Virus record (IMG/VR): IMGVR_UViG_3300035162_003978
Span: 1-41,796 of that record
From: a virus
DNA: 41,796 nucleotides
Strand: one strand, 5' to 3'
The notes below the pieces were generated by a model. It was not told the origin of the DNA and did not search any database. It worked only from the letters and a program-made list of their open reading frames with translations. Position 1 is the stretch's first letter, and each line of letters opens with the position of its first letter. This document shows positions 1 through 41,796 of this stretch, piece after piece. The translations under genes and the position numbers were made by a program.

Positions 1-127
1 TTACAACAAAATTAATGCTAATATTGCTGGTGAAAATGAGACTAATTTTATAAATAAGTTTTTAACAAGATTAACTATATTTAAACAAAAATATGACATT
101 CATATATTTTTAGTAGCACATCCAAGG
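1..127. repeat. Terminal direct repeat (left copy)
   Basis: The first 127 bases are identical to the last 127 bases (41670-41796). The repeat lies inside the primase-helicase gene, and the reading frame runs through the join without interruption. The simplest reading is a circular assembly with a k-mer-sized overlap (127 is a common assembler k value), not a biological terminal repeat. Confidence 0.95.
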
Positions 128-412
128 AAAATGCAGAAACAAGATAATGGAGCTTATGATATTCCTACTCTTTATGATATAGCTGGTTCTGCTAATTTTT
201 ACAATCAAGTGGATAATGGAATTACCGTATATAGAGACTTCAAGCAGATGATAACTAGAGTTCTGGTTCAGAAAGTTAAATTTAGGCATATAGGAGAGTT
301 AGGAGAGGCTCAGTTTAAATATAACATTCAAAATGGAAGGTATAGTGAGATAGGAGAGTCTATGGATGACAGCTCTTATTTAAGAGAAACTCAAGAAAGT
401 ATGATTTTATAG
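1..412 (+). CDS. Primase-helicase, C-terminal part (continues from 40381-41796)
   Basis: This is the 3' part of the replicative primase-helicase that starts at 40381. Codons begin at base 2, and bases 1-127 repeat the window end. The new sequence from base 128 adds 94 codons and ends with TAG at 410-412, giving a 566-residue protein. It carries the end of the RecA-like helicase core. A hydrophobic strand followed by VAHPRK lies after Walker B. The segment YDIAGSANFYNQVDN matches the late motif of DnaB/Twinkle-type helicases, where a Gln and nearby Ser sense nucleotide and DNA. The small genes downstream are co-directional, so it likely heads a long replication operon that continues to RusA. 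Confidence 0.9.
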   Translation, partial: YNKINANIAGENETNFINKFLTRLTIFKQKYDIHIFLVAHPRKMQKQDNGAYDIPTLYDIAGSANFYNQVDNGITVYRDFKQMITRVLVQKVKFRHIGELGEAQFKYNIQNGRYSEIGESMDDSSYLRETQESMIL

Positions 413-446
413 TGATTATGTAAAAAAAAAATTGTATAATTGCAGC

Positions 447-653
447 ATGAAAAGAAAAGAAAATGAATCATTTGAGGATTATAAGAAGAGAAGATCTGAA
501 GATAGCATTAGAACTAAGAGAAGATTAAAAGGTATAAATGTTTGGCCTTCTGAGTGGGGAACTTATAGTTCAAAAAAAGACGGAGCAATAGAAACTAGGT
601 TGAAATCAATAATGGATAAGATGACTGATAAAAATGAGAAAACCGATATATAG
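447..653 (+). CDS. Small basic protein of unknown function
   Basis: A 68-residue, highly charged protein rich in Lys, Arg and Glu, with a WPSEWGTYSS segment near its middle. I chose the ATG at 447. An in-frame TTG at 432 would add only five residues, and no Shine-Dalgarno sequence supports either start. It lies 34 bp after the primase-helicase and overlaps the next gene by 20 bp, as expected for a compact phage operon. The sequence TATAATTG at 435-442 resembles a -7 box, but I see no -33 partner. I do not recognise the family. Confidence 0.65.
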   Translation: MKRKENESFEDYKKRRSEDSIRTKRRLKGINVWPSEWGTYSSKKDGAIETRLKSIMDKMTDKNEKTDI

Positions 654-879
654 AGTTATAGTTGATTTTGAATACAGAAATAATGGTAGAAGTAATTACA
701 TTAAAACGCAGATAAAAAATGATACTATTGACACTTTTGCTTTATCAAAAGATAAAGATGAGGTATATGATCATGTTAAAAATAAAATACTAAGAAAGAT
801 TGGTAAAAAAGAAGGAGAAATTCAGCTTAAAATTACAAATATAGAAGTTGAAGGTCAATATGGAGAAACAAACTATTAG
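634..879 (+). CDS. Hypothetical protein, 81 aa
   Basis: Starts at ATG 634 inside the end of the preceding gene. The protein looks like a small alpha/beta domain: a beta-rich start (IYRVIVDFEYR), a charged helix in the middle (KDKDEVYDHVKNKILRKI), and a final strand (EIQLKITNIEVEG). There is no membrane segment and no motif I recognise. It belongs to the rightward replication operon. Confidence 0.65.
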   Translation: MRKPIYRVIVDFEYRNNGRSNYIKTQIKNDTIDTFALSKDKDEVYDHVKNKILRKIGKKEGEIQLKITNIEVEGQYGETNY

Positions 880-1013
880 TGAAGAATACTCAGGAAATAA
901 TTAATAATAAATATAGGGTAAGACCTAAAGGCTTTTAATTTTTCAGACCTGTGTAGTAGAGGGGGGGTGTGGTTACCTCCCCAATACAAACTAAAATAAC
1001 TAAAACAATATAT
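880..1013. other. Short non-coding stretch with a G-rich/C-rich hairpin
   Basis: No convincing gene is visible here. A G-run at about 960-967 can pair with CCTCCCC at about 976-982 as a short imperfect hairpin, but no T-run follows. The ORF beginning with GTG at 969 could extend the next gene into this stretch. It may be a processing site, an attenuator or spacer. Confidence 0.3.
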
Positions 1014-1223
1014 ATGGATCAAGAAAAAAAAGTGCCAGAAATTTTATTCCTACATCAAGTAGATATTAATCATAAATTAAAATCACATTTATATTGGCAT
1101 GAAACATTTATAGATTACATTAAAAAAGCAGACGTAGAGTTATATAAATTAGGAGTTAAATATACTGATGATTTAAAAGATAATGGTTATTTTACAGAAG
1201 AGGAAATTAGTAGAATGAAATAA
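1014..1223 (+). CDS. Hypothetical protein, 69 aa
   Basis: I chose ATG 1014 over the GTG at 969, because the GTG lies in the hairpin and its added residues look like untranslated sequence. The leader before 1014 is A-rich, as is usual here. The protein has aromatic and His-rich segments (LFLHQVDINHKLKSHLYWHE) and an acidic C-terminal helix. No family was recognised. It is followed 12 bp later by the next gene. Confidence 0.55.
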   Translation: MDQEKKVPEILFLHQVDINHKLKSHLYWHETFIDYIKKADVELYKLGVKYTDDLKDNGYFTEEEISRMK

Positions 1224-1235
1224 AAATATATTATA

Positions 1236-1454
1236 ATGGAACATAAACACCTGGTAGATCAGCTAAAGCAAGATAGATATTTCAAAGATTTATATAGAAA
1301 AAACACAATAGACATGGATAATTATTTTGCTTATAGTGGAAAACAGGAATACAACAATAAACTCGTTCACTTAATGCCATCTTACAGGAAGGGTAAAAAT
1401 ATTGAAATAAATAACGACATGACTAAGTATAAATTAAAAAACTATAGAAAATGA
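1236..1454 (+). CDS. Hypothetical protein, 72 aa
   Basis: ATG start at 1236. A small, basic, Tyr- and Asn-rich soluble protein. Its stop overlaps the next start in an ATGA arrangement (1451-1454), which indicates translational coupling. No family was recognised. Confidence 0.6.
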   Translation: MEHKHLVDQLKQDRYFKDLYRKNTIDMDNYFAYSGKQEYNNKLVHLMPSYRKGKNIEINNDMTKYKLKNYRK

Positions 1455-1630
1455 AAGAAGATAATAGGACTTATAGGGGAATAAAAACTGTATTAAAAAA
1501 TCACATTAAAACAGGAATAAAAAGTTTATGGACTTGGAAGGATGATAATTTCACAATGATATATAAAAATTATGATGGAGATGATAGAATTTATACCTGT
1601 AGTCAGTTATTAAAAATTATAACAAAATGA
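1451..1630 (+). CDS. Hypothetical protein, 59 aa
   Basis: A short ORF whose ATG overlaps the previous stop by four bases and whose own stop overlaps the next start (ATGATG at 1627). The protein begins MKEDNRTYRGIK and has an aromatic stretch SLWTWKDDNFTMIYKNY, so it is probably a small beta-containing soluble domain. Stop-start overlap on both sides supports it as a real gene. Function unknown. Confidence 0.6.
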   Translation: MKEDNRTYRGIKTVLKNHIKTGIKSLWTWKDDNFTMIYKNYDGDDRIYTCSQLLKIITK

Positions 1631-1788
1631 TGTTATTAAAATATTTTATTGTAGCTGTTTCATTATTTGTATTATTTATGATAAGTATTATGAGTATTGT
1701 AGCAAATATTATAAAAAAAAAGAGAAAAGAAAAGAAAATATGGAAGGTAAAAAAAGTAAATACTATTATGAAAAAAACAGAAATATGA
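1627..1788 (+). CDS. Small single-pass membrane protein, 53 aa
   Basis: Starts at ATG 1627, overlapping the previous stop. Residues about 3-29 form one hydrophobic segment (LLKYFIVAVSLFVLFMISI). A strongly basic Lys/Arg tail follows, predicted to be cytoplasmic. Its last 49 bases overlap the DUF3310 gene in another frame. Such small inner-membrane peptides are common in phage early operons, but no function can be assigned. Confidence 0.5.
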   Translation: MMLLKYFIVAVSLFVLFMISIMSIVANIIKKKRKEKKIWKVKKVNTIMKKTEI

Positions 1789-2066
1789 GAGAACCAGTTA
1801 ATCCTAAAATGAAATTATCTAAAGAACAGTTAGGTATAGTTATAGATCAATATAAAGACAATAGAGTTCCTGATTATTATAAAGGGAAAAATGGATATGA
1901 GGCTAGGAAAGTTTGTGATAACTTTGAACTTCCTTATCACCTTGCTACAGCCACTACTTACATATTAAGAGCTTATCATAAGCACGATACACCTATTGAC
2001 TGTATAACAAAAGCTATTGCTCACTTAGAATTTGAGCTTGATAAATACAAAGAACAAAATGGTTAG
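1740..2066 (+). CDS. DUF3310 family protein (T7 gp1.7-like)
   Basis: A 108-residue protein whose C-terminal half fits the DUF3310 pattern: a YYKG start (about residues 46-49), a Glu-containing first helix, then YHLATATTYILRAYHKHDT and a final KAIAHLEFEL helix. DUF3310 proteins occur in many phages. T7 gp1.7, a nucleotide kinase involved in dideoxythymidine sensitivity, is a known member. Here a role in nucleotide metabolism is an inference from family and from position in the replication operon. The first 20 or so residues are basic and probably disordered. Confidence 0.75.
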   Translation: MEGKKSKYYYEKNRNMREPVNPKMKLSKEQLGIVIDQYKDNRVPDYYKGKNGYEARKVCDNFELPYHLATATTYILRAYHKHDTPIDCITKAIAHLEFELDKYKEQNG

Positions 2067-2166
2067 GTTTTTTAATTGGATATTAGGGATTAAAAAAAAT
2101 AATCTTTTAGAAAATTTAGAACAATATGAAAACAATAATAATAAAATAAAATCAAATGAAAAATAA
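2059..2166 (+). CDS. Very small hypothetical protein, 35 aa
   Basis: ATG at 2059 overlaps the end of the DUF3310 gene, and the stop at 2164-2166 overlaps the next start by 11 bases. The peptide has an amphipathic start (MVRFFNWILGI) and an Asn/Lys-rich tail. Support is only positional: it fills the gap exactly and overlaps both neighbours. Confidence 0.4.
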   Translation: MVRFFNWILGIKKNNLLENLEQYENNNNKIKSNEK

Positions 2167-2455
2167 CGACAAAACTAAAGTAGACTCAACTGTAGAGGAC
2201 ATAAAAGACAATCCTCTTTATAGAGTAATGATAGATTTAAAGGCTGATGGAAATGCTGAGGGAGGTAAATTTGCTACATCACCAGAAGTTAGGATTGAGG
2301 TAGAGAAAATTGAATCTAAAGGAGTTGATAAAGTTGTGGGTTTTGTATATGATGGAACAGATAGATTAGAAATAATCACCCAGCCATTAGAAGATGCTAA
2401 AAAAATAGATGTTGTTTTAGGAAAGAAACTTCCTGAACCTAATGATAAGGTATAA
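2156..2455 (+). CDS. Hypothetical protein, 99 aa
   Basis: ATG at 2156. The protein has a charged N-terminus (about 20 residues), then a beta-rich body with RIEVEKIES, VVGFVYDG and LEIITQPL, and ends with PEPNDKV. No catalytic motif or membrane segment. It overlaps the RusA gene by 14 bases. Function unknown. Confidence 0.65.
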   Translation: MKNNDKTKVDSTVEDIKDNPLYRVMIDLKADGNAEGGKFATSPEVRIEVEKIESKGVDKVVGFVYDGTDRLEIITQPLEDAKKIDVVLGKKLPEPNDKV

Positions 2456-2822
2456 TTCAAATGCAATAGCGAAACCAAGAATGACTCAGGCTGACTCTTG
2501 GAAAAAAAGACCTATTGTTTTAAGATACTGGGAATATAAGGATAATATAAAAAATTGGGCACATCAGAACAATTTTAACTTAGGCAATGAAATATATGCT
2601 ATATTTTATATAGCTATGCCTAAATCTTGGAGTATTAAAAAGAAAGAGTTAATGATAGGTAAAAACCATCAGCAAAGACCTGATATTGATAATTTGCTTA
2701 AAGGTTTGATGGATGCACTGCTAGAAGAGGATTCTCATATTCATACAGTTTATTCTAAGAAAGTTTGGAGTGATAAGGCTGGTATTGAGTTTTTTGACTT
2801 AAAAAATATATCTATCTTTTAA
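2442..2822 (+). CDS. rusA: RusA-like Holliday junction resolvase
   Basis: A 126-residue endonuclease that would cut four-way DNA junctions formed during replication and recombination, helping to resolve branched DNA before packaging. The RusA signature is clear: KPRMTQ near residue 11 and RPDIDNLLKGLMDAL at about 79-93, then a second acidic cluster (EED) at 95-97. By comparison with E. coli RusA, D81, D83, K87 and D97 would be the active-site residues. It is the last rightward gene and converges with the leftward genes, overlapping the neighbour's 3' end by 11 bp. Confidence 0.9.
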   Translation: MIRYNSNAIAKPRMTQADSWKKRPIVLRYWEYKDNIKNWAHQNNFNLGNEIYAIFYIAMPKSWSIKKKELMIGKNHQQRPDIDNLLKGLMDALLEEDSHIHTVYSKKVWSDKAGIEFFDLKNISIF

Positions 2823-3126
2823 TATTATAATCTTTAGATACTTTGTATTTTTGTTTGTATATTATATTTCTACACTGCTTTTCTGAAATCATGTGTTTAA
2901 TAGAAAGATCAACAAATGTATCTCCAACCCTCCCTTCGTTTTTAACTAAAAATGAATCAAAATCATAAAACATCATATAGTTTCTTAGGGTTTTAGGTGG
3001 TATTATACCATTCTCAATTAAATGATAAAGCAAATCTTTCATTGTAAAATCTTCATCCCATCTACTTGTTGATTGACTAATAACAAGATCTAAAAACTCA
3101 GATATTACTTCTTTTCTGTTTGCCAT
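2812..3126 (-). CDS. Hypothetical protein, 104 aa (last gene of late block B)
   Basis: Leftward ATG at 3126. A mostly helical soluble protein: N-terminal helix with EVISEFLDLVI, a middle MKDLLYHLIENGIIPPKTLRNYMMFYDF, and a basic C-terminus. No motif was recognised. It overlaps the upstream gene by 22 bp and the convergent RusA gene by 11 bp. Position after the tape measure suggests a late accessory role, but that is only context. Confidence 0.65.
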   Translation of the reverse strand: MANRKEVISEFLDLVISQSTSRWDEDFTMKDLLYHLIENGIIPPKTLRNYMMFYDFDSFLVKNEGRVGDTFVDLSIKHMISEKQCRNIIYKQKYKVSKDYNIKR

Positions 3127-3380
3127 TTTTTATATTCAGTTGTAAAAAAACCAGTAACAGTTGAAACACAAGATCCACAAGTCATAGCAGAATGTTGATA
3201 CCTATATACAACATATTGATTGTAAGCGTCAAAAAGTTCTTTAAGAACAGCTAGCCTTTCTTTTTTTGTTTTAGATTGAAAAATAGGATCTAAATATTCT
3301 TCTAAGCTTTTAAATACAATTTTCTTCTCATAATCAGAGACATAATTCCACTTAATATCTACCATAAATCTTTTGGACAT
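3105..3380 (-). CDS. Hypothetical protein with CGSC motif, 91 aa
   Basis: ATG at 3380 overlaps the upstream gene by 22 bp. An alternative ATG at 3365 reduces the overlap to 7 bp and may be the true start. The protein is helical, with a CGSCV pair near residue 69, and ends in a Lys-rich tail. The two cysteines could bind metal together with another protein, but a full site is not visible. Confidence 0.6.
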   Translation of the reverse strand: MSKRFMVDIKWNYVSDYEKKIVFKSLEEYLDPIFQSKTKKERLAVLKELFDAYNQYVVYRYQHSAMTCGSCVSTVTGFFTTEYKKWQTEKK

Positions 3381-3592
3381 TTAATATAAAATTCATCTAT
3401 TCTGTTTTTTGCCTGTAGAAAGCAACCACAATCTCCACAGTTTTCAATTAAATTTAATCCTAATGGTTTTTTATAAACACCACACACATTACTTCTGCAT
3501 ATTGACGTTCTCTTTTTATATTCATTATCAGTAGCCAAGGATATTCCTTTGCCTACAATTAATTGCCAGAAAATTTTTCTTAATTCTTTCAT
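3359..3592 (-). CDS. Small zinc-finger-like protein
   Basis: A 77-residue protein with CRSNVCG, CGDCGCFLQAKNR and KCPKDLW in order. The pattern of Cys pairs, then CGCFL..K, then CP...W at the C-terminus is a recurring small zinc-binding protein of phages. I recall this from family patterns and have not searched for it. It lies directly behind the tape measure gene. A -7-like box (TATATTTG on the minus strand) ends only four bases before the ATG, so it may also be expressed from its own leaderless transcript. Confidence 0.7.
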   Translation of the reverse strand: MKELRKIFWQLIVGKGISLATDNEYKKRTSICRSNVCGVYKKPLGLNLIENCGDCGCFLQAKNRIDEFYIKCPKDLW

Positions 3593-3596
3593 GATA

Positions 3597-3604
3597 CAAA
3601 TATA
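3597..3604 (-). promoter_or_regulatory. Possible -7 promoter element, leaderless
   Basis: Minus-strand TATATTTG matches the Bacteroidetes TAnnTTTG -7 box and lies four bases before the ATG at 3592. No clear -33 box is seen at the usual spacing, so confidence is limited. Confidence 0.35.
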
Positions 3605-3612
3605 ATAAATTT

Positions 3613-6600
3613 TTACATAAAAACAGTTGATTGACTTTCTACTGCATTAACAGACGATTGTGAAGAACTTATAGATGATTCAGATACTAAAACAGTTTGA
3701 GAGTTAATAGCATTAGATATTAATGCAGCAATATCAGAACCACTCCATGTTTGTGCATTTAATAAACTCTGAGTTCCTGGAGTTACTCCTCCTTGCTCAA
3801 ATTTATTGCCATAACCTTTATATGAGTTCATTTCAGATAATTGTCCTTTAAATAAAGCAGTGCTTCTTTTGTTTATTACAGCCTCACCACCTTCTAGTTC
3901 AACAACTCTACCTCCTGCTTTGAATTTTTCACCACCTTCAGCGTGAGACTTTCCATGAACCATTCCTCCATTAGCAAATTTTTCTAAAGTTCCTTCAGAA
4001 GAACCACCAGGAGTTAATCCTCCTTTTGCACCAACAAATTTTTGAGAGGCAATCATACCAACTTGAGCTGCAATTAATGCAGCCATAATAGGTGCTCCAA
4101 CTATAGCAGCAACACCAAGTTGACCAGATACTTTTGTAATAGCCTGATAACCATTAATTAAAGCCATAGCTATTGCATTAGCTTTATCTAAAATGAATTG
4201 TTTTCTTTTTATTTCTCTAACTTGAAGATCTTTTCTTTGTTCTAATCCTATCATTTTATCATCATGAATCTGCTGCATACCCTCAGTATCTTGACCATGC
4301 AATTCAGCTAATCTTATTCTTTCTGAAAACGCTGCTTCTTCATCAGAACGAGTTTGATCAAATTCTTCGTTTAATTCATGTATTCTAAATGCTGCGATAT
4401 TTGCTGAGTGCTGCATTACCATACTAGATATTTGAGCATAAACTGCTGCAAATTTAGCTATCTTTTCTTGGTCTATCTTACTTTCTTCTGAGTCAAGTTT
4501 TTCTTTTGCTTTTATAGATAAAGCATCAAACTTAGCTTGAGTAATTGCTTCTGCTTTTAACTTCCTTTTAAGATCTGCTAACTCATTATTATATTCCAGT
4601 TGAGCTATAGCTCTTTTCTCTTTCAAATAAGCCCCAAAGTTAATTAAACTTGAGTTCATATTAATAAGTTCAGCTTTTCTTTGGTCTAACTGTAGTTTTG
4701 ATATATGAGTCATTTCATCATCATCTATTTTTTTCTTTACTACATTATACTTTATCTTTAATGCTATTAAAGCTTCTTCGTTTACTACAGTTTTTGCTAG
4801 TTCCTCATCATACATATCTTGTAAAACTTCAAGTAATTTACCTCTATTATTAGCATCTTCTGTAACTAAGTTATTAAAGTCATCCCTTTTCATGTTTTTT
4901 AGAACATCATAATTCTTGGCATTAGATTTTATCTCTTGTCTAATTAGTTCAGTATCACTATCAGCCTGCATATCCTCAATAGATTTAAGATTGGTAGCTA
5001 TTAGGGATTGCATTTTATTTATCTCATTCTGTTTTAATATAAGAGTATTTTCAGCAGCTTTTCTTCTGTTCTCAAAGGTATCTAATATAGCATCCTTTTC
5101 TGCCTTTAACATATCCTTTAGGAAGTCTTTTGTTTTTTGTAATCTAAATATAGATAAAGCAGATTCATTATCATAAGTTTTACCACTTTCTGCTAATACA
5201 ACTTGAAGGTCTTTAACAAAACTTTTATATTGAGATATAGTTAGATTTACCTCTTCTTGAGACTTCTGATATTCTTTATAAAATGATTTTACTAAAGGGC
5301 CTTCTTTATCAACTCTATCTTGTAGTGCTCCAAAAGCCTTATCATTAGCTAAAATTGATTTATCAGCTACTTGTTCATCTAATAAAACTTTTTCTTCAGC
5401 TAATTCAACTGCTGTCTCCATAGCATCTAGGTTGTTTTCATGTCTTAATTGTTCAGAGGTTTTTAGATCAAAACTAAAAGTTCTAAACTCTTCTAATTGT
5501 TCTCCGTAATTTTTTCTAAGATTATCCCTCATGGTATTTTTAACATTTATTTCAATGCCAGCAGCTACTGCTGCATCATCTACAGCTTGTTTCATCTGTG
5601 CTCTTTTGTCCGTTTGGAATTTTTCTTCTATTGCTAACTGTTCTTTATGATCTTTAATAGTTTCTTTCTTTTTTCTATCCTGGATTTTTAATTGTTGCTC
5701 AACGGAAAGTTCTTCTGTCATTCCTAACATATCTCCACGCTGAACACTCTTAACTCTATTTAGTTTTTTTATAGCATCCTTTTCTCTCTCAAAACCATTA
5801 AGCTTTTTAGTTAACTCTTCTTCATTTTGCTTAATTCTGTTTTCAGATGATTTTATCTGTTTATCTATTCCTTTTTGAGCTGCTACTGCATCATTAAGAG
5901 CTTTTAAATCTTCTTTACTTTGAATTTCAACGTCTATTCCTTCTAGCAGATCTCCATGAGTAGCTGCAAACTCTCTTAATAAATCATGTCTTTCTTTGCT
6001 TAAAACATTTAATTCTGTTATTAATCTTATTTCTTTTCTAAAAGATTCATGTATTCTATTAGTTGCAGCTTCTGCTTCTTGTGATGCTTTTGTTGTGCTG
6101 TTATACCACATTACTAACTCTGTTAAAGCATATATCACTATACCTATTCCTGTAGCTGCTGCTAATCCTATTAGAGTTCTTTTTAATGCCTGTAAAGCAA
6201 CTTTCATAACAACAGCTTGTTGAGTTGCTGTTCCGAAATTATACCTTAGCATTTTAGTCATCAGTGAAAGAGACATGAAAGATTTACCTGTAAGTAATGT
6301 TGTAGCTCTCAATACGGCTAACCTCACTATCATAAATGAAACTGTAGATAAAAATATCTGCACTACAGCTTCAAGTTTTTTCATTGTTCTATCGCTTTGA
6401 GATAATGAACTAACCCACTGAGACATAGCATAAATAGACCTTCTTAATGAACCACTAAAAGTTTCTCCAATAGCAATACCTAATCCCTCTGAAGCAGATG
6501 TAAGTAATTTAAAATCACCTGCAAGAGTATCTAATCTTATGGCAGCCATACGAGTAATATCACCTTCTGCTTTATTTAGCAGCTCTCTACTTAAATCTAA

Positions 6601-7614
6601 CTCTTCAATATTTCTTAATAAAACTAGAAATGCTGGTGCAGAACGCTTATCAAGAAGATCAGTTGCTTCTGTTAAACCAAAAGTTTCCTCTTTAAGCTTT
6701 CTCATTTCAACTAAAAGTTGAGGCATACCATGAACAGTTACTCCTAAACTTTTGTTTAATTTAGAGTTAGAATCACCTAGTTTTAAGAATATATTTTTAA
6801 GTGCATTACCAGCAATAGATCCATGTAGCCCTGCATCAGCTAAAGTCATTAACATTGAAGAAGTTTCTTCAAGTGTAAATCCTGCTGTCTTTGCTATAGG
6901 AGCTACAAACTTCATGGATTGAGTAAATCTTTCAAGATTTAGTGCAGACCCTGTAAAAGCTGCCCCCATAACATTAGTAACCCTAGTTATCATATCAGCA
7001 TCAAAACCAAAAGATCTAATTATAGAACCAGCAACACCTGCTGCCCTAGCAAGATCCTCCCCTGTAGCTGCTGCTAAATCTAAAGTAGCTGCCTGTGCTG
7101 CAATAATTTCTTGTGTTGTAAAACCTAATCTAGCATACTCTTCTTGTAGCTTACCAACCTGAGTAGCTGTAAATACAGTTGTTGATCCTAAATCTCTAGC
7201 TGTTTTCTCTAAATCTTTAAACTGATCGTCTGTAGCTCCAGATATAGCCCTAACAGCAGCCATCTGCTGCTCGAAGTCAGCAAAAGAGGTGATAACACCC
7301 CTTATACCTCCAATAATAGCTCTAAACGCAAATGCAGAAGCAATAGCTATACTTGCAGACTTAAATATAGAAACCATATTTCTACCAGAACTAGTTAAGC
7401 TTTTTGAGGTAGACTGTAGTTTTCTTAATTTTTTATTCTGATTATCATAAGCTCTACTTAATCCATTTATCTTTTTCGCTTGAGCAGCATACTGTTCGTT
7501 ACCTTTCTTTAATCCCATTAGATTAGCTTTTGCTTTTTCTAATTGTACGTTAAGATCTTTTAGTTCAGTAAGGTTTGCCTTAAACTTATATAGTGTCGTT
7601 GACTCTATTGCCAT
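3613..7614 (-). CDS. Tail tape measure protein
   Basis: A 1333-residue protein that sets tail length and is threaded through the tail tube. Residues about 5-65 are coiled coil. Residues about 110-300 carry the TP901-type tape-measure core, with FADFEQQMAAVRAISGATDD, LGSTTVFTATQVGKLQEEYA, a Gly/Ala-rich helical stretch and a GSIAGNALKN segment. Hydrophobic segments occur near residues 75-110 and 420-500. A long Lys/Glu-rich coiled coil fills the middle. The C-terminus has the Gly-rich GGMVHGKSHAEGG...ELEGGEAVINKRS pattern seen in tape measures of Bacteroidetes phages. At about 1.5 angstrom per residue the tail would be near 200 nm. Confidence 0.92.
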   Translation of the reverse strand: MAIESTTLYKFKANLTELKDLNVQLEKAKANLMGLKKGNEQYAAQAKKINGLSRAYDNQNKKLRKLQSTSKSLTSSGRNMVSIFKSASIAIASAFAFRAIIGGIRGVITSFADFEQQMAAVRAISGATDDQFKDLEKTARDLGSTTVFTATQVGKLQEEYARLGFTTQEIIAAQAATLDLAAATGEDLARAAGVAGSIIRSFGFDADMITRVTNVMGAAFTGSALNLERFTQSMKFVAPIAKTAGFTLEETSSMLMTLADAGLHGSIAGNALKNIFLKLGDSNSKLNKSLGVTVHGMPQLLVEMRKLKEETFGLTEATDLLDKRSAPAFLVLLRNIEELDLSRELLNKAEGDITRMAAIRLDTLAGDFKLLTSASEGLGIAIGETFSGSLRRSIYAMSQWVSSLSQSDRTMKKLEAVVQIFLSTVSFMIVRLAVLRATTLLTGKSFMSLSLMTKMLRYNFGTATQQAVVMKVALQALKRTLIGLAAATGIGIVIYALTELVMWYNSTTKASQEAEAATNRIHESFRKEIRLITELNVLSKERHDLLREFAATHGDLLEGIDVEIQSKEDLKALNDAVAAQKGIDKQIKSSENRIKQNEEELTKKLNGFEREKDAIKKLNRVKSVQRGDMLGMTEELSVEQQLKIQDRKKKETIKDHKEQLAIEEKFQTDKRAQMKQAVDDAAVAAGIEINVKNTMRDNLRKNYGEQLEEFRTFSFDLKTSEQLRHENNLDAMETAVELAEEKVLLDEQVADKSILANDKAFGALQDRVDKEGPLVKSFYKEYQKSQEEVNLTISQYKSFVKDLQVVLAESGKTYDNESALSIFRLQKTKDFLKDMLKAEKDAILDTFENRRKAAENTLILKQNEINKMQSLIATNLKSIEDMQADSDTELIRQEIKSNAKNYDVLKNMKRDDFNNLVTEDANNRGKLLEVLQDMYDEELAKTVVNEEALIALKIKYNVVKKKIDDDEMTHISKLQLDQRKAELINMNSSLINFGAYLKEKRAIAQLEYNNELADLKRKLKAEAITQAKFDALSIKAKEKLDSEESKIDQEKIAKFAAVYAQISSMVMQHSANIAAFRIHELNEEFDQTRSDEEAAFSERIRLAELHGQDTEGMQQIHDDKMIGLEQRKDLQVREIKRKQFILDKANAIAMALINGYQAITKVSGQLGVAAIVGAPIMAALIAAQVGMIASQKFVGAKGGLTPGGSSEGTLEKFANGGMVHGKSHAEGGEKFKAGGRVVELEGGEAVINKRSTALFKGQLSEMNSYKGYGNKFEQGGVTPGTQSLLNAQTWSGSDIAALISNAINSQTVLVSESSISSSQSSVNAVESQSTVFM

Positions 7615-7634
7615 TTTATTTATTTATTTGTTTA

Positions 7635-10600
7635 TTAACTCTTCTTTTCTTCTGGTGGTGGATCAGTATGTATTATATCTGAACCCTCTCTTTTTTGATT
7701 TTTGTAATCATCATCTCCTTTTGTTGACTTGATGTATAAAGGCTTATTGTCATAATCATCTCCTTCGTTAAAAACTAAATTATGAATAACTCCATCAGCC
7801 TCTTCAACGTACATGACACAAGCATCTTTATCTCTAGTTTCTTTTAAATTTAATAAATCATCATTTTCTCTTTTATAAGCAGGGTTTACATTTTTTCCAT
7901 CTGTTCCCATTATTTTTTTATCCCTACCTGCTGGATCATTATTACCTCCTCCGTTTTGAGCCTTTCTCGTATTTCTTTTACTAACAACTTTATCTTTATA
8001 TTCAATTAACTCTACTGTTGTTAGTTCATTAACAGTTGGGTTGTAATCAATTATTTTATTTACAGTCCAATAAGTAGAAACATTATCTATTTTTATATGT
8101 ATTAAATCTCTATAGTCGAAATTAGAAATATCATTTGCTGTTAAATAAATACTACAAGTTCTTAAAGCAGATCCTCCATTTAACATTCTATATGCCCTAC
8201 CCCAATATTTACTAAACAATCCTGGGCTTACAATATTAGTGTTCCTGTGTTCATGGTCATTAAAGGTTATGCAGTAAGGATCGTAAGTACCTGTTCTTTT
8301 AGCGTATTTATTAACCATACCAGAGTAAGGATAGTGGGTTGTAGGATTACTTCCGTTATTTTCATCTACAAAATTCCAGCCAGAAACATCATAATTTTTC
8401 CCATAATAATTTAATATCCTCATTGCAAATGAAGAATGATTTGTGTTATAAGCAGCTCTATCTGTATTGTTTATTCCACCACCCTCAGACCACATTACAG
8501 GCATTATAGGGTTATTAGTGTTACCAGGGCCGTTCCAAGTCATATCTCCCCAACCCCATCCAGCACCTACTGCTTGATCATAATCATTAAAACTCCATGT
8601 GTTATGAAATACCTTTGTGCCCATTTCTACATATTGTTTTCTAAATCTCATTCCATTATCTTCATAATGAGCATTGTATAATTGATCATAACCATTAGCT
8701 GCTCTCCATTCATAAAGAAATTCCATGCCTTTGTCATTAGTGTCTAGCTTGTACGTAAAAGCTGTTACTTTAGCTAAATTTTCTATAATAAACCTATCAC
8801 TCCATTGATTAGTATCAATTTTATCAGTCCAGTCTAAAATACTGCCTGAGCCGAAAAAATCATCATACGGCTCAACGCTTATCATTTTTCTTTCTTCATC
8901 TGCTAGCCACTGTAAGTTAAACATTTCAGTAAGTCCTTGTATAAAGTCAACTTGTTTAATGCAAGGTAATACTTTGGTTAAGTCGGTAGGTGCTGGGGGT
9001 ATTATACTACTTGGCATAGGATGAATATCAAATACTTGTTCTTTTACCCAAATTTTAAAAGAGCAATAGTTTGCGTAATTATCTGCTCTATATTTAATAT
9101 GTACTATATCTCCAGCTTGTAATAGAATTTGAAATCCTCTTTCTAGTATTTTATAACCACTATCAATACAGCTTACATGATTAGCCCCTCCCATTGTACT
9201 TATATTCGTTCCAGATTCAGTAAAACTAAAATTATCTATAACAGCACCGTTTAAAGTAACCTGTAAAAAAGCATAACAATGATCGGTATGGCCACAAAAA
9301 CCTGAATAAGTATTAACTTCCAGTTGTGCTCTTGCGTAAATATCATACATCCCAGTAAAAGGAACTTGATAGCCATTGGAACTGCCTGATCCAGAAGAAA
9401 AGTTATTACCAGGATTTCCAATTAAAGGCCAAATTTTAGTTTGAGTTCTAACCCCATTCCAACCATCAGCATCTGCAACACTAAATTTATTAGAAGAAGT
9501 TAAAGTAGCATGGCAAAAGTTACTTCCACCAGGCCCTAAAATATCAGAAGTATCTGAATAATCTTCTCCTGAAGAATAAGGATGACAAAGCTGTTTGAAA
9601 AAAGGGGTATTGAAAAAAGCACTATTTAAAGTATAACCAGTTTGTTTAAATATTTCATCTACAATACTTTTAGTAAATATAAATGGATGAAAATCAGCGT
9701 TATTATGATCGTAAGATCCTGTGGCAGCAAATGCGTTCCATTCTCCATAATTAGCTAATCCGTAAAAGAAACTTGAGTTATCAGGAGTGTTTGTCCAACT
9801 ATCAGTAATTGTAGCATAATTTTTTTCTTCTGGATCTCCATTACTATCTTCATTTACCAATAAAGAAAGATCACATATAGTGTTATCACCCATAGATCCT
9901 GACCAAGTTATATTGTCTTGTATTATATGGCATCTATAAGATCCTCCATTACCTGTATCTGATTCTTCAACTCTAAATAATCCTTTAAAAACTACAACTC
10001 CGTCAACTTTTATCCTAGATACCATCCAGTCAATCATTTGTCTTTCAGATCCCACTCCTAACATTGATCCTAGTATCATTTCATTATGCTGATTTGCAGG
10101 TATTTTAAATGTCTTAGAGAACCCAACACTTTTCTTTTTTAAATCACGAAGATCAGCTATAGAGTAATTTAAAGACAAAGGAACTGACTCTGAGTTTAGA
10201 ACATCAAGTCTATCCCAATCATAAACATTAATATCATAAGCAAGACCTTGAGTATAAGTTGGAGTAACTACTGTTGTTATGTCAGGAGTTGATTTTCTAA
10301 TATCTAATCCATTTATTACAATTTCTTTATTGTAGTAATCTACTGTTCCTGAAGTCAGTTGTACATCAAACAGTATAGCTCCATTAGGAACAGGTGCAGT
10401 AAACCCATGATCTGTAGTTAAATTACCTCCCTGTATTTCATTCCACTCAGGATCTCCTTGGAACTGCATCATTAAGGCTGGAAGGCAAACAGAGTAAGTA
10501 CCTGGATCGGTTATTGTTAAAGCAATGCTTGGAAAAGGAGTTGTAGGTGTGTAGGTATTAGGTTGACCTTGCATTACACGTAATTCAAGACCAGGAGTAA

Positions 10601-11714
10601 GAGTAGTAACCGTAAATTCAATATGCCAGTTTTCATGATCTTTTAGAAAATCATAATTTCTCATTCCAAGATAATTATCAAGAAAATCATAGCATGGATT
10701 AATTCTCCATGGCTTACTTGAAAGAACATTTGTTTTAGCACCATAGTAACTATTACAAAACATTTGATTTCCCATTAATCCCTTAAATACTATGGTATTA
10801 CCTGCCTGTCTAATCTCAGACCAATTAGGGCCGTGTTGAAATGGAGATGCGTACATATAGTATTCTCCTGAAGTTCCGTCTTGTAAAGGGCCTACATTTA
10901 ATAAAGAAGAAGCATCAGTTCCATTACCTAAAAGAAAAAGATCATTATTTATTCCAGATATACAATCAAAAACATGTCCTTGAACTCTACCATCATAATC
11001 CCAAGATGCTGCATGAATAAAATAAACAGATAGACCATCAAAAGACATTCCTTGTTGTTGGCTGTTATGATCAACCGTACTAGTCCAAGTGCCTTCTGGA
11101 AAAAAAGCATTAACTAATCCGTAATTTGGTGAATCGAAAGAAAATTTCTTCCATGGAACTGGTTTACTAGATCCAGGGCCTCCAGCGAATCCAGGATTAA
11201 TACCACTGCTCGAATAATTTATTACTCCTGAAGTTGCCTCATAAATACTAGCTCTATATCTTATTATTTTATGATCTCCACTTCCAGTAAGATCTATTTC
11301 CATAGTAGAACTAGTTCCAATAGGATTACCTCCTGCATTTAGATCAAGCATATCCCAATTACAATCCTGAACACCCCCTACTTCACCATAAGTAGTAAAA
11401 GTATTACTATTATAACCCTGTGGAGGATTAAGTTGAGCTTGGCTTAACCCAATCATATAAGATCCGTTTAAAGTTGCATGAGTAGCTCCAGGAATCTTCA
11501 TTACAGCATAAAACACCCAACTAGGGGTTTGTCCTGATATACTAGAATTTACGTGATCAGTAGGATAAGCAACATTATCAGCAGAATTATCTGGAACACA
11601 TCCATTAAAAGTGCTCGTAGTTACTGTTCCTGTTTGTATGCTAGTCGATATAGTTGTTGTACCTGCATCCTTACCTATCTCTATTACAACATTTTCTGGA
11701 GTTCCATTTGCCAT
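7635..11714 (-). CDS. Large tail protein, probable tail hub/tip with adhesin-like N-terminus
   Basis: A 1359-residue protein directly upstream of the tape measure. The first ~450 residues are beta-rich, Gly/Ser/Thr-rich and resemble virion surface domains. Residues about 490-620 contain LNYSIADLRDLKKKSVGFSK followed by a PANQHNE loop and VVFKGLFRVEES, a pattern I associate with tail-tip proteins of Bacteroidetes phages. A middle beta domain could bind carbohydrate. Residues about 930-1010 (QGLTEMFNLQWLADEERKMI, then a WTDKID segment) look like a hub domain. The C-terminus is a charged linker. The likely role is host contact and tail-tip structure. The family assignment rests on recall of patterns. 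Confidence 0.65.
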   Translation of the reverse strand: MANGTPENVVIEIGKDAGTTTISTSIQTGTVTTSTFNGCVPDNSADNVAYPTDHVNSSISGQTPSWVFYAVMKIPGATHATLNGSYMIGLSQAQLNPPQGYNSNTFTTYGEVGGVQDCNWDMLDLNAGGNPIGTSSTMEIDLTGSGDHKIIRYRASIYEATSGVINYSSSGINPGFAGGPGSSKPVPWKKFSFDSPNYGLVNAFFPEGTWTSTVDHNSQQQGMSFDGLSVYFIHAASWDYDGRVQGHVFDCISGINNDLFLLGNGTDASSLLNVGPLQDGTSGEYYMYASPFQHGPNWSEIRQAGNTIVFKGLMGNQMFCNSYYGAKTNVLSSKPWRINPCYDFLDNYLGMRNYDFLKDHENWHIEFTVTTLTPGLELRVMQGQPNTYTPTTPFPSIALTITDPGTYSVCLPALMMQFQGDPEWNEIQGGNLTTDHGFTAPVPNGAILFDVQLTSGTVDYYNKEIVINGLDIRKSTPDITTVVTPTYTQGLAYDINVYDWDRLDVLNSESVPLSLNYSIADLRDLKKKSVGFSKTFKIPANQHNEMILGSMLGVGSERQMIDWMVSRIKVDGVVVFKGLFRVEESDTGNGGSYRCHIIQDNITWSGSMGDNTICDLSLLVNEDSNGDPEEKNYATITDSWTNTPDNSSFFYGLANYGEWNAFAATGSYDHNNADFHPFIFTKSIVDEIFKQTGYTLNSAFFNTPFFKQLCHPYSSGEDYSDTSDILGPGGSNFCHATLTSSNKFSVADADGWNGVRTQTKIWPLIGNPGNNFSSGSGSSNGYQVPFTGMYDIYARAQLEVNTYSGFCGHTDHCYAFLQVTLNGAVIDNFSFTESGTNISTMGGANHVSCIDSGYKILERGFQILLQAGDIVHIKYRADNYANYCSFKIWVKEQVFDIHPMPSSIIPPAPTDLTKVLPCIKQVDFIQGLTEMFNLQWLADEERKMISVEPYDDFFGSGSILDWTDKIDTNQWSDRFIIENLAKVTAFTYKLDTNDKGMEFLYEWRAANGYDQLYNAHYEDNGMRFRKQYVEMGTKVFHNTWSFNDYDQAVGAGWGWGDMTWNGPGNTNNPIMPVMWSEGGGINNTDRAAYNTNHSSFAMRILNYYGKNYDVSGWNFVDENNGSNPTTHYPYSGMVNKYAKRTGTYDPYCITFNDHEHRNTNIVSPGLFSKYWGRAYRMLNGGSALRTCSIYLTANDISNFDYRDLIHIKIDNVSTYWTVNKIIDYNPTVNELTTVELIEYKDKVVSKRNTRKAQNGGGNNDPAGRDKKIMGTDGKNVNPAYKRENDDLLNLKETRDKDACVMYVEEADGVIHNLVFNEGDDYDNKPLYIKSTKGDDDYKNQKREGSDIIHTDPPPEEKKS

Positions 11715-11717
11715 TTT

Positions 11718-13103
11718 TTATGTTCTTTGTGTTGTCCTTCTTTGTGATTTAGTATATTTAAACTGTATGAAATGAACACTATCTTCAGTGGTATGTAACT
11801 GATAACTTCCTGGCTCTATAATTACAGGTATTTTTCTCCTTGACTGTGGGTAAGCATCTTGAATAACCTCTTCAACCCATACTTGTGGACTTGCTATTAA
11901 ATCTGCCAGCCAATTTGCTTTTTCTGTTGTTAAGGGTTGTGAAAAAACACTAAACTCATCTTCTCTTTGAGTCCAAAGCATTTTTCTTGTGTGTTGTTGT
12001 GATGGGCTATATCCTGATAATCCATAATGACTTTGCATCTCTTGACCATCAGTAGATACAGATTTACTAATAGTACCATAACAGTTAAAGAAATCATAAC
12101 CACCAAGATGATTTTTAAATATAAATTTTGTTTTCTGACAATGTCCGTCATTTTTTTCTTCTGTCAAACCAAAGTGATACCACTTAGCTTGAAAAGCATT
12201 TGCTTCAGAATAACTACGAGGGAAAACATTTGGAGCAGTACCTGAACTATCTTGTGATAATACAAAAACAGAAAGTTTATCTGCTACCAAATTACCAGCT
12301 ACATCAACTAAAAGGTTTAAAGCACTACCAGTATTCATTAGAAACTCCTGCTCTATTCTATCTGGGTGTAATGCTATTCTTAAAAAAGTAGATGTGAGAG
12401 TTGGCTCAACTGTAGCCATACCCACAAAACTACCATTTAAGTATGCCATGTAATAAACAATAAATTTATCATACACAGAATCTATTGCTGCAAGAGCATA
12501 TAAACTATTACCTCTATCTTCATTTCTATTAATTACTTGTACAGGAGAGTTAACAGTACCTGTTGGCATTTCAGTCAGAAAAGAATGGTTTCTTGGTTGA
12601 AGCCACCCATTATCTCCCAAGACAAGGCTATCTATCTCCTGAAGATTCTCACTCCTATTATATGATTGTGTGTCATGAGTTGTAGCTCCCACACCAATAA
12701 ATACGTTAGACTCTAATGCGTCTGGCAAATCATCATATAATGCGTTTTGTAAAATACCATTATATCTAACAGGCCACATAACTATTTTAAAACGATAGGA
12801 CTCAGATTGGGCTGGTAATTGGAAGCTACCTATTGATTCATCCATAAAACTACCACTAGAAACAAAATGTCTACAATGATCCATTAAATTAAACTCATAT
12901 ATTCCTGTTGATTTAAGTCTAGCATGACCGTCAATAACAATCCCTGTAGCAGTATAAGTTCCTGAATCCCAATTCTGCTCAATCATTATTTCACCTCTAC
13001 AGAAAGCAATATCTGTATCTGTAGATCTAACTGAGCATAATATCGGTCTATATACGCTTTTCCAATATCTATTAATATTTTTATATAAAGTAAAGTTCCC
13101 CAT
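11718..13103 (-). CDS. Tail protein of unknown function, 461 aa
   Basis: ATG at 13103. A beta-rich protein with no membrane segment. It has an N-terminal MGNFTLYKNINRYWKSVYRP, repeated Ser/Gly/Thr loops, and a basic C-terminus (IQFKYTKSQRRTTQRT). It sits between an HK97-gp10-like protein and the large tail-tip protein with spacing of only 3 bp on each side, which places it in the tail assembly group. It may be a distal tail or baseplate component. Confidence 0.6.
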   Translation of the reverse strand: MGNFTLYKNINRYWKSVYRPILCSVRSTDTDIAFCRGEIMIEQNWDSGTYTATGIVIDGHARLKSTGIYEFNLMDHCRHFVSSGSFMDESIGSFQLPAQSESYRFKIVMWPVRYNGILQNALYDDLPDALESNVFIGVGATTHDTQSYNRSENLQEIDSLVLGDNGWLQPRNHSFLTEMPTGTVNSPVQVINRNEDRGNSLYALAAIDSVYDKFIVYYMAYLNGSFVGMATVEPTLTSTFLRIALHPDRIEQEFLMNTGSALNLLVDVAGNLVADKLSVFVLSQDSSGTAPNVFPRSYSEANAFQAKWYHFGLTEEKNDGHCQKTKFIFKNHLGGYDFFNCYGTISKSVSTDGQEMQSHYGLSGYSPSQQHTRKMLWTQREDEFSVFSQPLTTEKANWLADLIASPQVWVEEVIQDAYPQSRRKIPVIIEPGSYQLHTTEDSVHFIQFKYTKSQRRTTQRT

Positions 13104-13106
13104 TTT

Positions 13107-13640
13107 TTAATAATTTATTTTTTTATCCAAAGCAGCATAAACATCTTTATTTATTGCAATCATTATCCTTTTCTTAAACTCTTCAGCTAATACTCTGTCA
13201 ACATCTTTTTTAATATCCTCAACCCATCCTTTATTTTGTGGAGCACCTGAAGGTTCTTCGTATTTTCTTTTTCTAGCTATACGAAAAGCCATTAAAAGTG
13301 CATTTCTTTTATTTAAGTTAAACTTTCTACTACACCATGCTGCTAGTGCTGAAATATAAGCATTTTTACCTTTATCCCCACTCCCTTGTGTGTAGGGTAT
13401 TTGAGCTCCAGTAATACCTTTATCCAACATAGCACCATATTTGCTTCCTACTACAGTTAAAACCATACGACCACCACCTTGGTCTACAACCTCTCCTTTA
13501 ATACTATTTCTTAAAGAGCCTGTGTCATTCATTCTCTTTGCACTGCCCTCTCTTCTTTTATTTAACTGCTCTTTGAACTTTTTTTCAGCAAGCTTAGAAG
13601 CTCCTTTTATTACGGAGACAATATTTGTAATACTAGCCAC
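13107..13640 (-). CDS. HK97 gp10-like head-tail/tail completion protein
   Basis: A 177-residue basic protein. It shows the pattern of the HK97-gp10/virion-morphogenesis group: TGSLRNSIKGEVVDQGG, then VVGSKYGAMLDKGI, then a helical region with AAWCSRKF and LLMAFRIARKR, then a GAPQNKGWVEDI motif. Such proteins sit at the head-tail interface or tail end. Its stop overlaps the next gene by one base and no SD is seen. Confidence 0.7.
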   Translation of the reverse strand: MASITNIVSVIKGASKLAEKKFKEQLNKRREGSAKRMNDTGSLRNSIKGEVVDQGGGRMVLTVVGSKYGAMLDKGITGAQIPYTQGSGDKGKNAYISALAAWCSRKFNLNKRNALLMAFRIARKRKYEEPSGAPQNKGWVEDIKKDVDRVLAEEFKKRIMIAINKDVYAALDKKINY

Positions 13641-14350
13641 TAGCTATCTAAACCTCTATCTCTACCCTCTTCAATTTCGTCCAAATTATCTCTAGTAACT
13701 AACTCATCTTCAGTTAATCCATCACCTCTATCTGCAAGACGAGGTGTATGAATAACTAAACAACCTGAAGTTTGGCAGTCTTTTAAAGCAAAAGAACCAG
13801 TAAACACTCCTGAACCGTCTCCAGGATCAATACAATTACCTGAAACACAATTATAAGTAACTTGAGTAGGATCTGAAACAGGAACGTAAGCTTTATTGCA
13901 ATCCACATCAAAACAATCAACAAACACTTCTATATTAAAAGTGCAATCAAGAGTTACTAAGTTATCATTAAAAGTTCCTTTATCTCTAGTTATTGATATT
14001 GCATCTTTAGGTATTACGTTGTTGCAGTCAGCAGAAGCCACGCAAGATAAAAAACTCCATAGCTTTTGTTCTAAAGAAGTCATTATTAAATGAACATTAT
14101 CTAAATATTGGACAGCAGTTTGATTAGAGCTTGAAAAAGGTCTGGCTGCTGTTATTTGGCAAGTATAAACCTGTAAAGAACTATTAAGGTCGTATATTTT
14201 TGAGCCTGGGTATTGAAGGTTTAATAAATCATATTTAATACTATGATCAAAGTTAATATGTTCTAGTTTTCCAAACTTAAATGTGTTAAATCCTGCACCA
14301 GTAGCACAGGTTTGCATTTTTGTTACTAAATTAGTTAAAGTTGTTGCCAT
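13640..14350 (-). CDS. Putative tail completion/structural protein, 236 aa
   Basis: ATG at 14350. It has an N-terminal helical part (LTNLVTKMQTCATGAGF), a beta-rich middle and unusually many cysteines (for example SCVASADCNN, DCFDVDCNK, NCVSGNC). The C-terminus is acidic. The gene lies between the chaperone extension and the gp10-like gene, so a tail terminator or tail completion role is plausible by synteny. No family motif is decisive. Confidence 0.55.
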   Translation of the reverse strand: MATTLTNLVTKMQTCATGAGFNTFKFGKLEHINFDHSIKYDLLNLQYPGSKIYDLNSSLQVYTCQITAARPFSSSNQTAVQYLDNVHLIMTSLEQKLWSFLSCVASADCNNVIPKDAISITRDKGTFNDNLVTLDCTFNIEVFVDCFDVDCNKAYVPVSDPTQVTYNCVSGNCIDPGDGSGVFTGSFALKDCQTSGCLVIHTPRLADRGDGLTEDELVTRDNLDEIEEGRDRGLDS

Positions 14351-14643
14351 TATTTCAGTCCTTTTTCGTTTAGTTCATTTACTCTCTCCTCATAACTACC
14401 ACAAGCAGCCTTCCAGGATAAGTATGTAATTATCTCATAAAGCTTGGTTTCTAAGACACTATTTACTGGTGTTTCAGTGGGCATTGTAAAAATACCTGCT
14501 TTTGCCGTATCATATATACTATTTAACCAACCATATCCATCTATTGTTCCTTTAGCTGCAATTCTTGCTTTTGCTGATCCTTCATCTGATCTGCCTGAGA
14601 GATTAGGAAAGTCAGTGTCAATTTTTGTTCTAACTTGGTCAAA
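14350..14643 (-). CDS. Tail chaperone frameshift extension (GT-like)
   Basis: This reading frame has no ATG near its beginning. The only early start would be a TTG at 14659-14661. It is in the -1 frame relative to the chaperone gene and joins it at a run of nine T residues (minus strand, 14649-14641). If a ribosome decodes the chaperone to codon 191 and slips back one base, the product gains 97 residues (from FDQVRTKIDTDFPNL to the ELNEKGLK end), giving about 288 aa. This matches the G/GT arrangement of many long-tailed phages. The coordinates given are those of the extension after the slip. Confidence 0.65.
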   Translation of the reverse strand, partial: FDQVRTKIDTDFPNLSGRSDEGSAKARIAAKGTIDGYGWLNSIYDTAKAGIFTMPTETPVNSVLETKLYEIITYLSWKAACGSYEERVNELNEKGLK

Positions 14644-15215
14644 AAAAAACCTATATCCCAAATTGTAGCCATATCAAGTTTTCTGAACAGAATCGCCCTT
14701 TGATCTATTATATCATCATTGAGTTTTTCTATCTCTCCTTCTTTTTTACATAATATTGCAACTTGTCTTGGCATTATCTCTAATCTTCCGTTCTTTAACA
14801 GCTTAGTTTGTAATTCAAGCTGTTCTGCCTCAACATATCTACCAAAAGATGATTTAGCCATCAAATCTTCAGGTAAAAAGAATTTTTGATCGTCAATAGA
14901 AAAAGATCCTATATTAATAGGATTGTATTCTTCGTTTAAATAGGAAAGATGTTTCATTATACCATTAGCATCCTCTAAATCTATCATTGCAACCTCCTCA
15001 CTACTCATTTTACACCAGTATGATAATATCTTAGTGTTATCTTCTAAATCCTGTAAAGCGTTCTCTAATTGAACGTCATCAGAATCACTTTTTGATTCTT
15101 CTCTTTCTGAAAATTGCTTACATATTTGAGCAAAGCCAAGAAACCTCTCAAAAGTTACTTGAGACCAGTTATCTGGTAGCTCTACGTTTTTTCCGTTTAA
15201 TTCAAATTCAGCCAT
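14541..15215 (-). CDS. Tail assembly chaperone
   Basis: A 224-residue acidic protein beginning MAEFELNGKNVELPDNWSQV, which resembles tail chaperones of Bacteroidetes phages: a beta-hairpin start, PDNW, then helices with KILSYWCKMSSEEV. It lies in the tail gene cluster. Tail chaperones coat the tape measure before tube polymerisation and typically come as a short and a frameshifted long form. The C-terminal overlap of 121 bp with another open frame and the T9 run fit this. The tape measure lies four genes downstream, further away than usual. Confidence 0.7.
   Translation of the reverse strand: MAEFELNGKNVELPDNWSQVTFERFLGFAQICKQFSEREESKSDSDDVQLENALQDLEDNTKILSYWCKMSSEEVAMIDLEDANGIMKHLSYLNEEYNPINIGSFSIDDQKFFLPEDLMAKSSFGRYVEAEQLELQTKLLKNGRLEIMPRQVAILCKKEGEIEKLNDDIIDQRAILFRKLDMATIWDIGFFLTKLEQKLTLTFLISQADQMKDQQKQELQLKEQ
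14641..14649 (-). promoter_or_regulatory. Programmed -1 ribosomal frameshift site (T9)
   Basis: On the coding strand the sequence is GGT TTT TTT TTG ACC in the chaperone frame and AGG TTT TTT TTT GAC in the -1 frame. T TTT TTT is a canonical X XXY YYZ slippery heptamer: both tRNAs can re-pair perfectly after a one-base slip. The lack of an ATG in the second frame supports function. Confidence 0.65.
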
Positions 15216-15619
15216 TAGTTTAAATGTATTTTATTTTCACTCTCAGTCCAAGGTTGCATTATCAAACTTGAATTAAGTGATTTGATTGTTTTATTAATCA
15301 AAGATAACATTTTTTCTCTAAAAAACTCAATATCTTCATCTTTATTTACTGTCAATGAAGCAAAATACCCTGTCAAAGCCCAATAAACATTATTAGGTAG
15401 GGATAAATACCAATCTTCATAAGCAGTATCTCCGTCCATTGCAGAAACACCTAAAGTATTGTGATATATTATTAAGTTTTCTACAATATCTTTAAATCCA
15501 TCAAGATCTTCATTGTATAATGTACACTCCTCTACAATCTCTTCAATTTCACTTAAAAAAGAAGAAACTATAACCGAGTGCATGCTATTTAAACAGTATA
15601 TTGGTTTAGATTCATTCAT
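15215..15619 (-). CDS. Hypothetical protein, 134 aa
   Basis: ATG at 15619. A helical, acidic protein with EIEEIVEECTLYNEDLDGFK and a C-terminal MQPWTESENKIHLN. It is the first gene after the terminase and is preceded by its own promoter of the TTCC class, with only five bases between the -7 box and the ATG. One base overlaps with the chaperone gene. No family was recognised. Context suggests a tail or connector role. Confidence 0.65.
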   Translation of the reverse strand: MNESKPIYCLNSMHSVIVSSFLSEIEEIVEECTLYNEDLDGFKDIVENLIIYHNTLGVSAMDGDTAYEDWYLSLPNNVYWALTGYFASLTVNKDEDIEFFREKMLSLINKTIKSLNSSLIMQPWTESENKIHLN

Positions 15620-15624
15620 AATTA

Positions 15625-15658
15625 CAATATAACGAAAATATTATGGAAGTTTATGGAA
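15625..15658 (-). promoter_or_regulatory. Late-type promoter (TTCC class) before the tail genes
   Basis: On the minus strand: TTCC at 15658-15655, 23 bases, then TATATTG at 15631-15625, then five bases to the ATG at 15619. A second TTCC lies 10 bases nearer (15648-15645). Spacing is identical to the sites before TerS and before the protease gene. Confidence 0.65.
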
Positions 15659-15672
15659 CAAAAATATAGTTT

Positions 15673-16992
15673 CTACCTCCAGGCCATTATTTTACGGCCA
15701 TTCTTAAACATATACCTCATTCTCATCATAAGTGCATCAGCAAAATCAGGAGAGTGCCCTAAAACTGCTTTCATCTCTTTTTTAGATAAAATAGATAGTT
15801 TTCCGTCATTATCCATGTTTTTTCTCCTTATAACTTCAAATTCTTCAATAATCTTGTTTCTAAGGTCTGTATCATTGCATTTCACCCAGATATTACCTAC
15901 ATTTATCTGTTCTGCAAGTTTATAATAACATTGAGTCTTTAGGTTTTGATAACTCTCTTTATCTAAAGCTTTGGCATTATTTACAAAAGGTTGCACTCCT
16001 TTCATGTAATGAGAGAGGTATTGACCTACTCCATCACTATCAATTATGATGTTTTTTTGTGGTATTTTATGTATATCTGCTATGTTTCTTATCAGTTTCT
16101 CTACATTATCGGCAGATGTCTTGTCTTTTGTTATCATTTCCTTTACTACCATTCCATACCAGACGCAAATAACCAATTTATCACTACCAAGTAAGGCAAT
16201 ATCACAAGATAGATACCTTTCTCCTTCTTCTTCCGACACAGATGAGTTGGTAAACATGTTTAAAACAGCTTCATAGTCAAAAAGTCTATCTTCACCTGAA
16301 TCATACTCCCAGTTACCATGAAGTAGTCTTTCTCTTGAAACAGGATCAAGTTTTCTTAATTGTTCTTCATAAAACTCTGATATATGAGGGTTATCTGCTA
16401 ATTTCGCTTTAACAAACTTCTTATGAGTAGCTAAAGTACCATCTCTATCTTGTTTGTAGAAGTCATACACCCAGTTTTTAGCAGGATTGCATGACATAAG
16501 TACTTTTGGTCGTAATTTATACTCGGAAAGCATATATCTTATCCTTGATGCCACAACATTCTTTGCCTTTTCTGTACATTGGTTCACCTCATCTATAAAT
16601 GCACCTGATATTTCCAATGAACCAAGTGAATCAAAATTTGGATCAGCAGGGTATTGGTAAAGGTCTTTTAAAAGTATAGTACTGCCGTTTACAAACTCAA
16701 TAACATTACTTTGGGCATTAAATTTGTAAACCTCTCCTTTTTTAACCCCCCAATCACTACAAACCATGAAAAATGAGTTTAAAGTTGTTTCTTTTAGTGT
16801 TTTTAACACAGCTCTACCCATTAACCAGCGTGTACCAGGATAACGAAGGCAAGAATATAATAACCAGGCTGCTCCGAAATAACTTTTACCTCCACCAGCA
16901 CTTCCTCCGAAAAGAACCTCACTGGTTTCATTGTCGTGAAGATAAGACCAAGCTTTATCTTGTTTTGGGGTTGGTTTAAAATCTATTTCCAA
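15673..16992 (-). CDS. terL: Terminase large subunit
   Basis: A 439-residue DNA-packaging motor. The ATPase has Walker A at 29-37 (GGSAGGGKS), a Walker B at about 132-135 (FIDE) and a coupling motif with SCNP at 167-170. The C-terminal RNase H-like nuclease has acidic residues D264 (SCDIAL), D318/D320 (IIIDSDG) and D416/D419 (HSPDFADAL), as expected for terminase nucleases. It drives DNA translocation into the prohead and cuts concatemers. It lies close to the small subunit, but about 16 kb from the portal, which is unusual. Confidence 0.95.
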   Translation of the reverse strand: MEIDFKPTPKQDKAWSYLHDNETSEVLFGGSAGGGKSYFGAAWLLYSCLRYPGTRWLMGRAVLKTLKETTLNSFFMVCSDWGVKKGEVYKFNAQSNVIEFVNGSTILLKDLYQYPADPNFDSLGSLEISGAFIDEVNQCTEKAKNVVASRIRYMLSEYKLRPKVLMSCNPAKNWVYDFYKQDRDGTLATHKKFVKAKLADNPHISEFYEEQLRKLDPVSRERLLHGNWEYDSGEDRLFDYEAVLNMFTNSSVSEEEGERYLSCDIALLGSDKLVICVWYGMVVKEMITKDKTSADNVEKLIRNIADIHKIPQKNIIIDSDGVGQYLSHYMKGVQPFVNNAKALDKESYQNLKTQCYYKLAEQINVGNIWVKCNDTDLRNKIIEEFEVIRRKNMDNDGKLSILSKKEMKAVLGHSPDFADALMMRMRYMFKNGRKIMAWR

Positions 16993-17150
16993 ATTAACTT
17001 CTTAATTGGATCAATTATTAATTTAACTAACAACAAGTACATTAAACAAACAGGCAACATAGATATAATTGCAAAAACTGCAAATACAACTTCCATATAA
17101 CCAATTTTGTAGCCATAACCTTTTTCAAGTCCTTTTATAAAATCTTTCAT
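16983..17150 (-). CDS. Small membrane protein, 55 aa
   Basis: A short leftward ORF with ATG at 17150 and a stop that overlaps the terminase start. The sequence has a basic N-terminus (MKDFIKGLEKGYG), one hydrophobic segment of about 27 residues (VVFAVFAIISMLPVCLMYLL...) and a basic C-terminus (PIKKLIWK). It could be a small membrane peptide encoded within the packaging operon. No family was recognised. The overlap with the next start supports it as a real gene. Confidence 0.55.
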   Translation of the reverse strand: MKDFIKGLEKGYGYKIGYMEVVFAVFAIISMLPVCLMYLLLVKLIIDPIKKLIWK

Positions 17151-17166
17151 TTTCTTTATTTATTTA

Positions 17167-17829
17167 TTATAATAATGTGTTCCAAAATCTATCTGCCGTT
17201 GATTCAGCATTTACTTTTTTGATGTCAGCAGGAAAAGCTCCAGCATCAACCAGTGCGTTAAATGTTGTGATGTGAGCTGATACTTTAGCAACAGAGTTTA
17301 AAGTTAAAACAGTAGCTTGAACTGCCTCTACAAAATCAACATCCCTTAAAACATTCATTGCCGTTGAATCCGTTAAAGAAGGAGTTGTAAAAGAAGTTAG
17401 TCCACCAGAATAATCATGAGCAGTTATTGTTTGTAAATCACTCAACCAAGCACCTGAGTTAATCGTACCCATTTCTGAAATGGTTATAATATCTGAAATC
17501 AAAACCTTCTCTGAATTAAAGTTCATAGACCATTTTATTGAAACACCTTCAACCAGTTCTTCAACATAAGGTGAGTCTGAAGTTGAATAAAGATCTCTTA
17601 TTTCTTTGACCTCTCTTACCGTTCCATTAGATTCAGCCAAAACATCAGTTATGACTCCAGCACTTGTCAACAATTTGCTCTTGACTATTGAGCCTTTACT
17701 TTTAGAATAATCAGTTCCTCTGCTGTCTAAAATACTCTTTTTAATTGACCTCATTATCGCAGGTGCTATACCTGAGGGAGTTGGAGATGCTGCTTTTGAT
17801 ATTACATCAAATGTGAATGTTACTGCCAT
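17167..17829 (-). CDS. Hypothetical protein, 220 aa, between terminase subunits
   Basis: ATG at 17829. A Ser/Thr- and Val-rich protein of mixed alpha/beta character (MAVTFTFDVISKAASPTPSG, later VSIKWSMNF and SAHITTFNALVDAGAFPADI). It sits between the small and large terminase genes with a 174-bp gap upstream. A virion role such as tube or decoration protein is possible, but nothing in the sequence is diagnostic. Confidence 0.6.
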   Translation of the reverse strand: MAVTFTFDVISKAASPTPSGIAPAIMRSIKKSILDSRGTDYSKSKGSIVKSKLLTSAGVITDVLAESNGTVREVKEIRDLYSTSDSPYVEELVEGVSIKWSMNFNSEKVLISDIITISEMGTINSGAWLSDLQTITAHDYSGGLTSFTTPSLTDSTAMNVLRDVDFVEAVQATVLTLNSVAKVSAHITTFNALVDAGAFPADIKKVNAESTADRFWNTLL

Positions 17830-18003
17830 GTTTTTTTATTTATTAATTAATTATTATGTTGCTAAAGCTTCCAATATATGTCATTTATTTTTATTATCTT
17901 CGTGCCTGAAAGTTTACTCTTTTAAATCTTTAAAACTCTTTGCTGTAAAATGCGAAACAAAGTTGAGCAGGTAACAGTGAAGTTGGATATTAAGGTGGGT
18001 ATA
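17830..18003. other. Non-coding gap in the terminase operon with a plus-strand TTCC box
   Basis: This 174-bp gap is long for a tightly packed block and holds no convincing gene. On the plus strand, TTCC at 17869-17872 is followed after 22 bases by TATCTTCG (17895-17902). That is the same TTCC-to-G distance as the late promoters, and its flank (CTTCCAATATATGTCA) resembles the protease-gene promoter. It could drive an antisense RNA toward the small terminase. The -7 box has one mismatch. Confidence 0.35.
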
Positions 18004-18519
18004 TTATATCTCCTCCTGTGGGGGTGAGTAATTAAACACAAAACCTTCCCCACCACTAGTAACATCAACTCTATCCACAACAATACCTTTCATCTTTGCA
18101 ATGTCTTGAAGTAACAATCTACAGATATTCAAATCACCTGCCTTATAACCTTGACTATATAAATCTTGTAACATGATTGCATGCTTATCCATTTCGTATT
18201 CTCTCTCTTCTGAGAATTGCTCTGCAAAACTCTCCAATGCCTTTTTATAATAGATACTAGCCATCCTTCTTTTAATTCCCCAGTGAGCTTCACAATACTC
18301 CATTATGTCAGTATATCTTACTCCCCTTAATATTAATTTTACAACTTCAGTTGTTCTTTTATAACTAACTAATGAAGTAGCCTTTCCTGAGTCTTTAGTG
18401 ATGTCTAAAGCTGACGTATTCTTGTTAGAAACAACAGACTTAATTATCTTTAAATCTTCTTCCTTTTGAGCCAGCTTGGCATCCCTCTTTTCAGCCCTTC
18501 CTTGATCTCTTTTATTCAT
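18004..18519 (-). CDS. terS: Terminase small subunit (putative)
   Basis: A 171-residue protein upstream of the large terminase. The N-terminus is basic and disordered. A middle helix-turn-helix-like part (VKLILRGVRYTDIMEYCEAH) could bind the packaging site. The C-terminus, LLLQDIAKMKGIVVDRVDVT followed by SGGEGF and NYSPP, fits small terminases of Bacteroidetes phages. It recognises phage DNA and recruits the large subunit. It heads late block B and has a TTCC-class promoter 25 bases upstream. Confidence 0.7.
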   Translation of the reverse strand: MNKRDQGRAEKRDAKLAQKEEDLKIIKSVVSNKNTSALDITKDSGKATSLVSYKRTTEVVKLILRGVRYTDIMEYCEAHWGIKRRMASIYYKKALESFAEQFSEEREYEMDKHAIMLQDLYSQGYKAGDLNICRLLLQDIAKMKGIVVDRVDVTSGGEGFVFNYSPPQEEI

Positions 18520-18544
18520 TTTACAAATTTACATTATTTATGTA

Positions 18545-18578
18545 CAATATAACAAAAAATAAATGATAAAGTTTGGAA
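18545..18578 (-). promoter_or_regulatory. Late-type promoter (TTCC class) of block B
   Basis: Minus strand: TTCC at 18578-18575, 23 bases, TATATTG at 18551-18545, then a 25-base A-rich leader before the ATG at 18519. This is the head of the terminase-tail block. Confidence 0.7.
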
Positions 18579-18737
18579 CTAAAATACATATTGTGCAGTA
18601 GGTGTAATAAAAGTTGAAAATCTGAAAATCTAGTGTGAATATTAGACTTGCTCAATTTCTTTGCTCGATTACGTAAATTATTAAATTATAATATGTTAAA
18701 TTATATAAAATAATATTAATTTTTTTTTATTTCTTGT

Positions 18738-18777
18738 TTAATTGATCGGCTTTTTTAGTCCTTAATTGATCGGCTTT
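18738..18777. repeat. Two copies of a 16-bp direct repeat (TTAATTGATCGGCTTT)
   Basis: Copies at 18738-18753 and 18762-18777, spaced 24 bp start to start. A third copy lies at 19534-19549 next to a terminator. All three are in non-coding DNA. Confidence 0.8.
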
Positions 18778-18878
18778 AATTGGTTAGTTTGTTTATCATG
18801 TTAATAATTAGATCAAAATAAATTGTTTAATTAGTGTAAAATAGAATGTATAAAAGTATTATTTTATAACTATATATA

Positions 18879-18900
18879 CCAGCACCAGCACCAGCACCAC
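18879..18900. repeat. CAGCAC short tandem repeat
   Basis: Three to four CAGCAC units in an otherwise AT-rich region. They contain the same AGCACC core as the longer array that begins 24 bases downstream. Confidence 0.75.
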
Positions 18901-18923
18901 AAAACAACAATAAACCCCTATAT

Positions 18924-19026
18924 TATAAGCACCATATAAGCACCATATAAGCACCTGATAAGCACCATATAAGCACCTGATAAGATAAGCACCTTATAAG
19001 CACCTTATAAGCAAAGTATAAGCATA
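18924..19026. repeat. Iteron-like array, nine units, 11-bp phased
   Basis: Seven perfect AGCACC cores begin at 18928, 18939, 18950, 18961, 18972, 18988 and 18999. Two degenerate units (AGCAAA, AGCATA) begin at 19010 and 19021. The step is exactly 11 bp except one of 16 bp. Most units are preceded by TATA or ATA. Same-face spacing suggests cooperative protein binding. Candidate binding proteins encoded here are the DnaA-IV-like protein and the HTH protein. Confidence 0.7.
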
Positions 19027-19055
19027 AAAAAAACCCCTACAAAATAGGGGCTTTT
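19025..19055 (-). terminator. Rho-independent terminator of gene 19077-19433
   Basis: Minus strand hairpin with CCCCTA (19034-19039) pairing with TAGGGG (19045-19050), followed by eight T. It lies shortly downstream of the stop at 19077. Two near-copies occur at 19505 and 20399. Confidence 0.8.
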
Positions 19056-19076
19056 AATCTGATATGTTAGGGGTTA

Positions 19077-19433
19077 CTAGTTATCCATCCATGCTTTAAA
19101 ATTATCTTTTAGCTTTTCATTTTTGTTATATTCCTTCACCATGTAAACATTACTTTTTGTATTAAAGTAATTTATAATATATTTGTTTTGATCCTGATTG
19201 ATACAGCCAAATGTACTTAAATATGCACCCCCTTCAGTCCTTACATGTAGTAATACCTGCAAAGGCTCTGCATGTTTACTATCATTTGCTTTAATACTAT
19301 AGGTTAATACTATATTATTGCTTCCCAGATATGCATTTACTTTAGGGGCTTTTAATATTATTTCTTTGCTATTTGCTGATATTACTTTCAGTACATCTAA
19401 CTTCTGGATAATGTTTTTTAGTTCTTTGTTCAT
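19077..19433 (-). CDS. Hypothetical protein, 118 aa
   Basis: The ATG at 19433 is chosen. An in-frame TTG at 19466 overlaps the promoter and is unlikely. The protein starts MNKELKNIIQKLDVLKVISA and continues as a beta-rich body (IILKAPKVNAYLGSNNIVLT; LLHVRTEGGAYLSTFG) with a basic C-terminal helix. No family was recognised. It is a single-gene unit with its own promoter (19464-19497) and terminator. Confidence 0.65.
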   Translation of the reverse strand: MNKELKNIIQKLDVLKVISANSKEIILKAPKVNAYLGSNNIVLTYSIKANDSKHAEPLQVLLHVRTEGGAYLSTFGCINQDQNKYIINYFNTKSNVYMVKEYNKNEKLKDNFKAWMDN

Positions 19434-19463
19434 CTTTATAAATTTATTAGTTATTAATTGAGA

Positions 19464-19497
19464 CAAAAGTAAACCTTTATAATTAAACTACCTAATT
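19464..19497 (-). promoter_or_regulatory. Early-type promoter
   Basis: Minus strand AATTAGG (19497-19491), 19 bases, TACTTTTG (19471-19464), then a 30-base leader containing AATTAATAACT before ATG 19433. It matches the Bacteroidetes -33/-7 arrangement. Confidence 0.75.
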
Positions 19498-19504
19498 TTT
19501 AAGC

Positions 19505-19531
19505 ATAAAAAAAACCCCTATAAAATAGGGG
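19505..19531 (-). terminator. Rho-independent terminator
   Basis: CCCCTAT (19515-19521), loop AAA, ATAGGGG (19525-19531), with a T-run on the minus strand. It is a near duplicate of the terminator at 19025 and ends the transcript of gene 19557-19847. A copy of the TTAATTGATCGGCTTT repeat (19534-19549) lies between them. Confidence 0.8.
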
Positions 19532-19556
19532 CTTTAATTGATCGGCTTTTATTGAT

Positions 19557-19847
19557 CTAATTATATAGTTTATTATCTATAATATAATAAAAGGGTTTAT
19601 TAATTACCTTTCTTATTTCTGATATTATAAGTGTACTATTGTCAAAGGTTGCAAAGGTTGTAAATTCTGCAATAGTGGGCTCGGTGCTATTGATCCCTAA
19701 ACTAAAAGATATTTTTAATGTACTAAATTCAGCATATAAATTTATAATTTCTTTTATTTGCTCTATTTTATTAGGGGCTTTTTTGTCTTTGTCTCTATTA
19801 AATTCGTAATAGATAGTTGACGTTTGTAAATTCTGTAAATTGTTCAT
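19557..19847 (-). CDS. Hypothetical protein, 96 aa
   Basis: ATG at 19847. It has a charged start (YYEFNRDKDKKAPNKIEQIK), a helix, then beta strands with FTTFATFDNSTLIISEI, and ends FYYIIDNKLYN. No motif was recognised. It follows gene 19851-20069 after three bases, and the two probably form one transcript with the small ORF at 20074. Confidence 0.6.
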   Translation of the reverse strand: MNNLQNLQTSTIYYEFNRDKDKKAPNKIEQIKEIINLYAEFSTLKISFSLGINSTEPTIAEFTTFATFDNSTLIISEIRKVINKPFYYIIDNKLYN

Positions 19848-19850
19848 AGT

Positions 19851-20069
19851 TTAATTATTTAAGGTATTAATAAATTCGTTTATTTTTATATTTTTATATG
19901 TAGTTTGTTGTTGATTTGTGCCGTATCTTTGTAATTCGAAATTTATTAAACCCTGAAAAAGTATTTTTTTATCTTGTTTAATTTCTACAAAATTACTAGT
20001 ATTATAAAATTGATCTATAAAAGAAAATAGATTATTTTGATCTTTTGAAATGTTAATTTTTTTTATCAT
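19851..20069 (-). CDS. Hypothetical protein, 72 aa
   Basis: ATG at 20069. A small alpha/beta protein with KINISKDQNNLFSFIDQFYN followed by a beta hairpin around KKILFQGLINFEL. It lies in a three-gene unit served by the promoter at 20198-20230. Function unknown. Confidence 0.55.
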   Translation of the reverse strand: MIKKINISKDQNNLFSFIDQFYNTSNFVEIKQDKKILFQGLINFELQRYGTNQQQTTYKNIKINEFINTLNN

Positions 20070-20073
20070 GTTT

Positions 20074-20169
20074 TTAATTATTTAGTATATAGATTAATAA
20101 AAAGGGGCTTGATATATAGATTATATTTAATACATCTATAAATTTAATACTTTTGAATTTTTTTACCAT
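20074..20169 (-). CDS. Very small hypothetical protein, 31 aa
   Basis: ATG at 20169 lies 28 bases behind a promoter whose leader has the same AATTAATAACTTAAAA sequence as other phage leaders, which favours this start. The peptide has a hydrophobic half (LNIIYISSPFLLIYIL), so it may be membrane-associated. The stop is four bases before the next ATG. Confidence 0.5.
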   Translation of the reverse strand: MVKKFKSIKFIDVLNIIYISSPFLLIYILNN

Positions 20170-20197
20170 GTTTATTTTTTTAAGTTATTAATTGAGA

Positions 20198-20230
20198 CAA
20201 AAGTAAACTATCTTTTTTTAATACACAAAT
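20198..20230 (-). promoter_or_regulatory. Early-type promoter
   Basis: Minus strand ATTTG (20230-20226), 20 bases, TACTTTTG (20205-20198), with a 28-base leader to ATG 20169. The -33 box deviates (TTTGT instead of TTTGG), but the -7 box and leader match the gene-19433 promoter. Confidence 0.65.
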
Positions 20231-20270
20231 AAATTTGGATATATTATTTTATTTTTATTCTATGTAATAG

Positions 20271-20333
20271 GGAAGAGACAAAGAAGAAGAAGAAGAAGAA
20301 ACAAAGAAGAAGAAGAAAAAAGAAGAAGAAGAT
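20271..20333. repeat. Polypurine GAA/AAG tract
   Basis: About 63 bases that are nearly all purine on the plus strand, mainly GAA units, with ACAAAGAAGAAGAAGAA occurring twice. It is non-coding in all frames with usable starts. Pure polypurine tracts can adopt unusual structures or slip in replication. Confidence 0.8.
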
Positions 20334-20339
20334 CCCCCC

Positions 20340-20396
20340 TGATACACTAAAAAAAGATCAATAGTGTACTAGGAAAAAACCCCATCCAGTGTACTA
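20340..20396. promoter_or_regulatory. Cluster of TAGTGTACTA-type motifs
   Basis: Three related 10-mers: TGATACACTA (20340-20349, inverted), TAGTGTACTA (20362-20371) and CAGTGTACTA (20387-20396). The first two form a dyad with TACACTA and TAGTGTA as arms. The same motif recurs at 21446 and 25277-25320. The motif is nearly palindromic, as for a dimeric regulator's operator. Confidence 0.45.
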
Positions 20397-20398
20397 AG

Positions 20399-20426
20399 CA
20401 AAAAAAAACCCCTATTTTTTAGGGGC
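20399..20426 (-). terminator. Rho-independent terminator
   Basis: CCCCTA (20409-20414), loop, TAGGGG (20420-20425), T-run of nine on the minus strand. The stop codon of gene 20412-20555 lies inside the stem, which is why that peptide ends APKK. Third member of the duplicated terminator set. Confidence 0.8.
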
Positions 20427-20555
20427 TTTAAATTCTTGATATGTTTTTATTTTTAATTTATTTGCTTTTTGCCTGAAGAAATATTCTTTATAATTAATCT
20501 TTTTACTTCTCCATAAATAAGCTAAATTCTGATCGGTATTATTTTGCTCTATCAT
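20412..20555 (-). CDS. Small hypothetical protein, 47 aa
   Basis: ATG at 20555 overlaps the upstream stop (ATGA). A basic, aromatic peptide (AYLWRSKKINYKEYFFRQKA) ending in the terminator stem. Overlap with its neighbour and the shared promoter at 20742 support it as a gene. Function unknown. Confidence 0.55.
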   Translation of the reverse strand: MIEQNNTDQNLAYLWRSKKINYKEYFFRQKANKLKIKTYQEFKAPKK

Positions 20556-20713
20556 ACATCTATGCTCATTAAATATTCAACATCATTATATAATTGTGAG
20601 GCTGAGTAAATTTTTCTTTGTCTACAATAGATATTATAGGTAATTATGCTATCAACTTCTACACTTCCAAAAGTAGTACAAAGGTTTAAATATTCCATCT
20701 TTAATTTTTCCAT
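20552..20713 (-). CDS. Small hypothetical protein, 53 aa
   Basis: ATG at 20713 lies 28 bases behind a well-formed promoter with the conserved leader. The peptide begins MEKLKMEYLNLCTTFGSVEV and is soluble, with two cysteines. The stop overlaps the next ATG. Function unknown. Confidence 0.6.
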   Translation of the reverse strand: MEKLKMEYLNLCTTFGSVEVDSIITYNIYCRQRKIYSASQLYNDVEYLMSIDV

Positions 20714-20741
20714 GATCTTTTTTTTAAGTTATTAATTACTG

Positions 20742-20775
20742 CAAAGATACAACTAATTTTATTACCCACCTAATT
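20742..20775 (-). promoter_or_regulatory. Early-type promoter
   Basis: Minus strand AATTAGG (20775-20769), 19 bases, TATCTTTG (20749-20742), 28-base leader to ATG 20713. The -33 box includes the stop codon of the upstream gene. Confidence 0.75.
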
Positions 20776-21231
20776 TATTAGGGTTAAATTTAATTGATCA
20801 ACTGCATAATTAATATGTTTTGTTGTTGTTCGGCTTTTAATTTTGCCCCCTACACTCCATGAACTCAAATTTAAAGTATTGCCGACTATTTCGGCTACTT
20901 TAGTATCATAACTATAAACAAATTTATTATCATATTTTAAATTTACCTTATGTTTTGCAAATGTTTTGAAATTATTTTTTTTATCTTTAGTATAAACCCC
21001 TATATTAACCTGAAATTGACCACTAGAGGTAATAAAAGTGTAAATACTCCCATGCTCTCCACAAAGATCAAACAATTTAACTTCCATTTCTTCAGTAGTT
21101 AGTGCCATTTCTCCAGTAGATCCAAAACCTGAACTATCAACAAATAAATTTTCTATTAATGTATATCCTGAGGGATCGTTTCTTTGTTCACTTTTGTAAA
21201 CTCTACTTAATGTTTCTTTTGTAATTTTCAT
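20770..21231 (-). CDS. Hypothetical protein, 153 aa
   Basis: ATG at 21231. A soluble, beta-rich protein: SGYTLIENLFVDSSGFGSTG near residue 21, then GSIYTFITSSGQFQVNIGVY and a basic C-terminal half. It is one of the larger genes of the accessory block and has its own promoter at 21262-21295. I do not recognise a family. Confidence 0.65.
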   Translation of the reverse strand: MKITKETLSRVYKSEQRNDPSGYTLIENLFVDSSGFGSTGEMALTTEEMEVKLFDLCGEHGSIYTFITSSGQFQVNIGVYTKDKKNNFKTFAKHKVNLKYDNKFVYSYDTKVAEIVGNTLNLSSWSVGGKIKSRTTTKHINYAVDQLNLTLIN

Positions 21232-21261
21232 CTGTATTATATTTTTAGTTATTAATTACTA

Positions 21262-21295
21262 CAATATAAACACTATTTTTTTTAATATCCTAATT
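21262..21295 (-). promoter_or_regulatory. Early-type promoter
   Basis: Minus strand AATTAGG (21295-21289), 20 bases, TATATTG (21268-21262), 30-base leader with AATTAATAACTAAAAA before ATG 21231. Confidence 0.75.
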
Positions 21296-21356
21296 TATTT
21301 GCTATTAATTTATTTGCCTATTAATTATTTTATTCATTCTATTGTAGATCTTAATG

Positions 21357-21412
21357 AAAAAAAAAAGGGGGATCTTGACAACAATTAATAACCAAAAACC
21401 CAACCCCCCCTT
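21357..21412 (-). terminator. Large-loop terminator behind the structured RNA
   Basis: On the minus strand a G-run (complement of C at about 21403-21410) can pair with CCCCC (21371-21367), followed by ten T residues (21366-21357). The loop is over 30 bases. It would end the transcript that carries gene 21588-21923 and the RNA element. Confidence 0.5.
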
Positions 21413-21445
21413 ATATCATGTAGTGTAACATGAAAAAAACACCTC

Positions 21446-21455
21446 TAGTGTACTA
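21446..21455. promoter_or_regulatory. TAGTGTACTA motif
   Basis: Perfect TAGTGTACTA six bases from the edge of the structured RNA. A related TAGTGTAACA lies at 21421-21430, inside the interrupted palindrome CATG..CATG (21417-21432). Confidence 0.45.
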
Positions 21456-21460
21456 AGAAA

Positions 21461-21581
21461 TAACAATAGGTTGAGTAGGGGTTTCTTGCCTTATCACGAT
21501 CACTCCATAAGGGCTACTCATTCGACACCAAATCCAGATGGTTATCACTAACCTTTGGGCTTATTGTTACACCTATTGTTA
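21461..21581 (-). ncRNA. Candidate structured RNA, three-way junction
   Basis: Visible complementarities form a closed structure. P1: 21461-21471 with 21571-21581, 11 perfect pairs. One arm: CCAAA (21528-21532) with TTTGG (21554-21558), enclosing GGTTA (21540-21544) with TAACC (21549-21553). Its loop reads GUGA on the minus strand, a GNRA tetraloop. The other arm: TGAGTAG (21472-21478) with CTACTCA (21514-21520), enclosing CCTTAT (21489-21494) with ATAAGG (21507-21512). The GNRA loop, the upstream gene seven bases away and the downstream terminator favour the minus strand. A second TATTGTTA (21562-21569) offers an alternative P1 register. No known family was recognised. Confidence 0.6.
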
Positions 21582-21587
21582 ATTTAT

Positions 21588-21923
21588 TTAATATGCTGAT
21601 ACACTCATTTTCTGCTGATCTTCAAAACTTATTGCCCATTCATCTTCAGGTTGAGTTTTTTCATGCATATATCTTCTTAATTGCTCTGCTATTTCAGATA
21701 AACCATAACCCCCAACAATACAAATGTTATCCCAATTATCAATAGTACAATCATTCTGTATTGATCCCAACATCCCACCTCCTAGATAGTTTTGATATGC
21801 ACTCATTAACTCTCCATCCCAAACATCATCAAAAACTCCTAGATCAATTTCAACTCCACCCCCTCTAGTGCTAATTTTCTCTCTAATAACTGCACTTTCA
21901 ACTTTTTCCTTTAAATTTCCCAT
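21588..21923 (-). CDS. Hypothetical acidic protein, 111 aa
   Basis: ATG at 21923 (MGNLKEKVESAVIREKISTR). An in-frame GTG at 21965 lies inside the promoter and is rejected. The protein is acidic, with a Gly-rich centre (NYLGGGMLGSIQND) and VGGYGLSEIAEQLRRYMHEK. No family was recognised. Its transcript probably continues through the structured RNA at 21461-21581. Confidence 0.65.
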   Translation of the reverse strand: MGNLKEKVESAVIREKISTRGGGVEIDLGVFDDVWDGELMSAYQNYLGGGMLGSIQNDCTIDNWDNICIVGGYGLSEIAEQLRRYMHEKTQPEDEWAISFEDQQKMSVSAY

Positions 21924-21953
21924 TTTATTTTTTCTTTTAGTTAAACAACAATA

Positions 21954-21987
21954 CAATATAACCACTAATTTTTTTCTTATCCTAATT
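21954..21987 (-). promoter_or_regulatory. Early-type promoter
   Basis: Minus strand AATTAGG (21987-21981), 20 bases, TATATTG (21960-21954), 30-base leader to ATG 21923. The -33 box lies in the last codons of the upstream gene. Confidence 0.75.
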
Positions 21988-22159
21988 TTTCAGCATCTTT
22001 TTTCAATAAAAATTCTTTTATCTGATTAAACTCTTCATTTGTAATTGACAAAGTATTTGTATTTTCTCCATCAAAACCCCAAAATTTAATACCCACTTTA
22101 TATATAGGATCTAATTTTATATTCTTTAATTGCCCTATTCTATATTCTTTTCTTTCCAT
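21977..22159 (-). CDS. Small hypothetical protein, 60 aa
   Basis: ATG at 22159. A small mixed protein (YRIGQLKNIKLDPIYKVGIK, then WGFDGENTNTLSITNEEF and a C-terminal helix). Its last codons contain the -33 box of the next promoter. It is third in the unit starting at 22506. Function unknown. Confidence 0.6.
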   Translation of the reverse strand: MERKEYRIGQLKNIKLDPIYKVGIKFWGFDGENTNTLSITNEEFNQIKEFLLKKDAEKLG

Positions 22160-22166
22160 AATTTTT

Positions 22167-22349
22167 TTATTTAATATTATTAAATTCTATTTTTAATATG
22201 TTTTCTTCTTTATCTGATAAAGCTAAAAGTCCTTGACTATATAGATCACGTAACTCAAAAATAGTAGGGGTATAACCAAACTTTTTAATATACTTTTTTA
22301 CTATTTTATTCATGTATATATTTCTGTATAAAATTCTCTTCATAGCCAT
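22167..22349 (-). CDS. Small hypothetical protein, 60 aa
   Basis: Several ATGs are possible (22409, 22403, 22349, 22343). I chose 22349 because the upstream gene ends at 22354, leaving a normal short gap. The protein is basic at the start (MAMKRILYRNIYMNKIVKKY) and contains YTPTIFELRDLYSQGLLAL, a helix-rich segment that could be a small DNA-binding unit. This is a weak inference. Confidence 0.5.
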   Translation of the reverse strand: MAMKRILYRNIYMNKIVKKYIKKFGYTPTIFELRDLYSQGLLALSDKEENILKIEFNNIK

Positions 22350-22353
22350 TTCT

Positions 22354-22506
22354 TTATATTGTGCAAAATAAAATTCTCCTAACATCCTTATACTCAACCC
22401 CATAGCCATCCTGAACAAAGATTAACTGCATCTGATAGTCTAGTACGTTTTTGATCATAAATTCATTTGCTTGATCTTCAGTCTTAAAATATTTAGTTTT
22501 CCACAT
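22354..22506 (-). CDS. Small hypothetical protein, 50 aa
   Basis: ATG at 22506 lies 29 bases behind a promoter. The sequence MWKTKYFKTEDQANEFMIKN is followed by beta-like QLIFVQDGYGVEYK. This is a compact alpha/beta fold of the kind frequent in small phage accessory proteins. No function was recognised. Length, start context and promoter support it. Confidence 0.6.
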   Translation of the reverse strand: MWKTKYFKTEDQANEFMIKNVLDYQMQLIFVQDGYGVEYKDVRRILFCTI

Positions 22507-22535
22507 GATAATAATTTTTTTGATTAATAATATTA

Positions 22536-22569
22536 CAATATAACAACAAATATTTCAGACCACCAAATT
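22536..22569 (-). promoter_or_regulatory. Early-type promoter
   Basis: Minus strand AATTTGG (22569-22563), 20 bases, TATATTG (22542-22536), 29-base leader to ATG 22506. The spacer (TGGTCTGAAATATTTG...) resembles that of the block-heading promoter at 25126. Confidence 0.75.
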
Positions 22570-22891
22570 ATTCTTCATCTTTTTTTCCATCCCTCTCCAT
22601 TTCCTCTCTGCTCTCTCTCATGCGTTCATCATATTCATTTTGATCCACCTCTTCACAAACATCTTCACACTCATCACAAATAGGATCATCACTAGGCTCT
22701 GCATGATCTTTACACCTGTAACACAATCCAGTATCTGATATTTCAGCCCCACAACAATAACTTAATGTATCATCAGAAAAATCTGCACCACAACAATTAC
22801 TTACTAGTGTACTACCCCCATCATCAATAGGGTTACTTAATTTATATTCATCTAAATTCATATCTTTATTTTTTTGTTTCTTTTTGAACAT
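22568..22891 (-). CDS. Cys-rich zinc-ribbon protein, 107 aa
   Basis: Contains four cysteine clusters: C33-C34 (SNCCGADF), C46-C47 (YCCGAEI), C57/C60 (LCYRC) and C72/C75/C79 (CDECEDVC). The CCGAEI...GLCYRCK pattern is a zinc-ribbon type seen in small phage and bacterial proteins. The C-terminus is strongly acidic and basic (REEMERDGKKDEE). A role in protein or nucleic acid binding is possible, but the target is unknown. Confidence 0.7.
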   Translation of the reverse strand: MFKKKQKNKDMNLDEYKLSNPIDDGGSTLVSNCCGADFSDDTLSYCCGAEISDTGLCYRCKDHAEPSDDPICDECEDVCEEVDQNEYDERMRESREEMERDGKKDEE

Positions 22892-22943
22892 CTATTACTA
22901 CCTCCCAGATAGCTAAAATAACTATTATTAATATGTATGTCAT
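22866..22943 (-). CDS. Very small membrane peptide, 25 aa
   Basis: ATG at 22943 gives MTYILIIVILAIWEVVIDVQ with a short basic tail. It is a hydrophobic peptide that overlaps the start of the zinc-ribbon gene. Only size, hydrophobicity and position support it, so it may be chance. Confidence 0.35.
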   Translation of the reverse strand: MTYILIIVILAIWEVVIDVQKETKK

Positions 22944-22967
22944 GTATTTTTAGTTTTATTTTTAGTT

Positions 22968-23057
22968 TTAGTTAATTACTCCGTATCTAAACCATATTAA
23001 TAGGCAAAAAGCCACTATTATTAATATAAATTCTTCATTATCAGTTAACTTTCTCAT
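22968..23057 (-). CDS. Very small membrane peptide, 29 aa
   Basis: ATG at 23057 overlaps the upstream stop (ATGA). The peptide has a charged start (MRKLTDNEEF) and a hydrophobic segment (ILIIVAFCLLIWF). The overlap with the upstream gene suggests translational coupling and makes it more likely real. Confidence 0.45.
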   Translation of the reverse strand: MRKLTDNEEFILIIVAFCLLIWFRYGVIN

Positions 23058-23239
23058 TTCCCCTCTACTGAACACATTACAACTAAACTATGATCTAATT
23101 TACATAATTCGTTTTCAAATTCTTCTGCCATCATTTCAAAATCATAAGTTATACTACCATCTTCATTTCTTATGTAACATGTTGGTAATACAATTTGGTT
23201 TACTGCTATTTCTCTTTTATTCTCCATTTTATTCTCCAT
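23054..23239 (-). CDS. Small acidic hypothetical protein, 61 aa
   Basis: Starts MENKMENKREIAVNQIVLPT (the second Met, five codons later, is also possible). An acidic middle (YDFEMMAEEFENELCKLDHS) follows. Two in-frame ATGs sit behind near-identical short leaders. Function unknown. Confidence 0.6.
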   Translation of the reverse strand: MENKMENKREIAVNQIVLPTCYIRNEDGSITYDFEMMAEEFENELCKLDHSLVVMCSVEGK

Positions 23240-23244
23240 TTTAT

Positions 23245-23442
23245 TTATTTATTTAGTTTTTCAATTTTTTTCATTCTTTCTTTTAACTCATCATTACATC
23301 TTGCCCTAAATTTTACTTCTGCATCTGATAATTCTAATTCACAATCCCCCATATCTACATAAATTTTTCCATCTTCAACAAATGTATTAATGTTGTATCT
23401 TACGAAAAATTGACTTGCACTTTTTAATGTTTCTATATCCAT
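23245..23442 (-). CDS. Small hypothetical protein, 65 aa
   Basis: ATG at 23442. It has a beta-rich centre (FFVRYNINTFVEDGKIYVDM) and a C-terminal charged helix (ELKERMKKIEKLNK). It lies within a tight run of small genes. Function unknown. Confidence 0.6.
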   Translation of the reverse strand: MDIETLKSASQFFVRYNINTFVEDGKIYVDMGDCELELSDAEVKFRARCNDELKERMKKIEKLNK

Positions 23443-23443
23443 T

Positions 23444-23698
23444 TTATTTATTATTTAATTCATTATCATTATATACTCCCATTATATTATTTGCCATCAT
23501 TTCATACTCAGAGTACATTTCATTATAATACTCTTGTGCCTCATCAGTAAATATAGTAGCATATCCATCAGACAATCCATCTTTTATTTCTCTTGTAGTA
23601 TCAGCACCAAAATTCATTTCAGTTATTTGTGTAGCTAATTCATCTATAAATTCCATAAACCTGCTATTGTCTATATATATTTTATTTATTACTTTCAT
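23444..23698 (-). CDS. Small acidic hypothetical protein, 84 aa
   Basis: ATG at 23698 overlaps the upstream stop. The protein is acidic and helical, with FMEFIDELATQITEMNFGAD and EYYNEMYSEYEMMANNIM. No family was recognised. Confidence 0.6.
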   Translation of the reverse strand: MKVINKIYIDNSRFMEFIDELATQITEMNFGADTTREIKDGLSDGYATIFTDEAQEYYNEMYSEYEMMANNIMGVYNDNELNNK

Positions 23699-23790
23699 TT
23701 TATTATTTCTTTAATTCGTTTTATTAATTCAAATATATCTATTCCTCCTAACTCAAATTCTTCAATTTGAAATTCAATTTTTTCTTTCAT
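23695..23790 (-). CDS. Very small hypothetical protein, 31 aa
   Basis: ATG at 23790, stop overlapping the next ATG (ATGA). An acidic amphipathic peptide (MKEKIEFQIEEFELGGIDIF). It fills the gap between two genes exactly. Confidence 0.5.
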   Translation of the reverse strand: MKEKIEFQIEEFELGGIDIFELIKRIKEIIK

Positions 23791-23794
23791 TTCT

Positions 23795-24151
23795 TTAAAA
23801 TATTAAGTTAATTTCACTAATTTGCTCTACATTATTTTCCCAGTAGCCGACTTCAGAATGTAGTGTACCATCTTCTCCAAGTCCTATACAAAAAACATCA
23901 CTTTCATCATGTCTATCTGTACCATCACTCTCTACTAAAAAGTCCATTATATCCTTGCACCACTCATCAGTCTCATACCATTTCGTATGTTTAAATTCAT
24001 AAAACTTCATACCATCATTTTCAGTCTGTATATTCAGGTAGTCTGAAAAATGATCTCTAACCTTAAAATTATGTTTTTCTAGCACTAGATCAAAAATATC
24101 TGATAATTGACCATTTTTTACTCCGATAATTACTTTACTTCTATATCCCAT
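23795..24151 (-). CDS. MGYRS-type conserved phage protein, 118 aa
   Basis: Begins MGYRSKVIIGVKNGQLSDIF, a start that recurs in small proteins of many unrelated phages. The body contains a KFYEFKHTKWYETDEWCKDI segment and ends with a beta-rich GEDGTLHSEVGYWENN. No function is known to me. The family is widespread in phage accessory regions. Confidence 0.65.
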   Translation of the reverse strand: MGYRSKVIIGVKNGQLSDIFDLVLEKHNFKVRDHFSDYLNIQTENDGMKFYEFKHTKWYETDEWCKDIMDFLVESDGTDRHDESDVFCIGLGEDGTLHSEVGYWENNVEQISEINLIF

Positions 24152-24159
24152 TTTATTTA

Positions 24160-24354
24160 TTATTTAGTTAATTCATTTTTATACCATTCTTCATAAGTGT
24201 AATTCCATTCTTTTTCAGTAGGGTATTTTGTTTTCCTTAATACTATTAAATATCCTAATAATTCTTTATCACTTAAAATTGCTAATTCATATATGTTATT
24301 TTTCTGATTACAATTTATATCTTGTATTTCCTCTATTACTCTTTCTCTATCCAT
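24160..24354 (-). CDS. Small hypothetical protein, 64 aa
   Basis: ATG at 24354. A helical, charged protein with LAILSDKELLGYLIVLRKTK and a Trp/Tyr-rich C-terminus (KEWNYTYEEWYKNE). No family was recognised. Confidence 0.6.
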   Translation of the reverse strand: MDRERVIEEIQDINCNQKNNIYELAILSDKELLGYLIVLRKTKYPTEKEWNYTYEEWYKNELTK

Positions 24355-24355
24355 T

Positions 24356-24553
24356 TTATATAGTTTTTTTTAATTGGGTATGTATTATTGTATAAATTTT
24401 ATCACTTGCACTTACACTTTTTTCATCATTATAATTAGGGTAGTATTCGCAAATATCTATATCATGTTGTTTCCAAAAATAATCCCCAATCTTATCCATT
24501 ATTTCATCAGTAGCATTATCTATATGCTCAATCTTTTGCCCTAGTTTTCCCAT
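24356..24553 (-). CDS. Small hypothetical protein, 65 aa
   Basis: ATG at 24553 overlaps the upstream ORF's end by 13 bases. A helical N-terminal half (KIEHIDNATDEIMDKIGDYF), followed by ICEYYPNYND and a basic end. No family was recognised. Confidence 0.6.
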   Translation of the reverse strand: MGKLGQKIEHIDNATDEIMDKIGDYFWKQHDIDICEYYPNYNDEKSVSASDKIYTIIHTQLKKTI

Positions 24554-24684
24554 TTTATTTCTTTTATTATAGTTAATATTAATTTTCTCTGATCATTATT
24601 AAGTTTATCATTATATTCATAGTAGTACAACAAACTATCTAGCACAATACAATTTTCTTTCTTAGTTTTAATTTTAATTTCCAT
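24541..24684 (-). CDS. Small hypothetical protein, 47 aa
   Basis: ATG at 24684, three bases after the stop of the upstream gene. The peptide MEIKIKTKKENCIVLDSLLY... is basic at the N-terminus and ends KEIKWEN. It fills the gap between neighbours and overlaps the next gene, which supports it. Confidence 0.55.
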   Translation of the reverse strand: MEIKIKTKKENCIVLDSLLYYYEYNDKLNNDQRKLILTIIKEIKWEN

Positions 24685-24687
24685 TTC

Positions 24688-25098
24688 TTAAAATATTAAT
24701 GTTATTATTTTATTTTTACAATCCACTTCAATAGCTTGAGGTTGTACACAATCCCCTAATTGTAAATCTATTTCATTTTCAAGTTCCCAACCATCTTCGG
24801 TAGATATTTTTATAGTTTTAACTTCATCTTCATATTCCTCTAAGCACTCCCAAACTCTAACTGACAATTCTAAATCAACTTTATATCCGTATGCACTAGC
24901 ATCTTTAACTCCCCATGATCTATATTCTATATAAAAACCCCAATCAATATAAGCAATAGCATAATCAGTATCATAATTATATTTTGTAATATCAAACTTA
25001 TCACCAAAAGCACTTTTTAGTTCTTTGTTAAGTAGTTTTATATCATATACTGATATTTCGGAGTTTTTTAATTCAGATGAAAATTTAATGCTATCCAT
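24688..25098 (-). CDS. Hypothetical acidic protein, 136 aa (first gene of accessory block)
   Basis: ATG at 25098, 27 bases behind the block-heading promoter. The protein is acidic and rich in aromatic residues, with DYAIAYIDWGFYIEYRSWGV and a beta-rich C-terminus. As the first gene of the leftward accessory block it is expected to be among the earliest expressed. No family was recognised. Confidence 0.65.
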   Translation of the reverse strand: MDSIKFSSELKNSEISVYDIKLLNKELKSAFGDKFDITKYNYDTDYAIAYIDWGFYIEYRSWGVKDASAYGYKVDLELSVRVWECLEEYEDEVKTIKISTEDGWELENEIDLQLGDCVQPQAIEVDCKNKIITLIF

Positions 25099-25125
25099 GT
25101 TTTTGTTATTAAGATTAATATGTTA

Positions 25126-25159
25126 CAATATAAAGACAAATATTTGAGACTACCAAATT
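25126..25159 (-). promoter_or_regulatory. Early-type promoter heading the accessory block
   Basis: Minus strand AATTTGG (25159-25153), 20 bases, TATATTG (25132-25126), 27-base leader to ATG 25098. It overlaps a 32-bp repeat shared with the replication-block promoter. Confidence 0.8.
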
Positions 25160-25175
25160 ATATTGCCTTTATTTT
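25144..25175 (-). repeat. 32-bp inverted repeat, copy 1
   Basis: These 32 bases, read on the minus strand, are identical to 37591-37622 on the plus strand. Both include the AATTTGG box and TAGTCTCAA of their promoters. Confidence 0.9.
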
Positions 25176-25207
25176 AATTAATTTAATTGGATCATTTCAA
25201 ATATAGA

Positions 25208-25261
25208 ACGCACATATACGCACATACGCACACGCATGGGTAACGTGTACGCATATACGCA
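25208..25261. repeat. ACGCA repeat cluster
   Basis: Six ACGCA words begin at 25208, 25218, 25226, 25232, 25249 and 25257 in a short GC-richer island, several as TACGCACA. The region lies just upstream of the accessory-block promoter. It could be an origin-like or regulator-binding cluster. Confidence 0.55.
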
Positions 25262-25276
25262 CTAAACAGACCTCCG

Positions 25277-25320
25277 TAGTCTACTAGCCCTGAATAAAAC
25301 TAGACTCCTACAGTGTACTG
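25277..25320. promoter_or_regulatory. TAGTNTACTA-type motifs behind the phosphoesterase gene
   Basis: TAGTCTACTA (25277-25286) and CAGTGTACTG (25311-25320) flank an AGTCTA/TAGACT dyad. They lie just downstream of the phosphoesterase stop codon and belong to the motif family also seen at 20340-20396 and 21446. Confidence 0.4.
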
Positions 25321-25333
25321 TACTAAGAAATTT

Positions 25334-26422
25334 TTAGAAATAATGTACAAACCTTGCTACCTGACCACTATCATGTTCATGAAGGAAAGCCTCTACTGCT
25401 TTTGGAACACCACAGAATCCTTTTCCTGAGTGCCAACTATCTGATGCTGATGGACTTCTCATATATTCTATTGTAACACCAATATAATCTTTAGCATCTA
25501 ACCATTTATGTTTGATTTTATGATGTAAATGGTGTAAATACCAATACCTATGAGTAGTACTAGCCCATTCTTGAGGTTTTTCTGATGCCATTAAAAGGGG
25601 AAGTTTGTCCATTTTTGCTCCATCCCCATGTTCAAGACCTATTAAATTAACCCCATATTTATAATATTTTCTATTTGATACTCCAGCATCAACTGTAACA
25701 TCATCTGCTTTTCTAAACCAACTCTTCAATGCGTGAGCTAAATGAAATCCACTTTGAAAATCATGGTTAGACATGGAGTGCACACAGTCTACTGGAGCAA
25801 CTTCTCTTAACATCTCTACACATCTAACATAAACCTGTAAAGCAACTTCATAATGCTCCCACCACTTACCATCTGTGTCTTGATACGTACCACGAGTGGT
25901 AGAAGAAAGAACATTATCGGTGTGTAGTATATCGTTCCCTATGCAAAAAAGTACTCTATCTATATCAAAACCCCTAGCTTTACTTATAAGGCCACTAACC
26001 CCTGCTAAAACCCTTGTTACTGCAATATCTATGTTATATTCTTCACCAGTTTCTTTTGCGTTAGCATATTTACCTATATGAACGTCTGCTGGATTTATAA
26101 CCAGTAAATGACTACCTTCTACGTGCTTTATTTCAGGGTATTCTGGGGCATTATCTTCTATGAGCTTCAATACATTACTAAAAACATCCTTCTCATTAAC
26201 AGAATTTGTCTTAGTAACCACTGAAAATCTTAAATCACCTCCCATATTCTGCCAGTGTTTAACTGAAACAACATCTTTTTTATCAATACCTCTTTCTAAA
26301 AGGTGATCATCTAGTGCTGAGTTATGTGCAAGGTTGTAATTCAGGTTCTGTAAATCACCTGCTCTGTGTTGATAGATTATATCAACTTCTTTCTCTGAAA
26401 GTCTTAATCTTTTATTTCCCAT
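25334..26422 (-). CDS. Calcineurin-like metallophosphoesterase
   Basis: A 362-residue protein. The metallophosphoesterase motifs are in order: DVH (D113, H115), GND (G162-D164, in FCIGNDILHTDN), SNHD (S218-D221, replacing the usual GNHD), and a later GLEHGD with HHLHH. These bind two metal ions and hydrolyse phosphoesters, possibly nucleic acid ends. The first ~100 residues have an HTH-like start (RLSEKEVDIIYQHR). The gene is last in late block A, after lysis genes. Its -7 box ends four bases before the ATG. The substrate is unknown. Confidence 0.8.
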   Translation of the reverse strand: MGNKRLRLSEKEVDIIYQHRAGDLQNLNYNLAHNSALDDHLLERGIDKKDVVSVKHWQNMGGDLRFSVVTKTNSVNEKDVFSNVLKLIEDNAPEYPEIKHVEGSHLLVINPADVHIGKYANAKETGEEYNIDIAVTRVLAGVSGLISKARGFDIDRVLFCIGNDILHTDNVLSSTTRGTYQDTDGKWWEHYEVALQVYVRCVEMLREVAPVDCVHSMSNHDFQSGFHLAHALKSWFRKADDVTVDAGVSNRKYYKYGVNLIGLEHGDGAKMDKLPLLMASEKPQEWASTTHRYWYLHHLHHKIKHKWLDAKDYIGVTIEYMRSPSASDSWHSGKGFCGVPKAVEAFLHEHDSGQVARFVHYF

Positions 26423-26426
26423 GAGG

Positions 26427-26459
26427 CAAAAGTAACACTATTTTTTTATTTTCTCCCAA
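26427..26459 (-). promoter_or_regulatory. Putative early-type promoter of the phosphoesterase gene
   Basis: Minus strand TTGGG (26459-26455), 20 bases, TACTTTTG (26434-26427), then four bases to ATG 26422, implying a leaderless transcript. The -33 box lies inside the holin gene's 3' end. Confidence 0.45.
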
Positions 26460-26830
26460 CTTCTTCCACCAAAGTATGCACCTATGACTGTTAATAAGAT
26501 TAATTGTAATAGGTCAATCCATGATCCCTCTACCTGAAAATCTATAAATCCAGCGTCTATAAATATCAGTATAATTGTACTCAAAACTAAGAAAATAAGC
26601 GTCATTGGCCTAACATTTTTAGCTAACCAGGAATCTGATTGCATGTCTGCCTTCCATCTTTCAGACACTTCCTCTTGCATTTTAGCCTCGTAAGAGTGAA
26701 TTATCTCTTGAATTTTTCTCTCTGCTTCTAATTTTTCCTCTTTACTTGTAGTTAAGTTATCTATAACACCACCTACACTCTTAACAAGATCTGTAGCTCC
26801 ACTTGAAAATATTTTACCTAGTATATTCAT
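26438..26830 (-). CDS. Holin of the GTA/3TM type (putative)
   Basis: A 130-residue membrane protein with an amphipathic N-terminus, a charged helix (KEEKLEAERKIQEIIHSYEA), the motif SDSWLAKNVRPMTLIF, and hydrophobic segments at about 76-92 and 104-121, ending in a basic tail. The WLAKNVRP pattern followed by membrane spans fits the GTA_holin_3TM family. Holins permeabilise the inner membrane at lysis. It overlaps the next gene by four bases and lies near the DUF5675 protein. Confidence 0.75.
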   Translation of the reverse strand: MNILGKIFSSGATDLVKSVGGVIDNLTTSKEEKLEAERKIQEIIHSYEAKMQEEVSERWKADMQSDSWLAKNVRPMTLIFLVLSTIILIFIDAGFIDFQVEGSWIDLLQLILLTVIGAYFGGRSWEKIKK

Positions 26831-27045
26831 TTATGTTTACACTTTTGCACTCCAATTAGTCCTTTTTCTATTTCAACAATCCTATCTTCACACTCATTTA
26901 TTACTTTAATCTTTTTTTCAAGCCTAGCTTCTAGCACTTTTAAATCTTCACCTAATTGGTTTATTTGACTATAAGCAATACCCATAGTAAATATTATACC
27001 TATTATCCAGATTATATTACCAATATTTAAAGTAAAATCTTTCAT
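26827..27045 (-). CDS. Small membrane-anchored coiled-coil protein, spanin-like
   Basis: A 72-residue protein with one N-terminal membrane segment (about 9-25: NIIWIIGIIFTMGIAYS) followed by a coiled coil (LGEDLKVLEARLEKKI) and two cysteines. The topology resembles i-spanins, and the lysis-cassette position fits, but no partner lipoprotein was identified. It overlaps the holin gene by four bases. Confidence 0.55.
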   Translation of the reverse strand: MKDFTLNIGNIIWIIGIIFTMGIAYSQINQLGEDLKVLEARLEKKIKVINECEDRIVEIEKGLIGVQKCKHK

Positions 27046-27113
27046 TTTCTATCTGTTCTTAAAGTTTTTCCAATGAATATCATTAGAATAATATAAATAA
27101 TAACCCAAATCAA
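27042..27113 (-). CDS. Very small membrane peptide, TTG start, 23 aa
   Basis: Starts at TTG overlapping the upstream stop (TTGA), and its stop overlaps the next ATG (ATGA). The peptide (M)IWVIIYIILMIFIG is hydrophobic with a basic tail KTLRTDRK. The double overlap suggests coupling within the lysis cassette. The non-ATG start keeps confidence modest. Confidence 0.45.
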   Translation of the reverse strand: MIWVIIYIILMIFIGKTLRTDRK

Positions 27114-27355
27114 CTAAAAAGGATTTTTATAATAAATCCAGCAACAATACCATAAAGAACCCAAAGAGACCTAGCCAATGTTTTTCTAGCAGAAGTATTC
27201 CTATTCACTCTTGCTGTAACACCACTATCAGGATCAAGCAACCTTTCAGTAAGCATGTCCAGTTTAGCATCCATTTTATCTAATTTTTCTTCCATTGAAT
27301 CCATTCTGTGTTCCATTAGTGCCATTTCCTTTACTATATCTTTATTAGTTGCCAT
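27110..27355 (-). CDS. Coiled-coil membrane protein, 81 aa (XhlA-like topology)
   Basis: I chose ATG 27355 over the adjacent GTG 27358, since it overlaps the upstream stop. Residues about 8-40 form a Met/Lys/Asp-rich coiled coil with heptads (MDSMEEKLDKMDAKLDMLTE). Residues about 63-80 form a membrane segment. This arrangement occurs in small lysis-associated proteins such as XhlA. The context between the DUF5675 gene and spanin-like genes agrees. Confidence 0.6.
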   Translation of the reverse strand: MATNKDIVKEMALMEHRMDSMEEKLDKMDAKLDMLTERLLDPDSGVTARVNRNTSARKTLARSLWVLYGIVAGFIIKILFS

Positions 27356-27831
27356 CACCGTTTACTATCAAAATCAATGTATTCAATAGTAACATCTTGT
27401 CCTAAAACTAACTTCCTCGCAATATCTGTATATATTCTTTTGTACGCATTAGATGATTTTCCAATCCAACCATCTTTGATGATAACATTATTTTCTTGCG
27501 AATCACCCACAAGAAGGCATCCAGAACTATGAGAATCATCATTACCACAATGGATAAGAATATACTTAAAATTAGGAACATCACAAACTTCCAGCATACC
27601 TTTATGGATGCCTGGGAATCTTTTAGAATACTTCTCATGGAATCCACCTTCATCTCTAAATTTTATGTTATATGTTCCACAAGGGATTCTTGTTTCACCC
27701 TTAACCTTCAAGGCTCTATGCTCATCTTCTAAAGTGTAACCCATAAATAGCAATCCTATATCTGAGTCCTCAAAAAGTAAACCGTTAGTGCAGTCAGACT
27801 GACTACTAAATCTTATAACCTTGAGTTTCAT
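27355..27831 (-). CDS. DUF5675-family protein, likely lysis enzyme
   Basis: A 158-residue protein with the DUF5675 pattern: LEDEHRALKVKGETRIPCGT, a central RFPGIH segment, then ILIHCGNDDSHSSGCLLVG. The H-x-G-N...S-x-G-C signature resembles L,D-transpeptidase-type active sites with a catalytic Cys. It is a reasonable candidate for the endolysin-like enzyme of this lysis cassette. The reaction is not proved for the family to my knowledge. Confidence 0.75.
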   Translation of the reverse strand: MKLKVIRFSSQSDCTNGLLFEDSDIGLLFMGYTLEDEHRALKVKGETRIPCGTYNIKFRDEGGFHEKYSKRFPGIHKGMLEVCDVPNFKYILIHCGNDDSHSSGCLLVGDSQENNVIIKDGWIGKSSNAYKRIYTDIARKLVLGQDVTIEYIDFDSKR

Positions 27832-28283
27832 TAAACTGAAGCTACAAAAACCTCAACATCACAAGCAGCTACAGTTGCTTCTGCTGAAACAATAAAATTC
27901 GTATTATGAGCTACAGCTCCTTGAGCAATATCTGCACTAGCAGCATCAAAGCTTACCCCTCCTAATAAGAAAGATTTACCAGGATCAAGCTTAACAACCA
28001 TTGCATCTCCTCCGAATACTTTTAAATTAACATAATTAGTATCATCTAAATTTGTTATTCTAATATACTTAACATTTGTTGCTTTTATAGCCCCTAAACC
28101 TGCTGTAGTACCTAACTTTAATATTGAAGTAAAGAGAAGTGGAGGTACTTCTACCACTCTACTGTAAACCTCATCAATAGCACCTATTGTTACAGTATTA
28201 GTATTACCATACTTCTGACCATTAATAGTTACCTTGTCAGTAATTGTTATTCTTAAATTTGCGTCTGTTACTGTTGTTGCCAT
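27831..28283 (-). CDS. Virion structural protein, 150 aa (putative)
   Basis: A beta-rich, Val/Thr/Gly-rich soluble protein (LRITITDKVTINGQKYGNTN; YIRITNLDDTNYVNLKVFGG). Composition matches fibre or decoration proteins and the gene lies between fibre genes and lysis genes. No family was recognised. Confidence 0.55.
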   Translation of the reverse strand: MATTVTDANLRITITDKVTINGQKYGNTNTVTIGAIDEVYSRVVEVPPLLFTSILKLGTTAGLGAIKATNVKYIRITNLDDTNYVNLKVFGGDAMVVKLDPGKSFLLGGVSFDAASADIAQGAVAHNTNFIVSAEATVAACDVEVFVASV

Positions 28284-28302
28284 TGTTATTTATTTGTTAT
28301 TT

Positions 28303-28557
28303 TTATATTCCGTTTAAATATTCTGTTTCAATAATATCCCATTCTTCTATTCCTGTATTATCTCCAGTCCAAAAAGAACCATTTTCAAAAGTATGAGAAG
28401 ATAACTCTACCTCACTTCTAAAGCTATCTATTGTATCTTCTACAACTTGTGTTGTAGTTACCACCCATTCACTACCATCATTACTTACTGATGCAAACTC
28501 TATCTTATCTTCATCTAAAGATTCAAATACTTCTGATGTTACTATGTAATATTTCAT
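28303..28557 (-). CDS. Hypothetical protein, 84 aa
   Basis: An acidic small protein (MKYYIVTSEVFESLDEDKIE; EEWDIIETEYLNGI). Its ATG at 28557 overlaps the LamG-gene stop. The position suggests a fibre-associated or chaperone function, but nothing is diagnostic. Confidence 0.55.
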   Translation of the reverse strand: MKYYIVTSEVFESLDEDKIEFASVSNDGSEWVVTTTQVVEDTIDSFRSEVELSSHTFENGSFWTGDNTGIEEWDIIETEYLNGI

Positions 28558-29498
28558 TATCTCGTTTCTATATTAGAGTTACCATTAACTACCATATCCT
28601 CTCCTACTGTAGCTGTACCATCAACATCAAACTTCCAAAAACCTTTTAAGTTTGTAGCAGCAGAATGAGCTGTTGCATCCATAGGAGTTCCTGAATTATA
28701 AAGTTCACTTACCTCAGTTGAAGTTAGTTTTTTATTCCACATAGTTAATCCATCATACTTAGTTTCTGCACTATTACCAGCACCACCCCAATCAGAATAA
28801 GATTTAGAACCTAAAAACACTTGTTTATCATTGTTACCCATATTAGGTGTTCCATGACTATTACCATTTGCATAAAAACCAGTACCACAACTAGTGCCAT
28901 TCCAATATAAACTTACATTAGAATTGGCAGCAGAGTTTGAAGCTCCTTTTGTAAATGTTATTAAAGTATAATCATCATCACCTACATTCCCTCTGTTTGT
29001 TGCAGTCCAATAAGAAGCACCTAAACCAGCAGCAGCATAAGAATCTGCATAAACGCCAGAATTGGCATGAAATAACCAAAACTGATGCCTTCTATCTGTA
29101 CCACCACTTCTCCATTGTATGTTTAGTCTATTATTTGATTCAGCATACCACATTCTAAATGTATCAGAATTAACACCTCCTCCCACATCTGTAGAGCCAA
29201 AAAGAAAAATATTCCCATTTAAACCTGTACTCCAACCAGCTTTTATCCAAAAACTTACTGAGAAAGCATCAGCATGATCAAATTCAATACCTGAAGAGTT
29301 ACTATCTGCTAGGTAAACTGATTGTGCTGTTCCAGCAGTTAAAGACCTAGAAGCAGCTTTTGTACTAGTATAGCCAGAAGGAGCAAGACCAGAGTAAGCT
29401 ACTGATATAAGTTTACCTACATTAGCAATAAGTGTAGCATCAACTCTACCTACACTGGCAATCGGAACTCCTGATATTTTAGATATAGTATTACCCAT
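28557..29498 (-). CDS. LamG/concanavalin-like tail fibre or adhesin protein
   Basis: A 313-residue protein. Residues about 75-295 form a concanavalin/LamG-like jelly roll: FDHADAFSVSFWIKAGW, GNIFLFGST, DYTLITFTKG, KYDGLTMWNKKLTSTEVSEL and LKGFWKFD at the end. Such domains bind glycans. In this phage the protein would sit on the tail or virion surface and contact host polysaccharide. It overlaps neighbours at both ends in the fibre cluster. Confidence 0.75.
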   Translation of the reverse strand: MGNTISKISGVPIASVGRVDATLIANVGKLISVAYSGLAPSGYTSTKAASRSLTAGTAQSVYLADSNSSGIEFDHADAFSVSFWIKAGWSTGLNGNIFLFGSTDVGGGVNSDTFRMWYAESNNRLNIQWRSGGTDRRHQFWLFHANSGVYADSYAAAGLGASYWTATNRGNVGDDDYTLITFTKGASNSAANSNVSLYWNGTSCGTGFYANGNSHGTPNMGNNDKQVFLGSKSYSDWGGAGNSAETKYDGLTMWNKKLTSTEVSELYNSGTPMDATAHSAATNLKGFWKFDVDGTATVGEDMVVNGNSNIETR

Positions 29499-29959
29499 TA
29501 CCCAGTAATTTCAATCCAAGTGTTATCAGGATTAAACCAAATTTGTTTATTAGTACCAGTAGCAACATTATATCCTACTATTCTAACTACATCACCAGCT
29601 CCACTTGGAGCTACTCTAGTAATTTGACCTGCATTAGTAGATATATATAAAGGTATTCCTGCACCAACACCAGGAGCAACACTTACTGTTACCATTCCCC
29701 TTAATAACATACCAACAACACCTGGTGCACCACTACCTATAGCTATACCTAATAAATTTTTAGATGTATCAACAGAATCAGCATCAGCATAAACCCAATT
29801 TAAAGAATCATTTAGATAATATAATCTTCCTCCAACAACATCTAATTCACCACTAGTTGTACTGCCAATAAACACAATATCGCCTTCGGCATTACCATCA
29901 GAAGTGGAACTAGGAGCAAATCCCCTAGAACCAAATTTTTCATATTTATTAACAGACAT
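29498..29959 (-). CDS. Virion-associated beta-rich protein, 153 aa
   Basis: A small protein with N-terminal KYEKFGSRGFAPSSTSDGNA, a repeated beta pattern (GELDVVGGRLYYLNDSLNWV) and a Gly/Val-rich middle. The style matches trimeric fibre tips or head decoration proteins. It is encoded between two fibre-type genes. Confidence 0.55.
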   Translation of the reverse strand: MSVNKYEKFGSRGFAPSSTSDGNAEGDIVFIGSTTSGELDVVGGRLYYLNDSLNWVYADADSVDTSKNLLGIAIGSGAPGVVGMLLRGMVTVSVAPGVGAGIPLYISTNAGQITRVAPSGAGDVVRIVGYNVATGTNKQIWFNPDNTWIEITG

Positions 29960-29963
29960 CTAA

Positions 29964-31841
29964 TTATTGTATTTTAGAAATCATTATTGTTACATCTGCA
30001 CTTGCTGGAGCTGAATTAAAATCAACTCTTACTGCTGAAGTAGAAGTTCTAGTTACTTGAGCATATATAGTTTCAAAAGATGAAGTATCATACATTTGAA
30101 CCATTACAGCTCTTGTGCCTAAATTATGAGTTACAGTTATAGAAGTAGCACCACCAATTTCAGCAGTATAAGTTCTATTAGCTAAATGTTTAGGAGTTAC
30201 ATATCTTGAAGTATCTGCTCCAGCTAAAGCTTCTGTATCTGTAGCTCTTTCAACAACACCAGCAGTAGTTGTACTTGCAGCAACTTCATCTCCAGTATTT
30301 GAACCAGATACAGCAATATTTGCCACATTTCCTAAACCTACCATAGCTTTAGTTATACCTCCTACTGTTCCTGTAAATGTTGGAGAAGCTGTGTTAGCTT
30401 TAAGTCCTATAGCAGTTGTAACACCAGAAGCATAAGAAGCATCATCTCCTATTGCAGCAGCTAATTCATTTAAAGTATCTAAAGCTCCTGGAGCATCTCC
30501 TATTAAATTACTTACAGCAGTTTTAACAAAAGCAGTTGTTGCTATTTGAGTTGTATTTGTAGCTGCACCTGCCGTTGGAGCTGCTGGAACACCTGTAAAT
30601 GTTGGAGAAGCCTTTGGAGCTTTACCATTTAAAGTAGTTACTTGAGCAGCAGACATAACACCTGAAACAGTTGTAGTTGCAACAGGAATCGTAGCATCAT
30701 CACCATCAGAAGAAACAATTACTCTTGCTGCTGATGTTCCAGTAATACTTAAATTTGTTGTAACATTATGATTAACATCAGTTGCCTTTGAAGTATTATC
30801 TTCAATAGCTTGAGCTTGTGCAGAACTTATTCCTGTTTTAGCAGTATTCGCAGTAATTGCACTAGCTTGTCCTGAAGTTATACCTGTTTTTGCAGTATTG
30901 GCTGTGATAGCAGATGCTTGATCACTTGTAATACCAACTTTAGCATGATTTGCAGCTATTCTAGTTCTCTCTGTAGATGTTGTTCCTACTTTTGCAGTAT
31001 TTGCATTTACAGCAGTAACATGAGCATCAGTCATTGCACCCCAATCAGAAGTTGTAGCTGCTGGAATTGAAGCATTATCACCATCTGAAGATTCTACAGT
31101 TAATGAACTATCAGTAGCTGTTACACTTAAATCAGTAGAAACATTGTGATTTACATCTGTTTCTTTAGCTGTATTTGCAGTTATAGCACTTGCTTGACCA
31201 CCTGTTATACCTGTCTTAGCCGTATTTGCTGTTATTGCTGAAGCTTGACCAGAACTTATAACTGTAGTATCTCCTGCTAGAGCAGTTCCATTTGAAGTAC
31301 CAAATCCAGGAAATGTATCTTTAGCAGTATTTGCTGTTATTGCCGAAGCCTGACCACTTGTTATACCTGTTTTAGCTGTGTTAGCAGTTATTGCAGATGC
31401 TTGTGATGAAGTAATACCAGTTTTATTAGTATTAGCTGTAATCGCACTTGCTTGACCTGATGAAATACCAGTTTTAGCTGTGTTAGCTGTTATAGCTGAA
31501 GCTTGACCACTAGTAATTCCTGTTTTTGCAGTATTAAGAGCTATTGCATCTGTTACTGAAGTATCTAAGTTTACAGTTGCATCTCCAGTATCACCACCAG
31601 AAACATTAATGTTTGTGCCACCAACTACAGAAGTAATATCTCCAATCGCAGAAGATAGTTCAACCCAAGATCCATTAAGACCTACATAAACTTTATCTGA
31701 AGTAGTGTTTTGGAAAATTTTACCCTCTACTACTGTACCAGGATTGGTTGTTAATTGCTGTAGCACCATATTAAGTGCTTGATTGTCGTTAAGATCTATG
31801 TTTCCAGAAACATCAAGATCATGTAAAAATTTAATTGCCAT
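29964..31841 (-). CDS. Tail fibre protein with 17-residue repeats
   Basis: A 625-residue protein. The N-terminal ~100 residues (MAIKFLHDLDVSGNIDLNDN...) are a virion-attachment type. A long central region has about ten units of the 17-residue pattern TGITSGQASAITANTAK and variants, typical of trimeric coiled fibres. Then come beta-type segments (SPTFTGVPAAPTAGAATNTT; GDAPGALDTLNELAAAIGDD) and a C-terminal module with TSITVTHNLGTRAVMVQMYD. The repeats use different codons, so selection has kept the protein pattern. It would form the shaft that carries receptor-binding tips. Confidence 0.8.
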   Translation of the reverse strand: MAIKFLHDLDVSGNIDLNDNQALNMVLQQLTTNPGTVVEGKIFQNTTSDKVYVGLNGSWVELSSAIGDITSVVGGTNINVSGGDTGDATVNLDTSVTDAIALNTAKTGITSGQASAITANTAKTGISSGQASAITANTNKTGITSSQASAITANTAKTGITSGQASAITANTAKDTFPGFGTSNGTALAGDTTVISSGQASAITANTAKTGITGGQASAITANTAKETDVNHNVSTDLSVTATDSSLTVESSDGDNASIPAATTSDWGAMTDAHVTAVNANTAKVGTTSTERTRIAANHAKVGITSDQASAITANTAKTGITSGQASAITANTAKTGISSAQAQAIEDNTSKATDVNHNVTTNLSITGTSAARVIVSSDGDDATIPVATTTVSGVMSAAQVTTLNGKAPKASPTFTGVPAAPTAGAATNTTQIATTAFVKTAVSNLIGDAPGALDTLNELAAAIGDDASYASGVTTAIGLKANTASPTFTGTVGGITKAMVGLGNVANIAVSGSNTGDEVAASTTTAGVVERATDTEALAGADTSRYVTPKHLANRTYTAEIGGATSITVTHNLGTRAVMVQMYDTSSFETIYAQVTRTSTSAVRVDFNSAPASADVTIMISKIQ

Positions 31842-31874
31842 TGTTTTTTTTGTTTTTGTTTTTGTTTATTATTA

Positions 31875-32639
31875 TTAATTGAAATATGCCTTTCCTGAGA
31901 AAGTAGCTTTGAATGTTAGAGTTACTTGGTTTAAAGAATCATAATCAACCTGCCCAATTACGAATGTTCCTGCTGAATCTACCACTGATACACTAGGATA
32001 TTTAGCTAAATTATGAGTTACTACCCATACTGTAGAAGATACATTTTGATTGTGTACGTAGTTTTTATCTGATGATGCACCCATTAAAGGAGCATAAGGA
32101 GTCCACTTCATTTCTCCAGTACCATCAGTTATCAACATTTCATTGATAATTTCAGTTTTAGATATATTGAAAGAAAATCCAGTGTTGTAATCATTAACAT
32201 CTTTAGAAGTCATAACATCCTCTAAAGTAACAACACCTGTTTCAGACGATCTAGTTGAAGTGAAATCAGAATGTCCATTTAATGAAGCATGGAGTGCAGT
32301 ACTAACCTGAGAAGAGGTTGATCCTGATCCTGAAGCAGTTACATCTACAGCTATAACACCATCATAAGTTGAAGGAGTAGCTAAAACAGTAGAAGCTGTT
32401 ATTTGAAAATAAACAGCATATTTTGCAGCGTCATAATTACTGTATATAGTTATATATCTATCTTGTAAATCACCAGCAATATCTGCCCTACAAGTTATTT
32501 CTGTGTCTGTAGAGTAATTACCTTTTACCCATTCAACTTCATTAGCACTATTTTTAGTAGATAAACTTCTACCTCTAGCGTCAGCAAAGCCTTTTGGCTT
32601 ATGTATTTGAGAGTCTGCTAAATTATTGTGATTCTTCAT
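31875..32639 (-). CDS. Tail fibre-associated protein, 254 aa
   Basis: A beta-rich protein with a Ser/Thr-rich middle (DVTASGSGSTSSQVSTALHA) and a C-terminal module (NVSSTVWVVTHNLAKYPSVS, then VDSAGTFVIGQVDY). That module resembles the VTHNLGTRAVMVQMYD end of the neighbouring fibre protein, so the two probably share an attachment or tip domain. Its N-terminus (LADSQIHKPKGFADARGRSL) recurs in phage fibre proteins. Confidence 0.7.
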   Translation of the reverse strand: MKNHNNLADSQIHKPKGFADARGRSLSTKNSANEVEWVKGNYSTDTEITCRADIAGDLQDRYITIYSNYDAAKYAVYFQITASTVLATPSTYDGVIAVDVTASGSGSTSSQVSTALHASLNGHSDFTSTRSSETGVVTLEDVMTSKDVNDYNTGFSFNISKTEIINEMLITDGTGEMKWTPYAPLMGASSDKNYVHNQNVSSTVWVVTHNLAKYPSVSVVDSAGTFVIGQVDYDSLNQVTLTFKATFSGKAYFN

Positions 32640-32642
32640 TTA

Positions 32643-33116
32643 TTAATATGTTATTATGCCATGTCTTTTACTCACACTTCCTGATGTACATGATCCACAG
32701 CATCCACAACCTTTCCATTCTGGATATAATTTTGTATTGGCATCTAAATATAAGTGCATTTTCTTTTTAAAAGTTTCTGCTTTTTTATAAGTTTCTTGCC
32801 TTAAATAATTTAATTTTTTTTCACTAACCGAACTTGTAAAGTCAGCCATATTATCTACAACCCCCTGAGAAGTTGTATTGTAAGTAATATCTGGCAAAAC
32901 CTCAAACTTAACACAAAAAGCTAAGTAATCTTTAATGTAATTATTAGTTAATGTTACATACATACCACCTGAACAAGCATCATATAGTTTATCACCTAAA
33001 AATGGCTTAACATGATTAAGTTCAGCTATCTCAATAAAAGTTGACTTTATTAAATGCGTATCGAAATTCGCATTAGTCATTGCTTTACTTACTACTTCTG
33101 ACTTATTTATTAGCAT
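32643..33116 (-). CDS. Head-tail connector protein, DUF6712-like (putative)
   Basis: A 157-residue helical protein starting MLINKSEVVSKAMTNANFDT, with IEIAELNHVKPFLGDKLYDA. The phrase I..AE...IKP.LG..LY is typical of connector proteins in Bacteroidetes phages. The C-terminus has a Cys-rich knot (GCGCCGSC) unusual for connectors. The gene follows the portal and overlaps it by 14 bp. Confidence 0.6.
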   Translation of the reverse strand: MLINKSEVVSKAMTNANFDTHLIKSTFIEIAELNHVKPFLGDKLYDACSGGMYVTLTNNYIKDYLAFCVKFEVLPDITYNTTSQGVVDNMADFTSSVSEKKLNYLRQETYKKAETFKKKMHLYLDANTKLYPEWKGCGCCGSCTSGSVSKRHGIITY

Positions 33117-34419
33117 CTTCTTCTTTTTTATCGGTTGATGTATCTTTTACTTCTTCTTTTTTTGCCACTGACTTCTCAGCTATAAGCTCCTTAAGCTGTT
33201 CGTCTGTTAATTCAGGCAAATGAAATATCTCTCTTCCCTCTCTTATTGTAATAAATTCAGCAGGATTAATTTTTCCTAATAAAGAAACAGGAGGTTTAGT
33301 GTAAAATGTAAGATCATTAGCACTGATACCTCTCTCTGTTTTTAATATTTTCTTCAAAACCTTTAAGAACATTTGCTGAGGTTCTTTAATAACAGTACTC
33401 ATTGCTATATCATAAGCAGTAAGTATTTGTTGATTGTTACCTAATTGACCTGCTACTTGAATACCTGATAATGCTGGATTCCATCTATGTGCCGATATAA
33501 TATTATCATTTGTGATTTTTTGAAGTTCCATAAAAGAACCATCACTAGTATCATTGATTATTTGAACATTAGTAGCATCACCATCACCATTCTTAGCTAT
33601 AAATAATATTTTAGAATTATCTCCAGCACCAGTTAATTTAGCTACAGCATCATCTATAAAGTCCTGAGCTTCAGATTCCCCCATATCTGCATTTAACTCA
33701 ACTATTGCACTTGGCATAAATCCATTTTTGAAGCGTGTAAGATTATAGACTCCTATTTGATTTGCTATACGAATATGGTCTAAGGCTGCACAATAATCTG
33801 GCATTCCGTAGTAATAATACGTACTTTCATAATCAGAAAAATGAACCATTGTTCTATATACTTCTCCATCTTTTTTAAAATCAGGGTAAATAGGAACTTG
33901 CCTCATGTCATCTGGGAATCTTAAAGCATGCTCCCAGTCTGGATGTAATAATATGTGTTTTCCTTTTTTATGGACTCTAGCTGTAGTTCCATCATGATGA
34001 AAAAAGTTTAAGTAACCTTGACCAACAACAACTTCCATATACCCATTACCCAACTTCCAATAGTCAGACAATACTTTTTTAGCAACATCATCCATAGACT
34101 CTCCATAAGTATTAACATCTTCTAATAAAGATTTTAAAGCCTTATTGTTAGTCCTAAGCCCTTCTCCTATACTAAAAGTTGTTTTTGTGCCAAGAATTGC
34201 CCTATGCGTAGATGCAGACCTTGAAAGCTCGGATAATTCTTGTGGAAACAAATTATTCTTGCCAAAAGGAATCCAATCATGTCTTAATGTTTCTGATAAA
34301 TTAGGTTCTTTTGGTGCTTCTTTAGCTACATCTTTCGAAAATGAATATCCTAATATTTTAGGACTCTTCTTCGTTTGAGTTTGTATCTTCGTTTTGTTGT
34401 CCTGATTTTTTCGGCTCAT
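33103..34419 (-). CDS. Portal protein
   Basis: A 438-residue protein with portal features: N-terminal WIPFGKNNLFPQELSEL, SASTHRAILGTKTTFSIGEG, a stem region with LKSLLEDVNTYG, GNGYMEVVVGQGYL and ALDHIRIANQIGVYNLTRFK, then a wing-crown part with WNPALSGIQVAGQLGNNQQI, which is conserved in portals. The C-terminus is Lys/Glu-rich. The dodecameric portal is the vertex for DNA entry and tail attachment. Its start overlaps the upstream gene by 62 bp. Confidence 0.85.
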   Translation of the reverse strand: MSRKNQDNKTKIQTQTKKSPKILGYSFSKDVAKEAPKEPNLSETLRHDWIPFGKNNLFPQELSELSRSASTHRAILGTKTTFSIGEGLRTNNKALKSLLEDVNTYGESMDDVAKKVLSDYWKLGNGYMEVVVGQGYLNFFHHDGTTARVHKKGKHILLHPDWEHALRFPDDMRQVPIYPDFKKDGEVYRTMVHFSDYESTYYYYGMPDYCAALDHIRIANQIGVYNLTRFKNGFMPSAIVELNADMGESEAQDFIDDAVAKLTGAGDNSKILFIAKNGDGDATNVQIINDTSDGSFMELQKITNDNIISAHRWNPALSGIQVAGQLGNNQQILTAYDIAMSTVIKEPQQMFLKVLKKILKTERGISANDLTFYTKPPVSLLGKINPAEFITIREGREIFHLPELTDEQLKELIAEKSVAKKEEVKDTSTDKKEEDANK

Positions 34420-34714
34420 CTATTTTAACTTTTTTCTTTGTTTTTAGTTTTGATGTATATTTTTTGACAACCTTTTTTTTAGCATCTACAGATTCACAAG
34501 ATTCTGACTCGCAATCTTGAGCTTCAACAGCCTCACAAGAGTCTGATTCACACTCATTAACTAAACTAACATAAGGCTTGTCTAAATTATACAGCTTACC
34601 TAAAACCTTTTGGCTTAGGGTTGAAGAAAAATCAACTAATACAGTGTTTTTACCAAAAACAACCTGATCACTATCATTAGAGACAAAATATTCTTTATTT
34701 AATTTGTATTCCAT
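34358..34714 (-). CDS. Hypothetical Cys-rich acidic/basic protein, 118 aa
   Basis: The first ~50 residues form a small beta domain. Residues about 53-75 are a duplicated Cys/Glu/Ser tract (ECESDSCEAVEAQDCESESC). The C-terminus is Lys-rich, then acidic. The gene overlaps the portal start by 62 bp. Function unknown. It may be a structural or assembly factor. A -7 promoter box lies 16 bases upstream of the start. Confidence 0.6.
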   Translation of the reverse strand: MEYKLNKEYFVSNDSDQVVFGKNTVLVDFSSTLSQKVLGKLYNLDKPYVSLVNECESDSCEAVEAQDCESESCESVDAKKKVVKKYTSKLKTKKKVKIDEPKKSGQQNEDTNSNEEES

Positions 34715-34730
34715 AATGTATTTATTTGTG

Positions 34731-34738
34731 CAAATATA
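34731..34738 (-). promoter_or_regulatory. -7 promoter element behind a terminator
   Basis: Minus strand TATATTTG matches TAnnTTTG, 16 bases before ATG 34714, directly after the terminator at 34751-34778. No clear -33 box. It could restart transcription for portal and fibre genes. Confidence 0.4.
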
Positions 34739-34750
34739 TAAAAAATTATA

Positions 34751-34778
34751 AGAAAAGGGGGATTTCCCCCCTTTTTCT
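34751..34778 (-). terminator. Hairpin terminator between structural genes
   Basis: AGAAAAGGGGG and CCCCCCTTTTTCT form a long stem with a four-base loop. On the minus strand a TTTTCTT tract follows. It lies 18 bp downstream of the stop of the 209-aa structural gene. Confidence 0.65.
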
Positions 34779-34795
34779 CATAAAAAAGTTAATTA

Positions 34796-35425
34796 CTATG
34801 CAGAAGTCCAAGCAAGAACAGAACCTGTTGCTGCTTGATAGAAGTCAATTAAATTAGCAGCAGGAGCAGCTACGTTAGTATTGTTTATCAAAACTAAAGC
34901 TTCTCTTGGATATTCAGCTTGAATACCAGCTAATTTAACTAAAGTACCATTTGCATCTTGTAACCCCATACCTGTAGTTTGCTCACCTGAAGCAAACTCT
35001 AAATATGCTTTGTCCTCAAATACTTTATCGTAACCTATAATAAAGAAATAAGTCTCTGGATCGTCAGTATCACAATCATCAGCATAAGTTTCACATAAAG
35101 CGTGAATACCACAAGACTCAGTTAATTCTCTAAGTCTAGCATTGATTTCTTCAGTAATTTTAGGAATATAAAATTCTAGTTCAATATTAACAAGAGTTGA
35201 ACCATTCTCTCTAGTTGCATTTGCATTGAAACCAGCAGTTCCTCTGTCAAATTCAAATTCATACCAGTTTACAGAAGGGAAAGCTACGTATTCACCAGAA
35301 GTATGGATAGTAACTGCTCCTATCCCACCTGTGATTAAACCTTTTTCCATTAACCAGATTCTTTTTAGACCACCTCTTCGGTTTCTATCGCAACATATAA
35401 TTGCGTGTCCTTGTGTTAAAGCCAT
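34796..35425 (-). CDS. Structural protein, candidate major tail or head protein, 209 aa
   Basis: ATG at 35425. A beta-rich protein with KRIWLMEKGLITGGIGAVTI, VNWYEFEFDRGTAGFNANAT and later ALCETYADDCDTDDPETYFF. It is set apart by hairpin terminators on both sides and follows the major capsid gene. This isolated, terminator-flanked unit is typical of highly expressed structural genes. Major tail protein is a plausible identity, but I cannot confirm it. Confidence 0.55.
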   Translation of the reverse strand: MALTQGHAIICCDRNRRGGLKRIWLMEKGLITGGIGAVTIHTSGEYVAFPSVNWYEFEFDRGTAGFNANATRENGSTLVNIELEFYIPKITEEINARLRELTESCGIHALCETYADDCDTDDPETYFFIIGYDKVFEDKAYLEFASGEQTTGMGLQDANGTLVKLAGIQAEYPREALVLINNTNVAAPAANLIDFYQAATGSVLAWTSA

Positions 35426-35460
35426 TTTTTTGTTTTTTTTATTAGTTTATAAAAACCTGC

Positions 35461-35480
35461 TGGGGGTTTTGACACCCCCA
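35461..35480 (-). terminator. Hairpin downstream of the capsid gene
   Basis: TGGGGGT (35461-35467) pairs with ACCCCCA (35474-35480) across a six-base loop, shortly after the capsid stop. The T-tract that follows on the minus strand is short and offset, so it may be a partial terminator or an RNA-stabilising hairpin. Confidence 0.55.
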
Positions 35481-35496
35481 TAAGGTAGATTAATTA

Positions 35497-36519
35497 TTAT
35501 GAATGTATAGAAGTAACAACCATTTTAGGTTCTTTTACTTGAACTCCTAAAGAGTACAACATTCTGAATCTGTTTTCTTTACAGTCTCTGTTATACCACA
35601 TGTCAACATCTTGTGCTAAGAAATCAGTACCAACAGTAATGTTGTTTTCAGCAGTCCAAATAGCACAAAGAGTATCAGCAGCAGCATCAGGAGCATTACC
35701 ACCAGCCATAAGATTTAAAGCAGCATGGTAAGTAGCAATATCAACATCCCAAGCGTTTTGAACTACTAAACTAACTCCGTTGAATTTTAAACTACCAACT
35801 CCATTTTGTAAGTCTGCATAAGCAGCAGTATGAGCACCATTAGAAGCTCTTAATTCTTTTGCGTAAGAATCAGCAAAAGCTCTTGAACAGTAAATGATTT
35901 GATTCTCAGCAGTTGCTAATTCAGTAGAACGAGCAGCTAACATAGCCTCTAAGTGAGGAATAGTAGCAGTAGCTCCTTGAGTTAACATTTGTGAAGCAGG
36001 AAGTGTACCAGCTACTCCAGCAAGATCTAATGCTTTCCAAACTCCATTACAAAGAACTTGTGGTGTACCAGTAGCTCCATTAACTGTATCTCCCCACCAT
36101 AAGATAGTAGAGAAGTCTCTCATGATTCCTTGCATAATTATGCTAGACATGATTTCCATAAATACAGTACCAGTTAAATCATATCTTGAAATTCCTTTTT
36201 TAAGAAATTGAGATTTGATATGAGATAATAATCTTGTTGATTGTTGTGCATGCTCAACTTCTAATCTACATAAAGTTAAAGTTACATTACTGTTTACTGT
36301 ACGAGTATCGTCAGCAGCGAAACAGTCTGAACTTTGATTAATTGCTTTTGTTATTCCAACAATAGAAGTATATCTATCTAATAAGATAGAAGCTCCTGAT
36401 ACGTCAGTTATAACATCCATCCCTACTAGGTGGTTGTTCTCAAAGAATAATGGCTCTAAGAAATACTTTTGAGCATCTTCTTGAGACCAAGTTAAACTTG
36501 TGTTAATTACATTTGCCAT
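35497..36519 (-). CDS. Major capsid protein
   Basis: A 340-residue protein directly behind the protease/scaffold gene. It starts MANVINTSLTWSQEDAQKYF, with LEPLFFENNHLVGMDVITDV, and contains ISRYDLTGTVFMEIMSSIIM and SQFLKKGI. Composition and gene order match major capsid proteins of Bacteroidetes phages with an HK97-like fold. The hairpin after its stop fits a strongly expressed gene. Identity rests mainly on synteny with the protease and portal. Confidence 0.75.
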   Translation of the reverse strand: MANVINTSLTWSQEDAQKYFLEPLFFENNHLVGMDVITDVSGASILLDRYTSIVGITKAINQSSDCFAADDTRTVNSNVTLTLCRLEVEHAQQSTRLLSHIKSQFLKKGISRYDLTGTVFMEIMSSIIMQGIMRDFSTILWWGDTVNGATGTPQVLCNGVWKALDLAGVAGTLPASQMLTQGATATIPHLEAMLAARSTELATAENQIIYCSRAFADSYAKELRASNGAHTAAYADLQNGVGSLKFNGVSLVVQNAWDVDIATYHAALNLMAGGNAPDAAADTLCAIWTAENNITVGTDFLAQDVDMWYNRDCKENRFRMLYSLGVQVKEPKMVVTSIHS

Positions 36520-36521
36520 TT

Positions 36522-37526
36522 TTAGTTATTTTTTTTGTTAGTGAAATATATTTTTTTGTCGTTAGATAATGAGTCAGCAAAAACATCCCAAGCATTTTCA
36601 GATTTAGCTTCTGGAGTTGGGTTAGGATCTTTACTAGGTACTACATCACTTGGAGTTCCCTCCATTTTAGCAACCTTAAAAGTAGCAATTTCTGCTTCTA
36701 ATGTTGCAATGTAACCATCCTTTTCAACGATTGAACCGTTCAGTTCAACGATTGCTTTATTAGACTCTTCAATAGACTCTTCAATAGCACTCATTTTACT
36801 AGACACTTCTTTGTTGTCAAGAATTTTTACTTCTTTTGCTTCTGCTGTTTTATTAAACATTTCAGAAATAAAAGATTTTAAGTTTTCAAACTCTTTTTCC
36901 ATTTGATTTTCTTTTTTTTGATTATTAAATAAATTTTCTACAAGAACTTTATTCTTATAGTCGTACTTCTTAATATCAAACTTAGCTGCCATCTTTATAG
37001 GCTCTTCCACTAAGTTGATAAAACCTGCTTCTTGTGCCTCTATACTGCTAAACCAAGTTTCCTCATCCATCCAAGAACGGATTTGTTCCTCTGATTGACC
37101 AGTTTTTGAGACATATATATTAACAAGCCTATCACCCATTTTATCCATGAGTTCAGCAGCTTTTCTTAAATCATCCGAGCCTCCGACAACTCCACCCCCT
37201 ACATTATGTATCATATAGAGTGAGTTTTCACTCATAATAACCTCGTCAGCAGCAAGTGCGATAACACTTGCCATTGAAGCAGCAATTCCCTCTATACGAG
37301 AAGTAACTTTTTGTGGCATCCTGTTTATAGCATCATAGATGGCCAAACCATCTATAACAGAACCTCCTGGTGAGTTTATTCTTAAAAGAACAGACGTATC
37401 ATTAGGGATATTTTTTATCTCATCAATAAAAGACTTGGCATCTATCCCATACATACCAATTTCATCATATATCATCACCTCAGTAGCTTGACTTTCAGCA
37501 ATATTTTTTATACTATACCAATTCAT
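36522..37526 (-). CDS. ClpP-like prohead protease with scaffold domain
   Basis: A 334-residue protein starting at ATG 37526 (MNWYSIKN). An upstream TTG would lie inside the promoter. Residues about 17-185 form an S14 serine protease: NSPGGS at 51-56, IAASMAS with catalytic Ser84, and YMIHN with His107. The rest is Lys/Glu-rich coiled coil and would be the scaffold. An internal ATG at 36902 (MEKEFENLKS) could start a separate scaffold protein, as in lambda C/Nu3. The protease matures the prohead. The gene heads late block A. Confidence 0.85.
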   Translation of the reverse strand: MNWYSIKNIAESQATEVMIYDEIGMYGIDAKSFIDEIKNIPNDTSVLLRINSPGGSVIDGLAIYDAINRMPQKVTSRIEGIAASMASVIALAADEVIMSENSLYMIHNVGGGVVGGSDDLRKAAELMDKMGDRLVNIYVSKTGQSEEQIRSWMDEETWFSSIEAQEAGFINLVEEPIKMAAKFDIKKYDYKNKVLVENLFNNQKKENQMEKEFENLKSFISEMFNKTAEAKEVKILDNKEVSSKMSAIEESIEESNKAIVELNGSIVEKDGYIATLEAEIATFKVAKMEGTPSDVVPSKDPNPTPEAKSENAWDVFADSLSNDKKIYFTNKKNN

Positions 37527-37530
37527 ACTA

Positions 37531-37564
37531 CAATATAACAAATTATATTTGATATATATTGGAA
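37531..37564 (-). promoter_or_regulatory. Late-type promoter (TTCC class) of block A, leaderless
   Basis: Minus strand TTCC (37564-37561), 23 bases, TATATTG (37537-37531), then four bases to ATG 37526. A second TTCC lies 10 bases further upstream (37574-37571). With so few bases the transcript should start at or next to the ATG. Confidence 0.7.
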
Positions 37565-37590
37565 GTTACTGGAATAAACTTCATTTAAGC

Positions 37591-37622
37591 AAAATAAAGG
37601 CAATATAATTTGGTAGTCTCAA
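37591..37622 (+). repeat. 32-bp inverted repeat, copy 2
   Basis: Identical to the minus strand of 25144-25175. It carries the -33 box of the replication-block promoter and lies between it and the late block A promoter. Confidence 0.9.
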
Positions 37623-37640
37623 TAAAAGGTTGTTATATTG
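37607..37640 (+). promoter_or_regulatory. Early-type promoter heading the replication block
   Basis: AATTTGG (37607-37613), 20 bases, TATATTG (37634-37640), 28-base leader to ATG 37669. Divergent from the late promoter at 37531-37564. Confidence 0.8.
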
Positions 37641-37668
37641 TAATATATTAATCATTAAAAAATAAAAT

Positions 37669-37845
37669 ATGGGAAAAATGAAGGAAGTGTTTGCTCTACA
37701 CCAACAAGAGTTAGATGAGTTCACAAGGTATTATGGCGAAATGTATAAGATTGCCTATACAATAGGGGTTGAAGAAAAACAACTAAAAGAACTTATTGAT
37801 CAAAGTAAAAAAGAAAGTAAAATAACTAATAATTTAAAGAAATAA
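37669..37845 (+). CDS. Small hypothetical protein, 58 aa (first replication-block gene)
   Basis: ATG at 37669 lies 28 bases behind the promoter. A helical, charged protein (MGKMKEVFALHQQELDEFTR; later VEEKQLKELIDQSKKES). It is probably the first protein made from this block. No family was recognised. The next gene follows after three bases. Confidence 0.6.
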   Translation: MGKMKEVFALHQQELDEFTRYYGEMYKIAYTIGVEEKQLKELIDQSKKESKITNNLKK

Positions 37846-37848
37846 AAA

Positions 37849-38244
37849 ATGGCAGAAACTAAGGTAGCAGAAACTAAGAAAGACATATTAAGAAGATTAT
37901 TTATAGCAAATAATTTAGTAAAGGAAGATGTCTTTAAACACGCACATTACACAATAATAACTAGAGCTGGTGTAGATAAAATTCAAGCAGCACAAGGTAT
38001 TGAGATAAAGTATGAAATAGCAAATCTTTCAGAAACCCATGATCATTGCTTAATAAAAGCTTACGGAAAGATGGGAGAAAGATACATTGAAACTTTTGGT
38101 GAGGCTAGCCCTAAAAACAATAAAAACGCATATCCAGTAGCTATGGCTGAAAAAAGAGCAATGAGTAGGATTGTTCTCAAACTAGCTGGATTTTATGAGC
38201 ATGGATTTTTTGGGGAAGATGAATCTGATGACTTTAAAAAGTAA
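37849..38244 (+). CDS. Recombination-associated protein, ssDNA-annealing-like (putative)
   Basis: A 131-residue protein with a charged N-terminus and a conserved-looking C-terminal half: ETFGEASPKNNKNAYPVAMA, EKRAMSRIVLKLAGFYE and a GEDESDDFK tail. The AYP.AMAEKRA...R..LK..G pattern is common in phage proteins near SSB genes. It is like the helical end of ERF/Rad52-type annealing proteins, though shorter. Placement among replication and recombination genes agrees. The exact family is uncertain. Confidence 0.55.
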   Translation: MAETKVAETKKDILRRLFIANNLVKEDVFKHAHYTIITRAGVDKIQAAQGIEIKYEIANLSETHDHCLIKAYGKMGERYIETFGEASPKNNKNAYPVAMAEKRAMSRIVLKLAGFYEHGFFGEDESDDFKK

Positions 38245-38482
38245 AGACTGGATAGATGAGATTCTTGAAGAAGGAGAGGAGGAGGCTACAGGATGGCAAA
38301 TAGGCAGTATAGAGGGCCTTCTCCTAACCTCATCAGCAGAATGTCTTTATCAGAATATAGATTTCAGTACTCTAACCTACAAAGATGCAGAGATTATTAT
38401 AAAAAAATTATATGAAAACAATAACCCAACAGACACCAGACAACAATATGAAAAAATGCGAAGAGCAGGAGTTTTTAAGTGA
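38219..38482 (+). CDS. Hypothetical protein, 87 aa
   Basis: Overlaps the end of the upstream gene. Starts are possible at 38195, 38219 (chosen) and 38228. The last gives MTLKSKDWIDEI, which may be the real N-terminus. The protein is acidic (EILEEGEEEATGWQIGSIEG) with LTSSAECLYQNIDFSTLTYK. It overlaps the next gene by 71 bases. Function unknown. Confidence 0.5.
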   Translation: MNLMTLKSKDWIDEILEEGEEEATGWQIGSIEGLLLTSSAECLYQNIDFSTLTYKDAEIIIKKLYENNNPTDTRQQYEKMRRAGVFK

Positions 38483-38921
38483 AGCTAAGACTTTCAGAAA
38501 GATACTGCATTATAACAATAGAATGATTAAGCGTGATATTCCTGATTTAGTTGATCACATCCCAATGGAAGATTACATTATATTTTTATCTAAAATTCCC
38601 TTAAAGTTATGGGCAAAAAAACCGATAATGTATTATGATAATATGACATGGGATGCTTTAGGTTTTTTAGGAGAAAGAATACATCACTCTACAGCTAGAA
38701 CAAAATATTTACAATTATGTTTCAGGAAAGCAGGATTAGATATTTTAGAGATAATTGATAATGAGCATGATGATTTTAAAAAATTTAAAAATAATAAAGA
38801 AAGATTTTTAGCTGCCCTACATTATGTTGAAGAAAAGTTAAAGCTAGAAAGAATTAAGGATTTAGTAGATCTATATAAAAGATCAAAAACATTAGCTGAT
38901 CAAATATATTATTATGAATAG
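38412..38921 (+). CDS. Hypothetical protein, 169 aa
   Basis: The first ATG is 38412. An ATG at 38448 (MKKCEEQEFL) would cut the overlap with the upstream gene by half. A helical protein with YIIFLSKIPLKLWAKKPIMY and a long C-terminal helix rich in Lys/Glu. No motif was recognised. It overlaps the DnaA-like gene by eight bases. Confidence 0.6.
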   Translation: MKTITQQTPDNNMKKCEEQEFLSEAKTFRKILHYNNRMIKRDIPDLVDHIPMEDYIIFLSKIPLKLWAKKPIMYYDNMTWDALGFLGERIHHSTARTKYLQLCFRKAGLDILEIIDNEHDDFKKFKNNKERFLAALHYVEEKLKLERIKDLVDLYKRSKTLADQIYYYE

Positions 38922-39309
38922 TCAAGAAAAAGCTTTAGTAGATATAGTATGTGATGCTTCAGGATTATCTTTAGACCAAATTAAAAGTAAACTTAAAATA
39001 AGGAAATATGCTTACACCAGGTCTATATTAGGATATATGTTAAGAAGAATAGTAGGCTGTACTTTAATAAGAACAGGGGAAATACTAGGTAGAGATCACA
39101 GCACTATTATTCACTATGAAAAAACTTATGACGATAATCGTAAATATCACCAGGATTATTGTAACTTTGCCATAAAAGTAGAGGAGATGTATTCAGACAA
39201 CTTTACCTCCATAAGACTAAAGCTAGTAGAAGAAAAAATCTTAGATCTTAATGATACATTAGATAGATATAAAGAAAGAAGAATCACATTAATAAAACAA
39301 ATGGGTTAA
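38914..39309 (+). CDS. DnaA domain IV-like DNA-binding protein
   Basis: A 131-residue protein. The segment from about residue 30 to 75 reads RKYAYTRSILGYMLRRIVGC...TGEILGRDHSTIIHYEK. The GRDHSTI(I)H motif (59-67) is the DnaA box-binding signature of DnaA domain IV, where Arg, Asp, His and Thr contact DNA. There is no AAA+ ATPase domain. The C-terminus is a charged helix. It would bind DnaA-type boxes, so it could act as a phage origin binder, a DnaA competitor or a host replication regulator. Confidence 0.75.
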   Translation: MNSQEKALVDIVCDASGLSLDQIKSKLKIRKYAYTRSILGYMLRRIVGCTLIRTGEILGRDHSTIIHYEKTYDDNRKYHQDYCNFAIKVEEMYSDNFTSIRLKLVEEKILDLNDTLDRYKERRITLIKQMG

Positions 39310-39331
39310 TGGAACGACCATAACAGTTCCA
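39310..39331. promoter_or_regulatory. TGGAAC/GTTCCA inverted repeat in the SSB leader
   Basis: TGGAAC (39310-39315) and GTTCCA (39326-39331), ten bases apart, lie between the DnaA-like gene and the SSB-like gene. The GTTCCA arm resembles the TTCC box of the late promoters. It could be an operator or an mRNA hairpin. Confidence 0.4.
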
Positions 39332-39350
39332 AAATTAAAATAACAAAAAG

Positions 39351-39635
39351 ATGGCAGAAAAACAGTATGTAAATGGGCTTATTATCAAGGAAAAAGTCTT
39401 TGAGAACGGAGGGAATCAGCTTAAAATGAGTATTAAGACTGATGACATGGTAAAACAATTAAAAGAGCTTGATGATAATGGTTGGGTAAACCTTATTGTT
39501 ACAAGAAGAAAAGAACCTTCTGACACAGGAATAACTCATTATTCTTATGTTGACACCTGGAAACCAACTAAAGGTGCTGGACAGACTTCTGGAAAAAAAA
39601 TGGTAGCAGAACAAGATGATGACTTGCCATTCTAA
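39351..39635 (+). CDS. SSB-like single-stranded DNA-binding protein
   Basis: A 94-residue protein: a beta-rich core (VNGLIIKEKVFENGGNQLKM, WVNLIVTRRKE, THYSYVDTWKPT), a short linker, and the C-terminal tip QDDDLPF. That acidic tip, ending in Pro-Phe, is the classic SSB tail that recruits replication partners. The OB-fold core is inferred from length and strand pattern, as the core is shorter than in E. coli SSB. It fits between a DnaA-like protein and a primase-helicase. Confidence 0.75.
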   Translation: MAEKQYVNGLIIKEKVFENGGNQLKMSIKTDDMVKQLKELDDNGWVNLIVTRRKEPSDTGITHYSYVDTWKPTKGAGQTSGKKMVAEQDDDLPF

Positions 39636-39641
39636 ATAAAC

Positions 39642-39674
39642 AAGGAGGGGTTGAGATATACTCCTCCTTATTTT
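39642..39674 (+). terminator. Hairpin terminator or attenuator after the SSB gene
   Basis: AAGGAGG (39642-39648) pairs with CCTCCTT (39663-39669), loop of 14, followed by ATTTT. It lies between SSB and the HTH gene and would set the amount of downstream transcript. Confidence 0.6.
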
Positions 39675-39694
39675 AAAAAACCAAATAAACCAAA

Positions 39695-40381
39695 ATGGAA
39701 AAACCAACTGAAAAACCAAATTACTACGCAATAATTCCTGCACACGTTAGATACAATAAAGAATTAACTTTACTAGAAAGATTGCTGTACGGAGAAATAA
39801 CTTCACTAACTAACTTCAAAGGATATTGCTGGGCTAATAATAATTATTTTGCCAAATTATATGGTAGAAGTAAAGGAACTATTAGCAAGAGTATAAGTAA
39901 ATTAAACTCATTAGGTTTTTTGGAAATAGAAATAAAATCTGTAGGTAAAATTGTAGACAAAAGACTAATTAAAATAAAAGATATGCCTCAAATAAATAAC
40001 ATTAACAACTATAGTCATAAATCGTTAGGGGGGGTAGTCAAAAACGATCAGGATAATATAAAACTTAATAAAGATACTCTAAATAAAAAAGATTTAATTG
40101 AATTAAAGGAGAAGAAAGAAGATTTATTTAATTTATTTTGGATTAATTATGACTTTAAGAAAAGCAAGGCATTATGTTATGATAAGTTTATGAATTTAAG
40201 TTTAGAAATTTGTGAAAAATGTGTTTTATCTGCTAAAGAATATTCTAATTCAATTACAGATGTTAAATATAAAAAACATCCTACAACTTGGCTTAATCAA
40301 AAATGTTGGGATGATGAGATTAAAAAAACAAATACTAGAGGAGGTTTTACAGGAGGTGGATTTACTGACTTTGTATTTTAA
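39695..40381 (+). CDS. HTH replication protein (DnaD/initiator-like, putative)
   Basis: A 228-residue protein. It starts with PNYYAIIPAHVRYNKELTLL followed by ERLLYGEITSL and a winged-helix-type HTH (WANNNYFAKLYGRSKGTISK, then SISKLNSLGFLEIE). This N-terminal domain is common in phage replication initiators and helicase loaders. The C-terminal part has a Lys-rich region and a HPTTWLNQKCWDD motif, which is typical of these proteins. It overlaps the primase-helicase start by one base, so it may load that helicase or bind the origin. Confidence 0.75.
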   Translation: MEKPTEKPNYYAIIPAHVRYNKELTLLERLLYGEITSLTNFKGYCWANNNYFAKLYGRSKGTISKSISKLNSLGFLEIEIKSVGKIVDKRLIKIKDMPQINNINNYSHKSLGGVVKNDQDNIKLNKDTLNKKDLIELKEKKEDLFNLFWINYDFKKSKALCYDKFMNLSLEICEKCVLSAKEYSNSITDVKYKKHPTTWLNQKCWDDEIKKTNTRGGFTGGGFTDFVF

Positions 40382-41796
40382 TGAGTTTTCATGAAAATGG
40401 TATAACCATAAAAAGAAATTCAGGGCAAGTGAAAACACAATGTCCTAAGTGCTCTCAAGATAGAAAGAAAAAATCTGATCCTTGCCTTTCAGTTAATATA
40501 GATGAAGGAGTTTGGAATTGCCACAACTGTGGATGGACTGGAGGTTTAAAAAAACAAAACAATTTTATGCAAGAAAAAAATTATATTTTACCAGTAGAAA
40601 AAACAGCAGACACTATATACTCTGAAAACATGATAAGATGGTTTTTAAAAAGAGGAATATCTACTGAAACTATGATGAAGAATAGAATAGGAGAAGGAAA
40701 GGAATATATGCCACAGATAGGTAAGGAGGCTACAACGATTCAATTTAATTACTATAAAGATAGTAGATTAATAAATGTAAAGTATAGAGATGGAGCTAAG
40801 AATTTTAAATTAGTTAAGGATGCAGAAAGGATTATGTACGGATTAGATGACCTGATTGGAAAGAAATCTGTAATAATTGTTGAAGGAGAGATGGATAAAT
40901 TATCATTTTACGAGGCAGGATTTAAGAATTGTGTTTCTGTTCCTAATGGTGCTAGTAATTTAAAAATGGAATATCTAAAAGATTTTCCTGAAGATTTGGA
41001 TAAGGTTTATATTGCCGTAGATAATGATGAGCCTGGTAAGAAACTTGAAAATGAGCTGTCAAGAAGGATAGGTAGAGATATTTGCTATAGAGTTACATAT
41101 CCTGATGGATGTAAAGATATTAATGATGTATTAATTAAACACAAGTCAGAAATAGTAGAACAATGCTTAGATCAAGCTCAGGCTTATCCATTAGAGGGTG
41201 TACTGAACGTAAATGATTTTAACGTAGATATTGACTCATTGTATGAGAATGGCTTACAGAGAGGATCTACTGTAGATCATAAATCATTTGATAATCTATT
41301 TAGTTTTGCTTCATCTCAATTAACCGTAATAACTGGAATACCTACTCATGGTAAAAGTAATTTTTTAGAACATTTAGCAATGAGATTATCTGCTCAACAT
41401 GGTTGGAAGTTTGGAGTTTTTAGTCCAGAACATTATCCTATGCAACTACATTTTTCTGTGCTAGCTGAAAAGTTAATTGGAAAATCATTCAGAAAGGTAA
41501 CTAGATATGATAGAATGACTAAGAATGAATTAGGTTCTGCTAAGAGTTTTATATCTGATCATTTTCATTGGATAAGACCTGATGGTGATGTATATACAAT
41601 AGATTCAATACTAAATACAGCTAAGGGATTAATTAGAAGGCATGGTATTAACGCTTTAATAATTGATCCTTACAACAAAATTAATGCTAATATTGCTGGT
41701 GAAAATGAGACTAATTTTATAAATAAGTTTTTAACAAGATTAACTATATTTAAACAAAAATATGACATTCATATATTTTTAGTAGCACATCCAAGG
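40381..41796 (+). CDS. Primase-helicase (Twinkle/T7 gp4-like), N-terminal part
   Basis: The gene begins at ATG 40381 and continues at base 1, giving 566 residues. A zinc-binding primase part has CPKC (21, 24) and CHNC (47-50). The TOPRIM fold has VIIVEGEMDK with E168 and VDNDEPG with D214/D216. The RecA-like helicase has Walker A GIPTHGKS (319-326) and Walker B LIID (D429). Its partner residues lie in the 1-412 part. It would unwind DNA and prime lagging strands. No phage DNA polymerase is seen, so the host polymerase is probably used. Confidence 0.92.
   Translation, partial: MSFHENGITIKRNSGQVKTQCPKCSQDRKKKSDPCLSVNIDEGVWNCHNCGWTGGLKKQNNFMQEKNYILPVEKTADTIYSENMIRWFLKRGISTETMMKNRIGEGKEYMPQIGKEATTIQFNYYKDSRLINVKYRDGAKNFKLVKDAERIMYGLDDLIGKKSVIIVEGEMDKLSFYEAGFKNCVSVPNGASNLKMEYLKDFPEDLDKVYIAVDNDEPGKKLENELSRRIGRDICYRVTYPDGCKDINDVLIKHKSEIVEQCLDQAQAYPLEGVLNVNDFNVDIDSLYENGLQRGSTVDHKSFDNLFSFASSQLTVITGIPTHGKSNFLEHLAMRLSAQHGWKFGVFSPEHYPMQLHFSVLAEKLIGKSFRKVTRYDRMTKNELGSAKSFISDHFHWIRPDGDVYTIDSILNTAKGLIRRHGINALIIDPYNKINANIAGENETNFINKFLTRLTIFKQKYDIHIFLVAHPR
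41670..41796. repeat. Terminal direct repeat (right copy)
   Basis: Identical to bases 1-127. Removing one copy gives a 41,669-bp circle. The overlap falls in the Walker B and following region of the primase-helicase. Confidence 0.95.

Follow-up and report, generated by a model that had tools for sequence, protein, structure and literature searches.

Directly behind a small gene of a metagenomic phage lies a 121-nt stretch that codes for nothing, and the questions it raises are whether it is a conserved RNA and what such an RNA might do at this position. The window, that is, the whole stretch of DNA that was analyzed, is a 41.8-kb virus record with a siphovirus-like gene set (tape measure, large terminase, portal, ClpP-type head protease, holin, exonuclease and replication initiator), and its relatives are viral contigs from metagenomes. 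The A+T-rich sequence, the style of the promoters and the kin of the phage suggest that the hosts are probably marine Bacteroidota. The original prediction, which was made from the letters of the window, had given the sequence and coordinates of the 121-nt element correctly, and its claim that the element is noncoding agrees with our finding no open reading frame of note at 21461-21581. The features of the locus are as follows.

21461-21581, minus strand: predicted structured RNA element, 121 nt, based on its fold and its homolog (L268:15-139)
21588-21965, minus strand: upstream gene whose transcript would carry the element, no Pfam or PHROG match
21952-21960, minus strand: promoter-like TATATTGTA ahead of that gene, pattern only
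21357-21412, minus strand: terminator-like stem, G-run and CCCCC with ten T, long loop; a similar stem in L006
20770-21231, minus strand: next gene, 153 aa, preceded by a TATATTGTA of its own at 21260-21268

The stop codon of the upstream gene is six bases ahead of the element. Its product is probably 111 aa long, with the start ATG at 21923, and belongs to an uncharacterized family (GGGxE ... QNYLGGGxLG..NDCT ... AY) for which searches of Pfam and PHROG gave no match. About 130 homologs of the gene occur in many phages, and the GGG-x-E and QNYLGGG-x-LG...NDCT motifs are invariant among them. The TATATTGTA motif stands about 29 nt before the ATG of both this gene and the next one and, as a pattern only, 24-29 nt ahead of the start codons of several other genes in the window. 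A terminator-like hairpin with ten T had been predicted downstream; the stem and the ten T are present, but the loop is longer than 30 nt. On the simplest reading, promoter, 111-aa gene, element and terminator would form a single short minus-strand mRNA, transcription being judged from the position of these features.

Other noncoding parts of the window also had recognizable features. A repeated 3' UTR module around CTTAGTACACT follows stop codons at 20340-20400, 21420-21460 and 25310-25330, in some copies with GAGGGGTTTTTTT behind it, and is conserved in L006, the closest relative of the phage. Alternating ACGCACATA repeats in the noncoding region 25190-25300, which folds well (z about -5), are conserved in L006 as well. 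The best local fold of the window, at 34721-34841 (z about -7 on both strands), is a GGGGGATTTCCCCCC hairpin between two structural genes that is probably a bidirectional terminator.

The evidence for the element from the single sequence was modest to weak. Its minimum free energy was -32.7 kcal/mol on the minus strand and -33.7 kcal/mol on the plus strand, and 0.9% (minus) and 0.3% (plus) of dinucleotide shuffles (n = 1000) folded equally well. Without the closing stem the interior resembled its shuffles (p 0.19 minus, 0.08 plus), and the GUGA hairpin was present in only about half of the predicted ensemble. The closing stem alone is at chance level for a window of this size, as one perfect 11-bp inverted repeat with at least three G/C was seen and 1.5 were expected from shuffled windows, and a sliding scan showed that many other segments of the window fold better than the element. 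These statistics favored a chance fold until a homolog was found, upon which that explanation was rejected.

The homolog was obtained by scanning viral contigs with the degenerate pattern TGAGTAGCCCTTATN{6,26}ATAAGG, which returned a single contig, L268 (IMGVR_UViG_3300021960_001586). The region L268:15-139 is 82% identical to the element over 128 nt (E 4e-28), and a model built from nothing but the window sequence scored it at 77 bits. The scan pattern was derived from the element, so that the find is not independent of the element sequence; the pattern fixes 20 bases, and the other 100 bases of the L268 copy match too. Beyond this region the two phages have almost no DNA similarity. A few of their proteins match (at 38-62%), and the best match of the L268 terminase belongs to a different clade (L039, 89%). 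The genes beside the L268 copy are unrelated to those in the window. Because the same RNA sits 36 nt upstream of an ATG in L268, the element is not tied to 3' UTRs, and the earlier suggestion of a structured 3' UTR describes its location in the window phage correctly and does not carry over to L268. The element looks like an undescribed RNA family with two members so far.

Alignment of the two sequences gave a shared fold consisting of P1 (11 bp), P2 (5 bp, with a GUGA loop), P3 (7 bp) and P3b (6 bp), in which P3 abuts P1 without a linker and P3b lies beyond a one-sided 10-nt bulge. Its parts are given here in 5' to 3' order of the minus strand.

21571-21581, minus strand: P1 5' strand, UAACAAUAGGU, pairs with 21461-21471; in L268 one double change (C-G to U-A) and one U-G
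21556-21570, minus strand: junction J1/2, GUAACAAUAAGCCCA, unpaired, 15 nt, identical in the window and L268
21540-21553, minus strand: P2 hairpin, GGUUA-GUGA-UAACC, GNRA-type loop; in L268 two double changes (AGCUA-GUGA-UAGCU), loop identical
21521-21530, minus strand: 3' half of J2/3, UGGUGUCGAA, one base different in L268 (UGGUGwCGAA)
21514-21520, minus strand: P3 5' strand, UGAGUAG, from the window/L268 alignment
21489-21512, minus strand: P3b hairpin, CCUUAU, 12-nt loop, AUAAGG; stem identical in both, loop length varies
21479-21488, minus strand: 3' bulge, CAAGAAACCC, unpaired, 10 nt, identical in both
21472-21478, minus strand: P3 3' strand, CUACUCA, abuts P1; in L268 two changes, both to G-U on the minus strand
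21461-21471, minus strand: P1 3' strand, ACCUAUUGUUA, pairs with 21571-21581

All 29 pairs of the shared fold are standard in the window and in L268. Nine substitutions fall at paired sites, such that three pairs are double-changed (C-G to U-A in P1, G-C to A-U and U-A to C-G in P2) and three are single-changed to G-U. Read on the minus strand, the three single changes yield G-U pairs, whereas on the plus strand they would yield A-C, which indicates that the selected molecule is the minus-strand RNA. When the nine substitutions were placed at random over the paired sites, all pairs were kept in 1% of trials, and sliding the partners by one to three columns lowered the paired cells from 100% to 24-55%. 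A shuffle control of the alignment, which has little power with two sequences, reached the observed values in 61 of 500 cases, and the gap beside P2 was placed by a helix-aware aligner, so P2 is somewhat favored by the alignment. Of the complementarities open to both sequences, P1, P3 and P3b are the longest, and P2 is the strongest among those of five pairs; a six-pair alternative with one G-C pair lies within the P3b hairpin. Both sequences contain two AUAAG copies with which CCUUAU could pair, an ambiguity that was given no weight.

The comparison also settled which parts of the fold first proposed are shared. The perfect 11-bp closing stem was confirmed on the minus strand and is kept in L268, as is the GUGA-capped minus-strand arm, with its two double changes and identical loop. 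Compensatory changes in relatives had been named as the check on the proposal, and the sole homolog supplied three double changes and three G-U changes specific to the minus strand, which supports the claim of a new three-way-junction phage RNA on that strand. Two arms of two helices each had been drawn, of which the UGAGUAG/CUACUCA arm with its inner CCUUAU/AUAAGG helix stood, whereas the outer helices drawn for the GUGA arm, which join minus positions 15-25 to 46-57, are disrupted in L268 and were discarded. The idea that the closing stem might form in two registers and act as a switch was not borne out, as the second register has an ensemble probability of 0 at a cost of 7.6 kcal/mol, and L268 has not retained it.

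The first half of J2/3 is unrecognizable between the two sequences (1 of 11 columns matches). The contrast between these scrambled bases and the conserved unpaired bases, all within 125 nt, suggests that specific unpaired core bases are under selection, and not stability alone.

The distribution of the element is sporadic. In L006, the flanks are about 77-85% identical to those in the window and the element is absent, with a 133-nt gap between the aligned blocks. It is absent as well downstream of the homologous gene in L136, L138, L145 and L140, and related phages have unrelated hairpins at this position after that gene. Based on its absence from these five relatives, a gain in the lineage of the window phage is more economical than repeated loss. 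Across about 260 related viral loci, BLAST and covariance searches (R1 and R3 among the models) gave no further copy. No copy was found in the phage and plasmid records searched, in several hundred Bacteroidota genomes including Bacteroidia (where matches of 19-29 nt were attributable to chance) or a second time within the window genome. A six-frame similarity search of the element found nothing, and its reading as a protein remnant was rejected. Given its absence from the closest relative and from about 260 further loci, the element is accessory cargo, and it sits in a variable small-gene region of both the window phage and L268. Compensatory changes in a homolog, as expected of a conserved structured RNA, were found for two sequences only. 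We consider it very probable that the element is a real three-way-junction RNA, previously undescribed, which phages with probable marine Bacteroidota hosts carry as accessory cargo.

The original prediction had recognized no known ribozyme or riboswitch core, and the Rfam search agrees. Rfam 15 (4227 families) gave no covariance model match to the window at the gathering score, none to 21380-21640 at E up to 5 and no credible match to L268, and ARAGORN found no tRNA or tmRNA gene in the window. By inspection, the hammerhead core CUGANGA ... GAAA ... UH is absent from the element. Our own hammerhead model R2 (26 sequences, filters off) and Rfam found no hammerhead in it, the rest of the window is likewise free of hammerheads, and the pistol model (RF02679) had no match in the window or L268. 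An integron attC site was rejected because the core sites do not fit.

Known self-cleaving ribozymes were observed at gene junctions of other phages. Arrays of type I hammerheads lie between successive small phage genes in L255 (204-4475) and also in L236, L224, L215, L202, L226, L229 and L257, where the hammerheads often overlap a stop codon and end about 13-30 nt before the next ATG. Nine hammerheads occupy 6.3 kb of L255, and L236 has six hammerheads and three pistols. Most array hammerheads score below the Rfam cut-off; model R2 was built from them. Their covariation is strong (double changes in 15 of 17 pairs), and matches in shuffled sequence (2.3 Mb) numbered 0, 0 and 1. Tandem hammerheads in up to a triple arrangement have been described (PMC3088659), as have pistols associated with phage genes (PMC4604425), and we found no arrays beyond the triple arrangement in the open-access literature searched. 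With up to nine hammerheads in an array, it becomes possible to test directly why phages would cut up their own polycistronic transcripts. Shortly after the stop of the homolog of gene 21588-21965, GTCAGGTAGATGACATTTTAGTGTCAGGAACACAACTACTTTAGC is conserved in about nine phages (L195-L200, L204, L206, L208) and is possibly another structured RNA. A GTCTGGACGGGTGGCGTTCTTGGTTGGAGCCAGT-like stretch is conserved after the same stop in L245-L253 and L259, and L245 and L248 also have pistol ribozymes nearby.

The explanation that we favor, tentatively and from position and shape, is that the element is an intercistronic self-cleaving RNA. Lying within a putative short minus-strand mRNA of promoter, 111-aa gene, RNA and terminator, it would have an 11-bp closing helix, a second long arm stacked on it without a linker, a small GUGA-capped hairpin and a conserved unpaired core. 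It would act through its own fold at the gene junction, most likely by cleaving itself and so cutting the transcript there, in parallel with the hammerhead and pistol ribozymes that presumably cut in phages with the same upstream gene. The element is found at gene junctions with differing neighbors, after a stop codon in the window and before an ATG in L268. This placement speaks against a riboswitch serving a single gene and in favor of an element whose place is the junction itself. Homologs of gene 21588-21965 are directly followed by hammerheads in L224 and L236. Because the hammerhead and pistol models match nothing in the element, it is only position and shape that point to a ribozyme. 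Cutting would not be needed to separate the genes of the window, since a terminator and a new promoter follow the element, and the nearest phages are without hammerheads except for one in L153. The more specific proposal of a new class of self-cleaving ribozyme, carried as accessory cargo among marine Bacteroidota phages and cutting transcripts between genes, is unlikely.

Several other explanations draw on the same evidence. The element could be a stand-alone accessory RNA acting in trans, either released or kept at a stable mRNA 3' end, as a decoy or regulator of a host or defense component. Its variable small-gene surroundings in both phages, its absence from nearly all relatives, its compact closed fold with conserved unpaired surfaces and the want of a conserved gene partner are all in line with this. 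However, no promoter of its own was seen, no target or defense system was identified and no known decoy RNA proved similar, and we regard this explanation as somewhat unlikely, although it ranks closely behind the favored one. Improbable, in our view, is a cis-regulatory element or riboswitch acting on a neighboring gene or the downstream terminator. A three-way junction with conserved junction bases does resemble aptamer architecture, and the L268 copy has an ATG behind it, that in the window a terminator-like stem, but the neighboring genes differ between the two phages, the next gene in the window has its own promoter-like motif beyond the terminator, and the alternative register has a probability of 0 and is not conserved.

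A generic stabilizer, in which a folded spacer with no specific core protects the 3' end of a short mRNA, is very improbable. Although the element lies between stop codon and terminator, where related phages have unrelated hairpins, such a spacer would not preserve 15 and 10 unpaired bases unaltered while adjacent bases change, and the L268 copy is upstream of a gene. Barely plausible is a small MITE-like mobile DNA repeat, with P1 as its terminal inverted repeat and the fold incidental. The additional stretch and the inverted repeat have nearly the same ends, the stretch is flanked on both sides by a 3-bp ATT, and it is absent from the closest relative. By contrast, the element is single-copy in its genome, scans of viral and genome contigs for the terminal repeats gave only unrelated sequences, and the three single changes favor pairing only in an RNA of one strand. 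A MITE-like element would be defined by several copies that share their terminal inverted repeats and target duplications; no other copies were found in these scans, and this candidate was rejected.

If the element is set beside known systems, likenesses and differences are found for each. We found no closer precedent for the element in the open-access literature searched, which is no proof of absence; it is new in matching no Rfam family and is known from two sequences. Like the type I hammerhead (RF00163), it has a closing helix and two more helices around conserved unpaired bases, and hammerheads too occur between genes, in L224 and L236 directly behind the stop codon of a gene from the same family as gene 21588-21965. 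Unlike a hammerhead, it has no CUGANGA/GAAA core, is about twice as long and is not matched by R2. The pistol (RF02679) also occurs between genes, in several copies, in phages that share the upstream gene, but its model matches neither the window nor L268. Similar to RAGATH motifs, which are structured RNAs found close to genes associated with ribozymes, the element adjoins a gene that elsewhere neighbors ribozymes, although the RAGATH families in Rfam do not match it. The packaging RNA of phi29 is a three-way junction of about 120 nt, and the element resembles it in size, closing helix and junction; it differs in having no Rfam match, in being absent from its nearest relatives and in sitting, as predicted, in an mRNA. 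The small size of the element would allow self-cleavage to be tested quickly in vitro. Its profile, a closed compact fold with about 25 invariant unpaired core bases, shared by otherwise very different phages and absent from Rfam, is how new ribozymes and trans-acting phage RNAs looked before their biochemistry was known.
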